A stretch of DNA of 64,000 nucleotides, taken from the NCBI GenBank assembly GCA_947503525.1, contig CANNEA010000003.1, positions 434,001 to 498,000 on the forward strand. Reading direction: 5' to 3'. Shown here piece by piece: positions 1 through 64,000 of this stretch. Below the pieces are notes generated by a model, which searched no databases, was not told the DNA's origin, and saw nothing but the letters and a program-made list of their open reading frames with translations. Both the position numbers and the translations under genes were made by a program. Source of the DNA: an uncultured Carboxylicivirga sp. Its GTDB lineage: Bacteria > Bacteroidota > Bacteroidia > Bacteroidales > Marinilabiliaceae. How positions within the stretch are numbered: the first letter of the stretch is position 1; each line of letters starts with the position of its first letter.

Positions 1-880
1 TTGCATTTTCTTTGGCGTAGGTTGGTATATGGCAAGTTTGACAGGATACTTTCGATCCATGTCTGTTTAGTACATCACTTAAATGAGGTTGAGAAGTGTG
101 ACACCCATCACAGGATAAGCGATTGATATTACTTGAAGAAACAGAATAAAGCTTACCTTTAATCTGGTGCTCGTCTCCTTCATGACAATCCACGCAGGAC
201 ATATTAATACCGTTGCTTGCCATATGAACATCAGTTTCTCTGCTACATGATAAAAGAGCTTCTTCTAAATCACCATGTTTTACATTGTTGCCACCGCCGC
301 TATAGAAATGGCATGAACCACAATTTATATTTGATGGTCGTCCTACACTTTGAGCAACTTTATTAAGGTTAACGTTTCGATCAGGATAGCCGGCAAGTGC
401 TGCGCCTTTAAAATATTCCTCGCTTCGATCATGACACACCATGCAATCTACATTTCTGGCTGCCTCAAAGTCGAATGAGTTATTGGACATTCCGAATCCA
501 ATGTGACATTTTGCACAGCTTTGTTCGTTTCCACTGGCCCCAATGCAGAAGTTATTTAAGACATTTTTTTTCCCTAAACGTTCGATGCCTTTTCCTTCAA
601 CATACTCTAAGCGGTCCCAATTCCAATGGCTGGAAGCCATGACTTCGTGATGACGTTGATTGTGACAGCTAATACAAGCCTCGGTAACTTCTTGTGGTGT
701 CTTAAATTCTTTTTGAAGTATTGTAAACTGACTATGATCTACCGCAGGCGAATAGGGGCTTGTGTATTGCTGCTTAAGCTCATATTGCTTCCAGTTTAAT
801 GGTTTTTCCCTGTGTAGCAGTTGAGTCAATAATAGCACCACTATAGTGCCAAGTATTGTAAACGTGATGGTTTTATTCAT
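1..880 (-). CDS. Octaheme tetrathionate-reductase-type cytochrome c (partial, C-terminus outside window)
   Basis: Starts at the ATG whose complement is at 878-880 and stays open for 293 codons to the window edge. An N-terminal membrane/signal segment (about residues 5-19) is followed by seven CxxCH haem sites: CISCH, CAKCH, CMVCH, CGSCH, CVDCH, CDGCH and CQTCH. The spacing and the EVTEACISCH ... SSHWNW block resemble the octaheme tetrathionate reductase (Otr) family, whose members are periplasmic and can reduce tetrathionate, nitrite or hydroxylamine in vitro. An eighth haem and the C-terminus would lie left of base 1. The substrate cannot be told from this fragment. It fits an anaerobic respiratory lifestyle together with the reductive dehalogenase at 24.7-28 kb. 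Haem protein assignment is firm, subfamily likely. Confidence 0.85.
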   Translation of the reverse strand, partial: MNKTITFTILGTIVVLLLTQLLHREKPLNWKQYELKQQYTSPYSPAVDHSQFTILQKEFKTPQEVTEACISCHNQRHHEVMASSHWNWDRLEYVEGKGIERLGKKNVLNNFCIGASGNEQSCAKCHIGFGMSNNSFDFEAARNVDCMVCHDRSEEYFKGAALAGYPDRNVNLNKVAQSVGRPSNINCGSCHFYSGGGNNVKHGDLEEALLSCSRETDVHMASNGINMSCVDCHEGDEHQIKGKLYSVSSSNINRLSCDGCHTSQPHLSDVLNRHGSKVSCQTCHIPTYAKENA

Positions 881-1030
881 GTCTAATTAAATATCTAAAA
901 ATAGAGATGCAAAGATATATAGATAATTAGATTTGAATAATTATTAAAGATATTCTTCCCTAATTTGGAATTGATCTATTTAAAGTTTGACAATGACTAA
1001 AGAAAAGTACAGAGACTAAATGGGATTTTT

Positions 1031-1654
1031 TTATTTGCTAATTTTTCGAACAGGATATCTGTCCATTATACGGGTAATTGCTTTATTTAAATTGGCCTCT
1101 CTGTTTCTTGGATTTTCTCCGATGGATCCAATACCAATTCCTTCCCAAATAAGTTCTTCCTTGCTGGCGTCATATACGGATATAACTAACGTACCATACG
1201 TAATATCCTTCTTTTCAGTCTTAATTTGAGTGGTATATCCGGTTCCCCAGCCCCAACCAGGTCCGTATCCATAGTATCCACCCATACCATAGCCACCATA
1301 TCCATATGCAGGACCAACACTGGCACTGACATACATATTGGTGTTTTTTGCTTCCTGAATTGAGCGTTCGGTTATAATATACAAGGACACGATAAGATCG
1401 TTATTTTCCTTAACAAATTTATGTCCTCGTTTTCTGAATTCTAAACTAATGGCATTCTCTAAACGCTCTTTATCATAGGTATTAAGAACCTGGCCACTGT
1501 TCTCTGACCAGCCATAGAACTTTATACTTTTATATTGCTTAAAATCTTGCTTTTTATCATATTCACTCATAACCTTAACCGATTCGCAAGAAACTAGTAG
1601 AGTGGTAATTATTACAAGCAATAATATCTGATTTATTTTAATCATGATAATCAA
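1031..1654 (-). CDS. DUF4136 family lipoprotein
   Basis: 207-residue exported lipoprotein. The N-terminus is a signal peptide with the lipobox LVSC (Cys about residue 23), followed by a DUF4136-type domain that begins with the 'YDKKQDFKQYKSIKFYGW' strand typical of the family. A Gly/Tyr-rich loop (about 112-140) is followed by a C-terminal part with the 'GTLVISVYDASKEELIWEG' pattern. DUF4136 proteins are small envelope lipoproteins of unknown function. A second Met at codon 4 is an equally possible start. It stands alone between the cytochrome gene and ywbE. Confidence 0.75.
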   Translation of the reverse strand: MIIMIKINQILLLVIITTLLVSCESVKVMSEYDKKQDFKQYKSIKFYGWSENSGQVLNTYDKERLENAISLEFRKRGHKFVKENNDLIVSLYIITERSIQEAKNTNMYVSASVGPAYGYGGYGMGGYYGYGPGWGWGTGYTTQIKTEKKDITYGTLVISVYDASKEELIWEGIGIGSIGENPRNREANLNKAITRIMDRYPVRKISK

Positions 1655-1787
1655 ATGGATTGGTTAAATTTCAAGTTGAAAGCTAATTAAAAATATTGTT
1701 TTTCAGCTACGCTTATTAATAAATTGCAGCAACAGCTTATTTTTTAATCCACTTTCAATTACGATTGAAGGCATGTGGTAGAATAAA

Positions 1788-1832
1788 AATAACCTGCAAC
1801 ATGTCTCAATTACAGACACCTTGCAGGTTATT
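1788..1832 (-). terminator. Terminator of the ywbE-like gene
   Basis: Perfect 12-bp inverted repeat (AATAACCTGCAA at 1788-1799 with TTGCAGGTTATT at 1821-1832, 21-nt loop), just downstream of the minus-strand stop at 1853. On the minus strand the stem runs into a short T-tract. Confidence 0.75.
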
Positions 1833-1852
1833 ATCATTAATTTTTTTGTTTG

Positions 1853-2050
1853 TTAAAGCTTGATTTCTTTAACTCTTCCTTCAAGACCTTCCTTTAATCT
1901 TACTTCAATGCCTTGTGGGTGGAATGGGCCGGTTGTTAGTATGTCCTTGACAACGCCGTGTGAAAGTTGTCCAGAGTGCTTATCTCTGTTTTGAACAATT
2001 GATACCTTAATCCCGGTTTTAATGTTTTTTTTGTCTCTTCCGTCCATCAT
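1853..2050 (-). CDS. ywbE: YwbE family protein
   Basis: 65-residue basic protein that matches the YwbE (DUF2196) family over its whole length: 'GRDKKNIKTGIKVSIVQ', 'GQLSHGVVKDILT' and 'HPQGIEVRL' are the conserved blocks. Family members are 60-70 residues, carry a KOW/SH3-like fold and have no established function. Met-Met start; the first Met is used. It is monocistronic, with its own terminator downstream. Confidence 0.85.
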   Translation of the reverse strand: MMDGRDKKNIKTGIKVSIVQNRDKHSGQLSHGVVKDILTTGPFHPQGIEVRLKEGLEGRVKEIKL

Positions 2051-2313
2051 TTTTTTCTACAGATTGTTGTTGTTGATACCCCCGTTATAAGTATGTTGCT
2101 TGGTGCGAAAATAAACTGTTTTTTCCGTCGTCAAAGATTGCGCTTTTTTTTTAAGTCCAAAAGCATATTTATTTAAACAATGTTAATATTGACGAGCCAA
2201 TTTTTACTTGATTTCTTTAAATAATTAGTTATAGTGTTTATTTATAGGAGTATAACTGAATGTAGTAAAGTCATGATTGGATTAGGCTTATCTAAAAATT
2301 TGTACTTAGAATA

Positions 2314-4155
2314 TTAATTCTCATCCAATTCCGGATCTTGATTGCGCTCCTCAAGTTTGAAATAATCAATAAGTGTGTTGAGCTGAGTTGCCTGTTGATT
2401 TAGGTGTTCGGAGTTATTAGCTATCTCTTCACTACTCGATGCATTTTGTTGCGTTGTGTTATTCATTTGCTGAATAGCGGCATTGATCTGATTTACTGCA
2501 TCTTTTTGCTCCCTTGTAGAGGCAGCAATCTCCTTCATCAATAAGTTTGAGCTTTGAATGGATGGGATGGCGTCGTTTAGTTTCTCATTTGAGCTAACAG
2601 ATAGTAAGCGTCCTTCCTCGGCAATTTTTATAATTTGAACAGCAGCATCCTGACTTCGCTCTGCCAATTTGCGTACTTCACCTGCAACAACTGCAAAACC
2701 TCTGCCTTGCTCACCTGCGCGGGCTGCTTCTACTGCTGCATTTAATGCCAGGATATTAGTTTGCATGGCGATTTCATTTATCACGGCAATTTTATCAGCA
2801 ATATGTCTGTTGGCATCAGTAGCTTTATTTGATTCTTCAGATGTAATAGTCATGTTAGATGATACTTCTGAAGATTTTTCTTCACTTTCAATGGCATTTG
2901 AATAGTTCTGTTCAATATTAGCTACCATCTCTTCCATAGTGGTAGATACTTCTTCAATTGATGCAGCCTGACTACTGGCGCCTTGAGTTAATTGATGTGT
3001 GCTGTTATTCAATTGCGTACTGGTATTTGCCAGTTCTTTAGCACCATCTTTTATTTCGCTAACGACCTCACGTAATTTTTCATTCATCACCTGAAGTGTA
3101 TTCATTAACTCAGTAATTTCATCTTTGCCATCATCTTCAATGCTGTGGTATAAATCTCCCTGAGCTAAGGCCTGTGCGAAAAATAATCCTTTTCTAATTG
3201 GTTTAATGATATTGATTATACTTATCCGACTGATTATTAGTGCAAGTGCAATTGCAATTATAAGAAAAAGTGTTATTGTCGTGTTTGAGCCGGAGATCGT
3301 TTTGGCTTCTTCTATTCCCGCATTTTCAGCTATTGTGGCACCAAAAACGCCTATAAACCAAGCTGCTTCCTGCATCTTTTTTTGTTGTTCTCCCTGTTCA
3401 ATGTTTTTTGCGACGTAATTAGTAAAGACTTCTCTATAGGTTTTATATCGGCTATTAATATTTGTCAAACAACTGGTTAAATCTGAATTTGCATTTTTGG
3501 TTGATCGTTCAATAAGTTTAAAAAACTTGTCAAACTTGCTATTAACCTTCTTATAGGTCGTTTCATTAATATCTCCATTAGACAGTAGTGGCATAGCAAC
3601 AAATTCAAGTGAAGCCATTCTAACTTCGCTATGCGCTTCAGAAATGGATTGGGCCAGTTTTCTGTTTTTACTTAGTACACGATCAAATTTGATAAAGGCA
3701 CTTACAGTATTTCCATTTTTAATCCAGCCTTTTAGTACCTCTTGTTTGTTAATTTCCAAATCACTGTAGTTTTGGAATGCACTACTATATGCATTAGTAT
3801 TAATCAAAAGAGAATCGATATTTGTATCTGAGAAAGACTTATTTAGTTTGGCTTTCTCCAGGTTTTGACTTGAATTAGCCAGTATATTTAAAATATCCTT
3901 AATTCTGGCGGTATCTTTATAATGTATGAAATATTGTGCTTGTAGTCGGGCACTAAAGAGTTCCTTCTCAACATGTACAATGGCGTTCTTGGCATCAACT
4001 ATATTTTTAGATTTTTGGATTCCTCTTCGTCCGAAAGCACCAACAATTATGGTTAATAATAATAATATAGAAAAACTAATAATTAGTCGTTTTCGAATTG
4101 AATAATTTCTTGATGACAATACTTTCATTTTCATTTTTCTGATTAGATTCTCCAC
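2314..4155 (-). CDS. Methyl-accepting chemotaxis protein
   Basis: 613-residue chemoreceptor that relays ligand binding to CheA. A first membrane segment (about 24-43) is followed by a helical four-helix-bundle-type sensor region of about 250 residues, a second membrane segment (about 293-312), a HAMP domain ('[20 protein letters not shown]') and a long cytoplasmic coiled coil. The signalling hairpin tip is intact ('[20 protein letters not shown]'), followed by '[18 protein letters not shown]'. No che genes lie nearby, so it is an orphan receptor; the ligand is unknown. A weak C-terminal CheR/CheB pentapeptide cannot be seen. Confidence 0.95.
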
Positions 4156-4395
4156 TAACTAGACCTTTGTACTTAATTACGTTAAAAAAGATTCAATTTC
4201 AATACACAATTATTGAATTAATTCTGTAATTATCTTTAGTCTTTTTACAAAAATAAATTCGACAATCAATATGCTCTAAATTGGTATTTATATCGAATTT
4301 AACCATGTACATAAAATTGATATAAATAATTCTGAATCCCTTTAATAAAATCCCTTTTAAGTGTATTTTTATTAAGATAAATCAAAAAACAGGGT

Positions 4396-5871
4396 ATGGG
4401 CAATAAAACAGGATCATCAAAATACATAATTGTAATAGGTATAGTCATCTTTTTCTTTTTGGGGTTCTATATCGGAAAAACTGAAAAGGCCACATTTCTG
4501 GATGATTCGATTATTTCAATAAAGAGGATGACAACTGAAAGAGTAGCCAATACTTTGGATTTTGATACCCGTAAATTGGTGTTAATGGAGAATCCGTCAC
4601 TGATTAAGCGGATTAAAGAAGGTGCCTCATTTGGTAATGAAAACTTCTCTATTTCAGCGGCACAGAATATGTTTGGTAAAGATGAAGAAGCCATAGCCGA
4701 TATCATTCAAAAGACTGAGATAATAAAGGTAGCTGATAAGATTTGGAGCATCCGCTTACCAATTGTTAACTGCTCGCTTATTGAAACTCCGGATGGTTTG
4801 GTACTTATAGATACAGGTATGACACCTGCTGGTCCTGCTATTGTGAACGCGATCCAATCCATTAGTAATAAAAAGATCCATACCATTATATATACGCACG
4901 GACATGTTGATCACGCCTATGGCACATGGGCATTGATGGAAGATGGGAGAAAACCTGAAATTATTGCTCATGAAAATGTTATTGAACGCTTCAATAGATA
5001 TTTAAACCTCAGAGGTTCTCTGGCTAAATACATGAGTCAACCCATAGAGCAGTTGCCAATGGACAGCACTGATTTAGTTTGGCCTACCAAAGTTTTTAGA
5101 GACGAATTGGAAATAGAAGTGGGAGGGACTCGATTTACGTTAAGACATTTTGAGGGTGAAACAGATGACCAACTGTTTGTATGGATGCCCGATCGAAAAG
5201 TTGTATTTGCAGCTGATTATTACCAGGGATTTTTACCAAATGCAGGAAATGGTAAACGGATTGAGCGAAATGTAGCCGAGTGGGTAAATGCCTTAAGGGC
5301 GATGAATAGTCTTCAGGCCAAAATAATGATGCCTTCTCATGGAGAAGTGATTGTAGGTAAAGAGGCCATTAGTGACGCATTAACCATTCATGCTGATGCT
5401 TTGGCTTATATACATGATTATACTGTATCGGCATTAAATTATGGAATTAGAAAAGATCTTATTGTAGATCAATTTATTATGCATGAACTCTTCGATAAAC
5501 ATCCCTTACTTAACAAGCAATATGTAACAGCTAAGGATATATGCAAAATGGTTATAAAACAATATACGGGATGGTGGGATGATATTCCATCACATTGGTC
5601 ACCGGCTAGAATTGATGCGCAAGCCAATTCAATTGTTGAATTGTCAGGCGGAATTGATAAGCTAATTGCCCATATAAAACATCTGATTCCAACTGATTTA
5701 GCTTTAGCCTCTCATTTTGTTGATTGGGCTTATTATGCAGAACCGGATAATTCCGAAGTTCATGAATTGGTATTAGATATCTACAAAAAAAGAATTCTCG
5801 ATGAAAACAGTATGACACAAGAGATGTTGGTTTACCTTGATCATATGACAGAGATAAGAGCTAAAATGTAA
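4396..5871 (+). CDS. Alkylsulfatase-like metallo-beta-lactamase-fold hydrolase, membrane-anchored
   Basis: 491-residue protein with one N-terminal membrane segment (about 10-25) and a metallo-beta-lactamase domain. The metal motif THGHVDH is at about 167-173, with later ligands in 'HFEGETDDQ' and 'MPSHGE'. The C-terminal part matches the alkyl-sulfatase dimerisation region ('TAKDICKMVIKQYTGWWDD'). SdsA1-type alkylsulfatases are about 650 residues and end in an SCP2-like domain, which this one lacks, so it is a short form. Expected reaction: hydrolysis of an ester substrate, possibly an alkyl sulfate, outside the cytoplasm. The sulfatase at 8139 and the esterase next door make a sulfated or esterified substrate plausible, but this is inference. 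Confidence 0.8.
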   Translation: MGNKTGSSKYIIVIGIVIFFFLGFYIGKTEKATFLDDSIISIKRMTTERVANTLDFDTRKLVLMENPSLIKRIKEGASFGNENFSISAAQNMFGKDEEAIADIIQKTEIIKVADKIWSIRLPIVNCSLIETPDGLVLIDTGMTPAGPAIVNAIQSISNKKIHTIIYTHGHVDHAYGTWALMEDGRKPEIIAHENVIERFNRYLNLRGSLAKYMSQPIEQLPMDSTDLVWPTKVFRDELEIEVGGTRFTLRHFEGETDDQLFVWMPDRKVVFAADYYQGFLPNAGNGKRIERNVAEWVNALRAMNSLQAKIMMPSHGEVIVGKEAISDALTIHADALAYIHDYTVSALNYGIRKDLIVDQFIMHELFDKHPLLNKQYVTAKDICKMVIKQYTGWWDDIPSHWSPARIDAQANSIVELSGGIDKLIAHIKHLIPTDLALASHFVDWAYYAEPDNSEVHELVLDIYKKRILDENSMTQEMLVYLDHMTEIRAKM

Positions 5872-5893
5872 TATCAAGGCTTCAAAATTTATG

Positions 5894-7306
5894 TCAGTCT
5901 TCAGATACAAACTCTAATATTGCAGAGGCCTGTTCTTTCCATGCGCCCTCATTATGTAGAGCGTTTTCAACTTCAATGTGTGCTATTGATTTTTTTGGCC
6001 AGCCAAGTTTAATCAACATTTCCTTAAAATCACTAAGGTTATGAACGGTTTGTTTTCCTTCACCTGTGCCTACATATAACCATAGCTTTTGTTGATTATT
6101 GGGGGGAATGGATTTTACCCAATCTAACATATACTTATTATCCCACCATAAAGAAGGTGATGCAATTACTAATTTTCCAAAATGATCCGGATGTTTTAAT
6201 CCAATATGTAAACTGATTAAACCTCCCAGAGATGAGCCTCCAATAGCGGAATATTGAGCTTGTTTTTTAGTTCGGTAAGTGCTGTCAATATATGGTTTGA
6301 GTTCTTCTATTAAAAATTGTTCATACAAATTACCCTTTCCGCCCATAGGCTTTTTACTTGCAGTAACAGAGTTAACAGATGGATTAAAATTAAATGATAT
6401 ACCGGCTTGAGCGAGAAAGTAGCTTGAATCATTAATCATTTCCAGTAATTGCCAATCCTCATATCCGGGGATGATCACTTTTAGAGAATCAGAGTGACCA
6501 GCTAGCTTCAGTTTTAATCCATCTTTTGTTTCATATTCCATTGGTTTCTGATCTTTGTTTTTTGATTCAGAGCCTTTATTATAAAAGGTATGGTTCCATA
6601 TCTGACGGGTAGGGGTGTACTCTTCAATACGGTCTTTGGTATTTCCTATTCCAATAATTATTAAAGGATCGATCTGCTTTGATTTTATGAGCTTTTCTGC
6701 AGCTTCATCTAATCCCCACTCTTGTCCAATTTCAGAGGCATCAAATAGGTTTTGGCCATCATGCATGTATAGAGCCTTGTAGGGTTTGTTTGAGCTGGAA
6801 TAATCAGGTGGTAAATAAATATGTATATCACGCTTTGGCAAATATTTGCTTTCAAAATTATCGATGACATGTACATTGCCTGTTATGGTTGGTAATGGAG
6901 CCTGAGCTTCATCTTCCCATGAAAGATTCACCATTTTGTCCTTATTTTTATAAATAATAAGTTGATGGTTACGACCTTGTTGCCAGCCATCGTCGGGATT
7001 GTCTTCCCCTTCTACCTTTATCTTATAAGCTAATTCTATACTATCACCCGTAAAATCAAGTGGTATTTCTACCATATAAATACCTGGTTTTTTTGTTTTT
7101 GTCGCTAAATAGGTTTCATCCCATTTAAGAGGGAACTGATCTCCACGTAATCCAACTTGTTCAATACTTTCATCCAGCCATCCATCTTCAATAGCTTTTG
7201 TCATATTCAATTGAATTTTAATTGTTGTAGCAGAGTGCGAACAAGAACTTATTATTATAAACAGAATGTTTGAGATTATCAATGTACTCTGGCAAAATGG
7301 TCGCAT
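5894..7306 (-). CDS. Secreted esterase, alpha/beta-hydrolase fold (esterase D/enterochelin-esterase-like)
   Basis: About 470 residues starting at ATG 7306; an in-frame upstream ATG at 7330 would add eight residues before the signal peptide. The N-terminus reads as a lipoprotein signal (lipobox ISSC). An N-terminal beta domain of about 130 residues, of the early-set/starch-binding-like type ('EIPLDFTGDSIELAYKIKV'), precedes an esterase-D-like hydrolase domain. This has 'KALYMHDGQNLFD', the nucleophile elbow GGSSLGG (about 355-361 from this start) and a His near the C-terminus ('ENALHNEGAWKEQ'). Likely releases an ester from a polymer or siderophore-like compound; substrate unknown. It is convergent with the metallo-hydrolase gene, with only 22 nt between stops. 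Confidence 0.8.
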   Translation of the reverse strand: MRPFCQSTLIISNILFIIISSCSHSATTIKIQLNMTKAIEDGWLDESIEQVGLRGDQFPLKWDETYLATKTKKPGIYMVEIPLDFTGDSIELAYKIKVEGEDNPDDGWQQGRNHQLIIYKNKDKMVNLSWEDEAQAPLPTITGNVHVIDNFESKYLPKRDIHIYLPPDYSSSNKPYKALYMHDGQNLFDASEIGQEWGLDEAAEKLIKSKQIDPLIIIGIGNTKDRIEEYTPTRQIWNHTFYNKGSESKNKDQKPMEYETKDGLKLKLAGHSDSLKVIIPGYEDWQLLEMINDSSYFLAQAGISFNFNPSVNSVTASKKPMGGKGNLYEQFLIEELKPYIDSTYRTKKQAQYSAIGGSSLGGLISLHIGLKHPDHFGKLVIASPSLWWDNKYMLDWVKSIPPNNQQKLWLYVGTGEGKQTVHNLSDFKEMLIKLGWPKKSIAHIEVENALHNEGAWKEQASAILEFVSED

Positions 7307-7365
7307 GGTATAATTATAAAGGTTCAACATTAAAAATACACATTTTTATGCTTATTGTTTAAGCT

Positions 7366-7435
7366 AAGGGATTCGCGTATTTTTTGACATTAAGATTGAC
7401 CCTCATAAAAAACAATTGCTCAGACAGCATCTTTG
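7366..7435 (+). promoter_or_regulatory. Operator/promoter, copy 1 of 3 (AAGGG-CCCTC-TTTG)
   Basis: AAGGG at 7366-7370, CCCTC at 7400-7404 and a promoter-like CATCTTTG ending at 7435. The start-to-start offsets (34 and 32 bp) are exactly those seen at 8034-8103 and 9753-9822. The TTTG is 41 nt from the ATG at 7476. TAnnTTTG is the known Bacteroidota -7 element; the AAGGG/CCCTC dyad is a candidate activator site with its right half near the -33 position. Confidence 0.65.
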
Positions 7436-7475
7436 TAATGTAATATTTAATTATCCACTTTAAAATTTTAGAAAG

Positions 7476-7730
7476 ATGAAACGAGTTAAAGCAAACAAGA
7501 AAAATGAAGCTCAAAAGAACATGAACGAGTTCAAGATGGCAAAAGAAAACATACAAAGTCATCTTAAAAAGTTAAAGTATTTATTTGCTGCAATGGCCTT
7601 AGTAGCCACAATGAGTTTGGCATCATGTAGTAATGATGATGATCCGCAACCGGAGCAACCTGTTCAGCCAATACCACCTGAGAATATTGGTAATCAATTG
7701 CCTGAGAATCCAGAGGCAATACCCTATTAA
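7476..7730 (+). CDS. Small lipoprotein
   Basis: 84 residues if started at 7476; the distance from the shared promoter (41 nt, against 36 and 39 nt for the two sister genes) favours this start over Met codons 16 and 21. A basic N-region is followed by a hydrophobic stretch and the lipobox LASC, then a mature part of only about 35 residues rich in Asp, Pro, Gln and Asn. No domain is recognisable. The protein may be just a lipid-anchored peptide. Sharing a promoter design with the sulfatase and the DUF1254 protein suggests a common regulon. Confidence 0.65.
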   Translation: MKRVKANKKNEAQKNMNEFKMAKENIQSHLKKLKYLFAAMALVATMSLASCSNDDDPQPEQPVQPIPPENIGNQLPENPEAIPY

Positions 7731-7773
7731 AGCAATCATTCTGATATTAATGGATAATATCTGAGTTTACACT

Positions 7774-7806
7774 TCCCTGCATCGTTGATGTGGGGATTTG
7801 TTTTAT
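7774..7806 (+). terminator. Terminator of the small lipoprotein gene
   Basis: Nine-pair stem with two G-T pairs (CCCTGCATC with GATGTGGGG, 3-nt loop) followed by a T-rich run, 45 nt after the stop at 7730. Confidence 0.6.
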
Positions 7807-8033
7807 TATATCTGTATTTCCTTATTATGTCCTATTATCTTTTATTTATTTGGCTCTTGAGAATGCAATTTTGTTAAGGAAGTTTTCGAATGTTATTATC
7901 TTTAGTTCGAATTTTAACCTAATCCGTATTTTATTGACTCCTCTTTCTTTTTTAAAGGTGTCATTTTGTGTTGGGTAACATTGACTCTTCATATCGATAA
8001 TAAGATGGTTCGATTTATATGAGATCAAAAAAT
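7807..8033. other. Intergenic stretch without a recognisable gene
   Basis: AT-rich. A short open frame at 7790-7978 has no homology I can recognise and no start context. Its right end borders the second copy of the shared operator. Confidence 0.5.
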
Positions 8034-8103
8034 AAGGGATTTCCTTAATTTTAAAGATTATGTGAAGCCCTCTAATATCGCGTATCGTGTTGTCATACTT
8101 TTG
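8034..8103 (+). promoter_or_regulatory. Operator/promoter, copy 2 of 3 (AAGGG-CCCTC-TTTG)
   Basis: AAGGG at 8034-8038, CCCTC at 8068-8072 and a perfect TAnnTTTG box (TACTTTTG, 8096-8103), 36 nt before the sulfatase ATG. Offsets of 34 and 32 bp match copies 1 and 3. The sequence between the half-sites differs from the other copies, so the spacing looks selected rather than inherited from a recent duplication. Confidence 0.7.
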
Positions 8104-8138
8104 ATGAATAAATTTTAATATTCACCTATAACAAAACA

Positions 8139-9680
8139 ATGATGAAAGAAAAAATAATAATACTAGCATTGATGGCCCTTAGTTTGATTAGTTATGGCCA
8201 GAAGCCCAATATTGTTGTAATTACAACAGATGATGTGGCACCTCAAGATGTATCATTTTATCATAGAGGATTAGGGGCTGTTAATACCCCGAATATAGAT
8301 AGAATTGGAAATGAAGGCATGATGTTAAGCGATTTTTACGCCCATCCAAGTTGTACTGCTGGTCGTGCAGCCTTCATTACAGGGCAATATCCTATTCGAA
8401 CCGGGTTGACATCGGTTGGTCAACCGGGTTCACATTTAGGTATGCAAGCCGAGGATGTTACACTGGCGGAGTTATTAAAAGACAAAGGTTATGCAACGGC
8501 TCAATTTGGTAAAAGTCACGTTGGTGATCGTAATGAGCACTTACCAACGGTTCATGGTTTTGATGAGTTCTTCGGGGTATTGTATCACTTAAATATGATG
8601 AATATGCCGGAGCAAGCGGAGTTTCCAAAAGATCCTGATTATCCTGGTCGACCAAGAAATGTCATCTATTCAAAAGCATCGGATATTGATGATAATACAG
8701 TTGATCCTCGCTTCGGAAAAGTTGGTAAACAAAGGATAGAAGACAGAGGCACTTTGTATGCCAAACGTCAGGAAACCTTTGATGATGAAGTTTTAGATAT
8801 TTCAGTTGATTGGCTGGATCGTACGCATAAAAATGGGGATCCTTTTTTCTTATGGTTTTGCCCCACAAGGATGCATCAGGAGATTTTTGTCAGTGATGAA
8901 TGGGCAGGAAGAAGTGGTCATGGCAAATATTCAGATGGATTAATGCACATGGATTTTTTAATAGGCGAATTATTAGATAAGCTAGAAGAAATGGGAGTAG
9001 CCGACAATACCATTGTATTATTTACTTCTGATAATGGTATTAATCTATCGCATTGGCCAAGTGCAGGTGCTGCTAGTTTCCGGGGTGAAAAAGGAACCAC
9101 ATGGGATGGAGGTTTGCGTGTGCCGATGTTGGTGCGTTGGCCTGGTAAAATTGAAGCAGGTCAGTATAGCGGAGAGTTTTTCACAGCCGAAGATTGGTTG
9201 CCAACTTTAATGGCAGCAGTGGGAGAGGAGAATATCAAAGAAGAGTTACTTGAAGGTAAAACAATAAATGGTAAAGAATATAGAGTTCACATTGACGGTT
9301 ATAACCAAATGGACATATTAACCGGAGAAGGTAAAACAAAACGTCGTGAATTCTTTTATTATGGTGAAAATGATTTAAATGCCATACGGGTTGATAATTG
9401 GAAGATTCATCTGGCCGTTAAAGACGAGTGGGTTAAGGATAGTGAGAAATTACCAGCGGGGATGATAATTGATATTAAAGCTGATCCATATGAAAGATCG
9501 CCGGAAACATCCGGGCATTTTTTATGGATGAAGGAGAAAACCTGGATTTTACCGATGATTGCTCCTCCAATAAAAGCGTTTATCCAAAGTATGGAGGAAT
9601 TTCCTCCACGACAGAAAGGAGCTGGAATTGGTGCGGCTGCAATTCTCAATCAGATTGAGAAAGCAGGAACTAATGACTAA
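8139..9680 (+). CDS. Secreted sulfatase (formylglycine-dependent)
   Basis: 513 residues with a signal peptide ending near 'SYGQ' (about 21). Conserved N-terminal metal ligands DD (31-32) precede the sulfatase signature SCTAGR, with Cys72 the residue to be converted to formylglycine and Arg76 its partner (C-x-A-x-R form). 'KSHVGD', 'LFTSDNG' and 'FRGEKGTTWDGGLRVP' are further sulfatase blocks. Hydrolyses a sulfate ester in the periplasm or outside; the family contains aryl- and carbohydrate sulfatases and the substrate is not readable. It needs an anaerobic or FGE-type maturase not found in this window. It shares promoter architecture with the genes at 7476 and 9861. Confidence 0.93.
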   Translation: MMKEKIIILALMALSLISYGQKPNIVVITTDDVAPQDVSFYHRGLGAVNTPNIDRIGNEGMMLSDFYAHPSCTAGRAAFITGQYPIRTGLTSVGQPGSHLGMQAEDVTLAELLKDKGYATAQFGKSHVGDRNEHLPTVHGFDEFFGVLYHLNMMNMPEQAEFPKDPDYPGRPRNVIYSKASDIDDNTVDPRFGKVGKQRIEDRGTLYAKRQETFDDEVLDISVDWLDRTHKNGDPFFLWFCPTRMHQEIFVSDEWAGRSGHGKYSDGLMHMDFLIGELLDKLEEMGVADNTIVLFTSDNGINLSHWPSAGAASFRGEKGTTWDGGLRVPMLVRWPGKIEAGQYSGEFFTAEDWLPTLMAAVGEENIKEELLEGKTINGKEYRVHIDGYNQMDILTGEGKTKRREFFYYGENDLNAIRVDNWKIHLAVKDEWVKDSEKLPAGMIIDIKADPYERSPETSGHFLWMKEKTWILPMIAPPIKAFIQSMEEFPPRQKGAGIGAAAILNQIEKAGTND

Positions 9681-9705
9681 TGTTTTTAGATAATAAATAG
9701 TTTAT

Positions 9706-9740
9706 CAGGCATCTATACATCTATGGGTGCCTGTTTTTTT
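9706..9740 (+). terminator. Terminator of the sulfatase gene
   Basis: CAGGCA at 9706-9711 pairs with TGCCTG at 9728-9733, extended by a G-T pair, and is followed by a run of T. Confidence 0.75.
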
Positions 9741-9752
9741 GTCATCCGAGAT

Positions 9753-9822
9753 AAGGGATTCGCGTATTTATCTTAATTAAGTTATCCCCTCTAAAGAGCT
9801 GGCCTTATTTCAAACAAATTTG
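9753..9822 (+). promoter_or_regulatory. Operator/promoter, copy 3 of 3 (AAGGG-CCCTC-TTTG)
   Basis: AAGGG at 9753-9757, CCCTC at 9787-9791 and TTTG at 9819-9822, 39 nt before the ATG at 9861. It also shares AAGGGATTCGCGTATTT with copy 1. Same 34/32 bp offsets as the other copies. Confidence 0.65.
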
Positions 9823-9860
9823 TAGTGTAAACATTATTTATCCACATAAAAATTAGAGTT

Positions 9861-11315
9861 ATGAAAGGTATATTATTAGCACTAGCAATGTTTGGAATGA
9901 TAAGTAGTAGTATGAATGGACAAACACCCGAAGAGTCCACACTTGAATCTATTCGTCAGCAGATAGAACATCAGGATGATCCTATAATTGGTATAGCTCC
10001 AAATACAGAAATTGCCAAACAAGGCTATTATCTCGATGCTAAAACCATTGGGACATTGGCTTATCAATGGGGATATGCAATGGTTCGTATGGAACAGGCA
10101 ATGCGTGACTATATTGAAGTGCCAAATCCCTTACCGTCCACTAGCTATAGAGCACCTCTTAATGAAATCGGATGGGCCAAACGCCTTCCGACCTCGAAGG
10201 ATTCAGACATGCCTACAGCTAATAACGACACTTATTACATGAGTGCTGTTGTTGATTTAAGCGAACCTTATATTCTTGAAACCCCGGATACCGATGATCG
10301 TTATTATGTAGTTAATGTATTTGATATGTATCATACACTCACCGAATATATTGGTAAGCGCAATACAGGTACACATGCACAGACGATTGCTTTAGTGCCT
10401 CCGGGATGGGAAGGGACGCTACCTTCAGGTATCGATAAAGTGGTTAATGTACGCACTCCAAAGGTCTGGTTATGGGGACGTATTCACGTCTTGGAGGAAG
10501 AAGATGTAAGTACAGTTCATGCTTTGCAAGATAAATTTGAGCTTAAAACATTAAGCGAATTTGAAGGGAAGAGCCTAAGGAAAACGACTTACTTACCAGA
10601 GATGCCTGAATATGCGGTTTCCGATACTTTACGCTTCTACCGTTACCTTGCTTTTGCGATGACACAAAATCCAATATTGGATGAAGATCAAGCCTTAGTA
10701 GGTCAATTTGAACGTATTGGTATTATTGATGGTAGCTTTGATGAATCAAGCTTAAATCCTTCTCAACTGAAAGGATTAAAAGATGCTGCTTTGGAAGCAC
10801 CATTAACAATTTTATCAAGCATGTATTCATCTTCCACTGTTATAAATGGTTGGAATGTGGCGACTAAATTAGATAACTATAGTTTTGACTATGGTTTTCG
10901 TTCACTGATTGCAGGTCCCTATTTGGGAGGTCAAGGTGAGAAAGAAGCCATGTATCCTATTCGTTTTACCGATAGTGAAGGTGAGCCTATTACTGGTACT
11001 AATACTTATCGAATTCGTTTTGAAGAAGAACCTCCGGTAAATTCATTTTGGTCGCTAACATTATACAAAGCGGATACGAAGCTGTTTTGCGATAATGAGT
11101 TAAATCGATACAAATTTAGTAGTGAATCAAAAGGTTTAAAACGGCATGCAGATGGATCATTTGAAATTCTCATTCAGAATGAAAAACCGGATAATACTGA
11201 TAATTGGTTGCCAGCCCCCAAAGGAGGATACTATTTGATACTAAGACTATATGAACCACATGAGGACATGATCAATTTGAAATATGAATTACCTCAAATG
11301 GAGAGACTTAATTAA
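9861..11315 (+). CDS. DUF1254/DUF1214 domain secreted protein
   Basis: 484 residues with a signal peptide cleaved near 'SMNGQ'. The N-terminal half carries the DUF1254 pattern ('AYQWGYAMVRMEQAM' ... 'TPDTDDRYYVVNVFDMYH'), and the C-terminal part the DUF1214 pattern ('NSFWSLTLYKADTKL' ... 'NWLPAPKGGYYLILRLYEP'). Such proteins are periplasmic and common in Bacteroidota and Proteobacteria; the biochemical role is unknown. It is last in the sulfatase group and has its own copy of the shared operator, so it is probably expressed together with the sulfatase rather than cotranscribed, since a terminator lies between them. Confidence 0.9.
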   Translation: MKGILLALAMFGMISSSMNGQTPEESTLESIRQQIEHQDDPIIGIAPNTEIAKQGYYLDAKTIGTLAYQWGYAMVRMEQAMRDYIEVPNPLPSTSYRAPLNEIGWAKRLPTSKDSDMPTANNDTYYMSAVVDLSEPYILETPDTDDRYYVVNVFDMYHTLTEYIGKRNTGTHAQTIALVPPGWEGTLPSGIDKVVNVRTPKVWLWGRIHVLEEEDVSTVHALQDKFELKTLSEFEGKSLRKTTYLPEMPEYAVSDTLRFYRYLAFAMTQNPILDEDQALVGQFERIGIIDGSFDESSLNPSQLKGLKDAALEAPLTILSSMYSSSTVINGWNVATKLDNYSFDYGFRSLIAGPYLGGQGEKEAMYPIRFTDSEGEPITGTNTYRIRFEEEPPVNSFWSLTLYKADTKLFCDNELNRYKFSSESKGLKRHADGSFEILIQNEKPDNTDNWLPAPKGGYYLILRLYEPHEDMINLKYELPQMERLN

Positions 11316-11330
11316 GTTTTTAAGATAATA

Positions 11331-11356
11331 CCCTGCATTAATTGCAGGGTGTTTTT
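11331..11356 (+). terminator. Terminator of the DUF1254 gene
   Basis: CCCTGCA (11331-11337) pairs with TGCAGGG (11343-11349), followed by a T-rich run, 15 nt after the stop. Confidence 0.8.
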
Positions 11357-11608
11357 AAGCAAACTATTGGATTCACCTGAATATCCTGATTAGGTTTATC
11401 CTTTGAATGAGTGAAAGCTTTTGAAACCATCTTAGGATTAGTATCAAATTGGATATCTACATCAGGAAAGAGACCAAAGTTTTGCTTAAGCTTTTGCGAT
11501 ACGAAAAAAGCGTTTGGAATTACATATTTGTAATGGAGGATCTAGAGTCAGATAAATGCCATAATTTAAATATTAGCCGAAAGTGCAATGTTTTAAATTC
11601 TCTTATTA

Positions 11609-12730
11609 TTATAAGAAGTTTATGGCAAAATCTTTCGCGGCCTGCGTTAAATAATTATAAGCATTTTTGATTGAATCGTCTAAATCACTTGCATAGCTAT
11701 AAGTTTGACTAATAGTATCAGGCTTAAAAGTAGAGTAGGCATCAGGTGATAATTCGTTTATGCCGCAAAATATTGCCACTTTTTGAGTGTTTACCGAATC
11801 GATAAGGCCCTTAATTACCTTTCCCGAAAAAGTTTGTTCATCTAACTTACCTTCACCTGTAATTATCCAATCAGCTCCTAAGGCAAGTTTATTAAAATTT
11901 GCCAGTTGTTTTATTAAGCTGATGCCTGACTTAAGCTCTGCATTTAGAAATAAAACACATCCTGCCCCCAAACCACCGGCAGCACCGGAACCTGGGATGT
12001 TCTGAAGATCGACATGGCGCCACTTCTTCACCAAATTATGAAAGTGGAAAAGACCAGCGTCTAATTCATCAATCATTTTGGAATTTGCTCCTTTTTGTTG
12101 CGCATAAATATGAGCTGCTCCCATGCTACCGTATAGTGGATTAGTTACATCGCATGCTATTTCAAAGCGTATATTAGTTAATAAGGGATTGACTTTGGAG
12201 TCATCAATGTAGGCTAATTGTAATAAATCTTTTCCATAGCCTCCTAATTCCTCTCCATTGTCATTGAAAAACTGATAACCTAAAGCTCGTGCCATACCCA
12301 TACCGGCATCATTAGTGGCACTTCCACCAATGCCTAAAATGATATGCCTGGCACCTTTATTGATTGCATCCTTGATTAATTGTCCGGTACCATAGGTAGA
12401 GGTGAGGAGAGGGTTAAGTTCATTATCACTGAGTAGCTTTATGCCAGAAGCTTCCGACATTTCTATATAGGCTTTTTGTTGTGAGTTGGAGTAAAGATAG
12501 CTTGCGATAATTGGTCTTAATAATGGATCTCGTACCTGACACTGCCTAAGCTCACCACCAATATAATGCCTTATTACCTCAACTGTGCCATCACCGCCGT
12601 CTGCCATCGGAGCAATTAGCACATCAATATTCTTGATATGTTTTAAGATACCTTTCTTAATGGCTTGGCAAACCTGAATTGCACTTAGTGAGCCTTTGAA
12701 TTTATCAGGGGCAATAACGATTTTCTGCAT
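11609..12730 (-). CDS. Glycerate kinase (GlxK/GarK type)
   Basis: 373 residues covering the whole type-1 glycerate kinase family: N-terminal 'IVIAPDKFKGSLSAIQV', then 'IAPMADGGDGTVE', 'ILGIGGSATNDAGMGMARALG', 'SGAAGGLGAG' and 'WIITGEGKLDEQTFSGKV'. It phosphorylates D-glycerate to 2- or 3-phosphoglycerate in the cytoplasm. It ends against a stretch (11357-11608) that holds only a doubtful short plus-strand frame. It lies 37 nt downstream of the histidine kinase gene on the same strand and could be read through from it. Confidence 0.95.
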   Translation of the reverse strand: MQKIVIAPDKFKGSLSAIQVCQAIKKGILKHIKNIDVLIAPMADGGDGTVEVIRHYIGGELRQCQVRDPLLRPIIASYLYSNSQQKAYIEMSEASGIKLLSDNELNPLLTSTYGTGQLIKDAINKGARHIILGIGGSATNDAGMGMARALGYQFFNDNGEELGGYGKDLLQLAYIDDSKVNPLLTNIRFEIACDVTNPLYGSMGAAHIYAQQKGANSKMIDELDAGLFHFHNLVKKWRHVDLQNIPGSGAAGGLGAGCVLFLNAELKSGISLIKQLANFNKLALGADWIITGEGKLDEQTFSGKVIKGLIDSVNTQKVAIFCGINELSPDAYSTFKPDTISQTYSYASDLDDSIKNAYNYLTQAAKDFAINFL

Positions 12731-12767
12731 AAAGCATTAAAGCTACACAATCTTTAGTGCTTCTGAA

Positions 12768-14612
12768 TTAAATGGGGATTACAAATTTAAATTTGCTTCC
12801 TTTACCAGGTTCACTTTGAATTAAAAGATCTCCACCATGTTTCGAGATAAATGAATTACAAAGATTAAGGCCTATACCTGCACCTTTTTCGCCTGTTGTC
12901 CCTTCATTAATAAAATGCTCATCTTTCGACAAAACGCGCGCAATTTCTTCAACACTCATCCCAATACCTTCATCTTCAACTTCAAAAGCAACAAACTTAT
13001 CGCTTGATTTGTAGTGGATAAATATGCTTGAATTTTTGTTGGAGAACTTTATCGCATTACTCACGAGGTTACGCATTATGGTCAAAATCATATTTTGATC
13101 CGCCATAAATTCTAATTCATCCTTATCATATTTAATATCTATCGACTTGACTTCAGCTAAATGGCTTAAGTGCTGAACAGTGGTTTCGATTAGTTTGGCA
13201 GCATTTATTTTTTCTTTTTGTAATGAGAAGTCTTCATCGTTACCATGCGACCATAATAGTAAGGTCTCAAGTAGTGAATGCGTTGAATCAACCATTGGTA
13301 CAAATTGACTGAGCATATACTCAATAGACCCTTTATCAAGAAGTTTATGATGCATTAACTCAGTAAAGTTTTTAAGGTTACCCAATGATCCTCTTAAATC
13401 GTGACCAATAATTGACAATAACTTATTTCTGGTTTGACTTATGGAATCTAACTGGTGAAGAAGTTGTTTGTTTTTATCATGCTCTTTTCGTTTTAAAATA
13501 AGCATGATAATTGTGATAACAAGTAAACTGGCTGTTATAATACCAAAAATAACCAACTTGGTTTTTTGAGAGGATAACTCGGTATTACTCCTTTCTATGG
13601 CTTCCAATACTTTCTGTTGCTCAGTGTATTGGTTTTTAGTTTCCATCGTATTGATAATGTTTTCTTTATTCTTCGCTTCCAGTGAGTCGGAATAGACTTT
13701 TTCAAGCAAAGCATATTTTAAGGCAGTCTTGTAATCTTTCTGTTTATTAAAAATGTCGAACAGGAGATGATAATTTTGAACAAATAACAAATGATTGTTA
13801 AGTTGTTTAGTAAGTTCTATGGCTTTGAATGCATGTTTTAAAGACTTATCTAATTGGTGTCCATTGAAGTAGGCAGAGGCAATGTAGTTTTCTTCAAAGG
13901 CCATATCATAAATGAGACTATCTTTGGCATAAATATCAAGAGCCAGGTGGTGGTACTTAATCGCTTCCTTATATTGTTCTGAATTAGAATGCGAAAAACC
14001 CATTCTGCTGTTGTTATAGGCCCTAAGAATATCTTTCTTATCTCCCAGGTAAGTATTGGATAGCTTATAATTGATAATGGCAGAATCAATTTTACCTATA
14101 GCCAGATAATAGGTTCCAATATTATGGATGTCATATGCAATTTGCAAAGAGTCATTTAACTGCTTGTTGTATTGTAGTGAAATCCTATCATTTTTAATGG
14201 ATAAATCATAGTCCCCAATATGGAAATACTCAATGGCTAGTCGACTATGTGTTGTTGCCAGTAGTTCAATATTGTTAGATGAAAGGGCAATGGCTTCATT
14301 TAATATTGATAGAGCTTCTTTATATTCTCCAAGCATCGAATGAACATCGGTGATGCCAACAAGGCTATAAACGATACGAGCTGTATCTTTTAGCTTTAGG
14401 GCTAATGCCTTGGATTGATAGTAGTATTCAATTGATTCATAATACGACTTTAGTATTAGTTCATCACCTAACTCAATTAATAGATCAATTCTACTTGTAT
14501 CCTGAATGTCAGTTTTAAGCTTAGCCCTTAAGCTATCAGCTTTTGTTACTTGTCCCCAGCTAATTTGTGAGCACATTAAACAGGCCAGAGCAATCCACCC
14601 GATATTTTTCAT
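12768..14612 (-). CDS. TPR-containing sensor histidine kinase
   Basis: Start at ATG 14612 gives a clean signal peptide ending 'ISWGQ'; an upstream ATG at 14630 adds six residues. About 614 residues: periplasmic tetratricopeptide repeats (about 40-310), a coiled segment, one membrane helix (about 350-372), a HisKA dimerisation domain with 'IIGHDLRGSLGNL' (phospho-acceptor His near 402) and an HATPase_c domain with N box 'MRNLVSNAIKFSN', G1 'VEDEGIGM' and G2 'GEKGAGIGLNLC'. This is the TPR-sensor class common in Bacteroidota. No response regulator is adjacent, so its partner is elsewhere. Confidence 0.93.
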   Translation of the reverse strand: MKNIGWIALACLMCSQISWGQVTKADSLRAKLKTDIQDTSRIDLLIELGDELILKSYYESIEYYYQSKALALKLKDTARIVYSLVGITDVHSMLGEYKEALSILNEAIALSSNNIELLATTHSRLAIEYFHIGDYDLSIKNDRISLQYNKQLNDSLQIAYDIHNIGTYYLAIGKIDSAIINYKLSNTYLGDKKDILRAYNNSRMGFSHSNSEQYKEAIKYHHLALDIYAKDSLIYDMAFEENYIASAYFNGHQLDKSLKHAFKAIELTKQLNNHLLFVQNYHLLFDIFNKQKDYKTALKYALLEKVYSDSLEAKNKENIINTMETKNQYTEQQKVLEAIERSNTELSSQKTKLVIFGIITASLLVITIIMLILKRKEHDKNKQLLHQLDSISQTRNKLLSIIGHDLRGSLGNLKNFTELMHHKLLDKGSIEYMLSQFVPMVDSTHSLLETLLLWSHGNDEDFSLQKEKINAAKLIETTVQHLSHLAEVKSIDIKYDKDELEFMADQNMILTIMRNLVSNAIKFSNKNSSIFIHYKSSDKFVAFEVEDEGIGMSVEEIARVLSKDEHFINEGTTGEKGAGIGLNLCNSFISKHGGDLLIQSEPGKGSKFKFVIPI

Positions 14613-14975
14613 GTAGTTAACTTTCCCCAAATTCCTTTCAATTATCCCCTACGAAGGTTTGCTATCGCTTGCAAGTTACAACTTTTTAATGGTGCTTTAT
14701 AAAGTCCTATACGGCAATCCAATAATTTAGTTCAATATATTTTAATTCGCGTTTTATGAGTTTATTTTTAATGTATTTGCTCTTGTTTGTCTGGAACAAC
14801 AGAAGGCAGGGAGGTAAGCCTGGTTAAGTTATATTCATTCGTTGAAGAATTCCCTGATTATAATAAAAGACTACATTGTCTTTAAATATTTTCATTTACT
14901 CGCATTACTTAAGTAATTAACTTATATTGAAAGGGATATTTAGCTAAATACCTACCAAAAGAGAGGAATGGATTA
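14613..14975. other. Divergent intergenic region
   Basis: Separates the divergent histidine kinase and TPR lipoprotein genes and must hold both promoters. AT-rich; I see no convincing operator, hairpin or short gene. An AAGGG at 14931-14935 lacks the CCCTC partner found in the 7-10 kb promoters. Confidence 0.5.
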
Positions 14976-16688
14976 ATGATAAAAGGAATTTTGATAGTAA
15001 GTATTGTATTCATAGTATCGGCCTGTACGCTTAGAAAAACAGACCAATCCAAAACTAAATCACTCACTAAACTTTGTGCCCCTGTAACAGCAGATACACT
15101 ATGGTATCAGTCGGATAATGCTGCTCCTTTATTTGAAGGGCTTGATGTCATTCAATTCTCAATAACAACAAACAACGATAAAGCGCAACGTTACTTTAAT
15201 CAGGGACTTGCCTTATCTTATGGTTTTAATCATGCCGAAGCAGCTCGTTCATTTTATTATGCCACAAAACTGGATCCGAATTGTGCCATGGCCTATTGGG
15301 CTTATGCTTATGTTCTGGGACCTAATTACAATGCGGGTATGGAGAGCGGCAATTATTTAAGAGCTTTTAATGCCATTCAAATGGCCTTGGATTTATCTGA
15401 TGCTTGCAGTACTAAAGAACAGGCCTTGATACATGCATTGTCAAAACGATATGTAAAAGAAGCCATATTGGATAGAAGCAGTTTAGATATAGCCTATAGT
15501 AAAGCCATGAAACAGGTGTATTTGCAATATCCTGATGATGCTAATATTGGAGCTTTATATGCCGAGTCACTTATGGATTTGCACCCTTGGGATTTATGGG
15601 ATAAGTCTGGTAAAGCAAGGGAATGGACACCTGAAATACTAGATGTGCTTGATCAAACCTTAAAAGTTGATCCGAAGCATATTGGAGCTCATCATTTCTA
15701 TATCCACGCTGTGGAAGCCTCTAATCACCCTGAGAATGGATTAAACAGTGCAAAACTATTGGATGAAGGATTGGCACCCGGATCGGGACATCTGGTACAT
15801 ATGCCTTCGCATATTTATATTCGAACAGGAGATTATGCAAAAGGTACTGTATCTAATATTAATGCAGTGAAGGTAGATAGCACATATATAACAACTTGTC
15901 ATGCCCAGGGTGCTTATCCATTGGCATATTACCCTCACAACTATCATTTTATGGCAGCGACTGCAACATTGGAAGGTAATCAGAAATGGGCCATTATAGG
16001 TGCAGATAAGGTGTCGGAACTGGTTAATGTTCAATTAATGAAAGAGCCAGGTTGGGGTACACTTCAGCATTATTACTCAATTCCTTACTATGTATATGTG
16101 AAGTTTGGGTTATGGGATAAAATATTAGCAATGGAGAATGATGATCCGACTTTAAAGTATCCGGAAGCGGTTAGGCATTATGCTCGTGGTATGTCTTTTC
16201 TTGGTATTCAGAAAATTGACGAGGCAAAAAAGGAATTACAGGCCTTAGAAAGATATGCCAGTGATGAAAGCCTAAAATCAATAACAGTATGGGATATCAA
16301 TTCCGTGTATACTCTAATTCAAATTGCAAAGCTGGTATTAAAGGCTGAAGTATTGGCCAATGAAAAAATGTATGCCAAAAGTATTTCATTATTGAAAGAA
16401 GCCATTGTTATTGAGGATGCCTTAAATTATAACGAACCACCGGATTGGTTTTTTTCGGTCCGTCATCATTTGGGAGCAGTACAAGTTGAAGCTCAACAAT
16501 ATCATGAAGCCGTTAATACTTTTGAAGAAGATTTAGAACGTTTACCAAAAAATGGTTGGGCGCTGCATGGTTTAAGACGGGCATATGAAGGGCTTAATGA
16601 TAAAACTAAAGTTGAAGAAATGAATACGGCTTTAGAAACCATTTGGGCCAGTGCCAGTGTAGAATTAAATGGATCCAGAATTAAGTGA
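14976..16688 (+). CDS. TPR lipoprotein
   Basis: 570 residues with a lipobox (VSAC, Cys about 17), so anchored in the envelope. Tetratricopeptide repeats are visible from about 70 ('FNQGLALSYGFNHAEAARSF', 'ATKLDPNCAMAYWAYAYV') and again near the C-terminus ('YHEAVNTFEEDLERLPKNGW'). A central conserved block 'HLVHMPSHIYIRTGDY' with several His residues is shared by a family of bacterial TPR proteins without known function. The His-rich block could bind metal (inference). It stands alone, divergent from the kinase gene. Confidence 0.85.
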   Translation: MIKGILIVSIVFIVSACTLRKTDQSKTKSLTKLCAPVTADTLWYQSDNAAPLFEGLDVIQFSITTNNDKAQRYFNQGLALSYGFNHAEAARSFYYATKLDPNCAMAYWAYAYVLGPNYNAGMESGNYLRAFNAIQMALDLSDACSTKEQALIHALSKRYVKEAILDRSSLDIAYSKAMKQVYLQYPDDANIGALYAESLMDLHPWDLWDKSGKAREWTPEILDVLDQTLKVDPKHIGAHHFYIHAVEASNHPENGLNSAKLLDEGLAPGSGHLVHMPSHIYIRTGDYAKGTVSNINAVKVDSTYITTCHAQGAYPLAYYPHNYHFMAATATLEGNQKWAIIGADKVSELVNVQLMKEPGWGTLQHYYSIPYYVYVKFGLWDKILAMENDDPTLKYPEAVRHYARGMSFLGIQKIDEAKKELQALERYASDESLKSITVWDINSVYTLIQIAKLVLKAEVLANEKMYAKSISLLKEAIVIEDALNYNEPPDWFFSVRHHLGAVQVEAQQYHEAVNTFEEDLERLPKNGWALHGLRRAYEGLNDKTKVEEMNTALETIWASASVELNGSRIK

Positions 16689-16707
16689 TTTGATTTTAAA
16701 TATTTTA

Positions 16708-16739
16708 ATCCCAATAAATGAGTAATCATTAATTGGGAT
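16708..16739. terminator. Possible bidirectional terminator
   Basis: ATCCCAAT (16708-16715) pairs with ATTGGGAT (16732-16739), placed between two convergent stops. The T-tract is poor on both strands, so this is a weak call. Confidence 0.4.
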
Positions 16740-16762
16740 GGAAACTATTATTTATTGAATTA

Positions 16763-17116
16763 CTAATTTGAACTTAACTCCAAACCAATCTCCGAAACAG
16801 AAATAAAGATATTGTGCTCAATTTGATTTAATGACCGGCTAAGCAATTGTTTTAATTCGGTTAATTCGGAATTATTCAATAGCATGGTCACGTTTTTATG
16901 GCCGACGGGTACAATTATTTTTCGCTCATAGCTTAGTCCCCGGTTTACTTTTTCGTAATGAATGCCATTTACTTGAATGAGGCAATTACGAAAATACTTG
17001 TATTCTTCTTTGTCGAATGAAAATAGAAGATTGTTAAATTCGATATGAACTTTATCACAACTGGAACAAATATACACCTTACCATTGGTGCTTTTATTAA
17101 GTATTTTCTGGCTCAT
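16763..17116 (-). CDS. Small cytoplasmic CxxC protein (DUF6686-like)
   Basis: 117 residues, no signal peptide. A CSSC pair at about 18-21 in 'YICSSCDKVHIEFNNLLFSF' is followed by an alpha/beta region with basic and hydrophobic alternation. This layout recalls a small Bacteroidota family (DUF6686) with no known function; I am not certain of that match. Coding potential is supported by its length and by the position between convergent/divergent genes with a hairpin after its stop. Confidence 0.6.
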   Translation of the reverse strand: MSQKILNKSTNGKVYICSSCDKVHIEFNNLLFSFDKEEYKYFRNCLIQVNGIHYEKVNRGLSYERKIIVPVGHKNVTMLLNNSELTELKQLLSRSLNQIEHNIFISVSEIGLELSSN

Positions 17117-17218
17117 TTTTTATTTTAAAGATCATTAAATCTAAAGTTTCTGACAATCCCTATTCATAGTGATTATCATGGCTTTGTTGATAGCTTAAAT
17201 AGCATTAAATAAAAAAAA

Positions 17219-17850
17219 TCATTTTCGCTTAGGGTTTTTGCAGAGCCCTTGCCCTGTTGTAAGTGAAGACAAAAACAATAAAAAACTTAAAAATTAGTAT
17301 CATGAAAACACTTACAAAAGTATTAGCAGCAGCAAGTTTATTTTTAGCACTGGCATTGACTTCTTGCGAACCAACAATTGATTTAGGCGAGTTGGCCGAT
17401 ATTGAGAATGAGAATCGAAATAATGATCGAAATGACGATAACAATAATGACGGTTCAAACGATAATAACAACGACAATGACTCAGGTGATGGCGATAAGG
17501 ATAATGGTGACGCCGATAAGGGAAATGTACCGGTAATCAATGGGCTTTCATATATCAGACAAGAATCATGTAACGGTGGAGTTATGAAGATCTACAAAAA
17601 CAGTACTGATAACTATCACAACACAATAGAAAAATATATGGATGCACTGGAAAATGCCGGGTATCAAAGAGTAGGATCAAGCAACGGCGGAGGCTGGGGG
17701 CAATATGGAGGACGCCAGGCCTGGGGATACAAGGGCAGCCGATATGTAAAAGTTAATGCTCAGGTTCAGGATAATGGTTCATATGTATACGTTTGCGTAT
17801 GGGAAAACGGACGACCAAATGATGATGATTGCCAATGTGACGATTAACTT
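17219..17850 (+). repeat. Tandem duplication, unit 1
   Basis: About 630 bp, comprising the upstream region and a lipoprotein gene, recurs at an offset of 839 bp (18058-18689). The similarity starts about 80 nt before the ATG ('TCATTTTCGCTTAGGG' in both) and ends at the stop codon; the terminators differ. Confidence 0.9.
17302..17847 (+). CDS. Asp/Asn-rich linker lipoprotein, copy 1
   Basis: 181 residues from ATG 17302; a longer frame from 17263 is possible but would put 13 residues ahead of a perfect lipoprotein signal (lipobox LTSC). A low-complexity linker of about 55 residues made almost only of Asn, Asp, Gly and Ser (about 38-85) leads to a C-terminal globular domain of about 95 residues with 'NGLSYIRQESCNGG' and a final 'DDDCQCDD'. 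The acidic linker could bind calcium (inference). The domain is not one I recognise. Almost identical to the gene at 18141. Confidence 0.8.
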   Translation: MKTLTKVLAAASLFLALALTSCEPTIDLGELADIENENRNNDRNDDNNNDGSNDNNNDNDSGDGDKDNGDADKGNVPVINGLSYIRQESCNGGVMKIYKNSTDNYHNTIEKYMDALENAGYQRVGSSNGGGWGQYGGRQAWGYKGSRYVKVNAQVQDNGSYVYVCVWENGRPNDDDCQCDD

Positions 17851-17873
17851 AAGCAAAAACATAAAGAAATTAA

Positions 17874-17898
17874 ACTCCTGCTTATGCAGGAGTTTTTG
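17874..17898 (+). terminator. Terminator of lipoprotein copy 1
   Basis: ACTCCTGC (17874-17881) pairs with GCAGGAGT (17886-17893), 4-nt loop, followed by T5. Confidence 0.85.
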
Positions 17899-18010
17899 TT
17901 GTGATAAAACTTGAATGTGTTCCGGAAAGACAAATAAAATAAGCCATCCGATTTGATTAAATGGAAGAAGCCTTGTCTTACGGTATTTTAATTGCGGTTT
18001 GAGTTTGTTT

Positions 18011-18040
18011 ATGCAAGAGTTTTATTTTAAGCTCTTGCAT
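18011..18040 (+). repeat. Hairpin upstream of lipoprotein copy 2
   Basis: ATGCAAGAG (18011-18019) pairs with CTCTTGCAT (18032-18040) and is followed by a T-rich run into the second duplication unit. It looks like a second terminator and has no partner in front of copy 1 within the repeat, so it may mark the junction of the duplication. Confidence 0.45.
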
Positions 18041-18057
18041 GTTATTTTATTTTTTTT

Positions 18058-18689
18058 TCATTTTCGCTTAGGGTTTTTGCTAAGCCCTTGCCCTGTTGTA
18101 AGTGAAGACAAAAACAATAAAAAACTTAAAAATTAGTATCATGAAAACACTTACAAAAGTATTAGCAGCAGCAAGTTTATTTTTAGCATTAGCATTAACT
18201 TCTTGCGAACCAACCATTGATTTAGGCGATTTGGCCGATATTGAGAATGAGAATCGAAACAATGATCGAAACGACGATAACAATAATGACGGTTCAAACG
18301 ATAATAACAACGACAATGACTCAGGTAATGGCGATAAGGATAATGGTGATGCTGATAAGGGAAATGTACCGGTAATCAACGGGCTTTCATATATCAGACA
18401 AGAATCATGTAACGGTGGAGTTATGAAGATCTACAAAAACAGTACTGATAACTATCACAACACCATAGAAAAATATATGGATGCACTGGAAAATGCAGGG
18501 TATCAAAGAGTAGGATCAAGCAACGGCGGAGGCTGGGGACAATATGGAGGACGCCAGGCCTGGGGATACAAGGGCAGCCGATATGTAAAAGTTAATGCTC
18601 AGGTTCAGGATAATGGTTCATATGTATACGTTTGCGTATGGGAAAACGGACGACCAAATGATGATGATTGCCAATGTGACGATTGATCA
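18058..18689 (+). repeat. Tandem duplication, unit 2
   Basis: Second copy of the unit at 17219-17850, in direct orientation. By my count the coding parts differ at 14 positions, only two of which change the protein. Confidence 0.9.
18141..18686 (+). CDS. Asp/Asn-rich linker lipoprotein, copy 2
   Basis: 181 residues from ATG 18141, same lipobox LTSC, acidic Asn/Asp linker and C-terminal Cys-containing domain as the gene at 17302. The two proteins differ only by Glu/Asp near residue 31 and Asp/Asn in the linker. The excess of silent changes over amino-acid changes argues that both copies have been kept functional since duplication, or that conversion keeps them alike. No function can be assigned. 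Confidence 0.8.
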   Translation: MKTLTKVLAAASLFLALALTSCEPTIDLGDLADIENENRNNDRNDDNNNDGSNDNNNDNDSGNGDKDNGDADKGNVPVINGLSYIRQESCNGGVMKIYKNSTDNYHNTIEKYMDALENAGYQRVGSSNGGGWGQYGGRQAWGYKGSRYVKVNAQVQDNGSYVYVCVWENGRPNDDDCQCDD

Positions 18690-18711
18690 TTAAAACATAT
18701 AAATGAACTAT

Positions 18712-18737
18712 AACTCCCGTAGCACGGGAGTTTTTTG
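18712..18737 (+). terminator. Terminator of lipoprotein copy 2
   Basis: ACTCCCGT pairs with ACGGGAGT around a 3-nt loop and runs into T6. The stem sequence differs from that of copy 1. Confidence 0.85.
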
Positions 18738-18980
18738 TTTATACAAGTAAGCTATATGCTGAGAATAGAACTTTAAAAGAATCAAGACTTTAGGCATCTC
18801 TAATATCTATAAGCCTGTTGTATTTGCTTCACTTTACTCACTACTATTTCGGATGTGTATTAATCTATTATAGTATTATTCGTCGAATAACTTTATGGGT
18901 CCGATAAGAACGTCATTTAATTGTGTATAATTGTCAGTCGAACAATCAATTGATGAGCACGATTAATTCAATACCTTATA

Positions 18981-20018
18981 ATGAAACAAGTTCTTTTTTA
19001 CTCACTGTTACTAGGTTTGCTGATGGCCTGTGAAAATAGGGCAGGCTATACTTTTTCTTTTCAGGAAATGACTACACCAACAACAGCATCCATTCGTGGA
19101 TTAAGTGTGATTGATGAAAATACGCTGTGGTTGTCAGGATCAGAAGGAACGGTGCTGCGAACGACCGATGGCGGTAAAAGTTGGATAGATTGCAGTATCG
19201 CCTTTGAAGCGGAAAATGACTTTAGAAGTCTGCATGCCTTTGATTCACTCAGTGCTTTTGTGATTGGGATTGACAATCCGGCGCTTATTTACCATACAGT
19301 AGATGGAGGGCTTTCATGGCAAACAAAAGATAGCATACATCATGATGGTGTCTTCTTTAATTCTTTGCTATTCGCTTCAGATAATAATGCCTTAGCAATA
19401 TCGGATCAGGTGGATGGTCAATTTTTGCTCATTCAAACTAAGGATGGAGGTAATTCATGGAATCGGGTAAACGCTTTACCTCAGTCATTAAGTGGTGAAG
19501 GCAATTTTGCGGCTTCCAATACCTGTATTGAATATTTTCCTTCAGGTGAAGCCTGGTTTGCCACAGGAGTAAGTGAATCAAGAGTCTTCATGACAAAAGA
19601 TAACGCCTATTCATGGGAGGTAGCTTCTACGCCTGTTCTCTGCAACGAAAGTGCCGATGGCATTTATTCCATCGATTTTCGAAATCCAAACCATGGTATT
19701 GTTGTTGGAGGTAATTATCAATATCCTGAACGCAATGACAGCATAGCTGCCTACACCATTGATGGAGGGTATACCTGGAACTTAGCTGAAACCATGCCCA
19801 ATGGTTTTCATTCATGTGTTCAGTACTTCGATGATGCACAATCAACTATAGCTGTAGCTATCGGACGTGTTGGTTTCGATTACACTTTGGACGATGGTAA
19901 GAATTGGATAAAAGGCGGTAAGGAGAAATATTATACCATGCGTCCAATACCAGGTCAACTATGTGCGTTTGTGGCTGGATCGGATGGTCGGTTTGCCAAG
20001 CTAAGCATAAGTAAATAA
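18981..20018 (+). CDS. BNR/Ycf48-like beta-propeller lipoprotein
   Basis: 345 residues, lipobox LMAC (Cys about 17). At least six repeats of the form T-x-DGG-x-(S/T)W are visible ('TTDGGKSWID', 'TVDGGLSWQTK', 'TKDGGNSWNRV', 'TKDNAYSWEV', 'TIDGGYTWNLA', 'TLDDGKNWIKG'), the signature of a BNR/Ycf48-type propeller. Such proteins are often annotated as oxidoreductase or photosystem-assembly-like without evidence of either. An envelope binding or assembly role is the most that can be said. Monocistronic. Confidence 0.85.
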   Translation: MKQVLFYSLLLGLLMACENRAGYTFSFQEMTTPTTASIRGLSVIDENTLWLSGSEGTVLRTTDGGKSWIDCSIAFEAENDFRSLHAFDSLSAFVIGIDNPALIYHTVDGGLSWQTKDSIHHDGVFFNSLLFASDNNALAISDQVDGQFLLIQTKDGGNSWNRVNALPQSLSGEGNFAASNTCIEYFPSGEAWFATGVSESRVFMTKDNAYSWEVASTPVLCNESADGIYSIDFRNPNHGIVVGGNYQYPERNDSIAAYTIDGGYTWNLAETMPNGFHSCVQYFDDAQSTIAVAIGRVGFDYTLDDGKNWIKGGKEKYYTMRPIPGQLCAFVAGSDGRFAKLSISK

Positions 20019-20220
20019 TCGCCTTTTAAAGGGAGGAACACACATTTCTCATAAGATTAAGTGCTGGTTTAATTCAGATTGCAACTGTTCTGGCAGCGGC
20101 AATGCGGAATGGCAGTTTAAGCTTTTAGTTATTTATAGTTAGTCCTATAAGGTGTCAATAGTTACAACTAAAAGTAATATATAGTTATTACTAAGTGCTA
20201 CCGATAGTTTAAAACAAAAA

Positions 20221-20250
20221 CAGCTGCAAGCCTTTGCTTGCTTGCAGCTG
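20221..20250 (-). terminator. Terminator of the HU-like gene
   Basis: Perfect 10-bp inverted repeat CAGCTGCAAG/CTTGCAGCTG (20221-20230, 20241-20250). On the minus strand it is followed by TTTTTGTTTT. Confidence 0.85.
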
Positions 20251-20266
20251 ATTGTTAGGATGTAGA

Positions 20267-20968
20267 TTATTGCGCCGGCACCAGGTCGTTTAATAGTCGT
20301 CCAATGCGCAACTTTTTAGTGTTTTGGAAAATTGTTCGTACTTCCACTTGAAATACACCTGAAATTATACTTTCAGGTACGAAGAATAGCAACTCAGAAG
20401 GCTTGTTTTTAACAACATTCTGCACCTTGGTTTCTGTTCCATCATCAGCGACAAAAAAGATACCTTGTTGCGAATCATCAAGGTCAAATTTTAATAAGGA
20501 TCCTTTGATGGAAGCGATCTGTCCAGGCGCAAAGGATTCATTTAAGACATTGCTTTTGAGGTTAATAAACTGTTGCAATACAGGTTTGGGTGAAGTGATT
20601 TCAACTTTTTTCAGTTCAATATTTTGAACTGCTTCACTTAGTCGTTTGCCAGGATTAAGGTTTATCTTAATCGCATGTCGTTTTGAATCAAAGCCGTCTT
20701 CGTGATTAATAAATACACCGCAAACACTCGGATGGATCTTAAATAAATTGGTGTTGACGTTATTACCTTTCTGAACCGCATCAACTACCGCGTATTCAAA
20801 TTCTTCGATCACCGAAAGTGCTTCGGCTTTGGTCACCGTTGAACCTTTTCCAACCATTTGTTCAACAATGGCTTCTGCATTTATTGTTTCATTCTCGGTG
20901 GTGACTGCCATGCAGTCATCCGGATCATCTGTTAGATGATTGTCCACTAAACCATAACGTAATGGCAT
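20267..20968 (-). CDS. HU-like DNA-binding protein with DUF4469 domain
   Basis: 233 residues. Residues about 1-120 match the divergent HU/IHF-like domain found in Bacteroidota (starts 'MPLRYGLVDNHLTDDPDDCM', then 'VTKAEALSVIEEFEYAVVDA', 'IHPSVCGVF'). Residues about 125-230 match the DUF4469 Ig-like C-terminal domain ('GQIASIKGSLLKFDLDDSQQ', 'KPSELLFFVPESI'). This architecture is widespread in the phylum and is presumed nucleoid-associated, though its exact role is not established. A GC-rich dyad and a tiny open frame lie directly upstream. Confidence 0.88.
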   Translation of the reverse strand: MPLRYGLVDNHLTDDPDDCMAVTTENETINAEAIVEQMVGKGSTVTKAEALSVIEEFEYAVVDAVQKGNNVNTNLFKIHPSVCGVFINHEDGFDSKRHAIKINLNPGKRLSEAVQNIELKKVEITSPKPVLQQFINLKSNVLNESFAPGQIASIKGSLLKFDLDDSQQGIFFVADDGTETKVQNVVKNKPSELLFFVPESIISGVFQVEVRTIFQNTKKLRIGRLLNDLVPAQ

Positions 20969-20999
20969 AATAACAAAATTTTAATGATATATTGCGTTA

Positions 21000-21074
21000 T
21001 CACCGCCGGCCTCCTCTTCCAATGCCGCGACGCCAATCATGGTAGGTTGATGACCAGCCGGCGGTTCTTAACAT
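21000..21074 (-). CDS. Candidate 24-codon Gly/Arg-rich small ORF
   Basis: ATG (complement at 21072-21074) to TGA, 31 nt upstream of the HU-like gene on the same strand. The 24-residue product is Trp/Arg/Gly-rich and ends 'WRRGIGRGGRR'. The stretch is much richer in G+C than its surroundings. It may be a leader peptide, a real small basic protein, or just the reading of a structured RNA leader; nothing decides between these here. Confidence 0.3.
   Translation of the reverse strand: MLRTAGWSSTYHDWRRGIGRGGRR
21002..21065. repeat. GC-rich inverted repeat in the HU-like gene leader
   Basis: ACCGCCGGC (21002-21010) is the exact inverse of GCCGGCGGT (21057-21065), around a 46-nt GC-rich loop. It would form a strong stem in the mRNA leader of the HU-like gene. 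Confidence 0.6.
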
Positions 21075-21462
21075 CAATATTTAGCTTCAATTTAAAAAAC
21101 TTACATTTTATTATCCAGTAAATAGCCGGATTTCTATACTTAAATAGAATGATTATTGATAAGTGACAATGATGTATGTTGATTATTTATGCATCTTATG
21201 GTGCTCTATGCTTTATGATTAGCGGCTTTGATGGTGGTAATTAGAATATATATACATGATCATAATATGCCTATCGAAAAGAGCCATTCTATGATCATGT
21301 ATCGCCCATAAATCCAATAGTATATTTAAGAGCCAGGGTATAGGAGCTCAAACCTGATCTGATTGCTTATTGCCTTAAATAGAAGTATATTGTAATTCCA
21401 TTCAAGATGTACCTGCTGGTTGAATTGTTAGTTTGAATTAATACCCATCTAAAAACACTATT
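21075..21462. other. Intergenic region with a 13-bp inverted repeat
   Basis: No gene recognised. The region separates divergent genes and contains the dyad at 21252-21302 described separately. Confidence 0.5.
21252..21302. repeat. Perfect 13-bp inverted repeat
   Basis: ATACATGATCATA (21252-21264) and TATGATCATGTAT (21290-21302) with a 25-nt spacer, 160 nt upstream of the regulator gene at 21463. There is no T-tract after it on either strand, so it is more likely an operator pair or RNA stem than a terminator. Each arm contains the palindrome ATGATCAT. Confidence 0.6.
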
Positions 21463-22566
21463 ATGCCTATTTATATGGATCGCCATGATCTGCCCGGAGT
21501 TACCGCCAGTCATGTATTGGAGGCACATCAGCAAGATTTAAAAATACAAGACGAGTATGATTGTAAAGGACTAACCTATTGGTTTGATGAAGAACGGCAG
21601 ACTGCTTTTTGTTTGATTGAAGCGCCGAATATCAAGTCCGTAAAATCAATGCATGAGAATGCGCATGGACTAATTCCACATAAGATTATAGAGGTGGATA
21701 GCAGTATAGTGGAATCTTTCTTAGGAAGAATTAAAGATCCTCAGACACAGCTTAGCAATGAACCTGTTGCTGTTAATGAGCCAGCCTTTAGAGTTATTAT
21801 GGCCAGTAAATTAACTTTTTCCAATGAAGCTTACGAAAATTGGACCACAGAGAACACAAAAACATGTCGTGATAATCATAATGCCATTGTCAGGTCGTTG
21901 ATTGGGCAATTTGAGGGAAGAGTGGCGGGCCATATCGAAAAGACTATACTGTGCTCTTTTCTTACGGTTTCCCAGGCACTGGATTGTGCACTGGAGATTC
22001 GCAAGGCATTCCATAAAGCCACCAATGGAATGGATAAACGTATGTTGATCCAATTCGGTATTAGCGCCGGAAGCCCAATTGCAGATAGCAATGAGTTTTT
22101 TGGTCAGGCTATTAATAAGGCCAAAAGTCTTTGTTACCTGGCAAACAAGGAACAAATACTTTTATCATCATCTATAGGGGAACAATACCGTAAGGATGGT
22201 TTAACTACCATTAAAGGTCATACTGATATCCAGGTCATGAATCACAATGATGAATGTTTTATTGATGATCTGCTTCAAATCATGGATAAATCATGGCAAC
22301 TGGATAATTTTAACCTTAACGATCTTGCACAGCAAATAGGTGTGAGTAAATCGAAGCTATATCGTCAGTTAACTTTAATTTCCGGTAAGTCACCAAACGA
22401 ATTTATTAACGAGTTTCGATTGCTAAAAACCATTGCTCTTATCGATAAACAGGAAAAGAGTATTGCGGAGATTGCCTATGAGTCAGGCTTCAGCAGTCCT
22501 TCTTATTATTCAAAGTGTTTTAAGAAACGATTTGGTATTCTTCCTTCGGCTTATGTCAGAATTTAA
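21463..22566 (+). CDS. DUF4242 / degenerate cyclase-like / AraC fusion regulator
   Basis: 367 residues in three parts. Residues about 1-90 match the small nickel-binding DUF4242 (SCO4226-like) family ('MDRHDLPGVTASHVLEAH', 'GLTYWFDEERQTAFCLIEAP', 'HENAHGLIPHKIIEV'). Residues about 107-265 look like a class III nucleotidyl cyclase fold that lacks clear catalytic metal Asp residues ('IVRSLIGQFEGRVAGHIEKT'). Residues about 285-367 are an AraC-type double helix-turn-helix ('LNDLAQQIGVSKSKLYRQLT', 'IAEIAYESGFSSPSYYSKCF'). Probably a transcriptional regulator that senses a ligand or metal and controls the two genes after it, an inference from the same strand and close spacing. Confidence 0.85.
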   Translation: MPIYMDRHDLPGVTASHVLEAHQQDLKIQDEYDCKGLTYWFDEERQTAFCLIEAPNIKSVKSMHENAHGLIPHKIIEVDSSIVESFLGRIKDPQTQLSNEPVAVNEPAFRVIMASKLTFSNEAYENWTTENTKTCRDNHNAIVRSLIGQFEGRVAGHIEKTILCSFLTVSQALDCALEIRKAFHKATNGMDKRMLIQFGISAGSPIADSNEFFGQAINKAKSLCYLANKEQILLSSSIGEQYRKDGLTTIKGHTDIQVMNHNDECFIDDLLQIMDKSWQLDNFNLNDLAQQIGVSKSKLYRQLTLISGKSPNEFINEFRLLKTIALIDKQEKSIAEIAYESGFSSPSYYSKCFKKRFGILPSAYVRI

Positions 22567-22696
22567 GTCAATATGAGCTTATGAATTTTGACAGCATCTA
22601 AACTGCCTGATTCAAAATTACCATTCTTTGACTTAAAAGTCGTAGTACTGGCCTTTGTTTCTCCCATATATTGCGGAAAACAAAAAACGCTACGAT

Positions 22697-24085
22697 ATGA
22701 AAACATCATCAAAAGACATAAGTGCATCGGCAATAGATGGATTTAGAAATCAACTAAGGGGAGAACTGATTCTTCCGGATAGTTCGCAATATCATCAGGT
22801 ACGTCAAGTTTATAATGCCATGATCGACAAACATCCGGGTATGATAGCCATGTGTGTGGATGTGAGTGATATAGTAAACTGTGTTAGTTTTGCACGGGAG
22901 AATAAGCTGCTTTTGGCTGTCAGAGGCGGTGGTCATAATGGTGGGGGCCTTGGCATCTGTGATGATGGATTGGTGATTGACTTATCAGGTCTGAAAAATG
23001 TAAGAGTAGATACAAGCAACAATACCGTCCGTGTAGCTGGTGGCAATTTATGGGGCGAAGTAGATCATGTTACTCACAGTTATGGATTGGCTGTTCCGGC
23101 AGGCATTATATCTACAACAGGTGTTGGTGGTTTAACGCTTGGTGGAGGAGTTGGATACTTATCTCGTAAATACGGTCTAACCATCGATAACCTTCTGGAA
23201 GCTGATATGGTACTGGCCGATGGTTCTTTGGTGACGGTCAATAAGGATCAACATGCAGACTTGTATTGGGCCATCCGTGGAGGAGGAGGAAATTTTGGCA
23301 TTGTAAGCTCCTTTTTATTCCAGGCTCATAAGCTGAAAAATGTGATTGCCGGTCCTACCTTATGGCCTGTTGAACAGACTGAGGAGATAATGGAATGGTT
23401 TCATGGTTTTATCCATAATGCACCAGAGGATTTGAATGGCTTTATTGCGACTATGGTAATTCCCGGTCCTCCATTCCCTGAATCGCTTCATGAGAAGAAA
23501 TTCTGTGGTATTGTTTGGTGTTATACTGGTGATCCTTCCGGTTTTGATGACTTATTTAAAGAAGTAAGAGACAAAAAACCGCTGTTCGAACATGTTGGAG
23601 AGATGCCATATCCTTCCTTGCAGACCTTATTTGATGGACTTTTGCCGGCAGGTTTACAACTGTACTGGCGTGGCGATTTCTTTAATGAAATTGGACCTGA
23701 ACTATTAAAAGCTCATCATAAATTTGGATCCCAAATACCAAGTTTACTATCACAAATGCACATGTATCCATTAAGTGGAGCAGCCAGCAGGGTAGGTAAC
23801 ACAGATACGGCCTGGGCATACCGTGATGCTAAATATGCTGGTGTAATCGTAGGTGTTGATCCTGATCCTGGTAAAGCTGAGGAAATCACGGAGTGGTGTA
23901 AGGCCTACTGGGAAGCTTTACATCCTTATTCAGCAGGAGGTTCGTATTCTAATTTTATGATGGAAGAAGGGCAGGAAAGGGTGCAGGCCAGCTACAAGCA
24001 TAATTATCAAGGTCTCACTGAAATAAAGGCTAAATATGACCCAGAGAATTTATTTAGTGTCAACCAGAATATAAAACCAAAGTGA
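22697..24085 (+). CDS. FAD-linked oxidase of the berberine-bridge type
   Basis: 462 residues from ATG 22697 (an upstream ATG at 22655 adds 14 residues without homology). PCMH-type FAD domain with 'LAVRGGGHNGGGLG', where His80 is the usual 8-alpha-histidyl FAD attachment residue, then 'TTGVGGLTLGGGVGYLSRKY'. The second covalent site (Cys) of bicovalent members appears replaced by Thr, so a mono-covalent flavin is expected. The C-terminal BBE motif is present ('YSNFMMEEGQERVQASY' ... 'YDPENLFSVNQNI'). Oxidises an alcohol, sugar or phenol-like compound with oxygen or another acceptor; the substrate is unknown. Probably in an operon with the regulator and the cupin. Confidence 0.9.
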   Translation: MKTSSKDISASAIDGFRNQLRGELILPDSSQYHQVRQVYNAMIDKHPGMIAMCVDVSDIVNCVSFARENKLLLAVRGGGHNGGGLGICDDGLVIDLSGLKNVRVDTSNNTVRVAGGNLWGEVDHVTHSYGLAVPAGIISTTGVGGLTLGGGVGYLSRKYGLTIDNLLEADMVLADGSLVTVNKDQHADLYWAIRGGGGNFGIVSSFLFQAHKLKNVIAGPTLWPVEQTEEIMEWFHGFIHNAPEDLNGFIATMVIPGPPFPESLHEKKFCGIVWCYTGDPSGFDDLFKEVRDKKPLFEHVGEMPYPSLQTLFDGLLPAGLQLYWRGDFFNEIGPELLKAHHKFGSQIPSLLSQMHMYPLSGAASRVGNTDTAWAYRDAKYAGVIVGVDPDPGKAEEITEWCKAYWEALHPYSAGGSYSNFMMEEGQERVQASYKHNYQGLTEIKAKYDPENLFSVNQNIKPK

Positions 24086-24160
24086 TTATATACAGCTGAA
24101 TTACAGAAGAGTCTGGATTAAATAAATGTGAAAATTATTTACTAATTAAACTTTGTCATT

Positions 24161-24553
24161 ATGAAAATTGCGAAAGAAGATGTGCCGGTTAAGATTGATA
24201 CACCAGCTGCGATAGCGCGACAAAAAACAGAATTTGGTGATTCAACAGGCTATGGTAAAATTAGCGGTGAATACTTCACCTTAAAGGCAGGAACAGATAT
24301 TTCACCTTTGCTTGAAGGATTAAAAGATAATATGTGTCAAACGCCGCATTGGGGTTTTATAATAAAAGGAGAGATTACAGTGGTATATACTGATGGTTCG
24401 AAAGAAACTGTAAATACAGGGGATTTGTTCTATTGGCCGCCAGGACACACGGTTATGGCAGGAGTTGATACCGATATGGTATTGTTTAGTCCACAGAAGG
24501 AGCACTCTGAAGTTATTGACCATATTCTGTGCAAAATGGCTGTGTCCAGTTAA
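24161..24553 (+). CDS. Small cupin-domain protein
   Basis: 130 residues, cytoplasmic. The cupin core is visible as 'GFIIKGEITVVYTDGSKETV' followed by 'GDLFYWPPGHTVMAGVDTDM'. The first cupin motif shows few of the usual His ligands (only 'TPHWGF' and 'PPGHTV'), so metal binding is uncertain. It lies 75 nt after the flavin oxidase on the same strand and is likely cotranscribed, possibly acting on or sensing the same substrate. Confidence 0.8.
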   Translation: MKIAKEDVPVKIDTPAAIARQKTEFGDSTGYGKISGEYFTLKAGTDISPLLEGLKDNMCQTPHWGFIIKGEITVVYTDGSKETVNTGDLFYWPPGHTVMAGVDTDMVLFSPQKEHSEVIDHILCKMAVSS

Positions 24554-24723
24554 TAAGTGCTTGTTGAGTTTATTAATTCACATCAAAAAATAATAGGCCT
24601 GTTGGTATGAAGCTGATGGGCCTTCTATGCTTAAAAAAATGCTTGTATAATAGTCCTGCAAACAAATTTCATGACACGTAGTGACAACTGAAAATAATTA
24701 AATGGAAGGTGTAATTTTTAGAA

Positions 24724-25986
24724 TCATGCTTTTAATGAGACAATCAAATAATAGATAATTGCAAAAAGCGATAAAAAGTACAATATGCTAACGATAAAGG
24801 ACTGTAGTTTTAGCAACTTAGATGGTCCGATATTATTCGAGCATGTCGTAATGGTTGTTTTAAAGAGTTTACCTTTTCTGGCTTTTAATGCATAATAGCT
24901 TAGTGCTCCAATCGGGCAGAAAAATCTACAGAAGAATTGGGATACAAACATACTGGCTATTAAAATAAGCGGAAAGATGAACCACTGCACACCATTGCCT
25001 TGAAGCGAAAAAATCATACTAAAGGGCTCATAGGATGATATGGTGGAGTTATTTTTTAATAAGGATACAATGAGAACGGCCCATAACAGTAGGCCATTTA
25101 CATATTGTGTATATCTTCTTAATTGAGGATGTAATCTCCAATTAAGGCCTGTTAGTTTTGATAAAAAATATTGCACGGCAAAAAATGGACATATGGAATA
25201 GCAATAAAAATTACGTTTGAATACGATTATGCCAATACTGATAAAGCCAATAAAAATCCAAAAGAGTAGGCCATTGTTTAAGTCAGGTATTTCACCTAAC
25301 AAGATCCTGGAAAAGAATGCAATGGAAAGCGATGAGTTCCACATAAGTCCTAGAAATACGATACTTAAACTATAAGTAAGAATCTTGAATATCCTCTTTT
25401 TAAGCCAAAAAGTTAGAAGAATTGAAACAATAAAAAATAAGAGAATTCCCCATTCGTAGTCTTCTATTTCAAATGACCGTTCAGTTTTTATAGGTTCCCG
25501 GCTGAATGTATTTTGAGCAAGGTGATGCCCGGCCCGTTGAGCAGCTTTAGCGATTGCTTTGCCCGATATGCTTGCGCCGGATACATTGTCAATGTCATAG
25601 CCATGTTCCAGTGGGGCAGCAACATCTAGGTTTTCATATTGACTGAAAAAGGAATGTTTTTGTAATTTCCGGATGTAAGAGAAGGTTTCTGTATCATGTA
25701 ATATTTCTACATTTTTTATTTTACCATTGGCATCCACAGCTGTCGCCACAATCATGCTTCCTCCATATCCTATGGTTTCATAAGTACTTAAGAATAGTGT
25801 ATCACTTTTACTTTTTAATTGGTAAATGTCATTGTCTGAATAATCGACAGTATAATCTGAGAATTTCTCCTCAATTAGTAATTGTAGATTGGTATTGTTG
25901 AGTCTATTTCCTATAATAAAGGCAGAGAGTAGAGAAACTATGACCAAACTCCAAAGAATGACACTTTGAACATTAGTATTGCTCAT
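24724..25986 (-). CDS. rdhC: RdhC/NosR-like membrane flavoprotein with two CxxxCP motifs
   Basis: 420 residues. One N-terminal membrane segment (about 10-26), then a periplasmic FMN-binding domain with the flavinylation motif SGASISG at about 136-142 (Ser in place of the more usual Thr), then about five or six membrane segments. It has two CxxxCP motifs: 'CYSICP' near 262 and 'CRFFCP' near 351. This is exactly the layout of PceC/RdhC and the N-terminal part of NosR/NapH-like electron-transfer proteins. With rdhA and rdhB upstream on the same strand, it probably passes electrons from the membrane quinol pool to the dehalogenase (inference). A hairpin separates it from rdhB, so expression may be partly uncoupled. 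Confidence 0.85.
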   Translation of the reverse strand: MSNTNVQSVILWSLVIVSLLSAFIIGNRLNNTNLQLLIEEKFSDYTVDYSDNDIYQLKSKSDTLFLSTYETIGYGGSMIVATAVDANGKIKNVEILHDTETFSYIRKLQKHSFFSQYENLDVAAPLEHGYDIDNVSGASISGKAIAKAAQRAGHHLAQNTFSREPIKTERSFEIEDYEWGILLFFIVSILLTFWLKKRIFKILTYSLSIVFLGLMWNSSLSIAFFSRILLGEIPDLNNGLLFWIFIGFISIGIIVFKRNFYCYSICPFFAVQYFLSKLTGLNWRLHPQLRRYTQYVNGLLLWAVLIVSLLKNNSTISSYEPFSMIFSLQGNGVQWFIFPLILIASMFVSQFFCRFFCPIGALSYYALKARKGKLFKTTITTCSNNIGPSKLLKLQSFIVSILYFLSLFAIIYYLIVSLKA

Positions 25987-26069
25987 TTTTTATTCTATTG
26001 CGAAAATGAAATATTAATAATACTTACTGTGCAGATGCTTAAACTAAAAATCGGTAAAAAAGAAAATAT

Positions 26070-26102
26070 GAAAGGATAAGGATTTGAAGTACTTATCCTT
26101 TC
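26070..26102 (-). terminator. Hairpin between rdhB and rdhC-like genes
   Basis: Perfect 11-bp stem GAAAGGATAAG/CTTATCCTTTC (26070-26080, 26092-26102). On the minus strand it is followed by a T-rich stretch (CATATTTTCTTTTTT), so it could be a terminator or attenuator within the rdh locus. Confidence 0.55.
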
Positions 26103-26156
26103 GATATGGCATGATCTTAGCTTTGTAATCCTTATTTAAAGATTACTTTTTGCTCA

Positions 26157-26414
26157 TTACTTAATAAGTAAGCGATAACTTAAAAGAACCAATAATAGTC
26201 CAGGTATACTAAAAAATACAAGTCCCATCGCAGCAGACTGCGGTTCTACTTCAATAGCTGAACTAATTGACCAGGCAAGTCCGAAAAGAAAAAGTAAAAC
26301 TCCAATTGTTCCGGGCACAAATGTTCTCCATGTTGCACCCATTTTTGCCAACTTCAATCCGCCTATAGCCACTAAAGCAGCCAGGCATCCTAATATAAAC
26401 CACATTAATCCCAT
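26157..26414 (-). CDS. rdhB: Reductive dehalogenase anchoring protein
   Basis: 85 residues with three predicted membrane helices (about 3-22, 34-53, 60-82). The segment 'FGLAWSISSAIEVEPQSAAM' followed by 'GLVFFSIPGLLLVL' fits the PceB/RdhB family pattern (W-S, E-x-E-P-x-x-A-x-x-G). RdhB anchors the Tat-exported catalytic subunit to the outer face of the cytoplasmic membrane. It lies 39 nt downstream of the rdhA stop in the canonical AB order, which strengthens a call that would be weak on sequence alone. Confidence 0.82.
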   Translation of the reverse strand: MGLMWFILGCLAALVAIGGLKLAKMGATWRTFVPGTIGVLLFLFGLAWSISSAIEVEPQSAAMGLVFFSIPGLLLVLLSYRLLIK

Positions 26415-26453
26415 GATATATTTTTTAAGGTTTAATTTTAATTTTTGATTGGA

Positions 26454-27986
26454 TTAAAATCCATCGTAACTCTTATTACTGGAATCGAAAAAGCGATCAA
26501 CTGCTTTGGGATCGTCAACATTTCCGTAACCAAAAACACTGTCCATCTCTCTCATAATTCCATGAGCTGCTCCAGGTACAACGGCCCCAATTTTATTGAT
26601 AAGACTATGATGCCAGAAATCCGGTTTATTGTATGGACAGGATGCAATACAATTGACACAATCGACCTTAGCATCTGCCCATTGTTTGAAGCAGGATTTG
26701 GCATCCAGGTACCATTTTTTTACACCTACTGCATTAAAATATGCATTGTCTTTATGTTTATGTGTCGGTTTAAAGGTCGGCTCTTTGTCAAAAGGAATCG
26801 CCTTACTTGGACATGCTTCAGCACATAACTTGCAGTTTTTGCAAAACTCTTCAACCCCGAAGCTTTTTGGTTTATCGTACTCCACAAAATCTAAATCGGT
26901 ATAGACCTTACAAAGTCTTACCCTAGGTCCATATTTATAGGTTACGAGTTGTGAATTTCTAGCACCTTCGCCTAATCCTGCAGCAATGGCATAGGGCACG
27001 CTCATGCCTGTGTCGTTTCCACATGGGATGGCTTTATATCCTAGCCCTCTTATCATAACAGCAACTTGGTGAGCAACCTTAGTCATGCGCGAATACCCTT
27101 CACCTACAACTCCTGATGTAATTTCGTTTGTGGCACAACTCATGGCTTCATAATCCATTTCAGTGGCTATTACGATTACTGTTTTTGGTTTAAAACCTGC
27201 AGTTTTATCAATATCATGTCGCCATTTATCCGGAGTATGCGATTCTAAGGCTAGTTTCATGTTTTCGCCACCTACTTGCATCAAGGTTTGTAACTGTTCA
27301 GGCCCTTGTGGTATAATTCGTCTTGCAATTGGTGGTACATAGTTGAAGTTCTCAGAATAGTCCCAACGCGGATCACGCTTGGTAATCCCAACCAGGTCGG
27401 CACCATATAAACGAGCAGCACGTTTAATTACTTCGGAGGCCTCGGCTTTGCTTTCAAATTCGCACTTTTCTTTTTGTACGTAATTTAAGTCCATTAGTGA
27501 TAATGGAGGCTTATCTGTATTATTATCCCAACTTAACAATCCGAAATCACCTATAGCACCCGGCATGGGACCAGATCCTGTAGCGCTTAAGGCCCAGGCA
27601 CCAGCCATTACTGCTTTTGCTTTTTGGTCCCAACCTTTTTTCCCTTTTTCGTAGTGGTAATTATTATCATGCACAAAGCTGTCGCCTTGTTTTAATGCCT
27701 CCTGATCGACCGTAACACCCATCGCCATTAATTGGCGACCAAAAAAGGCGTGGCCATGTACTGTACTATACGAAGGAATCGATTTATACTCACTACTTAC
27801 CTCATTTGGGAAATCATCAAACTCTTTTACATTGGGTTTTGCTGCCTCCTTTTCTGAATTGTTAGCTTTTACTTTTATAGGAAAAGTTGCCATTCCAGCC
27901 ACTCCTAATGCGGCTGTAACTCCTCCTAATTTTAGAAAATCGCGCCTCTTTAGCATGGCTTCTTTTTCCTTTTTGGGTTTCTTCAT
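26454..27986 (-). CDS. rdhA: Reductive dehalogenase catalytic subunit
   Basis: 510 residues, a typical RdhA length. A twin-arginine signal peptide (RRDFLK at about 14-19, cleavage after 'KVKA') precedes the corrinoid-binding nitroreductase-like core. The C-terminal domain binds two iron-sulfur clusters: CxxCxxCxxxCP ('CKNCKLCAEACP', about 380-391) and C-x10-CxxCxxxCP ('CVNCIASCPYNKP', about 431-449). 'YGADLVGITKRDPRW' and 'DYEAMSCATNEI' are family blocks. The enzyme removes halogen from an organohalide using cobalamin and low-potential electrons outside the cytoplasm, and in respirers serves as terminal reductase. The substrate cannot be predicted. No cobamide synthesis genes are in the window. 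Confidence 0.95.
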   Translation of the reverse strand: MKKPKKEKEAMLKRRDFLKLGGVTAALGVAGMATFPIKVKANNSEKEAAKPNVKEFDDFPNEVSSEYKSIPSYSTVHGHAFFGRQLMAMGVTVDQEALKQGDSFVHDNNYHYEKGKKGWDQKAKAVMAGAWALSATGSGPMPGAIGDFGLLSWDNNTDKPPLSLMDLNYVQKEKCEFESKAEASEVIKRAARLYGADLVGITKRDPRWDYSENFNYVPPIARRIIPQGPEQLQTLMQVGGENMKLALESHTPDKWRHDIDKTAGFKPKTVIVIATEMDYEAMSCATNEITSGVVGEGYSRMTKVAHQVAVMIRGLGYKAIPCGNDTGMSVPYAIAAGLGEGARNSQLVTYKYGPRVRLCKVYTDLDFVEYDKPKSFGVEEFCKNCKLCAEACPSKAIPFDKEPTFKPTHKHKDNAYFNAVGVKKWYLDAKSCFKQWADAKVDCVNCIASCPYNKPDFWHHSLINKIGAVVPGAAHGIMREMDSVFGYGNVDDPKAVDRFFDSSNKSYDGF

Positions 27987-28048
27987 TTTAATAAGTTTTT
28001 GTTAACAGATACCCGAAATAATACTATTGGAGAAAAGAAAGCGTACTG

Positions 28049-28091
28049 ACCAATTAATCCATACCAATTAATTTTTATGCTGTCGTACGAC
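28049..28091. promoter_or_regulatory. Candidate control region of rdhA
   Basis: Direct repeat ACCAATTAAT at 28049-28058 and 28063-28072 (14-bp period) followed by a 10-bp palindrome GTCGTACGAC at 28082-28091, about 60-105 nt upstream of the rdhA start. AraC-family activators often bind direct repeats. No clear TAnnTTTG box is seen between the repeats and rdhA. Confidence 0.4.
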
Positions 28092-28145
28092 TAAATTAGA
28101 CGAACGGATTATGCTTTGATATAGAGGTGATAAGGCTAAATGAAG

Positions 28146-29273
28146 CTAATTAATAGAAGAGCGAAATTGTGAAGGTGTTTGGCCGGTAAACTTTTTAAAT
28201 GAAGTATTAAATGTAGTTTTGGAGTTAAATCCTGAATCAAAAGCTAGGTTTAAATTGGTTTCTTTGCCATTCTCATGTTTACTTGCAAGAAGTTTAAATT
28301 CTTCGATTCGATAGTTATTAATGTAATCGTAGAAATTTTGTTTCAATAAACCATTTAGTACTTCAGAAATGATATGACCAGGAAGATGCATTCTTTCGGT
28401 TAAATCACCTAAAGCAAGATTCGGGTTAAGATAGGGTTTTTCATTTTCCATCCATTGATTCATTTCACGCATATATGCCATAGCGTCTGCACGTGATAGA
28501 CTTGACTTGTCATATTGCAGTAATTTATCCGTCTTAGGTAAATTAGAGTATTTGTAATGAATCACTTTGGGTATCGATATTAGAATAAATATCATTAAAT
28601 AACTCAGAAGAATAAGAAAACCCGTATCCAGATAATCCAACAAGGTAGGTGTGCTGTGTGTGTGAAAATCAATAAAACCTCCAATTATTAGGATTAAGGC
28701 ATATATGTTCATCATTATGCTTAAAACCTTTAATAGAGTTAGGTGCTGATTTGAAAAATCTAAAAGACAATCAATAATGCCTTTATTGGCCCCATATATT
28801 TTTACTAATTCGCGAAAAATAAATTGAGAATATACAATAAAGAGCAAACCACCTATTTCAGCAAAAACAAGACCATACCATCGATTATATTCTTCAACAG
28901 ACCATGGAATATAACCTGGTTTAAAGGTTTCAATTAGCTGTGGTATAAAAAAGATTAAACCAATTAGCATTGGGATGGCATGCAACAACATATTCCGACG
29001 AAAAATAATACTTCCCGAAATTATTGCAGAAGAATAAAACCATAGAAAAGGAGGGGGGGAGGCTTGAAAGAAACGTATAAGATAAATCAGTGTTGAATCC
29101 TCATCAAATATTCCATAGAAATACAAAAGATAATAAATGAACTTAATAAGAATAAGGATGAGGATAGCACCTAGAAATAAATTAACATGATTTCTAAAAC
29201 GCTTTAGGTTTAAGATACCAATTAAAATAAGTATCTGAGCAATGCAGAATATAATGACGTTAGCAAAATCCAT
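28146..29273 (-). CDS. AraC-family regulator with seven-helix membrane domain
   Basis: 375 residues. The first 240 residues hold about seven hydrophobic helices (a 7TM sensor-like domain); the C-terminal 100 residues are an AraC-type DNA-binding domain ('LALGDLTERMHLPGHIISEV', 'NLAFDSGFNSKTTFNTSFKK', 'TGQTPSQFR'). This type is common in Bacteroidota and is thought to sense signals at the membrane. It lies 159 nt upstream of rdhA on the same strand, so it is a good candidate for local control of the dehalogenase, though this is inferred from position only. Confidence 0.88.
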   Translation of the reverse strand: MDFANVIIFCIAQILILIGILNLKRFRNHVNLFLGAILILILIKFIYYLLYFYGIFDEDSTLIYLIRFFQASPPPFLWFYSSAIISGSIIFRRNMLLHAIPMLIGLIFFIPQLIETFKPGYIPWSVEEYNRWYGLVFAEIGGLLFIVYSQFIFRELVKIYGANKGIIDCLLDFSNQHLTLLKVLSIMMNIYALILIIGGFIDFHTHSTPTLLDYLDTGFLILLSYLMIFILISIPKVIHYKYSNLPKTDKLLQYDKSSLSRADAMAYMREMNQWMENEKPYLNPNLALGDLTERMHLPGHIISEVLNGLLKQNFYDYINNYRIEEFKLLASKHENGKETNLNLAFDSGFNSKTTFNTSFKKFTGQTPSQFRSSIN

Positions 29274-29548
29274 TGTTTGAACAAAGTAATAAAAATTTAT
29301 TTTTTTATTGTTCTATTAATAATTTAATAAATAAAGATTCAGAAAGATTAAACTCAATTCATCACTAAATATAGTGCCTAAAATAATTTTGTATTTAATT
29401 GAATTACTGTAATAGAAGGGTGCACATTTGGCATGTATAAACAAGCCATCCTCTAATGAGTTTAAGTATATAGGAGATGATTTGTAATTGTTCGATTACT
29501 AAAAAAATGCTTTTATTTGCACTTTAAGCATTCTACAGACCCGGAGAA

Positions 29549-30100
29549 ATGGTATTAAGCGATAAAATAATTGTTGATGAAATTAAGCAAGGTAACGAAA
29601 AGGTATTTCGTTCATTGTTTGACAATTATTACCCTGAATTAATACAATTTGCCCATCGTTTTGTATTCGATAAGGACATGTGTAAAGATTTTGTTCAGGA
29701 GGTTTTCGTGAAGTTGTGGGAGAAAAGAAGCGAGCTTGATATTAAATCTTTAAAATGGTATTTACACACATCGGTTAAAAACAAATGTCTGACCCATATT
29801 CGTAACCTGGGAGTTAAAGATAAACACAAGGTAATGGTGTTGGATGCCTATATGACTACTCACACCGAAGAAGAGTTAATGGATCCTGAATTGGTAAAAG
29901 AGGTGAAGGGGGCATTGGATCAATTACCGGCTGGAATGAAACGAATCTTTCGTTTAAAATACGTCCATGGTTTAAGCATGCAGGAAATTGCTGAAGATTT
30001 AGATATATCAGTAAGTACTGTAAAGACTCAGCTTGGTAGGGCGCGTAAAAAATTAAGATTACTATTATTTGACCGTACCATGTTATGGTTTTTTCTATAA
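29549..30100 (+). CDS. ECF sigma factor (SusC/D-locus type)
   Basis: 183 residues. Region 2 is complete ('FRSLFDNYYPELIQFAHRFV', 'CKDFVQEVFVKLWEKR'), and region 4 shows 'LPAGMKRIFRLKYVHGLSMQ' and a helix-turn-helix 'EIAEDLDISVSTVKTQLGRA'. It is the first gene of an ECF sigma, FecR anti-sigma, SusC, SusD series, the classic trans-envelope signalling arrangement: substrate binding at SusC is relayed by FecR to release the sigma factor, which then transcribes the locus. Confidence 0.93.
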   Translation: MVLSDKIIVDEIKQGNEKVFRSLFDNYYPELIQFAHRFVFDKDMCKDFVQEVFVKLWEKRSELDIKSLKWYLHTSVKNKCLTHIRNLGVKDKHKVMVLDAYMTTHTEEELMDPELVKEVKGALDQLPAGMKRIFRLKYVHGLSMQEIAEDLDISVSTVKTQLGRARKKLRLLLFDRTMLWFFL

Positions 30101-30364
30101 TTAAGCTTAGCCACTACACTCATAAATGGCTTTGTTAAGCATACGTTTTATTGGCATCAGATGTTGTATGCTTTGCCGTACTGCAGCATCATATCCTGTA
30201 TAGAGGATGTTTCTACTGCAATAATTCTTTTTCGCGTGAATTAGCCTATGGATTAAATTTGATGGCAGGCCCATTTCTTTTGATTTCGTGAACATTAAAT
30301 AATAAATTGAAAAAAATCATATTTTTTGTCAACCATACTTAAATTACACGAGTCTTATACCAGA

Positions 30365-31537
30365 ATGAACAACACAACAATGATCAAAAGAAAAGAAATA
30401 GATTATACCATTATTTGGAAGAACCTTAATGGCATTGCCAGTAAAGAAGAAGGCAATGATCTGAAAGAGTGGCTGAATTCCAGCAGAAAGAATAGAAAGT
30501 TTTATAAAAGTTTACAAGAGAATTACTTTAACGAAGGTGTAGAGATTAGTGCAAAAGAAATGAAAACCGCCTGGAGAAATATTGAAAAGAAAACACAAGG
30601 TAGAATTATTAAATTCCGCTGGGTTCAATATGCTGCGGCGATTCTAATTCCATTTATAGCATTCTTTGCGGTTCTGAAATATTCTAATACGGATGAGATC
30701 AGCACAGATCAGAGTATGCTGATTCAACCTGGTCAATCCAAAGCGCTTTTAACCTTGCACGACGGTAGTGTAATAGAAATTAATAAATCCGATACGCTTC
30801 TTAATGTTTTGGCAAGTTCCACTAACATAGCCATTGATTCTACCGGTGTTAGGTATTCCAATTCGCAGATCAAAAGTTCTGGTGAAGTACGATACAATAC
30901 CTTGGAAACTCAGCGGGGAGAGGAATTTAGTTTGGCTCTGGCGGATGGAACACATATATGGTTAAATGCAGAAACAAAAATTCGATATCCTGAAGTATTT
31001 AATAAGGGCTACCGGGAACTAAGCTTGGTGCACGGTGAGGTGTTTTTAGATGTGAGTCATGATGAGGAGCGAGCCTTCTATGTAAATACAGATCAAAATA
31101 GAATTAAGGTACTTGGTACACAGTTTAATGTGCGGGCATACCCAGATGAGCTAAGCAAGGCGATTACGCTATTGGAGGGAAGTGTGGCTCTGCAAGGCAG
31201 TGCAGAGAATGTGATGTTAAAGCCGGATGAGCAGGCCGTAATAGATCAGAAAAGTGGTGAAGTGAAGATTAATAAGGTTGATGCGAATATATATGCAGCC
31301 TGGACAAGAGGTAAGTTTGTTTTTAAGGATGTTCAACTATCTAAGATATTAAGTGATTTGGAGCGATGGTACAATATTGATGTGTTCTACCAGAATCCTT
31401 CTTTAAAAAGCAAGCACTTTTCATTATACATAAATCGTTACCGATCGGTTAATGATTTACTGGAGGTACTTGAAGCTACTAATAAGGTAAAATTCGAGAT
31501 TCATGAGGATAATATAATTGTAAAAGGCGTTTATTAA
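30365..31537 (+). CDS. FecR-family anti-sigma factor
   Basis: About 390 residues from ATG 30365; starts at 30326 (longer) and 30380 (shorter) are possible. The N-terminal cytoplasmic helical part (DUF4880-like, 'IIWKNLNGIASKEEGNDLKE') should hold the sigma factor. A membrane helix (about 86-104) is followed by the periplasmic FecR domain ('RGEEFSLALADGTHIWLNAE', 'GEVFLDVSHDEERAFYV', 'VLGTQFNVRAYPD') and a C-terminal DUF4974 domain ('FKDVQLSKILSDLERWYNI'). It receives the signal from the STN domain of the SusC gene that follows. The 264 nt between it and the sigma gene hold no credible gene. Confidence 0.93.
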   Translation: MNNTTMIKRKEIDYTIIWKNLNGIASKEEGNDLKEWLNSSRKNRKFYKSLQENYFNEGVEISAKEMKTAWRNIEKKTQGRIIKFRWVQYAAAILIPFIAFFAVLKYSNTDEISTDQSMLIQPGQSKALLTLHDGSVIEINKSDTLLNVLASSTNIAIDSTGVRYSNSQIKSSGEVRYNTLETQRGEEFSLALADGTHIWLNAETKIRYPEVFNKGYRELSLVHGEVFLDVSHDEERAFYVNTDQNRIKVLGTQFNVRAYPDELSKAITLLEGSVALQGSAENVMLKPDEQAVIDQKSGEVKINKVDANIYAAWTRGKFVFKDVQLSKILSDLERWYNIDVFYQNPSLKSKHFSLYINRYRSVNDLLEVLEATNKVKFEIHEDNIIVKGVY

Positions 31538-31553
31538 TAATAATCTATAAAAA

Positions 31554-31578
31554 CAGGGAATATTGGTACTATTCCCTG
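31554..31578 (+). repeat. Hairpin in the fecR-susC intergenic space
   Basis: CAGGGAATA (31554-31562) pairs with TATTCCCTG (31570-31578) around a 7-nt loop. No T-tract follows, so it may set relative transcript stability or be a weak terminator ahead of susC. Confidence 0.45.
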
Positions 31579-31633
31579 CCATTAAAGGCTGATTGGTACT
31601 CAGCCAGTTTGTTAAACTAATAGTTACAAAATT

Positions 31634-34600
31634 ATGAAGAAAAATCGAGAACCTATTTTTCTCAGCAGGAGAAAGATGCAAAAAGTGTACAGGGTTATGA
31701 AATTATCTGTAGTACTATTATTGATTGGTGTTTTACAAGTTACAGCTAGTGTAACAACATCAGGACAAAATATTAGCATTAAAGAGAATAATATTTCACT
31801 TGCTGATCTTTTTTGGAAGATACAAGAACAAACAGATTTTGTATTTGCTTTTAGTTCTGACGATGTCAAAGAATATGCCAACCTTAATATCAACTTAGAA
31901 GGCGAACTGGAAGATGTTTTAACTGAAGTACTGCAGGATAAAAACCTCAAGTATGAACTCAAAAATGGAGTTTATGTCATTAAAAGAAGTACGCTTAAAC
32001 AAAGTATAAGTTCTCAGCAACCCGAAGAAAAGAAAATTATCATTAAAGGTACTGTTGTGGATGAAAAGGGTGAACCCTTGCCCTTCGCGGCTGTCTGTTT
32101 TAAAGGTACTACCTCCGGTTGTGTGTCTGCTGTTGATGGTACTTATGAGTTGGAAGCACCTGATGAAGAAGGATTAGTATTAGAGGTTTCAAGTCTTGGA
32201 TTTGTAACCCAGGAGATACAAGTTAATGGCCGTAAGCTTATTGATATTGTTTTAGTACCTGATGTGAAGGGCTTGGACGAAGTGGTTGTTACCGGTTATC
32301 AAACTATTTCGCGCGAAAGGGCTACCGGTGCTTTTGACAAAGTAAGTGTACGTCAGTTAGAAAAACCTTCATCAAATATTGCGGAACGTTTGGTAGGTGT
32401 TGCTGCTGGTGTTCAAACATTGGTTGATGAAGATGGCAATATGAGGTTTGAGATACGTGGGCAAACCAGTTTGGGTGCGAACTCCAGTCCTCTTGTTGTG
32501 GTAGATGGATTTCCTATTGAAGGTGATTTTAATAGTATAAACCCTAATGATGTTGAGAGTGTAACCGTATTAAAAGATGCTGCAGCAGCATCAATTTGGG
32601 GAGCACGCTCAGCCAATGGTGTAATTGTTGTTACCACCAAAAAAGCTAAACGTGGAAAAGTAAAGGTTGAATTAAACTCTTTCTGGAAGTTTGAGAATAA
32701 ACTGGATCTTGATTATGTCAATCCTTTAGCCTCAAGCGCTGAAACTGTTGCTTATGAAAAACATGCCTTCGACACTGGTTTTTATGGCGCGCCTTATAGG
32801 ATGCCGCAATATAATTTAGATGGCGTTGGGAGTGGTATTTCACAAGGTGCTATGATTCTGAATGCACACCGTTTAGGTCATATTACTGACGCTGAAAGGG
32901 ATGCTCAATTGGGTGTATTAGCTGCTCAGAATAATAGAGGTCAGATTGAAGACAACCTATTGCAAGTGCCGGTTACACAACAATATAACCTTAGTGTTTC
33001 AGGTGGCAATGAAAATATGACCAATGTACTATCGGTGATGTTTGAAAATAAAAAGGATTATTACAAAAATAATGATCGTGATAAATTCATGGTTAATTTC
33101 CGAAATACCTTGAATGTTACCAAATGGCTTGATTTTAGTTTTTCTGGTATGATTCAGTATGAAGGTGATGATATGAGTGGTGCAAATCTAGGTGAAATTC
33201 AGGCTTTGGCGCCTTACGATATGTTGTTAGATAAAGATGGTAAACAAACAGACCTTAACAACTTATATTATTATCAAGATGCCCTTTACGATCTTGTGCC
33301 TACTGATGATTTCCCTTATGCCGATTGGTCGTATAATCCTATTCATGAAATTAACAATCGTGAGTTAAAACGTAAACAGATTAACTCAAGAGTGCAGGCT
33401 GGATTAAATTTTAAACTAATGGAAGGCTTAAACTTTGATTCAAAGTTTATGTACGAGGTATTTAATGTGTCTAATAGTAATTACTACTCAGAGCAATCCT
33501 CTGCCATGCGTAGAGTAGTAAATGAGTCTACCTCCTTCGCAGTTTTTGATTGGAATACGTATGAAACAGTACCAGGTCCAATTATTCCACATATGCCTAA
33601 GGGTGGAGGATTGTCCCGATCATCATCAGAAGTGACAAACTACAATTTCAGAAATCAGTTAAACTTCAATAGAACTTTTAATGAAGTTCATTCTTTTAAT
33701 TTTATTGCTGGTACCGAAATAAGGGATCGCTCATACGAAGGTGCCTTTGAGGGAGATATCATTGGTTATAACAAGGAAACCAATTCAACAGGAAGGTACA
33801 TTGGAGATTATAATTCAGATATGGGATGGTTAGGTTGGCCTATGCGTTATACTGTAGCACCGTATTCTCATCCAATAGGTGATATTTATTACCCACTACC
33901 TACATTTATTTCAAGAACTGATCGATTCTTTTCGATGTATTCGAACCTGGGTTATACTTATAACGATAAATATAGTTTATCGGCTAGTGTCAGAACAGAT
34001 GCTTCAAACTTAATTACTGACGACCCAAAATATCGTTATGCACCGTTTTGGTCTGTTGGTGCCGGTTGGCAAATGCATAAAGAAGATTTTCTTTCTGGAA
34101 CAGAATGGTTGAATCGATTGAATTTACGTGCTACCTATGGTTATAATGGTAATGTAGATCGTTCTACTTCATTTAAGCCATTAATTAGCTTGAGTGGCGC
34201 TAACGATTTATATACCAACAGACCCGATGCTTCCATTGCAAGTCATGGTAACCCAACTCTACGATGGGAAAAAACCCGAACGCTCGACCTTGGTTTAGAC
34301 TTTGTAATATTTAGTGGTAAACTAAGAGGAACTATCGATTATTACGACAAGTTAAGTTCTGACCTTATTATTGAAGAAACCATTCCTTCTGTTCATGGTA
34401 CTAATACGGCCAAATTTAACAACGGAGCCATGTCTAATAAAGGTATTGAAGTGTCTTTAGGTACTACATTACCAATAGCGCGAGAACTGATATGGAATGG
34501 TAATGTAAATTTTGCCTATAATAAGAATGAAATAACCGAGTTGTCGAAAGATTATTACAGCTACTTTTACGATCTACGCAATAGTGGATCGCGAAATGCT

Positions 34601-35290
34601 GATGAGCGAACAATGGCCTATATGCAAGGCGAAAGTGCCAATACCTTATGGTCGCTGGTATACGCGGGATTAGAAAATAGAGGTACAGAAGAAAATCCTA
34701 TGTATTTACCGGTATATCAAGGTGCCAACGGACAAACACATTTAATTAATAACACCCAATTCCCAGGTGAGGATGCACGTGAGTTTATGTCAAACGAAGG
34801 TGTATTAGTTGCACCATACATTATGGGGTTTACCAATAGTTTTCAATATAAAAACTTAGAATTATCTTTTATTATCACTGGTAAGTTTGGGCACGTCTAT
34901 CGCCGTCATAGCTTTAACTATCCATTCCCTGGAACTGGCAATACGGCTGTAAATAATAAATACAGCGAAGTTGTTAATGGTGACCCTATGGAAATAGTTC
35001 CAATCCCCGACAATGAAAGTGGCTATTTTCGTTATGATTACTTCTATACCCCGTATATGAGTTATTTAACCGCTGACGCTTCCCATATTCGTTTTCAGGA
35101 ATTAAGCTTAAGCTATAGTCTGCCAAAGCAATTAGTTTCGAAAATAGGTCTGGAACGTGTACAGTTTTATGGACAGGTAAATAATCTGGGTACTATCGTT
35201 TTTAACGATTATGATGAAGATCCGGAATACCCAATGGGTTCATTCAAACCGCAAGCAATGTATACGTTTGGTTTTAACCTGACTTTGTAA
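31634..35290 (+). CDS. SusC/RagA-type TonB-dependent outer-membrane transporter
   Basis: 1218 residues. After a signal peptide (about 20-40) comes an STN signalling domain (about 45-118, 'LADLFWKIQEQTDFVFAFSS'), a carboxypeptidase-regulatory-like beta domain (about 140-215, 'IKGTVVDEKGEPLPFAAVCF'), the plug ('GLDEVVVTGYQTISRERATG', 'ANSSPLVVVDGFPIEGDF', 'SIWGARSANGVIVVTTKKAK') and a 22-strand barrel that ends in an aromatic-type C-terminus ('MYTFGFNLTL'). It imports a substrate bound by the SusD partner. The STN domain implies control by the FecR/sigma pair just upstream. The nature of the cargo is not readable, and no glycoside hydrolase accompanies the locus. Confidence 0.96.
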   Translation: MKKNREPIFLSRRKMQKVYRVMKLSVVLLLIGVLQVTASVTTSGQNISIKENNISLADLFWKIQEQTDFVFAFSSDDVKEYANLNINLEGELEDVLTEVLQDKNLKYELKNGVYVIKRSTLKQSISSQQPEEKKIIIKGTVVDEKGEPLPFAAVCFKGTTSGCVSAVDGTYELEAPDEEGLVLEVSSLGFVTQEIQVNGRKLIDIVLVPDVKGLDEVVVTGYQTISRERATGAFDKVSVRQLEKPSSNIAERLVGVAAGVQTLVDEDGNMRFEIRGQTSLGANSSPLVVVDGFPIEGDFNSINPNDVESVTVLKDAAAASIWGARSANGVIVVTTKKAKRGKVKVELNSFWKFENKLDLDYVNPLASSAETVAYEKHAFDTGFYGAPYRMPQYNLDGVGSGISQGAMILNAHRLGHITDAERDAQLGVLAAQNNRGQIEDNLLQVPVTQQYNLSVSGGNENMTNVLSVMFENKKDYYKNNDRDKFMVNFRNTLNVTKWLDFSFSGMIQYEGDDMSGANLGEIQALAPYDMLLDKDGKQTDLNNLYYYQDALYDLVPTDDFPYADWSYNPIHEINNRELKRKQINSRVQAGLNFKLMEGLNFDSKFMYEVFNVSNSNYYSEQSSAMRRVVNESTSFAVFDWNTYETVPGPIIPHMPKGGGLSRSSSEVTNYNFRNQLNFNRTFNEVHSFNFIAGTEIRDRSYEGAFEGDIIGYNKETNSTGRYIGDYNSDMGWLGWPMRYTVAPYSHPIGDIYYPLPTFISRTDRFFSMYSNLGYTYNDKYSLSASVRTDASNLITDDPKYRYAPFWSVGAGWQMHKEDFLSGTEWLNRLNLRATYGYNGNVDRSTSFKPLISLSGANDLYTNRPDASIASHGNPTLRWEKTRTLDLGLDFVIFSGKLRGTIDYYDKLSSDLIIEETIPSVHGTNTAKFNNGAMSNKGIEVSLGTTLPIARELIWNGNVNFAYNKNEITELSKDYYSYFYDLRNSGSRNADERTMAYMQGESANTLWSLVYAGLENRGTEENPMYLPVYQGANGQTHLINNTQFPGEDAREFMSNEGVLVAPYIMGFTNSFQYKNLELSFIITGKFGHVYRRHSFNYPFPGTGNTAVNNKYSEVVNGDPMEIVPIPDNESGYFRYDYFYTPYMSYLTADASHIRFQELSLSYSLPKQLVSKIGLERVQFYGQVNNLGTIVFNDYDEDPEYPMGSFKPQAMYTFGFNLTL

Positions 35291-35331
35291 GGTAGATTTT
35301 GAACATTGTTTTTAAAATAAAAAATGATAAA

Positions 35332-36846
35332 ATGAAAAAATATAGCATATATATATTACTAATAGGGTTTGTATTGGGGGGATGTGAAGATTTTCTTGAT
35401 GAGTCGCCAAACAAATCATCTGCTGTAGAAATCAGCACTGTCGAACACCTTGATCGTTTATTAAATAATTATCAAGCTTTTTATAGACAAGCAAACAGTG
35501 ACTTAATATACGGTAGCGATGATTATGAGTTAAGTGTTGATTTTTTTGATGCATATATGGGCAGTTATCAGGCTTCTCAAGCACAGTATGCAACTTGGGA
35601 TGTGGATAGGGTCCCTTTCGATTCTCGTTCGTATTGGCCTGATGAATGGCAGAAAGTTTTTACTGCTAATGTGGTATTAGAGAATGTTGACCAGGTAAGT
35701 GGAAGTGAAGAAATAAAAAAAGAGCTCAAGGCTGAAGCACATTTAATTTTGGCCTATAGTTACTACGAGATGGTCAATACTTTTTGTTTGCCATATAGCT
35801 CTGAAAACATGAATGAAATGGGACTGCCTATAAAAGTTTCCACTAATTTTCAAGACGATGTTACCAGAGCCAGTTTAGGAGATACATGGAATTATATCCT
35901 GGCTAACTTAACAGAAGCTCAAAAGTTGACTAAGCGCTTGGAGTATTCCGATGGAATTTATCATAGCTATCGTGCAAGTAAAGAAGCTGTAAATGCATTT
36001 TCGGCGCGTGTTTACTTGTGCATGGGTGACTATTCGAAAGCACAAGAATATGCGGAAGCTGCTTTGGCACTTCACGACGAGTTAATGGATTACAATACTG
36101 AAATGTCTACAGTTGGTAGATCAACATATATCTTTCCTGATGGGGTGCCAACTCAGGTGGTTATTGAATTTCCTCACACTGTAAATAATCACAGTCCTCT
36201 GGATCGCATGAAATGGAGCGAGCATTATTATTACCGTTTTTTATATAATGGTAGTTTTGACACATGGGCATCGGCTGATTTAGTAGCACTCTACGATCAG
36301 GCATATGATTTAAGATATAGGTATCATATTGTGGAAGATTACTCTTATATCAGAGGCGCGGGTAATCCTCCATATAGTGTTCCGGGTTATATTTTTTATA
36401 GCGAAAGTGATTACCCCTCTGGTCCAAGCGTAGCTGAAATGCTAATAATTAAAGCTGAATGTCAGGTGCGCCTTGGACAATGGAATCAAGGTATTGCAAC
36501 GGCCAATTTGTTAAGAGCTGTACGTATGGATAACACAGCACCGGCAAGCGCTATAAACTTAAGTGCATCATCTGAAGCTGAAGCATTATCAATCATATTA
36601 GACGAACGTCGTCGCGAGATGCCTTTCACACAGCGCTTCTTTGATATTCGTCGATTCAATAATAATGATGAACCTGCTGATGACGTTATGATGTCGAGAA
36701 CTTTTTATCCGGTAAGTGATATCATTGAATCAGGAAGTTCTCCTATTAATTATACTATGGATAAAAAGGATCGTCGTTTTGCACGTCCAATTCCAGATAT
36801 TGATTTACAATCCAGTAAAGGAGCTATTAAGCAAAATACCTACTAA
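35332..36846 (+). CDS. SusD/RagB-type substrate-binding lipoprotein
   Basis: 504 residues from ATG 35332, which gives a clean lipoprotein signal (lipobox LGGC); the frame is open further upstream to 35299. SusD features: 'CEDFLDESPNKSSAVEI' after the Cys, a TPR-like helical scaffold ('KAEAHLILAYSYYEMVNTF', 'VYLCMGDYSKAQEYAEAALA') and the C-terminal 'ILDERRREMPFTQRFFDIRR'. It caps the SusC barrel at the cell surface and captures the substrate. 41 nt downstream of susC. Confidence 0.95.
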   Translation: MKKYSIYILLIGFVLGGCEDFLDESPNKSSAVEISTVEHLDRLLNNYQAFYRQANSDLIYGSDDYELSVDFFDAYMGSYQASQAQYATWDVDRVPFDSRSYWPDEWQKVFTANVVLENVDQVSGSEEIKKELKAEAHLILAYSYYEMVNTFCLPYSSENMNEMGLPIKVSTNFQDDVTRASLGDTWNYILANLTEAQKLTKRLEYSDGIYHSYRASKEAVNAFSARVYLCMGDYSKAQEYAEAALALHDELMDYNTEMSTVGRSTYIFPDGVPTQVVIEFPHTVNNHSPLDRMKWSEHYYYRFLYNGSFDTWASADLVALYDQAYDLRYRYHIVEDYSYIRGAGNPPYSVPGYIFYSESDYPSGPSVAEMLIIKAECQVRLGQWNQGIATANLLRAVRMDNTAPASAINLSASSEAEALSIILDERRREMPFTQRFFDIRRFNNNDEPADDVMMSRTFYPVSDIIESGSSPINYTMDKKDRRFARPIPDIDLQSSKGAIKQNTY

Positions 36847-36855
36847 TATTACTTT

Positions 36856-36880
36856 AACCGGGTGCCAATGGCATCCGGTT
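36856..36880 (+). terminator. Hairpin after susD
   Basis: AACCGGGTGCC (36856-36866) pairs with GGCATCCGGTT (36870-36880), an 11-pair stem with one G-T and a 3-nt loop. The T-run starts only 10 nt later, so it may be a leaky terminator or a 3' stability stem between susCD and the redox genes. Confidence 0.6.
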
Positions 36881-36974
36881 ATAAGTGTACTTTTTATTTG
36901 TATTTGCTACAATGCAACTACAATACAAGTTGTTCCCTTTTTACCTTAGGCTTTAACATTTAAACAATACTAAT

Positions 36975-38951
36975 ATGTATAAATTATTATTGGTGGCTAT
37001 TGCTATTAGCTGCTGTTTTACAATTGGAATTAGTGCACAAAAAAAGCAGGATATTAGTGTATTGTACGTTGGATTTAGTCCTGACAAAGCAATGCCTGAG
37101 AAAGAAAATACAACATGGACTTCTCAGGAACGATTTGCCCTTGAATATAAGACTCGAATGCCTGCATTTGTAGATTATTTAAATTTATATTTTTCTGAAG
37201 TTGGAAGTATCGATTGTCGAGAGTACACAGCTGAACTATCAGAAAAATATGATGTAACTATTTTTGATGAAAGAGTAAAACCTCTAAAGGAACGCGTAAT
37301 ACATACTGACTCGGAAACCGGTAAATTTCTGAGTATGGAGTCAGCCATATATCTGCCTGATGATTATAGTAGTCCATCTGTTTTTATTGGTCACCCAGCG
37401 CGTGATCTTGGTTCTCCACTTGGTTCTAAATTGGATTGGTATTGTTTATGTTTAAATCGTCACGCTCACCACATTGATTTAAACAATGAGATTTTTAAGG
37501 GCCCATTTAAAGTCAATCTGACAATTAAAGATAGAGCAACACCAAGTCCAATATTAAAGTCATGGGATGGTGGTGATATGCCAGCTGAAATACCAATGTG
37601 GGAAGTTAATACTGAAGGTTATCAAGATGGAAAAGGGTATCGTATCGGTATGGTTTCTCGAGGATGGGGCTTTGAGGACTCACCAGATGCAGAAGCCATT
37701 TCCAGTGGTGTATGTGATAAACAAAAAACAGCTGTTGCCATTGGTCGTCATGGAAACCATTTCTTATGGGGTTTTGCCGGATCGCCTGACTACATGACGG
37801 ATGAAGCCAAGCAGGTATTTGCCAATGCTATTATGTATACCTACAAACATAGAGATGATCGATTTATTGCTAAGAAATACAATGAGCGCATAGCAACACG
37901 TGTCTTCGCCGATGAACTTCAATATTATACGACGGAAAAGAGTTATCTGGGAAGTGTAAAGCGTATGAAAGAATGGAATGATAACATGACCAAACAAGTT
38001 CAGGAACTAAAAGATAAAGAAGCAAGAGGTGAGGAGCTTAGTGAAGAAGATAAAATGATGCTTACCTATAAGCCACAAGTTCCTTTGACTCGTGAACAAT
38101 ATTTGAAGAAAAACATTGGTCGTAATAGTTGGAGCAGTATAACTGGATTGGACACATTAAAGATTATAGCATTTTTGCAAGAAAATCGTCCTTATTTCTA
38201 TTCACAACCAGATGGTTTCTATGACTTACGCGTAGATGAGGATGCAAAGAGTTTAGGTATTGCAAATAATGATGTTAAAATATTGGATGCAGCCATTTCT
38301 TTGCTTGAAAACGATGAGAATGATGCTAAGGCTAAACGCTTACTTTGGCGTTATACACTCGAAGATAAGGCAACAGCCAAAGAGTGGCGGGACTGGTATC
38401 GTAAGTACAAAAATAAGTTGTTCTTTACTGAGTCTGGTGGTTATGTTTGGATGATTAATGATAAAGATGCCAATCCTGATGTTCGCCCAAGAGCAGACAA
38501 AAAAGAAACACCTGTACAGGCAAAAGAAAAAACTGAGGCAACATTACAATTGGATGAGCCAAGTCACGAAGATCCTGTTAGTGTTGGTGCTGTGATATTA
38601 AAAGGAGATAATCCAGGTGAAAAAAAGCTTGTCATTAAAACAAAAATAATGGAAGGTTATCATATTTATGCCTTGGTTCCTACTGGAGAAGCTTATATAA
38701 AAACAGAACAAGGGGTTGAACTACCTGATCAAGTAAGTTTAATAGGAAGCTGGGATAAAACCACTCCATCGCCATATCCTGGAAAAGAAAAACTATTGAT
38801 TTACAAAGACCAAAATACTTTTACACATCTTATTAAGATTGATAACAAAGTAGCAGATAATTCTAAGGTAAAATGTTGGTTGTATTATCAATGCTGTAAT
38901 GCCGATATATGTTTTCCACCCCAAAAGAAAGAATTTACATTAAACCTCTAA
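36975..38951 (+). CDS. Secreted protein with C-terminal DsbD-like thiol domain
   Basis: 658 residues with a signal peptide ('GISAQ'). The first 300 residues form an alpha/beta domain I cannot name with confidence; it has a ThuA/amidotransferase-like feel ('DISVLYVGFS', 'PSVFIGHPARDLGSPLG', 'VAIGRHGNHFLWGFAGSPDY'). A charged helical region follows (about 340-500). The last 130 residues resemble the periplasmic N-terminal domain of DsbD ('EKKLVIKTKIMEGYHIYALV' ... 'YYQCCNADICFPP'), with two Cys in the usual C-x(4-5)-CxPP setting. It begins a run of thiol-redox genes after susCD and ends 10 nt before the next gene, so they form one operon. Confidence 0.7.
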   Translation: MYKLLLVAIAISCCFTIGISAQKKQDISVLYVGFSPDKAMPEKENTTWTSQERFALEYKTRMPAFVDYLNLYFSEVGSIDCREYTAELSEKYDVTIFDERVKPLKERVIHTDSETGKFLSMESAIYLPDDYSSPSVFIGHPARDLGSPLGSKLDWYCLCLNRHAHHIDLNNEIFKGPFKVNLTIKDRATPSPILKSWDGGDMPAEIPMWEVNTEGYQDGKGYRIGMVSRGWGFEDSPDAEAISSGVCDKQKTAVAIGRHGNHFLWGFAGSPDYMTDEAKQVFANAIMYTYKHRDDRFIAKKYNERIATRVFADELQYYTTEKSYLGSVKRMKEWNDNMTKQVQELKDKEARGEELSEEDKMMLTYKPQVPLTREQYLKKNIGRNSWSSITGLDTLKIIAFLQENRPYFYSQPDGFYDLRVDEDAKSLGIANNDVKILDAAISLLENDENDAKAKRLLWRYTLEDKATAKEWRDWYRKYKNKLFFTESGGYVWMINDKDANPDVRPRADKKETPVQAKEKTEATLQLDEPSHEDPVSVGAVILKGDNPGEKKLVIKTKIMEGYHIYALVPTGEAYIKTEQGVELPDQVSLIGSWDKTTPSPYPGKEKLLIYKDQNTFTHLIKIDNKVADNSKVKCWLYYQCCNADICFPPQKKEFTLNL

Positions 38952-38961
38952 TAAGATAATT

Positions 38962-40155
38962 ATGAAACTTAAAATAATATTGACTGCATTATTAAGTATT
39001 AGTTTATTTAATATATCGTGTCAGCAAGCAGAAAAGACAGATGGATATGTCATTAACGGAACCATTAAAGGGCTTGACTCTGGTTGGGTTAAGTTAATCG
39101 AGAATAATTATGTCGAACGCGGTCAACATAAATTGCTTGGAGATAGTGTACAGATTGTAAATGGTGCTTTTGTGCTCAAAGGACAAGTAGCTAATGCAGA
39201 TATGGTAATGTTGCAAGTTGACTCAAAGTACTACTGTAGTTTTATGCTCGAGAATAGTAGTATTAAAGTTGAGCTTGATGTTACTACTGTAAGCTCCAGA
39301 GATGGCCGTATGGAACCTGTTGTATCCGGTTCAACTACACATGATATGTATGCACGCCATCAATTTACCGTTGATAGTATCATGACGCTTCCTGAGTATA
39401 GTGTGCTCAATGAATTAAGGCAAGAAATGAAAAAAGCTTATAGTTCAAAAGATGAAGTGCTTATAAAACAATACCAAGAAAAATCAGCAAAGTATCGGGA
39501 GCTAAGTAATGAACGAATGAAAAGACGTTTACATACTAAATTTCAATTTGTAAAAGATTATCCTTCATCACCAGTTGCACCTAATGTATTAGCATTTCAG
39601 TTTGGCGAAGGTCGTATGACTAAAGCTGAAATGAAGGAATATTATCCTCTTTTTGAAGGTGATGCCAAGAACACCGCCATGTATGCCTTCTATACAATGC
39701 GTTACGAAGAGATCTTTAAAAAACTGGCAGAAGGCTCAATTGTACCTGATTTTACTTTAACAACTATTGAAGGCGAGGAATTAACACTTTCCAAAGTTGA
39801 AGGCAAGTACATCTTAGTCGACTTTTGGGCAAGTTGGTGTGGTCCTTGTCGTGCATCCTTTCCGCATATAAAAGAAATGGTAAAAAAATATGGTATAGAT
39901 GGATTTACAGTTGTAGCTGTTTGTACCAGCGATACTGAAGAAAAATGGCGTAAAGCGGTTAAAGAAGATAAAACAACCTGGCATAATGTATTTGATGCCG
40001 GAGCTAAGAATCATCAGTACGGGCCAGTAGCCAAAGAATACGGTGTACCATACTTGCCTACCACATTTTTAATTGATGAAAATGGTGCAATAATAGGCCG
40101 ACAAATGAAAGGAGAAAAACTGGAAGCGAAGTTGAAAGAACTAATCGGGCATTAA
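38962..40155 (+). CDS. TlpA-like thioredoxin lipoprotein with DUF4369 domain
   Basis: 397 residues, lipobox near 'NISC' (Cys about 20). The N-terminal DUF4369 beta domain ('GYVINGTIKGLDSGWVKLIE') is followed by a helical middle and a TlpA/ResA-type thioredoxin domain from about 255 ('GSIVPDFTLTTIEGEELTLS'). The active site is CGPC (Cys293 and Cys296, 'FWASWCGPCRASFP') with a cis-Pro region 'YGVPYLPTTFLID'. An envelope thiol-disulfide reductant. Such proteins frequently accompany sigma/FecR/SusCD loci in this phylum. Confidence 0.92.
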   Translation: MKLKIILTALLSISLFNISCQQAEKTDGYVINGTIKGLDSGWVKLIENNYVERGQHKLLGDSVQIVNGAFVLKGQVANADMVMLQVDSKYYCSFMLENSSIKVELDVTTVSSRDGRMEPVVSGSTTHDMYARHQFTVDSIMTLPEYSVLNELRQEMKKAYSSKDEVLIKQYQEKSAKYRELSNERMKRRLHTKFQFVKDYPSSPVAPNVLAFQFGEGRMTKAEMKEYYPLFEGDAKNTAMYAFYTMRYEEIFKKLAEGSIVPDFTLTTIEGEELTLSKVEGKYILVDFWASWCGPCRASFPHIKEMVKKYGIDGFTVVAVCTSDTEEKWRKAVKEDKTTWHNVFDAGAKNHQYGPVAKEYGVPYLPTTFLIDENGAIIGRQMKGEKLEAKLKELIGH

Positions 40156-40375
40156 AACTAAATGGTGAAAAAGCTTAAGAAATACTGGACTGATTTGATA
40201 CTATTCAGGATTGTGCTTGGTGTATTTTGGAACATATGGAATGTAGTAATTCTATCCAAATAAAAGATGATTATTTCATCAGCCATCAATCGTTAATAAA
40301 CGAATACGATCAAGCACAGGAATTGATCAATTAGAGAATAAGAGATAAATCATAGCATTAAAATATTATTTAGTC

Positions 40376-41551
40376 ATGAAATTTAAGGTGTCAGTCATAT
40401 ATAGTTTGCTCACTATTGCTCTGTTAACGAGTTGTGTGCAAACAAAGGATAAGGAAGAAAGGAATGAGTATACAATTTCTGGAAGCATTGGTGAATTGGA
40501 TGTTAACATGGGCAGGATGGCCATTAGAGATTCTACAGCAAAACGTGGATTTCGCCTAGATACCATTGTATTTGATAATGGAAGTTTTACACATACTGCT
40601 ACCATTACAGAACCTGAGGTTTTTCGTATGTCCTTTAATAGCAAAAAGATAATAAAGTGGGTTGGTGATGGTTACATTCCAACTAAATCGGCTTTGTTAA
40701 TGTTTGTTGCTTATCCCGGAGCGGATATTAAAGTTAATGGTGAAGCATTAGATTATGTCAATGCATTCCCGGAAGGAGATTATGAAAACAACACAATGGC
40801 CAAGCTCAACAAATCCATTTACCCATTGATGAATGACATGGTAAACCTAATGGTGAAGAATGAAGTGGACTCGACATTGACCGAAGAACAGAAGGAGATA
40901 AATTACAGTAAAGCTGAAGAGTTTTCGAAGCAAGTTAAGGATAATAAAATCGAATTTTTGAGCACAAACGCATCATCAATTGCAGGATTATGGTTGATGG
41001 AGGATATGCTGATTCGTTCGCAAATTGAAATCGAGCAAGTAGCCGAATTAATGGAAACGGTGGATGCAAAATACAGTGATGTATCCTATTTCAAGAAGCT
41101 GACTGCACGTGTAGAAGGATTTAAAGCTACTGGTGCCGGTATGACGGCACCAAATATTACAGGAATTAATGCCCTTGATGGGCAGGTCTTCGATATGTCG
41201 TCTTTACGAGGCAAGTATATCATTATTGATTTTTGGGGAACCTGGTGTCACGCCTGTTTAGAAGGAGTGCCTGAAATGAAAGCGTTCCAGGAAAAACATG
41301 CTGATCGTGTGCAGATTGTTGGTGTAGCTAAAGATAATTCAATGGACAAGGTAAAAGCAAGCATGCTGGAGCATAAAATGAATTGGCCAAGTGTAATGTT
41401 TGAAGCTGATGGAAATGACTACGTATCTAATTACAATGTGCAAGGTTATCCAACAAAGATATTAGTGGATAGAAAAGGTAAGGTTGTTTTTCGATTTGTA
41501 GGGGAGAAGGCAGAGTTCTATGATGAAGTAGAAAAAGTAATTACACGATAG
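40376..41551 (+). CDS. TlpA-like thioredoxin lipoprotein with CHAC active site
   Basis: 391 residues, lipobox LTSC (about 21). DUF4369-like N-terminal domain ('EYTISGSIGELDVNMGRMAI') and C-terminal thioredoxin domain ('GMTAPNITGINALDGQVFD'). The active site reads 'WGTWCHACLEGVP' (Cys about 291 and 294): His-Ala between the cysteines instead of Gly-Pro, closer to DsbA-like CxHC-type dipeptides and likely to raise the redox potential (inference). The cis-Pro motif is 'VQGYPTKILVD'. It may be a paralogue of the preceding gene with a different redox role. The 220-nt gap before it carries nothing obvious. Confidence 0.9.
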   Translation: MKFKVSVIYSLLTIALLTSCVQTKDKEERNEYTISGSIGELDVNMGRMAIRDSTAKRGFRLDTIVFDNGSFTHTATITEPEVFRMSFNSKKIIKWVGDGYIPTKSALLMFVAYPGADIKVNGEALDYVNAFPEGDYENNTMAKLNKSIYPLMNDMVNLMVKNEVDSTLTEEQKEINYSKAEEFSKQVKDNKIEFLSTNASSIAGLWLMEDMLIRSQIEIEQVAELMETVDAKYSDVSYFKKLTARVEGFKATGAGMTAPNITGINALDGQVFDMSSLRGKYIIIDFWGTWCHACLEGVPEMKAFQEKHADRVQIVGVAKDNSMDKVKASMLEHKMNWPSVMFEADGNDYVSNYNVQGYPTKILVDRKGKVVFRFVGEKAEFYDEVEKVITR

Positions 41552-41643
41552 TTATAAAAAGGATATTTGAGAAGAAAAAGTGGACTGTTCAAATATTCTA
41601 AGTTGCAAGAAAGATAATAATAGTGATTTCAGTATTAAGTGTG

Positions 41644-41679
41644 AACTACCCTGGTTTAATTGAGTCTTCCGGGGTAGTT
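41644..41679 (+). terminator. Terminator after the second TlpA-like gene
   Basis: AACTACCCTGG (41644-41654) pairs with CCGGGGTAGTT (41669-41679), an 11-pair stem with one G-T, followed by TTTGTCATT. Confidence 0.7.
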
Positions 41680-41778
41680 TGTCATTACTCTGCGTATTTA
41701 CACTCTACAGTATCATTCGCCAATAATTAGATGGCCAAGCCTCCCAATATCGATAAGTACTACAATAAGAGATACATC

Positions 41779-42189
41779 ATGAAATATATAATGTTAATGT
41801 TATTAGCTGGAGCCTTTAGTATTTCAATCTATTCAAAAGGAATAGTCTTTGAAAATGGAAATTTTGAAGAGGCTTTAATTAAGGCTAAAGCCGAGAATAA
41901 AATTGTTTTTGTGGATTGTTACACCTCGTGGTGTGGACCGTGTAAAATGATGGCCAAGACTGTTTTTACTCAGGAAGAAGTTGGGGAATTCTTTAATGCC
42001 AACTTTGTGAGTCTCAAAATTGATATGGAAAAAGGAGAAGGGCCCGAGTTCGCCACTAAATATGGCGTACAGGTATATCCAACCTTTCTTTTTATAGATA
42101 GCACCGGCAAGCTAATTCAAAGCAGTAAAGGAGGAATGGTGACTAATAAATTCATTGCTGAGGCAGAAAGAGCCCAAAAAAGTAAGTAA
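41779..42189 (+). CDS. Secreted thioredoxin-family protein
   Basis: 136 residues from ATG 41779, which begins a signal peptide ('MKYIMLMLLAGAFSISIYS'); a longer frame from 41731 would bury it. Thioredoxin fold with 'VDCYTSWCGPCKMMAKTVF' (Cys about 52 and 55) and cis-Pro in 'VQVYPTFLFID'. This is the periplasmic DUF255/Trx_7-like type that reduces client disulfides. It sits after a terminator, so it has its own promoter, but continues the thiol-redox theme of the upstream operon. Confidence 0.9.
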   Translation: MKYIMLMLLAGAFSISIYSKGIVFENGNFEEALIKAKAENKIVFVDCYTSWCGPCKMMAKTVFTQEEVGEFFNANFVSLKIDMEKGEGPEFATKYGVQVYPTFLFIDSTGKLIQSSKGGMVTNKFIAEAERAQKSK

Positions 42190-42201
42190 ACCAATAGGAC
42201 T

Positions 42202-42426
42202 ATGGCGAGCTATTATTTAGAGTTGCGAAAAAATATATTGGATGAGCATTGTGTTCATAAACTTAATTGTGAACTGTTAACAACACCTGAAAAAGAACTA
42301 TTATTGGGCGATTTTACCGCCTATGAGAGCGCTTTAATGCATGCCAAATGGCATTTCCCTGATTGGGATATTGAAATTTGCAAATGTTGTATAGAACATG
42401 AATCAAAAATGCAAAAAGCCGGTTAA
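42202..42426 (+). CDS. Small Cys/His-containing protein of unknown function
   Basis: 74 residues, no signal peptide. Four Cys and several His residues ('DEHCVHKLNCELL', 'IEICKCCIEHES') could bind metal or form a redox centre. It starts 13 nt after the thioredoxin stop and is almost certainly cotranscribed with it. I do not recognise the family. Confidence 0.6.
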   Translation: MASYYLELRKNILDEHCVHKLNCELLTTPEKELLLGDFTAYESALMHAKWHFPDWDIEICKCCIEHESKMQKAG

Positions 42427-42539
42427 TTAAACAGTACTTCTTCATTTCTTCTGAACGGGATACTTTCTTTATATCCCATAACTGTCTTGATGCAGATCAT
42501 GTATTATAATAAAATAAGGTGCGAATTTTGAAAAAAAAC

Positions 42540-43508
42540 ATGCTCCACAGATATGAAGTTTGTTGCAATTGGAAAGGTCGGGTTGATAGTACAACAGATA
42601 TATCGTCATTCAGATGGCATCAGGCAGTACAATATTTAAACCTTAACGAAGCTGTTGAAATCCCAATAAATAAGTATTCCGTTTGTATTCTTGGTTTTTG
42701 TTGCGATGAAGGAGTGAGGCGGAATATGGGTAGAGTAGGAGCGGCAAAGGGCCCTGCCAGCATAAGAAAAGAGTTGGCCAATTTACCGTCTAATTTCCTT
42801 CCTGAAGCTCAATTGTTTGATGCCGGTAATATTACATGTCAGGATGGTAATATGGAAGATGCTCAAGCCGAATTGGCCAAAGCGGTATGTCATATATTAG
42901 ATCTGGGCTTATTTCCAATATTAATAGGAGGTGGGCATGAAATTGCATTGGGACATTTTAATGGGATACTTCAACATCAGAAGAAAGCTCCATCAATAAT
43001 AAATTTTGATGCCCATTTAGATTTACGTCCAATTATTGATCAAGGCTCTTCGGGAACCATGTTTAATCAGATCTATGAACACTGCCAATCCAATGACTTA
43101 TTATTTGATTACTTATGTATTGGGGCTCAAAGCTATGCCAATACAAAGTCTTTGTTTAATAAGGCTAATGCAATTGGGGCAAAATACATTCTGGCCACAG
43201 ATATTAAGGGATCGTTTATGGATGAGTTTGAAACCATTCTGGATTTAAACCATAAGAATACGATTTATTTAACCCTTTGTACTGATGTATTATCAGCTGC
43301 TCATGCGCCCGGTGTATCAGCCGTTCAGCCTTTTGGACTTGAACCTGACAATGTACTCCGTATGATTAAAACCATTATTAAAACAGGTAAAGTATGTAGT
43401 ATTGACATCGCAGAAGTCTCACCCAGGTTTGATTCGGATAATAGAACGGCCAAGCTGGTTGCGGTGTATATTTATGCTATTGTGAACGTGCTTTTGAGCT
43501 CATTGTAA
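42540..43508 (+). CDS. hutG: Formimidoylglutamase (arginase superfamily)
   Basis: 322 residues from ATG 42540; a GTG at 42519 would add seven residues. Ureohydrolase fold with manganese ligands in 'GGGHEIALGH', 'NFDAHLDLR' and the C-terminal 'CTDVLSAAHAPGVSA', followed by 'VCSIDIAEVSPRFDSD'. Expected reaction: N-formimidoyl-L-glutamate to glutamate plus formamide, the last step of histidine degradation. No other hut gene is adjacent, so agmatinase or a related ureohydrolase activity cannot be excluded, but the 'HSSDxGxRRNxGR'-like start ('DEGVRRNMGRVGAAKGP') is typical of HutG. Confidence 0.85.
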   Translation: MLHRYEVCCNWKGRVDSTTDISSFRWHQAVQYLNLNEAVEIPINKYSVCILGFCCDEGVRRNMGRVGAAKGPASIRKELANLPSNFLPEAQLFDAGNITCQDGNMEDAQAELAKAVCHILDLGLFPILIGGGHEIALGHFNGILQHQKKAPSIINFDAHLDLRPIIDQGSSGTMFNQIYEHCQSNDLLFDYLCIGAQSYANTKSLFNKANAIGAKYILATDIKGSFMDEFETILDLNHKNTIYLTLCTDVLSAAHAPGVSAVQPFGLEPDNVLRMIKTIIKTGKVCSIDIAEVSPRFDSDNRTAKLVAVYIYAIVNVLLSSL

Positions 43509-43590
43509 ATAAATGAAGAACTAAGTTGAATCGGTAAATTACTTTAATTGTTTAACTACATTTAAACTGGGATTGTTCTTAGGTGACTTA

Positions 43591-43962
43591 TTACAGGTAG
43601 AAGAATAAAAACACATAATACTTACCCAATTGCTCACGCAGACTTTTTAATGCTCGTTTTTTATGCGTTTTAACAGTGTTGAGAGAGATGTTTAGATCTT
43701 CTGTAATCTCCTTTTCTTTCCAGCCATTAAGCACACTTAACTCAAATATCTTACGTCCTTGTTCGGGCAGTTTCTCAATGGCCTTGTATAGCCTGTGGTG
43801 CACATTTTCTTCTATTACGATTTCTTCAAAGTTTGCTTTAGTTAAATCGTTCAGAATGTTTTCGTGATGAACTTCTTTGCGTTTAATGTTGCGCACATGA
43901 TTAAATACGGCATTACGAACTGAGGTATAGAGGAAGGCTACAGTTAGAATACTGTAAATCAA
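43591..43962 (-). pseudogene. ECF sigma factor missing its N-terminal region 2
   Basis: The 123-codon frame opens only with a TTG at 43962. From its residue 5 on it aligns to the second half of an ECF sigma factor: 'VAFLYTSVRNAVFNHVRNIK' is the linker after region 2, then region 4 ('LPEQGRKIFELSVLNGWKEK', 'EITEDLNISLNTVKTHKKRA'). The usual 70-80 residues that bind core RNA polymerase and the -10 element are absent. The lost part is replaced by the 3' end of an unrelated membrane-protein gene that overlaps by 4 nt. This looks like a deletion or recombination junction near 43950. Confidence 0.75.
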
Positions 43963-44339
43963 TGTTGCAGATCTGGCTGTCCATCTTTTTTTGTTTCCGA
44001 TGTGGCATATTTAAATATCATGATAGCAGAAATAATCATTGTTGATATAAAAAAAGCTAATCCAACGAAAAGTAAGATCTTAGCCTCTGAGTTAAAAGTG
44101 GGAAACTCCTTAAATTCTGACATTACAGCAAATAACATATAGAAACTGGTCAAGATTAATAAACTTGGAATAATAATGCCTACTATTCGGTTCTTAAATA
44201 TTATTTGAAGAGTCAATCCAATAATTAAACCCATTGCAATAGGATTAAATAGGAGTCCTGCTGAAAGCCAATAAAAGATAAGTGCAGCTATTAAAAGGTA
44301 TTCTGGTAATACTAATGCTACTCGTTTTAGATTTCTCAT
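43959..44339 (-). CDS. Four-helix membrane protein
   Basis: 126 residues with four hydrophobic helices (about 10-27, 31-47, 52-70, 86-109) and a polar C-terminus ending 'DGQPDLQH'. No family recognised. Its stop overlaps the truncated sigma frame, so its own C-terminus may also be a product of the rearrangement. Confidence 0.6.
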   Translation of the reverse strand: MRNLKRVALVLPEYLLIAALIFYWLSAGLLFNPIAMGLIIGLTLQIIFKNRIVGIIIPSLLILTSFYMLFAVMSEFKEFPTFNSEAKILLFVGLAFFISTMIISAIMIFKYATSETKKDGQPDLQH

Positions 44340-44601
44340 TAAGTTATAGATTTAGATTTTGTCTAATTCTTTAACGTTTTTAACTTTTGATTATTATCTA
44401 GCGAATCGCATTGATAGTTTATATTATCTATTCTGCAATCTATGCCAATAACAGTTTGAATAAGTTTTCGCGACGCAAACAATATTAAATTTACAAGTTC
44501 TATTTATATGTGTGCTAAGAGCTATATGATTATTTTTAGCCTTTCCTTAGTTTTCTTGCATGTAGTTATCTATTCAGCAATCACAGTTAAGTCCATGTAA
44601 A

Positions 44602-46047
44602 TTAACGCCTTCCACCACTGTCGGGGCCAGTATATACTTCATCATTTTCGTAAACAGTAGCATCACTACCTATTGTAATTGTTCCATTGGCATCTAATCC
44701 ATGAGACGGACCGGTAGTAGGGATGTAAAGCTTAACTATTCCGCCATTTATGCTAATATCACCGTTTGAATCCATTGCATCAACATCACTACCCGACATG
44801 TTTACAGTAATTGTGCCGCCATTAACTATCAGCTGACTACCATCATCACTCATTACTTCCGTTCCTTGTGTTGCATTAAAGCCATCATCGTTTGCAGTAA
44901 CTTTAATTGTTCCATTATTTACAGTAATATAGCCTCCCTCAATGCCTTCTAATGAGCTGCTAATGGTAAGTGTTGTATTATCAATCACAATCTCTTCATC
45001 CGAATGTATACCATCATCACCCGATGCCACACTAAAAATTCCTTCATAAATATTAATATCCCCATCTGAGTGAATACCATCATCTGCAGCATCAATATTT
45101 ATACTTCCTCCATAAAACTGACTTATAATTCCTGACTTGATTGATTTGGCTGAAACATCATTGCTTAAATAAGCATTACTGCCTCCACCTGATTCCAAGT
45201 TGAGATTGCCGTCATGCACTATGACATCTTTTCCACCATAAATTGCATCACCACCTGATGTAATATTAAAACTGCCATTGTTTATGGAAATATAACCGCG
45301 TCCTTCGTCTTCAACATTATCTGATTTTAATCCATCACCACCGCAATTAACACTTATATCCCCACTATTAACTACCAAATAATCCTTCCCGCGAATGCCG
45401 TCATCAACTGCTTCTACGGTAATACTACCACTAGTTATAATTAATCCATCTTTACTAGTTAGTCCATCGTTGTAATTACCTTTAACTATAAGCGTTCCCT
45501 TGCCATATACAGTAAGGTTCTCTTTACTAAAAATAGCAGCATTTGCATCTTCTTCGTCAATACTATATACGGTGCCATCGCTAACTGTATTTGTAGTGCC
45601 ATCTGCCAATACCAGCACTACTTTTTCTGCATTATTCACATAAATAGCAGCATTGTTTGAGCAAGTCAAATTAGTATTATTCAATATGAGTCGAACAAGA
45701 GTTTTATCTTCCGTATCTACATAAATCTGTCCATCGTCTAAGCTTCCACTAAAACTATAATTGCCAGCCCTGGTAATGGCTATTTTACTACCTGTAATGG
45801 TTAGGCCTGTTCCACTCGAACTGGCAGAGCTCCCATTAAGTTTTACATCTATTACTTCGGCACAATTCCATATATAATCGCCGGCATCATCATGGTCGGC
45901 AATATTATCAATGTCTGAATCATCGACAAGGTATTGTTCTTCGTCTTCTGTTTCAGCAATAAGTTCAGTCAAGCCATCATCTTGTCTACATGTGCAAAAT
46001 AGAGCTGTTGAGAGCATTCCAAGAAGCAATAATTTATTTATTTTCAT
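44602..46047 (-). CDS. Carbohydrate-binding beta-helix lipoprotein (Cthe_2159-like, DUF4353)
   Basis: About 481 residues from ATG 46047 (the frame upstream opens only with TTG). Lipobox FCTC (Cys about 18). The rest is a regular beta-helix of repeats of the type 'I-N-G-G-x-I-x-(V/I)-x-(S/A)-x-x-D-(G/D)-G-(I/L)-x-S/D', for example 'GSINIDAADDGIHSDGDINI'. This fits the Cthe_2159 family of polygalacturonate-binding, calcium-dependent proteins. The many Asp-Asp-Gly turns could bind calcium. Likely a surface polysaccharide-binding protein; no partner genes nearby. Confidence 0.88.
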   Translation of the reverse strand: MKINKLLLLGMLSTALFCTCRQDDGLTELIAETEDEEQYLVDDSDIDNIADHDDAGDYIWNCAEVIDVKLNGSSASSSGTGLTITGSKIAITRAGNYSFSGSLDDGQIYVDTEDKTLVRLILNNTNLTCSNNAAIYVNNAEKVVLVLADGTTNTVSDGTVYSIDEEDANAAIFSKENLTVYGKGTLIVKGNYNDGLTSKDGLIITSGSITVEAVDDGIRGKDYLVVNSGDISVNCGGDGLKSDNVEDEGRGYISINNGSFNITSGGDAIYGGKDVIVHDGNLNLESGGGSNAYLSNDVSAKSIKSGIISQFYGGSINIDAADDGIHSDGDINIYEGIFSVASGDDGIHSDEEIVIDNTTLTISSSLEGIEGGYITVNNGTIKVTANDDGFNATQGTEVMSDDGSQLIVNGGTITVNMSGSDVDAMDSNGDISINGGIVKLYIPTTGPSHGLDANGTITIGSDATVYENDEVYTGPDSGGRR

Positions 46048-46215
46048 AATATTCAAGCGTTATATTATGCGTCAAAATTATGATTCTAAGGACTTGAATA
46101 AAAAAGAGTCTTCCAACTTGAGAATTTTGTCAGCAGAATAGCTAATTCTATCTATAAAGATTTATTTTCTTGAGTTGAAATGTTACACTGGAGTATTGAA
46201 TAAATACGGCCTTGA

Positions 46216-46355
46216 TTGTTCGTTAACGGTGGCAATATGGCATGAAGCGGATTGCGAGCGATTCACGATCAAACCGAGATAAAGTTGTAACGGGCTAAAG
46301 CCTCCCCAATTAATCACTTCACCGCTTTTTGCTATATTGCGTGTTGCAAACAGTT
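46216..46355. repeat. Structured intergenic repeat, site A (attC-like)
   Basis: Begins TTGTTCGTTAACG (46217-46229), the same 13-mer seen at sites B and C. Long imperfect inverted repeat: 46232-46250 (GCAATATGGCATGAAGCGG) against 46322-46340. The loop contains AACGGGCTAAAG, also shared with site C. It sits between the beta-helix lipoprotein gene and the hydrolase gene at 46364. Confidence 0.6.
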
Positions 46356-46363
46356 ATTTCATT

Positions 46364-47275
46364 TTAGTTTATTAAAATCTGGTTTATTTTGTCTAAATAG
46401 ACACTATTGGCAAGGTCATCGTGTCCACAATTTAATTCAAGAACACTTACTCCCTTATTCTTTAAAAAATCTATTTCATGCTGATTGGGACAACCAACTT
46501 TATTATCATATTTTCCGAATACATAAACCACATTCGTTAAATCTTTATCTTTTAACAATTCCGTATATCTATTCTGACTAACTTTCATTAAAGTTGCCAT
46601 ATTTTCCACTCGACTGTTTAATCGTTGAAATCGAAGAAACTTAGGTAATAGATATCTGCTTGTTACTTCCTGTTTTGAATTAAAATACGGAACCTTTCCT
46701 CCAGATGTCAAATCAATAGCTTCTATATTAACATCAAATCTTATCATAGTCAAAGCTAAGCCATTGGAAATATTCGGATAATTTCTTAACATTTCAAGTC
46801 CAATCTGACTACCATGTGATATACAAAAGACATATACCTTTTTGTCTTGGTTCTTAAAATACTTAATAGTTCTATAAAGCATTTCAGCGCTAACTTCCAC
46901 TTCGCGTTGGGCTTGTCTATCTGTTAATATTGGAGTAGAAAATAGTATTGTCTGATTAATAATCTGAGATTGATATGGGAAAACTTTTAGATATTTCCCA
47001 CTATGAGACATCCAATTAAAAGGGCTTATTTTTCGGTCAAAAAGTTCCCAATTCGGTCCGCCTTGTACATAAATATAGGCTATTTCATTTTTAATATATC
47101 CGTCATATTCAAATAAGTCAGTAGTATCAGTTGGAATTTCTGTCGGCTCGTATTGTCGGGAAGGTAACAAAATCAAACCTAACATTTGTCTATTTTTAGT
47201 AGCTGCAATTACAAGAAACACCAAAATCACAACTAAAAATCCAGATAATATTATTGTCTTTTTCTTAATTCTCAT
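46364..47275 (-). CDS. Membrane-anchored alpha/beta-hydrolase-like protein
   Basis: 303 residues with an N-terminal membrane helix (about 7-26). The downstream part looks like an alpha/beta hydrolase: 'YIYVQGGPNWELF', a nucleophile elbow-like 'FCISHGSQIG', an acid in 'FGKYDNKVG' and His in 'LNCGHDDLAN'. Function and substrate unknown. It is bracketed by structured repeats A and B, on the same strand as the next gene, as expected for a captured cassette. Confidence 0.7.
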   Translation of the reverse strand: MRIKKKTIILSGFLVVILVFLVIAATKNRQMLGLILLPSRQYEPTEIPTDTTDLFEYDGYIKNEIAYIYVQGGPNWELFDRKISPFNWMSHSGKYLKVFPYQSQIINQTILFSTPILTDRQAQREVEVSAEMLYRTIKYFKNQDKKVYVFCISHGSQIGLEMLRNYPNISNGLALTMIRFDVNIEAIDLTSGGKVPYFNSKQEVTSRYLLPKFLRFQRLNSRVENMATLMKVSQNRYTELLKDKDLTNVVYVFGKYDNKVGCPNQHEIDFLKNKGVSVLELNCGHDDLANSVYLDKINQILIN

Positions 47276-47303
47276 TTAAATACGATGTTTCTATTTTAAT
47301 TGT

Positions 47304-47470
47304 TTGCAACTCATTTATATCCTCTATTATAGTCCATATAGCTTTTAGTAGGTGTTGATATAATTTTAAAATTAATCCGTATCCACCATAATTGTTCGTT
47401 AACGGTTGGTACATCTTGCTAACCGCACCAAGCCCGTTCTGAAATACGTACTTTGTTATGCGCTGATTTT
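47304..47470. repeat. Direct repeat DR1 plus structured site B
   Basis: DR1 (about 47304-47408) starts 'CAACTCATTTATAT' and ends with TTGTTCGTTAACG (47393-47405); it is closely similar to DR2. It runs into site B, GTTAACGGTTGGTAC ... ACGTACTTTGTTATGCGC, an imperfect inverted repeat with the inverse of the AACGGGCTT core inside. The 69-residue frame across it (47265-47474) is a reading of the repeat, not a gene. Confidence 0.65.
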
Positions 47471-47872
47471 TCATTCTATAGTATATCCGATGTAGAAATT
47501 GATTTCAGTTTTCTTATTCTTTACCAAATCAATATTTTGCACCTCCTCAATTAATCTCACCCATTCGTTGCCTTTACTCTTACATTTTATTGTATAAGTT
47601 CCTGGTAACGTTTTTATAGAGTACTTTCCAGTCGAGTCATTTGTAGTTTTCAAGTCTGAATTTTCTATCCATATTTCAAACTCATTTTCAAAGTAATAAT
47701 CGCCAAACCTGTCAACACGATAAACGTGTCCAAAAACTAATGAAGAATCGTTAAGCATAATGTTGGAGCTTGATACAATATCCACCCAGCCATCTATGAA
47801 TTGTCGATTGAGACAGGAACTGAAAACTACAAGAACGGTAAACACTGTCAATGCGTGTCTAATTTTTTTCAT
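47471..47872 (-). CDS. Lipoprotein with carboxypeptidase-regulatory-like domain
   Basis: 133 residues from ATG 47872, which starts a clean lipoprotein signal (lipobox FSSC); an upstream ATG at 47896 adds eight residues. The mature part is a single beta-sandwich: 'NSDLKTTNDSTGKYSIKTLP' followed by 'GTYTIKCKSKGNEW', typical of the carboxypeptidase-regulatory-like (DUF4480/CarbopepD_reg) fold. No function known. Flanked by repeats B and C. Confidence 0.7.
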   Translation of the reverse strand: MKKIRHALTVFTVLVVFSSCLNRQFIDGWVDIVSSSNIMLNDSSLVFGHVYRVDRFGDYYFENEFEIWIENSDLKTTNDSTGKYSIKTLPGTYTIKCKSKGNEWVRLIEEVQNIDLVKNKKTEINFYIGYTIE

Positions 47873-47904
47873 ATGGCTTTGTCTTTTGGCTTTCATATTT
47901 GCGC

Positions 47905-48145
47905 ATAACTCATTTATATTCTCTATTATAGTCTATATATTTCGTATAGCTTGTAGTATATGTCTATATAATTTATAATTAAGCCGTATCCACTATAATT
48001 GTTCGTTAACGTTTAGTATAAGAATAGTAGCCTACTACGGACGTAAAACCTATCAAACCGTTCCTGTTTTGAACGGGCTAAAACCACTCAAATAGACACT
48101 TTCCGGCTTTTATTTGTATACATTGTTAGCCTTACGTTATTTTAC
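47905..48145. repeat. Direct repeat DR2 plus structured site C
   Basis: DR2 (about 47905-48012) is similar to DR1 over about 100 bp and ends with TTGTTCGTTAACG (47999-48011). Site C follows: GTTAACGTTTAGTATA against TGTATACATTGTTAGCC near 48115-48132, with an internal hairpin CCGTTCctgttttGAACGG (48058-48076) and the shared AACGGGCTAAA. No gene lies in these 240 bp. Confidence 0.65.
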
Positions 48146-48215
48146 AGAGAACATCCATTATTCTTTCGCATTGAATAATCATGACACTTCATTCTTTCAT
48201 ATAAAAGTAATTCTA

Positions 48216-49226
48216 CTATTCTAATATTTCTAATTGTGCAATTATTTGTTCTTCAGTTACCGGATAGTCTTTGTCCATCCTAATGCTTTGATAAACATCT
48301 TCAAAGACATTTATATAATTTGCTTTTTTTGCCGCTATTTTTTCTTGTTTTTTTAATCCATTAGATGATATCGTGGTTAATAGTCCTTCACTCTCAGGTA
48401 ATTCAATACCAAACATTTGATTGTCAGGCAGTATTCCTTCATTTAACTGATCTTCCTGAACATCAGTACGGTGCTTTTTATAGCTTCCTAATGTACCCTG
48501 AATCACAAAAGCAGGTTGTGGATCTGCAACCAACGAACTGATAGTCACAAATACTTGTAAATTATTAGGATATAGTAAATGAATATGTATATAATCAACT
48601 ACCTGAGTGTTAGGACGAACATATGCCGGGTATTTAGACCATTTTAAAGGAAGACCAAATAAAGCTATTATTCCATCTATTGTATGCGCACCCAAATTAA
48701 ATTGAACCCCATTTCCTGATCCGGCCACTTCCTTCCAACTGTTTTCATTAATGGTGTTCCTATATCTATCGTATCGAAAATGAGCCTCAATCAAGTTTCC
48801 TAATTTACCAGATTCGATAACTTCTTTGACGGAAAGAAAATCACTGTCGTATCGTCGATTTTGGAAAGGCAGAGCCAGTACATTATTTTTTTTGGCCTCT
48901 TTAAAAAGTTGTTTTGCTTGTGAAGATGTAGTGGCAAAAGGTTTATCGATTAATACATGTTTATTGGCCTTAATAGCCTTTAAAGCATATTCAAAATGTG
49001 TATTATTTGGGGTATTTACAATAATAAGCTCAATAGAATCATTTAATAAGATTTCATCAACCGAGTCATAACTTTTTATTTCCGAATAATCTAAATGAGC
49101 CTTTTTTTTGCTTCGCTCGACTACAGCTATAAATTCAAATTCAGGATGTTCATTAAGAAATGGCGCATGAAATAGCTTACCAGACATTCCATAAGATAAT
49201 ATTCCTGTCTTAATTGTAGTTTTCAT
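48216..49226 (-). CDS. Gfo/Idh/MocA-family oxidoreductase
   Basis: 336 residues. Rossmann N-terminus ('KTGILSYGMSGKLFHAPFLN'), 'HVLIDKPFATTSSQAKQLFK' with the family's EKP-type Lys, and a C-terminal GFO/IDH domain ('HFRYDRYRNTINENSWKEVA', 'NLGAHTIDGIIALFG'). NAD(P)-dependent sugar or polyol dehydrogenase; YdgJ/scyllo-inositol-dehydrogenase-like forms share this pattern. Cytoplasmic. Likely cotranscribed after the second oxidoreductase gene (16 nt gap). Confidence 0.92.
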   Translation of the reverse strand: MKTTIKTGILSYGMSGKLFHAPFLNEHPEFEFIAVVERSKKKAHLDYSEIKSYDSVDEILLNDSIELIIVNTPNNTHFEYALKAIKANKHVLIDKPFATTSSQAKQLFKEAKKNNVLALPFQNRRYDSDFLSVKEVIESGKLGNLIEAHFRYDRYRNTINENSWKEVAGSGNGVQFNLGAHTIDGIIALFGLPLKWSKYPAYVRPNTQVVDYIHIHLLYPNNLQVFVTISSLVADPQPAFVIQGTLGSYKKHRTDVQEDQLNEGILPDNQMFGIELPESEGLLTTISSNGLKKQEKIAAKKANYINVFEDVYQSIRMDKDYPVTEEQIIAQLEILE

Positions 49227-49242
49227 AGTGGTATGTATAATT

Positions 49243-50241
49243 TTATTTAGCTATTTGCTCCAAAACCCAATTTGTTCTGGCTGCTGAAACGCCTGTACTT
49301 GGACTTTTACCTTTTTCTAGCAGGTCATTCACAATAGTTTGAATAAGTAGCTCCTGGATGTATTTAGGAACCTCAAATTCAAATTTCTTCTCGGGTTCAT
49401 TCTCCATTTTTAAAGTAAGGTGATGATCACCCCAAAAAGGAAAAGATATTTGCCCTTTACTACCAATTATTGTTGTCATTTCATATTGTGATGCCTTACT
49501 CGTATTAAAAGCCCATAAACCTTTTCCTAAGATTCCATTTTTAAATTTAAAAACACCAACAGTGATATCATCAGCTTTATACGATTTTGATTGATTTTCA
49601 GAAAACCCCTTTGCCTCAGTGATAGGGCCAAAAATGAAATCAAGTGCATCTAATTGATGTGAAGCCAGATCGTAAAAATAACCGCCTCCCGCAACTTTAG
49701 GATCAACCCGCCAATTATTAGCGTGGTGATGGGTTCCTACAATATCATTCTCGATTGTCATTTGTACACTTATATCGATACTTCTAATGTCTCCAATGGC
49801 ACCACTATCAATTAATTCCTTTACTTTAAGAATATTTGGTAGTGTTCTGCGATAATAAGCTACATATAAATTGACATTTGCTTTTTTGCATGCTTCTACC
49901 ATTGACAGGCATTCTTTATGTGAACGAGCCATTGGTTTTTCTACATAAACCGGTTTTCCAAGAGCTGCTGCTTTCAAAGTATACTCAGCATGTGTTTCCG
50001 GTGGCGTCGCAATATATATGGCGTTTACCTCAGGATCATTCAGTAAATCATCTGCATTATCGTACCACTTTTCAACACCATGTCGTTTGGCAAAATCCTT
50101 TGCTTTATCAGAATCTCTTCTCATAACTGCCTTTACACTTGAATTGGGTACTTGTATAAGTGGTCGTCCGCTTTTTGTTTCACAAACATCACCTACACCA
50201 ATAATTCCCCAACAAATTTCACTTGTGATTTTCCGTTCCAT
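49243..50241 (-). CDS. Gfo/Idh/MocA-family oxidoreductase
   Basis: 332 residues. Begins 'ICWGIIGVGDVCETKSGRPL', with 'AIYIATPPETHAEYTLKAAA' and the 'VYVEKPMARSHKECLSMVEA' Lys motif, then 'GGGYFYDLASHQLDALDFIF' in the C-terminal domain. NAD(P)-dependent oxidoreductase on a sugar-like substrate. It pairs with the next Gfo/Idh gene; two such genes in a row suggest an oxidation/re-reduction pathway on one sugar (inference). Confidence 0.92.
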   Translation of the reverse strand: MERKITSEICWGIIGVGDVCETKSGRPLIQVPNSSVKAVMRRDSDKAKDFAKRHGVEKWYDNADDLLNDPEVNAIYIATPPETHAEYTLKAAALGKPVYVEKPMARSHKECLSMVEACKKANVNLYVAYYRRTLPNILKVKELIDSGAIGDIRSIDISVQMTIENDIVGTHHHANNWRVDPKVAGGGYFYDLASHQLDALDFIFGPITEAKGFSENQSKSYKADDITVGVFKFKNGILGKGLWAFNTSKASQYEMTTIIGSKGQISFPFWGDHHLTLKMENEPEKKFEFEVPKYIQELLIQTIVNDLLEKGKSPSTGVSAARTNWVLEQIAK

Positions 50242-50292
50242 TTTTCTAAAGATTTTATCCTTATTTGCAATTAATTATAAATCGATTGCTTC

Positions 50293-50490
50293 TTATCGAC
50301 TTTTCATCTTGTTTTCAAGTTCAATTAATCCTTTTAATATTTCGTCATCTTCCTTATAAAATACTTCTGGACAAGGATTTTTAGGTCTAATTGCTGCCAT
50401 TAAAAGCTGACCTAATCTAAAATCAGGATTATCCTTCCAAATCCGCTCTAAATTTGATAGCAATTCTGGTATGCGTTCTGAGTCTCTCAT
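50293..50490 (-). CDS. Small uncharacterised protein
   Basis: 65 residues with the pattern 'MRDSERIPELLSNLERIWKD' followed by 'NPDFRLGQLLMAAI', a small conserved family seen in many bacteria without known function. Charged, no signal peptide. It lies 51 nt upstream of the Gfo/Idh pair and just downstream of repeat DR3. Confidence 0.6.
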   Translation of the reverse strand: MRDSERIPELLSNLERIWKDNPDFRLGQLLMAAIRPKNPCPEVFYKEDDEILKGLIELENKMKSR

Positions 50491-50518
50491 TTTTGGTCTG
50501 CGTTGTGGTTTTTAATAT

Positions 50519-50590
50519 TGCTTAACTCATTTATATCCTCTTTAATAGTCCATATAGCTCGTATAGCTTGTAGTATATGTCGATAACTTT
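50519..50590. repeat. Direct repeat DR3
   Basis: Third copy of the direct repeat ('AACTCATTTATATCCTCTTT', then 'ATAGTCCATATAGCTCGTAT'). It matches DR1/DR2 for about 70 bp, then diverges before the GTTAACG end. Confidence 0.7.
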
Positions 50591-50826
50591 AAAGATTAAC
50601 ATGTGTACACTTTTAATTCTACTTAGGTCTTGCCGCATGAAGCGTGCCGCTGCGCGTGGTATATTCGCTTTCTTGGTTTTACCTTTGCTCGCGCATGTGC
50701 CGAAAGTCCCGAAAACAGGCTTGGCCAGGCATTCTTTATTGCGGTTTGTTGCACACTGGCTTTATTTCATTTTAATAGTTGTGGTATGTCAATTTTTGAA
50801 TCTATTGTTAATGTTCTTCATACCCA
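50591..50826. other. GC-rich non-coding block beside DR3
   Basis: Locally GC-rich (for example 50633-50700) with short dyads such as CGCATG/CATGCG-type elements. The plus-strand frames here (50577-50852, 50630-50917) have no recognisable homology. The block has the look of another structured intergenic element like sites A-C, but I cannot define its arms. Confidence 0.4.
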
Positions 50827-51465
50827 CTATATTTCTTTCTCCATCCTTGTGAATACAGGAGGTAAGTTTAAAAAGTTAGGCCAGAAGGAAAATATTTTCA
50901 TACCAAATTTATTATAACTCTTTATTGCTCTTTTATTCTTGCTTGAAACATCCAACGACATAGTTTTAGATCCTTTTTTAATGGCTATTTCTTCACTATG
51001 TTTCATCAACCTTTGTCCAAGCCCTTTTCCACGCATTTGACTACTGACCGTGATGGCTTGTATATAATAATCTTCTTTCCCCTTGGGACCTAGAAAATGA
51101 GAAAGTATTTTTCCAATAACTGAAAACATCATAATTCTTAGCTTTCCTCCTTGGAATTGAGAAAGAATATTTTTCCTGAATCCTTCTTTTTCAGAACATG
51201 TATACCCCGAGACTATCCCGACAATTTTGCTTTGATATTCAATAATCGTTACATTCTCAAATGAATATTCATTATTGGATTTAACATAGGCATCTGCTAT
51301 AATTTCATAGGTTTTTATTCCAAGCATTGATTTAAAAAATCCTTCGGAAGCTTCATCAAAAAATTGAGCAAATACAAGGCCTTCTTCTAAATTAGGTTTT
51401 GCCTCCCTAATTATAATTGAATCATCTTGAATAATACCACTTGATATTTTTGATACTTCTGACAT
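50827..51465 (-). CDS. GNAT-family N-acetyltransferase
   Basis: 212 residues. The acetyl-CoA site is clear: 'YIQAITVSSQMRGKGLGQRL' followed by 'KRAIKSYNKFGMKI'. Acetylates a small molecule, peptide or ribosomal protein; substrate unknown. It is on the minus strand like the cassette-like genes to its left, with the GC-rich block immediately downstream. Confidence 0.88.
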   Translation of the reverse strand: MSEVSKISSGIIQDDSIIIREAKPNLEEGLVFAQFFDEASEGFFKSMLGIKTYEIIADAYVKSNNEYSFENVTIIEYQSKIVGIVSGYTCSEKEGFRKNILSQFQGGKLRIMMFSVIGKILSHFLGPKGKEDYYIQAITVSSQMRGKGLGQRLMKHSEEIAIKKGSKTMSLDVSSKNKRAIKSYNKFGMKIFSFWPNFLNLPPVFTRMEKEI

Positions 51466-51644
51466 TTAATTTCAATATTATTTTTTTTGATACAATAGAT
51501 TCTTTTAACCCAAGGCAGCCATGAAAAGATAGTCACTTTTAAGCTTTTGTACAACGGTCTCTGCTTTGAGTAGTTGCTTGGCTTAGCACTTAACTTTCAT
51601 ACTTTGAGCAAAGAAATACGATTGTATAAATTATCTTTGTTCAG

Positions 51645-52055
51645 ATGAAAGGCAATATTGAGTTAAAGCTTCAGCAACGAAATATTAAGCCAACCGCCAT
51701 GCGTGAGTTGGTTTATGAGGTCTTGGAAAAAAATAAAAAAGCCTTGAGCCTTTACGAAATAGAACAGCAATTCGATAATGTAGAACGTTCCACCATTTTT
51801 AGAACCCTTAAAACCTTTCAGGAAAAATTGCTAATCCATAGTGTTCACGATGGTACAGGAGCTGTAAGGTATGCCTTGTGCGATGAAGATTGTACTTGTG
51901 AACCAGACGACCTCCATGTTCACTTTTTGTGCAATAAATGCGGACATACACATTGCTTAAAGCATATGCCTGTCCCTAAGATGGACTTAGCAGATGGATT
52001 CACATTCGAAAGTGCCAATTTCGTGGTAAAAGGAATTTGCTCAAATTGTAGCTAA
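51645..52055 (+). CDS. Fur-family metalloregulator
   Basis: 136 residues. Winged helix N-terminus ('RNIKPTAMRELVYEVLEKNK', 'NVERSTIFRTLKTFQEKLLI') and a C-terminal metal domain with 'HVHFLCNKCGHTHCLKHMPV' and a final 'GICSNCS' that form the structural zinc CxxC pairs. Cytoplasmic repressor of the Fur/Zur/PerR group; the sensed metal cannot be told, though the copper/zinc export locus at 56-64 kb makes Zur plausible. Confidence 0.9.
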   Translation: MKGNIELKLQQRNIKPTAMRELVYEVLEKNKKALSLYEIEQQFDNVERSTIFRTLKTFQEKLLIHSVHDGTGAVRYALCDEDCTCEPDDLHVHFLCNKCGHTHCLKHMPVPKMDLADGFTFESANFVVKGICSNCS

Positions 52056-52122
52056 GGGCTTTGCAATACTGTTGCATGCCGTTCTTCCGTACATTTGTAT
52101 TCTAAATTTTATAACAAGAAAA

Positions 52123-52716
52123 ATGGCAACTTATTTATTTATATTCTATTGCGCTTTTTTAATCACTCTTTTTATAGTCCCAAGCTATATCACCTATAAA
52201 CGTACAGGAATAAATCCATTTAAATTTAGCAAGGAAGAAACGGCAATAAATTACGTGGGTAAAGCCTACAAAATCATTTCTTCTTTTGCATTAGTAATCA
52301 TTGTATTAAATGCATTTTTTCCTTCAGCGATGCAATATTTAGTTTCAATTGAATACCTGGTGTCTAATACAAGTGTTTGGATAGGTCTTGGATTAATTCA
52401 CCTGGCATTTGTAGTAATTTTTATTGCACAACGCAACATGGCAAATGAATGGCGAATAGGAATTGATAGAGAAAATAAAGTAAAGCTGATTACAAAAGGA
52501 TTGTTTAGTGTTTCTCGAAACCCTATATTTCTTGGTGTAATCACAGTTTTTATTGGTCTTTTTCTAATGATTCCAAACCTTATAACAACAGTAATTTTGG
52601 TCGCAGGAGCGTTGGTGATTCAAGTTCAGGTTCGCCTCGAAGAAGAATTCTTATTAAGCACTTTAGGGGAGGAGTATAAAATATATATGATGGAGGTTAA
52701 GAGGTGGTTGTTTTAG
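52123..52716 (+). CDS. Isoprenylcysteine-methyltransferase-like membrane protein
   Basis: 197 residues from ATG 52123 (the frame is open to 52072). Five hydrophobic helices; the C-terminal part 'LITKGLFSVSRNPIFLGVIT' followed by 'RLEEEFLLSTLGEEYKIYM' matches the ICMT/PEMT-type methyltransferase family (S-adenosylmethionine binding near 'RNPIFLG' and 'EEEFL'). The substrate is unknown in bacteria. 67 nt after the Fur-type gene, likely one transcript. Confidence 0.85.
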   Translation: MATYLFIFYCAFLITLFIVPSYITYKRTGINPFKFSKEETAINYVGKAYKIISSFALVIIVLNAFFPSAMQYLVSIEYLVSNTSVWIGLGLIHLAFVVIFIAQRNMANEWRIGIDRENKVKLITKGLFSVSRNPIFLGVITVFIGLFLMIPNLITTVILVAGALVIQVQVRLEEEFLLSTLGEEYKIYMMEVKRWLF

Positions 52717-52902
52717 TCAGGTTGATGGAATAGAAGAGTCATATTATATTGCTCGAATGAAGGTTGTTGTTGACATGTTGACTTAATAAGCCCGGCGAGT
52801 GAGGAAAGCATTCAAAAGGCCACTATCTGATAGCTGAAAATAAATAATAATGAAAGAGTGGTTTACGACTACTGAATTAAACGAAAAATAGCTTAGAGAT
52901 AT

Positions 52903-52940
52903 AAAAGTTATCATCTTTAACAATTCAGATGATAACTTTT
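52903..52940 (-). terminator. Terminator of the ATP-grasp/M20 gene
   Basis: Perfect 14-bp inverted repeat AAAAGTTATCATCT/AGATGATAACTTTT with a 10-nt loop, 9 nt past the minus-strand stop. The stem ends in TTTT on the minus strand; by symmetry it could also end transcription from the left. Confidence 0.85.
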
Positions 52941-52948
52941 GTATGTAG

Positions 52949-55093
52949 CTACTTTTTTAGTACCAAGGCTAGCAACAAAGCTCTTTCGGTTATACTGTGG
53001 CGAATTATACGTTCATTATCTGATTGTAAATATTCACCAACTGGTCCCAGACCATCTAATATGGGCATGTCTTTATTTATGTGGCAAATATCTGCTGAAC
53101 TCCAGCGGTGCTCTTCCGTAATGCGAACATCAATTTTTTTCGCCAGTTCGCAAACTTCGGTGTAGAACAATTTTGATTTATCAGATACAGACATCGCCGG
53201 ACGTTTTAGTCCACCTTCAATTTTAATTCGGTATACTTTGCTTCGTTTTTGAGCGCTTAATAATTTTTTGATCTTTTTCTCAATTTCTTCCAGTTTTTCC
53301 GACGAATTATACCTGACACTTATTCCTGCCGACCCATAAGCTGTGAGTTTAAAAATATTACTTTTAAAATCAATGTTATATGGTGCAATGATGTTATTGC
53401 TATCATTGTATGAGATATCAGAGATGGAGGCCAAAGTCTTATTAAAATTCATTGCTGTGACTGAAACATTTTCCGGATTGTCTTTATTAATCAGTTTTGT
53501 TTCAAGACGGTATAAAGCGGAGCCGGAACGAGATAATATCAGTCCTCCACTTTTAGATGAACCACTTAAGGATAAAACTGATTTAGCGTTCTCTGTTTTT
53601 TGCTGGATAATGGATTTTGAATACCTTCCATCAATTGTTGAATCAGTTATTAACAGGATACCAATTTTAAGCTTTCGGATATTACGTGAGAATTTTAAAG
53701 CCTGCAATGCTGAAATTAAAACAGCGATTCCACCTTTATTTTCCCATATTCCTGTACCTTCAAGATATTGTTCCTGTTCGCTATAATTTTCGTGTTGTGC
53801 CAGTTTAATTCGATTATCAAGCGGTTGGATAATTAAGTAATCATTGTCTTTATTGAATGAGTTAGAGAAGTACAAAATATTACCCACCTCAAGTTGGGGA
53901 TATACTTCTTGAGTAAAGCCCAATTGACTAAGTTCTGCACTTATTAAACCAGAACAATAATTCACCCCTTCAACGTTTCTGACATAGGTATCAGTATCCA
54001 CCAATTGCTTCAGAAAACTTTCTGTTCGTTGTTGACGGGTCTTTATAAAGGTCCGTAGTCGAGCTGTTGGATTTGTTTTTTGAGCAGGCTTTGATTTAAC
54101 AACTTGAGGAATTGTATTGGTAAAATAGCGAACCGATGCGACATCAAGCATCTTATTGACCAGATTTTCAAAATTATATCCTGCCACTTTTGCAGCCGTT
54201 GGGTAAGAACCAGTTTCACCCATACTTGCCATGGAATTTATTTCCAGTAGGTGAATATTATTGTCTTCATCCAATCGAATGTCAACACGTGCAAAGTCCC
54301 TTAGATTTAAAGCTTTAAAAGCTTCAATGCTGATTTTTTGCATTTGAAGTGCCAGATCTTCTGATATGTGTGCCGGACAGACTTTTTTCTTAGGTTTACC
54401 TTGTTTATCGTCTACTGTTTGAATCGCATCCGGATCACCCTCTAAATCAATTTCTAACACAGGAAAAGATTCTACAGGAGAATTACCAATTAATCCTACA
54501 CAAAATTCACGCCCCCTAACAAATTGTTCAACCAGTGCTTGTTGGCCAAATTCGGTTACAATAAAATGAACAGCTTCTCGAAGATCATCCTGATTATAAA
54601 CGACTTTTAGGCCAAAAGAAACACTTTCCATTTTGGGTTTCACAATCACTGGATATTTTACTGATGATAAATCTTCATCATGACTGTTAAAGACCCAAAA
54701 TTCCGGTGTTGGAAGCCCATTGTTCTTCCAGATTATTTTAGTCAGGACTTTATCTAAAGCCAAGGCATGGCCCGAAGGAGATGAACCAACGTAGGGCAGA
54801 CCTAGCATTTCAAGCATACTTGGTATGTGCGTATAACGTGATTCGCCCTGGATACCATAGGCCATGTTAAATATCATGCCCATTTGTTCTCCTTCATTCA
54901 CTCTGGGCATAAAGTTTTCCAGACGTTCAATTATTTGCTTATTGCCATCGAGTACAGCCACATTATGGCCAGCTTTCTCAAGACTTTCTGCTACTTTTTT
55001 AACGGTGCGTTCATTGTAGAACTCCTTGTTTTGCATACCAAAGGTGTTAATAACACCGCTGATATCCTTGTTGTAAATTAAAGCAACTTTCAT
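52949..55093 (-). CDS. ATP-grasp ligase fused to a degenerate M20-type peptidase domain
   Basis: 714 residues. Residues about 1-335 are a D-Ala-D-Ala-ligase-like ATP-grasp enzyme: 'LPYVGSSPSGHALALDKVLT', 'PVIVKPKMESVSFGLKVVYN', 'EQFVRGREFCVGLIG', 'DFARVDIRLDEDNNIHLLEI' then 'NSMASMG'. Residues about 350-714 resemble an M20 peptidase, but its metal and catalytic residues look lost: the HxD site reads 'IIQPLDN', the D-M-K-G-G site reads 'GIWENKGG', the catalytic E-E pair reads 'LLITDSTIDG', and the last His motif reads 'GLGPVGEYLQSDNERI'. Predicted role: ligation of an amino acid or peptide carboxylate, with the second domain as a binding or dimerising module. Adjacent to a glutamine amidotransferase gene. 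Confidence 0.88.
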   Translation of the reverse strand: MKVALIYNKDISGVINTFGMQNKEFYNERTVKKVAESLEKAGHNVAVLDGNKQIIERLENFMPRVNEGEQMGMIFNMAYGIQGESRYTHIPSMLEMLGLPYVGSSPSGHALALDKVLTKIIWKNNGLPTPEFWVFNSHDEDLSSVKYPVIVKPKMESVSFGLKVVYNQDDLREAVHFIVTEFGQQALVEQFVRGREFCVGLIGNSPVESFPVLEIDLEGDPDAIQTVDDKQGKPKKKVCPAHISEDLALQMQKISIEAFKALNLRDFARVDIRLDEDNNIHLLEINSMASMGETGSYPTAAKVAGYNFENLVNKMLDVASVRYFTNTIPQVVKSKPAQKTNPTARLRTFIKTRQQRTESFLKQLVDTDTYVRNVEGVNYCSGLISAELSQLGFTQEVYPQLEVGNILYFSNSFNKDNDYLIIQPLDNRIKLAQHENYSEQEQYLEGTGIWENKGGIAVLISALQALKFSRNIRKLKIGILLITDSTIDGRYSKSIIQQKTENAKSVLSLSGSSKSGGLILSRSGSALYRLETKLINKDNPENVSVTAMNFNKTLASISDISYNDSNNIIAPYNIDFKSNIFKLTAYGSAGISVRYNSSEKLEEIEKKIKKLLSAQKRSKVYRIKIEGGLKRPAMSVSDKSKLFYTEVCELAKKIDVRITEEHRWSSADICHINKDMPILDGLGPVGEYLQSDNERIIRHSITERALLLALVLKK

Positions 55094-55192
55094 TAATTAA
55101 ATTATAAACAAATTAGATGTAATAATTAGAATTTATTGATCCAGATTACTGCTTCTTAAGCTTAAAAAGTAGTTACTGAAATTAGATTGCAG

Positions 55193-55768
55193 TTATATGA
55201 TTTTGCACAGTTTTAAAAAATTCTTCACCATAAGCATACCATCCTGACCTGAAACTTCGGGATGTGACTGGAAACCATAGATGGGTTTATCCTTATGCTT
55301 TATAATTTCATTGAGACATGTATCTGATGTGCCAAGACTTTCGAAAGTGGATGGCAACTCAGCAACATGATATGAATGGCGTTTAACCAATGATATTTCT
55401 GTTTTACCCAAACCATTAAAAATATCATCATCCGGTTTCGTGATGCTTATAGTTTCTTTTTTGCCATGATACTCAGCTAGTTTTTTAATCCTGCCTCTAT
55501 AGCTGACAGCAATAATTTCATGACCTAAACAAAAACCTAATACAGGTACATCAAAGTTCATCAATGCTACAAAATTTGATGTAAGATTCAGGGGTTCGAA
55601 AGGATTTCCTTTTCCTCCTGAAAGAATTATTCCTTTAATTTTGGTCTTAGCAGATAAGGTAATGGGTTGATTATGGTCGAAAAATACATAATCAAAATCT
55701 TGCTCTGAAAGAAATTGCCTTTTGAATTTCTTTATAAAAGCACTTTGGTTATCAATGATTAACAACAT
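55193..55768 (-). CDS. Class I glutamine amidotransferase-like protein
   Basis: 191 residues. Nucleophile 'PVLGFCLGHEII' (Cys about 78) and the C-terminal His-Glu pair in 'YGFQSHPEVSG' give a complete triad; the oxyanion strand is 'GIILSGGKGNPFE'. It resembles the GMP-synthase/anthranilate-synthase type of glutaminase but has no synthase domain. Immediately upstream (99 nt) of the ATP-grasp/M20 gene on the same strand. A pathway in which it supplies ammonia to the ATP-grasp product is an inference. Confidence 0.9.
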   Translation of the reverse strand: MLLIIDNQSAFIKKFKRQFLSEQDFDYVFFDHNQPITLSAKTKIKGIILSGGKGNPFEPLNLTSNFVALMNFDVPVLGFCLGHEIIAVSYRGRIKKLAEYHGKKETISITKPDDDIFNGLGKTEISLVKRHSYHVAELPSTFESLGTSDTCLNEIIKHKDKPIYGFQSHPEVSGQDGMLMVKNFLKLCKII

Positions 55769-56265
55769 CTCGCAAAATACTTATTCATCTAGTTAAATAA
55801 AGAAAAATATCGTGTGTAATATACGCTAAAAACAATTATAATATAATCTATCCCTGAAAATTGTATAACTAATTCCAATCAAGTGCTTTAGTAGTTATAT
55901 TATAAGCTCAGTATATAAATAGTTATGGTTTAATTGTGAAGATCTTGAATAATAATTGAAAATATTTATTGAAGATTGTATTCATTTATTTAGAGGTCTA
56001 TTAATGCCGTGCTTGGATGACCAGTAAGAGGTATGTACCCAAAATTACTGTTGCGACTTATTTTTTTGAGAGTGTATGTTTATTCTTTTCTAATGGATTT
56101 CAAATACGGCCATTCCAGGTCTTCTATGATATCCAAAACGTTAAATTATTAAGCATGGAACAGAAAATATTGAGCTTGTAATTGGATGGTTATGGTGGAT
56201 TTGCTCAATAATAAATGAATAGGTTATCTTTATCCGAAAAGTACTATTATTGATGAGCAATTATT
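55769..56265. other. AT-rich intergenic region
   Basis: Separates divergent genes. No open frame with recognisable homology, no strong hairpin; must hold the promoters of the amidotransferase and HMA-AraC genes. Confidence 0.5.
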
Positions 56266-56838
56266 ATGAACTCAACAACACTCCATATCAAAAACATGGT
56301 CTGTAAGCGCTGTATTAAAGTGGTTAGAGACGAGTTTGCAAAGTTGAATTTGGATATTGAGGAAATTGAGTTGGGCAAAGTCAATGTTTCATCGCAATTG
56401 TCAATTGATAAAATTGGAGAAATTAGGCAAGTATTAGATGAAAATGGCTTTGAGTTAATAGATGATAAGAAAAGCAGGTTGATTGAAAGTATTAAAACCT
56501 TAATAATTGAAAAGATACACCATTCAGGGCATATTTTGGAATCAAAAAACAGCTCAGATTATATCGCTAAGGAACTTGGGTATGATTATTCTTATTTAAG
56601 TCATTTATTCTCATCTGTTGAAGGTATGACCATTGAAAAATATATCATCAATCAGAAAATAGAAAAGGTAAAAGAGCTTTTGGTTTACGACGAACTGACT
56701 TTAAACGAAATATCATATCAGCTTGGATATAGTAGTGTACAACACCTCTCCAGCCAGTTTAAAAAGATAACGGGCTTAACACCATCGCACTTTAAAAAGC
56801 TTAAAGAAGGAAAACGCAAACCATTAGATGAAATATAG
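56266..56838 (+). CDS. HMA-AraC metal-sensing regulator
   Basis: 190 residues. The N-terminal 70 residues form a heavy-metal-associated-like ferredoxin fold with CKRC at residues 13-16 ('HIKNMVCKRCIKVVRDEF'). The C-terminal part is an AraC-type DNA-binding domain ('IAKELGYDYSYLSHLFSSVE', 'LNEISYQLGYSSVQHLSSQF', 'TGLTPSHFKKLK'). It is therefore a single-component regulator that can sense Cu(I) or Zn(II) by its CxxC and act on DNA. It starts the efflux locus that follows and most likely activates it. Confidence 0.9.
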   Translation: MNSTTLHIKNMVCKRCIKVVRDEFAKLNLDIEEIELGKVNVSSQLSIDKIGEIRQVLDENGFELIDDKKSRLIESIKTLIIEKIHHSGHILESKNSSDYIAKELGYDYSYLSHLFSSVEGMTIEKYIINQKIEKVKELLVYDELTLNEISYQLGYSSVQHLSSQFKKITGLTPSHFKKLKEGKRKPLDEI

Positions 56839-57057
56839 ACTTCGACTTTTCTCAGCCTGACATTGAGGAAATATCTCAAAAACAAAAAAGATATAACTCT
56901 TTTCCAAAATCCTGTAATACCAATTGGGTACTTAGGTCTTTACTTTGTAATGTCAATGCCGATAAGTAAATGAATAGGGTTTTGCTTTCACACATTCATC
57001 AATACTTGTCATTTATCTATCGGGATTAACAATTGTATTTATATCTAAAGCCATTAA

Positions 57058-58344
57058 ATGTTCAGAGCTATGGAAATACAACAATATATTACCATATTTT
57101 TAAGTGATTTTGTAAAGATATTGAGTGAAATGTCGCCTTATCTTTTATTGGGATTTTTCTTTGCCGGATTGCTTTATGCCTTTATCCCTCAAAAGAAAAT
57201 CGAACGTTATTTTAATGGCAAACCATTTAAGTCATCAGTACTAGCATCAATTTTTGGAATACCTTTACCATTGTGTTCGTGTGGTGTTATTCCAACGGGA
57301 ACGGCATTTTATAAAAATGGTGCATCAAAAGGTGGAACAGTTTCATTTCTGATTTCTACGCCACAAACAGGAGTGGATTCTATTCTGGCAACCTTCTCTT
57401 TAATGGGATTGCCCTTTGCCATTATCAGACCTTTAGCAGCCTTGTTTACAGGTGTCACGGGAGGCTTAATAACAAGTGTAAGTACACAAAATGAACCAGA
57501 TAATAGAACTTTTCAGGAGCAAACGAAAGAACATAAATCATTTTCTAAAAAGCTTGCAGATGTATTTCGTTATGGTTTTGTCGAGTTTATTCAGGATATA
57601 TCCAAATGGTTGGTAATTGGTTTGATTTTAGCTGCTATAATTTCTGCCCTGATACCCAATGAATTCTTTGTGCTGTTGAATATGCCACCAATAGTTCAAA
57701 TGCTCTTAATACTTGTAGTGTCTATACCTTTGTATATCTGCGCTACAGGATCAATACCTTTGACTGCCGTTCTTATAATTAAAGGTATCAGTCCGGGAGC
57801 TGCATTCGTACTTTTAATGGCTGGTCCGGCTACCAATGCCGCAACAATAACCATGATTGGAAAAGTATTGGGTAAAAAAAGCCTGCTCACCTATTTAGCT
57901 ACCATCATTGTCGGAGCGCTTGGTTTTGGTTTAATCATTGATTATGTTTTACCCACTCAATGGTTCACTGATATAACGCATCAACATCTGGGGCATAATC
58001 ATAATGATCATCTAAACTGGTGGCAAATAACATCAGGAATAGTATTGATAGCCCTTATCATCAATGGGTATATTCAGAAATATATAAAGACAAGTCACGA
58101 AAGTAATAGGGAAAATAAAGTAAGCAACTTAAATACTGGTAAAATGGAAATTAAAACCATTAATGTAGAAGGAATGACATGTAATCATTGCAAGGCAAAT
58201 GTTGAAACTAACCTTAAGCAATTAGCATTTGTACAAAATGCAACTGTCAATTTAGCTGATAAATGCGTTATAGTGGAAGGGGATCAACTGGAAGTCAATA
58301 CAATCAGGCAGACGATTGATTCACTGGGTTATAAGGTGCTTTAA
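57058..58344 (+). CDS. SO_0444-type Cu/Zn efflux permease with C-terminal HMA domain
   Basis: 428 residues; ATG 57058 or 57070. Eight or so membrane helices of the DUF318/ArsP-like permease family, with the signature 'IPLPLCSCGVIPTG' (Cys73, Cys75) and 'LMAGPATNAATITMIGKVLG'. A His-rich stretch ('HQHLGHNHNDHLN') precedes the C-terminal HMA domain with 'GMTCNHCKANVE' (Cys375, Cys378). SO_0444-family permeases are linked to copper/zinc export; the fused HMA domain would deliver the metal to the pore. It is 219 nt after the regulator gene. Confidence 0.9.
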   Translation: MFRAMEIQQYITIFLSDFVKILSEMSPYLLLGFFFAGLLYAFIPQKKIERYFNGKPFKSSVLASIFGIPLPLCSCGVIPTGTAFYKNGASKGGTVSFLISTPQTGVDSILATFSLMGLPFAIIRPLAALFTGVTGGLITSVSTQNEPDNRTFQEQTKEHKSFSKKLADVFRYGFVEFIQDISKWLVIGLILAAIISALIPNEFFVLLNMPPIVQMLLILVVSIPLYICATGSIPLTAVLIIKGISPGAAFVLLMAGPATNAATITMIGKVLGKKSLLTYLATIIVGALGFGLIIDYVLPTQWFTDITHQHLGHNHNDHLNWWQITSGIVLIALIINGYIQKYIKTSHESNRENKVSNLNTGKMEIKTINVEGMTCNHCKANVETNLKQLAFVQNATVNLADKCVIVEGDQLEVNTIRQTIDSLGYKVL

Positions 58345-58449
58345 TCCTATTATATATTTCTTGATTTGGTTAATGGAATGTTAATTCATAATAGGTTTTA
58401 AACTATTAAGCCTGTTTTTCGTTTTCTTTGTACGTAATAAGGTGATCTA

Positions 58450-58830
58450 ATGTTGAGAAAAATAGCACATATCATATTGGGCATGCTGATTCTGATATCA
58501 AGCATGGGCATGACTGTGTCTCGACACTATTGTGGTAATACACTTAAAGATATCAGTATAATATCTGAAACTAAGCCTTGTTGTGATGATGTGGGTGAAG
58601 AAGGCTGTTGTCGTAATGAAACAGAGCGTTTTGAGTTAGAAGAAGATTTTGTACCATCAAATGTATCGCTTGAATTTAAGGCAATCAATTTTGATTTTCT
58701 CCTGGCCATTGTTCCTGATATTTTGGTAAATATCGTGGAAAAGCCTGCCAATACGTTTAAGGTCTTTTCTCCGCCACCGCCCCCAAAGCTTCTTGTTTTC
58801 CTTTCAAATATACAAGTCTATCGTTTATGA
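58450..58830 (+). CDS. HYC_CC_PP family protein
   Basis: 126 residues with an N-terminal membrane/signal segment (about 5-22). It carries the three marks that name the family: 'HYCG' (about 27-30), a CC pair ('KPCCDD', then 'EEGCCRNET') and a C-terminal poly-Pro run ('SPPPPPKL'). These small Bacteroidota proteins sit next to RND-type copper efflux genes; the Cys/His residues suggest periplasmic metal binding. Function not established. Confidence 0.9.
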   Translation: MLRKIAHIILGMLILISSMGMTVSRHYCGNTLKDISIISETKPCCDDVGEEGCCRNETERFELEEDFVPSNVSLEFKAINFDFLLAIVPDILVNIVEKPANTFKVFSPPPPPKLLVFLSNIQVYRL

Positions 58831-58928
58831 TGATTTGATGTGATTATGAGTTGAAACTTCTGGACTTTATGCGTTTAGAGGCGACAAAATTATAATTTAT
58901 ATCGAACTGTAATCATAAATGAATTGAT

Positions 58929-61900
58929 ATGCTTAATACTATCATTCGCTTTTTTCTTGAAAATAAGTTGGTGACTTTTTTAGTTCTGCTTGTTTTCATT
59001 AGTTGGGGAATAATAAGCTCTCCATTTGGCTGGGATACCGGCATTTTGCCAAGTGATCCTGTGCCAGTAGATGCCATACCAGATATTGGCGAAAATCAAC
59101 AAATTGTATACACCGAATGGCCCGGCCGCTCACCTCAGGATGTTGAGGATCAGATCTCCTATCCATTAACCACTTCCTTATTGGGGATTCCGGGTGTTAA
59201 AACCATAAGAAGTAATTCGATATTTGGTGTATCCAGTATTTACATCATTTTTGACGAGGATGTGGAATTTTACTGGAGTAGAACCCGTATCCTGGAAAAA
59301 CTTAATTCATTAGCAAGTGGCACATTACCTGATGATGTATCTCCATCCTTAGGTCCTGATGCAACTGCTTTGGGGCAAATCTATTGGTATACTCTCGAAG
59401 GGCGTGACAAGGATGGAAATCCGGCAGGAGGATGGGATCCTCATGAATTAAGAACCATACAGGATTTTTATGTACGTTACTCACTTACATCGGCCAAAGG
59501 TGTTGCCGAAGTAGCTTCCATAGGTGGTTTTGTAAAGGAATATCAAGTTGATATTGACCCCAATGCGATGAAGGCACATGGTATTAATATAGCGCAGATA
59601 ATGAACGCTGTTAAAAGCAGTAATCAGGATATTGGAGCACGTACTATTGAGTTTAACAGAGCTGAGTATTTGGTTCGTGCCATTGGTTATATCAAAAACC
59701 TGGAAGACCTGGAGAAAAGTGTTGTTAGCGTGCGAAACAATGTTCCCATCCGATTGAAGGATGTGGCGAAGATAAATTTTGGTCCAGCCACCAGACGAGG
59801 TGGACTGGATAAAGGTGGTGCAGAGGCTGTAGGAGGAGTTGTGGTTGCACGTTATGGTGCCAATCCACTTCAAACCATCGAAAATGTGAAGGCCAAAATC
59901 GCAGAGCTAACACCCGGTTTGCCTTCTAAAACATTGGCCGACGGCACCGTTTCTAAGGTAACGATTGTACCCTTCTATGATCGAACCGGCCTTATTAAAG
60001 AAACACTGGGAACTTTGGAAGAAGCCATCTCACTTGAATTACTGATTAGTATTCTTGTTGTGATTGTTCTGGTATTTAACCTAAGAGCATCTTTTCTGAT
60101 CTCGAGCCTTTTGCCAATTGGCGTACTTATCACTTTTATCTCCATGCGTCAGTTTGGTGTTGACGCTAATATTGTAGCCCTATCCGGTATTGCCATTGCC
60201 ATTGGTGTGATGGTGGACGTGGGAGTGGTGTTTGTTGAAAACATTGTTCGACACATCGAACTGCCCGAAAACAAAGGCAAGCGAGGTAAAGAACTACTTA
60301 ATGTAGTATACAGGGCAACCATCGAAGTGGCTGGTGCAGTTATTACAGCTCTGTCAACCACCATCATCAGTTTCCTGCCCGTGTTTGCCATGGAAGCTGC
60401 CGAAGGCAAATTGTTTAAACCATTGGCTTTCACAAAAACCTTTACCATGGTTTCGGCTTTACTCATCGGCTTGGTTATTATACCAACACTATCGCACTTA
60501 ATTTTCTCCATTAAGATTGATAAAAAGCGCTATCAGCGATTGGGTAATTTTATCCTGATTGCAGCCGGAGTGCTTCTGTCAATCGTTTCAGGCAATTATA
60601 TTGCTTTAGCTATTTCAACATATGGTATCAATGGTTTATTGGCCTACCGCTGGAAAGAGCAACAGCAGAAGTGGATAAACCTGATTAATATTGCCATTAC
60701 CATTGTGGTGGTTGTATTCTTCCTGACAAAGGCATGGATGCCGCTTGGGGCGCAGAATAGTCTGTTTGCCAATTTCTTGTTTGTGATAGTCATCGTAGGC
60801 ACCGTACTAGGAGGTTTATCAATGGTAGTCGTATTCTATAAGCGCATATTAAACTGGTGTTTAGATCATAAATGGGCCTTCCTTGTCGTGCCTGTTTTAA
60901 TTGTCCTATTTGGAATAAGCAGCTGGCAAGGTTTTAATAAGCTGTTTGGCTTCATGCCTCAGTTTATTAAAGACACCGATTCATATGCTTATCTGGATCA
61001 AAAACTACCGGGAATAGGTAAAGAATTTATGCCATCGCTGGATGAAGGTTCATTTTTGTTAATGCCAACAACCATGCCTCACTCCGGTATAGAAGAAAAC
61101 CTGGAAGTCATTCGGATGCTTGATAAACAGGTTAATGCCATACCTGAAGTTGAAACGGTGGTGGGTAAATGGGGACGTGTGAATTCGGCCCTGGACCCGG
61201 CGCCAACATCAATGTACGAGAATGTGATCAACTATAAACCGGAATACATACTGAATGAAAAAGGGCATCGTATGCGCTTTAAAACCAATAAAGAAGGCGC
61301 CTTTCTACTGAATGATGGTTCGACATACAATCCGAAGGAAGAAGCATTTCGTTTGATTGATAAGGAAGATTTATCAGAGGATAAAAATGGGAAGTACTTC
61401 AGGCAATGGCGAGATGAAATAAAAACACCTGATGACATTTGGCAGGCGATTATAGATAAAAGCACGATACCGGGTCTAACCTCTGCTCCCAAGTTGCAAC
61501 CCATTTCCACACGACTGGTGATGTTGCAAACGGGTATGCGTGCGCCGATGGGTATTAAGGTGTATGGCCCCGATTTGGAAAGTATCGAAGAAGTTGGTTT
61601 TGAATTGGAAAAGCAATTAAAAAAGGTGGAAGGTGTACAAGGTATGTCGGTATTCGCCGACCGTGTGGTTGGTAAGCCATATCTGGAGATGGAGATAGAA
61701 AGAGATGCCATTGCCCGCTTTGGGTTGACTGTTCAGAATTTACAAGCTGTCATTGGAAGTGCCATAGGAGGCATGCCATTAACAACTACCGTTGAAGGAC
61801 GAGAACGTTTCGCTGTACGACTGCGTTATGCCCGTGAGTTCAGGGATAATCCGGAAGACTTGAAGCGCATCCTAATTCCAACTCCTTCAGGAGCACAAAT

Positions 61901-62732
61901 ACCTTTGGGTCAATTGGTGACATTGCATTATGTCAGAGGTCCGCAGATGATTAAAAGTGAGGATACGTTTCTTGTAGGTTATGTTATTTTCGATAAGATA
62001 GAAGGCTATGCCGAGATAGATGTGATTGAAAATGCCCGGGAGTACCTAGAGAAAAAAATGGAAAGTGGTGAGTTTTCGCTTCCTGCCGGTGTGAGTTACA
62101 AATTTACCGGAAATTATGAAAATCAGATACGTGCCACGAAGCGCCTGATGCTTGTCATTCCGATAGCTTTAATTATCATTTTCCTGATACTGTATTTCCA
62201 GTTCAGATCGCTTGTTTCAACTACATTGATTTTTTCAGGCATTATAGTGGCATTATCTGGCGGATTCATCATGTTATGGTTGTATGCTCAGCCTTGGTTT
62301 ATGGATGCTTCAGTGGCTGGAATGAGTTTGCGAAACCTCTTTCAGATTAACACCATTAACCTGAGCGTTGCAGTTTGGGTTGGTTTTATAGCTCTTTTTG
62401 GTGTGGCAACTGATGATGGTGTTTTAATCAGTACTTACATTAAACAGCTTCAGGATAAACGTCAACCAGAAACGATTCAAGAAGTAAGAGCTTTAGTTTT
62501 GGAAGCAGGCTCAAAAAGAGTCCGCCCGGCCATTATGACCACAGCAACAACAATCATCGCACTATTACCCGTACTAACATCCACAGGAAAAGGCTCAGAT
62601 ATAATGCTTCCAATGGCAATTCCCCTGTTTGGTGGTATGTGCATTGAGGTCTTAACCATGTTTGTGGTTCCGGTGCTTTACAGCATGTGGCAGGAAAGAA
62701 AAGTAAAGAAGAATAACCCTGAAAAAGCTTAA
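58929..62732 (+). CDS. cusA: CusA/CzcA-type heavy-metal RND efflux pump
   Basis: 1267 residues, about 200 longer than CusA. HME-RND features: 'EWPGRSPQDVEDQISYPLTT', TM4 'IAIGVMVDVGVVFVENIV' with the proton-relay Asp and Glu, and the second-half 'GVATDDGVLISTYIKQLQ'. The extra length comes from a membrane-rich insertion of about 120 residues in the central loop (about 525-645, three or more extra hydrophobic segments) and a hydrophilic insertion in the second periplasmic loop (about 775-840). Met residues in 'VMLQTGMRAPMGI' suit Cu(I)/Ag(I). It pumps metal from periplasm to outside with TolC-type and adaptor partners. Confidence 0.93.
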   Translation: MLNTIIRFFLENKLVTFLVLLVFISWGIISSPFGWDTGILPSDPVPVDAIPDIGENQQIVYTEWPGRSPQDVEDQISYPLTTSLLGIPGVKTIRSNSIFGVSSIYIIFDEDVEFYWSRTRILEKLNSLASGTLPDDVSPSLGPDATALGQIYWYTLEGRDKDGNPAGGWDPHELRTIQDFYVRYSLTSAKGVAEVASIGGFVKEYQVDIDPNAMKAHGINIAQIMNAVKSSNQDIGARTIEFNRAEYLVRAIGYIKNLEDLEKSVVSVRNNVPIRLKDVAKINFGPATRRGGLDKGGAEAVGGVVVARYGANPLQTIENVKAKIAELTPGLPSKTLADGTVSKVTIVPFYDRTGLIKETLGTLEEAISLELLISILVVIVLVFNLRASFLISSLLPIGVLITFISMRQFGVDANIVALSGIAIAIGVMVDVGVVFVENIVRHIELPENKGKRGKELLNVVYRATIEVAGAVITALSTTIISFLPVFAMEAAEGKLFKPLAFTKTFTMVSALLIGLVIIPTLSHLIFSIKIDKKRYQRLGNFILIAAGVLLSIVSGNYIALAISTYGINGLLAYRWKEQQQKWINLINIAITIVVVVFFLTKAWMPLGAQNSLFANFLFVIVIVGTVLGGLSMVVVFYKRILNWCLDHKWAFLVVPVLIVLFGISSWQGFNKLFGFMPQFIKDTDSYAYLDQKLPGIGKEFMPSLDEGSFLLMPTTMPHSGIEENLEVIRMLDKQVNAIPEVETVVGKWGRVNSALDPAPTSMYENVINYKPEYILNEKGHRMRFKTNKEGAFLLNDGSTYNPKEEAFRLIDKEDLSEDKNGKYFRQWRDEIKTPDDIWQAIIDKSTIPGLTSAPKLQPISTRLVMLQTGMRAPMGIKVYGPDLESIEEVGFELEKQLKKVEGVQGMSVFADRVVGKPYLEMEIERDAIARFGLTVQNLQAVIGSAIGGMPLTTTVEGRERFAVRLRYAREFRDNPEDLKRILIPTPSGAQIPLGQLVTLHYVRGPQMIKSEDTFLVGYVIFDKIEGYAEIDVIENAREYLEKKMESGEFSLPAGVSYKFTGNYENQIRATKRLMLVIPIALIIIFLILYFQFRSLVSTTLIFSGIIVALSGGFIMLWLYAQPWFMDASVAGMSLRNLFQINTINLSVAVWVGFIALFGVATDDGVLISTYIKQLQDKRQPETIQEVRALVLEAGSKRVRPAIMTTATTIIALLPVLTSTGKGSDIMLPMAIPLFGGMCIEVLTMFVVPVLYSMWQERKVKKNNPEKA

Positions 62733-62735
62733 ATC

Positions 62736-63968
62736 ATGAAAAGTATTAAGATTTATCTATTAATTGTGTTATTAGCTTTGTCTGCTGTTTTACAGGCACA
62801 GGATGATCTCAAGCACTATTTGCTTGAAGCCGCCGAGCATAATCCTGCTTTAAAAGCCGCCTTCAACAAATATTTGGCTGCCCTTGAAAAAGCGCCACAA
62901 GTTGGTGCTTTACCCGATCCGCAATTGGCCTTTGCCTATTTTATACAACCAGTCGAAACCAGAAATGGTCCCCAGGAATTCAGGCTGTCAGCCACACAAA
63001 TGTTTCCCTGGTTCGGAACATTAAAGGCTAAAGAAAATGCCAGTATAGAAGAAGCCAAGGCCATGTATGAAGTGTTTGAAGAAAACAAGTCGAAACTGTT
63101 TAATGAGGTAAAAGCAAATTGGTACAATATGTATTTCAATAACAAGGCTACTATTATCACCTTGGAAAACATTGAGATACTGAACACCTTTAAAAAGCTG
63201 GCCATCGTTAAGGTTGAAGCCGATCTGGTATCGGCAGTTGATCAATACCGGATTGAGATGGAGATAAATGATTTGGAAAATCAACTGGCACTCTTGAGAG
63301 ATAAACAGGAAGTACTGGAAGTTTCCTTCAACAAGCTGCTGAACTCCGAGGATAAGAAAGTCATTACTTTCCCAAATGAACTGTGGTCGACAGATATTCT
63401 GTATACCAAGGATGCTGTATTGGATTCTATTCAATTAAAGAATCACCAGCTTCTTAGTATAGACCTGCAAAAAAGTGCGCTTGCATTTGAAAGGCAAGCG
63501 GCCAAAAAACAAGGTGCTCCCAGCTTTAGCCTTGGCATTGACTATATATCCATAGGAAAGGGCGATAATAATTTATCAGGTAAAGATGCCATTGCTTTCC
63601 CAAAGGTAGGATTAACTATTCCCTTGTATCGAAACAAATACAAGAGTATGGTTCAGGAAGTAATTTACCTGGAAACAGCCAAGGATTATGAACGTGTCAA
63701 CAAGACAAATGTACTAGAAACTATTTTTGAGAATTCCTGGAAAGATTATCGGGATGCCAGACGTCGAATTGATTTGTTTGGAAGACAATTGGATATTGCC
63801 CAAAAGTCCATGAGATTATTGGAAACAGAATATGCCTATGCCAATAAGAACTTTGAAGAAATACTAAGGATGGAAAGGCGCTTGCTAAAATACAATCTTG
63901 AATTAGAGAAGGCTCGAACGGATAAACAGGCGGCCATCGCCTTTATTCATTATTTAATGGGTAAATAA
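62736..63968 (+). CDS. TolC-family outer-membrane channel of the efflux pump
   Basis: 410 residues with a signal peptide ('AVLQAQ'). The OEP coiled-coil pattern is clear: 'LLEAAEHNPALKAAFNKYLA', 'QVGALPDPQLAFAYFIQPVE', 'LSATQMFPWFGTLKAKENAS', and the second repeat 'EYAYANKNFEEILRMERRLL'. It starts 3 nt after the cusA stop, so translation is coupled. A CusB-type adaptor is expected immediately right of the window; only 32 nt remain. Confidence 0.93.
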   Translation: MKSIKIYLLIVLLALSAVLQAQDDLKHYLLEAAEHNPALKAAFNKYLAALEKAPQVGALPDPQLAFAYFIQPVETRNGPQEFRLSATQMFPWFGTLKAKENASIEEAKAMYEVFEENKSKLFNEVKANWYNMYFNNKATIITLENIEILNTFKKLAIVKVEADLVSAVDQYRIEMEINDLENQLALLRDKQEVLEVSFNKLLNSEDKKVITFPNELWSTDILYTKDAVLDSIQLKNHQLLSIDLQKSALAFERQAAKKQGAPSFSLGIDYISIGKGDNNLSGKDAIAFPKVGLTIPLYRNKYKSMVQEVIYLETAKDYERVNKTNVLETIFENSWKDYRDARRRIDLFGRQLDIAQKSMRLLETEYAYANKNFEEILRMERRLLKYNLELEKARTDKQAAIAFIHYLMGK

Positions 63969-64000
63969 GTAAGATAATCATTAAGTTAAACGATTTAACT

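Follow-up and report, generated by a model that had tools for sequence, protein, structure and literature searches.

The PceABC(T) system of Desulfitobacterium hafniense and Dehalobacter is driven by a transposon-borne constitutive promoter and includes PceT. In the D. hafniense PceA2B2 structure, menaquinone is bound by the complex itself, without PceC, and the abundance of PceC is about 50-fold below that of PceA (PMC10624902, PMC8905343). Across 117 published RdhC sequences the acceptor Thr is fully conserved (PMC5928378), and Ser is given as the flavin acceptor in other ApbE substrates (PMC8238504). Marine rdhABC clusters are likewise described for Desulfoluna spongiiphila, with sigma-54, LuxR or MarR regulators and de novo corrinoid synthesis (PMC7031245). 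An AraC-family gene is among the 63 homolog families reported as exclusive to organohalide-respiring Sulfurospirillum (PMC8865925).

In Bacteroidota, hybrid RDases were reported from the Marinilabiliales in 2019 (PMC6797604); these TM-hybrids have N-terminal helices and neither a Tat signal nor rdhB. Nine bins and 112 genomes of Bacteroidota have RDase genes according to a 2025 report (PMC12090745), which finds some of these genes expressed during PCE dechlorination and states that no Bacteroidota isolate has been shown to respire organohalides. In 2026, Marinifilum and Ancylomarina were put forward as candidate organohalide respirers (PMC12908670). In that report, 2,6-dibromophenol induces the RDase of bin.4 by 1.65 × 10^3-fold within 30 min, and the upstream regulator is called Btr-like. 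These publications partly overtake the original prediction, which had called such gene sets rarely characterised in the phylum.

The window analysed here is a stretch of 64,000 nucleotides from an uncultured Carboxylicivirga sp., on a contig of 1.01 Mb in a genome of 6.56 Mb (39 contigs; completeness rating, 100%). The locus consists of four intact ORFs, in the transcription order AraC, RdhA, RdhB, RdhC-like (Table 1). The predicted complete locus was found, including the 39 nt between rdhA and rdhB. The rdhABC set of the window is real and complete; its kind is known, and its recognition in Bacteroidota is recent. The genes are presumably co-transcribed.

Table 1. Features of the araC-rdhABC locus, in window positions.
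Feature	Position	Strand	Description
AraC-family regulator	28146..29273	(-)	upstream of rdhA, codirectional; N-terminal 6, perhaps 7, predicted membrane helices
araC-rdhA intergenic region	27987..28145	(-)	holds an operator-like element in 12 relatives, without it in the window
rdhA	26454..27986	(-)	510 aa; Tat signal RRDFLK, two [4Fe-4S] motifs; exported-type reductive dehalogenase catalytic subunit
rdhB	26157..26414	(-)	85 aa three-helix membrane anchor; ExE motif (EVE at 55)
rdhC-like	24724..25986	(-)	420 aa; FMN-binding domain and membrane part with two CxxxCP; Ser139 (SGASIS)

The window RdhA scores 207.3 bits with the NCBIfam model TIGR02486, "reductive dehalogenase" (cut-off, 160.35). 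The predicted Tat signal (RRxFxK) lies at residue 14, and both predicted cluster motifs were recovered: FeS1 (CxxCxxCxxxCP) reads CKNCKLCAEACP at 382, and FeS2 (CxxCxxxCP) is formed by C443, C446, C450 and P451, preceded by C432, all invariant in a 19-row alignment. The catalytic Tyr and Arg of PceA are kept as Y298 and R357. Residues K489, H495, D515 and Y520 of the D. hafniense PceA (DhPceA) menaquinol site correspond to K454, H460, D482 and Y487; R499 is replaced by K465, and S486, W487, A498 and A511 differ. Among the five mapped cobalamin-contact residues of DhPceA, K399 is the only one kept, the other four being different. The RdhA model matches the fold of solved RdhAs (VIA-align), a match that only confirms the RdhA assignment and leaves the weight of the readings discussed below unchanged. 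Residues 456–472, in the segment equivalent to the quinol-site helices, are modelled at low confidence (pLDDT < 50). The locus shares with PceABC(T) the RdhA, RdhB and RdhC families, Tat export, the catalytic Tyr and Arg, the fold and, for the most part, the main quinol-site residues.

Could the protein instead be QueG, the epoxyqueuosine reductase, or another corrinoid Fe–S enzyme outside the RdhA clade? The QueG assignment was rejected by the TIGR00276 score (36.5 bits against a cut-off of 200), the RdhA tree and the fold match, and we give this reading a negligible chance. The window protein falls within the RdhA clade, as predicted, among the Tat/RdhB-type enzymes and on a separate branch from the TM-hybrids, one of which (L002) is also encoded in the window genome. 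Respiratory and other RdhAs are not cleanly separated in this tree; the PceA of S. multivorans groups with NpRdhA-like and hybrid proteins (support 92), on a flagged long branch. Six rows had been labelled QueG-like from their length; of these, L022 groups with the TM-hybrids and is a cut TM-hybrid. Five RdhA pieces of fewer than 380 aa and genome-scan matches without a locus were left out of the tree.

The end branch of the window RdhA is long (0.59), and the protein departs at 29 positions from residues otherwise invariant in eight relatives, each of which departs at 2–7. These departures, together with the Thr-to-Ser change in RdhC and the missing operator described below, are what one would expect if the locus were drifting or silenced in the window strain, its enzyme or control no longer functional. 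Yet none of the four reading frames is broken, RdhA retains its cluster cysteines, Y298, R357 and the main residues of the quinol site, and the AraC protein has diverged too, so that its operator may have shifted along with it. We therefore regard drift or silencing as very improbable.

RdhB found no match when searched singly in Pfam and NCBIfam. A crude hydropathy scan shows three hydrophobic segments, and a profile of RdhB and 19 relatives (20 rows) matches just one sequence of the PDB, that of the PceB anchor (8q4h_C, E 6.2e-11). The protein is small, three-helix and PceB-related and has the ExE motif, as do members of the family, and the hydropathy and the PceB-only match bear out the three-helix anchor that had been proposed.

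The last protein of the locus has FMN_bind (PF04205) and Fer4_5 (PF12801) domains over the Pfam cut-offs, about six hydrophobic segments and, in agreement with the original prediction, two CxxxCP motifs in a membrane protein. The prediction had also called it flavinylated. Flavinylation is itself a prediction, and the acceptor position is occupied by Ser139 rather than the usual Thr. In an alignment of 30 RdhCs of at least 250 aa from related loci, the acceptor column holds Thr in 30/30, and Ser in the window protein alone. The PceC-family motif [S/T]G[A/S]TX[S/T], with its fully conserved Thr, is not matched by the window protein, and we use the name RdhC-like because Ser replaces Thr at the acceptor.

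The related loci number 36, all from one scan of genome contigs. In four of them (L060, L061, L068 and L070), each with a separate rdhB, RdhC begins with a fused RdhB-like domain of three helices. For the ORF set searched, the E-values of this domain are 4e-21 to 1e-26, and 3e-17 to 2e-23 with a profile from which four deltaproteobacterial rows were removed. In L059, RdhB is fused to RdhA; a seeming RdhA–RdhB fusion in L066 was rejected since its reading frame crosses a stretch of N. The RdhB–RdhC fusions in these four relatives argue for contact between RdhC and the RdhA complex, and suggest docking of RdhC on RdhA.

The original prediction went further and made RdhC the electron bridge from quinol to RdhA. 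As an obligatory bridge, RdhC would accept quinol electrons by way of its membrane part and hand them over by FMN to RdhA. The presence of RdhC at 29 of the 36 related loci by clustering (30 by BLAST) and the four fusions favour this role, which others have suggested for both PceC and Desulfoluna RdhC1 (PMC5928378, PMC7031245). On the other side stand the menaquinone carried by DhPceA2B2 itself and the scarcity of PceC, as reported for D. hafniense (PMC10624902, PMC8905343), the K, H, D and Y of the quinol site kept in the window RdhA, with R as K, and the Ser at the FMN acceptor of the window protein. The bridge is not established by this evidence, and an obligatory one seems to us unlikely.

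The regulator has a C-terminal AraC-type HTH (PF12833, 45.6 bits). It had been described as a 7TM-AraC protein; the AraC assignment and the membrane helices stand, with six segments seen in a crude hydropathy scan and a seventh possible. A homologous AraC is found at 16 of the 36 related loci. In 14 of these it is the gene immediately upstream of rdhA and reads in the same direction; in L046 the two genes are divergent, and in L047 a single ORF separates them. No homolog was found in the locus DNA of the flavobacterial MAGs (except L044) or of the deltaproteobacterial and Sansalvadorimonas loci. In a tree of the window AraC, 16 linked and 23 unlinked AraCs, a single branch (SH-aLRT 99) divides the 17 rdh-linked rows from all others. 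The unlinked AraCs are 20 of the best-scoring matches from a 393-genome sample and three from the window's own genome, judged on 1.5 kb flanks, so that a more distant rdhA would be missed; 12 of the linked rows were in the search profile. L110, which has an internal stop, was left out of this tree, as were L088 and L089, whose genes are those of L071 and of the window. In the sampled order, the profile of linked AraCs exceeds 450 bits in only two AraCs, those of the window and G342, both rows of the profile, and the next AraC reaches 183.5 bits. The distances of RdhA, AraC and RdhC correlate over 11 loci. Btr is itself an AraC-family protein; the NCBIfam Btr model has a match, under its cut-off, in another AraC protein of the window. 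The regulator beside the rdh genes is lineage-specific and seemingly undescribed as such.

A de novo motif search of 12 rdhA upstream regions (those of the window and of 11 relatives) yielded an element that outscores shuffled controls, with scores of 225 against at most 168.6 at width 18 and 349.7 against at most 237.7 at width 40 (six block shuffles per width, half the restarts). The element occurs in twelve relatives, i.e., 12 of the 16 AraC-linked loci, namely seven Marinifilum, Labilibacter, a Lutibacter MAG, an uncultured Carboxylicivirga, the Bacteroidales Zod MAG and JC017. An ACGTCC-type anchor lies 76–84 nt before the rdhA start codon in 11 of these, and the twelfth (L038) scores at its sisters' distance. 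Leave-one-out PWM scores of the seven distinct sites are 14.5–36.0. The rest of the same 10–15 kb loci reaches at most 8.4, and the window as a whole at most 10.5, at a position (59.9 kb) distant from rdhA. The 23 rdhA upstream regions from loci without a linked AraC score 0.2 or less; L049 and L050, clade members with no AraC in the sequenced part, score −2.0 and −4.6. Among 15 araC upstream regions, the best score is 9.9 (L046, a shared divergent region) and otherwise 2.2. A pattern made from the G011, G049 and G342 sites, which by construction gives 0-mismatch matches before rdhA in those genomes, was scanned over six whole genomes; it has six other matches, with 3 mismatches each and none lower, and the reversed control pattern has two.

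Before the window rdhA the element is missing (PWM −1.3, within background), and scores are likewise at background level in L047 (−1.1), L051 (−0.9), L052 (5.5) and L046 (9.9). The element contains two imperfect repeats 20–21 bp apart. AraC proteins often bind repeats of this kind; as only some loci show them clearly, we offer "AraC-type operator" as an interpretation. The only conspicuous 21-bp repeat is that of L048 (13/14; 0/200 shuffles), whereas upstream of the window rdhA 81.5% of 200 shuffles give equally good repeats. With an offset of 20, L036, L040, L042 and L043 reach 9–10/14 as raw counts. Since the window AraC has also diverged, its operator may have moved. The predicted AraC control thus gains from the linkage at 16 of 36 loci, the single clade and the element at 12 of 16 linked loci, and loses from the missing element in the window itself.

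The nearest comparison is with the Marinifilum/Marinifilaceae clusters (bin.4, PMC12908670; L036–L039 and L041–L043), whose RdhAs are 50–53% identical to that of the window. The gene order is the same, with an AraC-family gene upstream, but these clusters have the operator-like element and a Thr in RdhC, and the window has neither. The accessible text on bin.4 describes no membrane helices, regulator clade or operator for its regulator (PMC12908670). The bin.4 primers, 734F and 864R, encode DWSDFP and AGYSAM. They fit the gene of the uncultured Carboxylicivirga (1 + 4 mismatches), giving an amplicon of 131 bp, the length implied by their names, and do not fit the window rdhA (8 + 6 mismatches). 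From the primers alone we infer that the gene induced by 2,6-dibromophenol is a member of the group sister to the window rdhA. The Desulfoluna clusters (L062) are more distant, with an RdhA about 39% identical, and their regulators and corrinoid synthesis are unlike those of the window.

The window genome encodes TatC, MenD and two ApbE proteins (one found as two pieces of one frame). It has three cobalamin riboswitches, which precede a cluster of btuC-like, ATPase, cobA-like and btuF-like genes, then cobT-cobS-cobC-cobU, and a TonB receptor; the cobC and ATPase genes were named by eye. CbiP, CbiB, CobT, CobS and CobU score over the NCBIfam cut-offs, and BtuC, BtuF, the TonB B12 receptor, CobA and CobD under their own. 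CbiC, the single marker tried for de novo ring synthesis, is absent from the genome; as a control it matched 7/14 known genomes. Salvage is the likely corrinoid source, and a genome devoid of corrinoid supply, which would have spoken against the original prediction, is ruled out by these uptake and late-synthesis genes. In contrast to the PceABC(T) system, no trigger-factor-like (PceT) domain was found among the nine window proteins scanned, and an AraC gene takes the place of the constitutive promoter.

Within the genus, RdhAs of this kind occur in 4/14 genomes (G000, G011, G014 and G017). The G014 protein is identical over the tree columns to that of Carboxylicivirga sediminis JR1 (L051), and that of G017 is a 118-aa contig-edge piece, nearest to flavobacterial members (47%). 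In the sample of the order, 5/393 genomes match the RdhA at E 1e-60, the window's own included and one with an internal stop. This patchiness would suit an enzyme that is exported and active in detoxification, or as a redox sink, without energy conservation, growth being independent of it. Other electron outlets are likely because six Fe_hyd_lg_C matches over the cut-off occur in the genome, which again would suit a sink. However, the full rdhABC set with its anchor and the kept quinol-site residues argue against it, and we consider such a role improbable.

We think it probable, rather, that this araC-rdhA-rdhB-rdhC set serves respiratory reductive dehalogenation and works as follows. RdhA would be folded with a corrinoid and two [4Fe-4S] clusters and then exported by Tat, and RdhB would hold it on the outer face of the inner membrane. 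Menaquinol would be oxidised at the RdhA–RdhB interface, the clusters passing electrons to the cobalt, where halide would be removed from a substrate that is most likely a brominated phenol or similar marine organohalide. RdhAB would thus be a quinol-driven enzyme, with RdhC a sub-stoichiometric, extracytoplasmic flavoprotein that docks on the complex as a redox helper, for activation or supplementary electrons, and not as an obligatory bridge. The membrane-embedded AraC would sense the substrate or its effect and switch on rdhABC. This scheme is weakened by the four quinol-pocket and four of five cobalamin-contact positions that differ, the Ser of RdhC, the absent CbiC and the missing operator. 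The long branch and 29 departures of RdhA, the incomplete separation of respiratory enzymes in the tree, the misfit of the bin.4 primers and the low-confidence model of the quinol-site segment also count against it.

A broader proposal, which we offer tentatively and with somewhat more doubt than belief, is that in marine Bacteroidota a dedicated membrane-embedded AraC senses organohalides at the membrane and drives only rdhABC, through an operator of two imperfect repeats 20–21 bp apart; that the regulator and operator of the window have co-diverged; and that related RdhCs carry an RdhB-like docking domain. If so, RdhC would, through this domain, be a genuine partner in the RdhA complex. The accessible text of open-licence papers (preprints excluded) describes neither this rdhA operator, nor a membrane-embedded AraC clade beside rdhA, nor RdhB–RdhC fusions.

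Organohalide respiration in Bacteroidota is only now reaching print. A concrete candidate for it is the complete gene set described here, which has a regulator of its own kind and is shared with isolated Marinifilum strains and others. The operator-like element makes it testable how these bacteria sense halogenated compounds, and the RdhB–RdhC fusions make it testable whether RdhC acts on the RdhA–RdhB complex.

RdhB, the three-helix membrane anchor, also occurs in fused form among the loci compared with the rdh locus of the window. An RdhB-like domain is joined to RdhC, the FMN-binding membrane protein, in L060, L061, L068, and L070, and a separate rdhB adjoins the fusion gene in each. In L059, where RdhB is fused to RdhA, the RR motif is internal.

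Gene-string comparison of flavobacterial and Fulvivirga loci (L053 to L057) showed a gene of 357–363 aa immediately 3′ of an rdhA in all; in four of the five it is accompanied by a second rdhA, and a gene of 611–637 aa lies downstream in four of five. The RdhA of an uncultured Lutibacter MAG (L044:6992-8485) consists of two separate open pieces, a split that may be a sequencing error.

The genome holding the window has two CobT-like genes, each in its own cobamide cluster. In the window, a further AraC gene is followed downstream by a BBE-type FAD oxidase and a cupin protein.

Coordinates of the features, counted within each locus or the window
Feature	Locus	Coordinates	Strand	Remark
RdhB-like–RdhC fusion	L060	4957-6456		deltaproteobacterial-type locus
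RdhB-like–RdhC fusion	L061	8499-10025		deltaproteobacterial-type locus
RdhB-like–RdhC fusion	L068	7754-9451		deltaproteobacterial-type locus
RdhB-like–RdhC fusion	L070	6717-8249		deltaproteobacterial-type locus
RdhB–RdhA fusion	L059	3015-4718		one MAG
CobT-like gene	L072	544-1608		named by eye from the start of the gene
CobT-like gene	L032	7508-8545		
RdhA-like protein, 449 aa	L002 (own genome C3)	1495-2844	-	RdhA tree, hydropathy
RdhA-like protein, 406 aa	L003 (own genome C1)	991-2211	+	RdhA tree
AraC protein	window	21463-22566	+	N-terminal SCO4226-like (nickel-responsive) domain

Two further RdhA-like proteins are encoded in the same genome. The L002 protein lacks Tat, has two N-terminal hydrophobic segments in the hydropathy scan, and groups in the RdhA tree with TM-hybrid proteins (helices at the N-terminus, no Tat, no rdhB) from the same genus. 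The L003 protein, also without Tat, pairs in that tree with NpRdhA (99; long branch on both), and close to its gene lie an amidohydrolase and genes of the AraC and MarR families. Counted with the exported RdhA of the window, these two proteins mean that all three architectural kinds of RdhA seem to be present in one genome.
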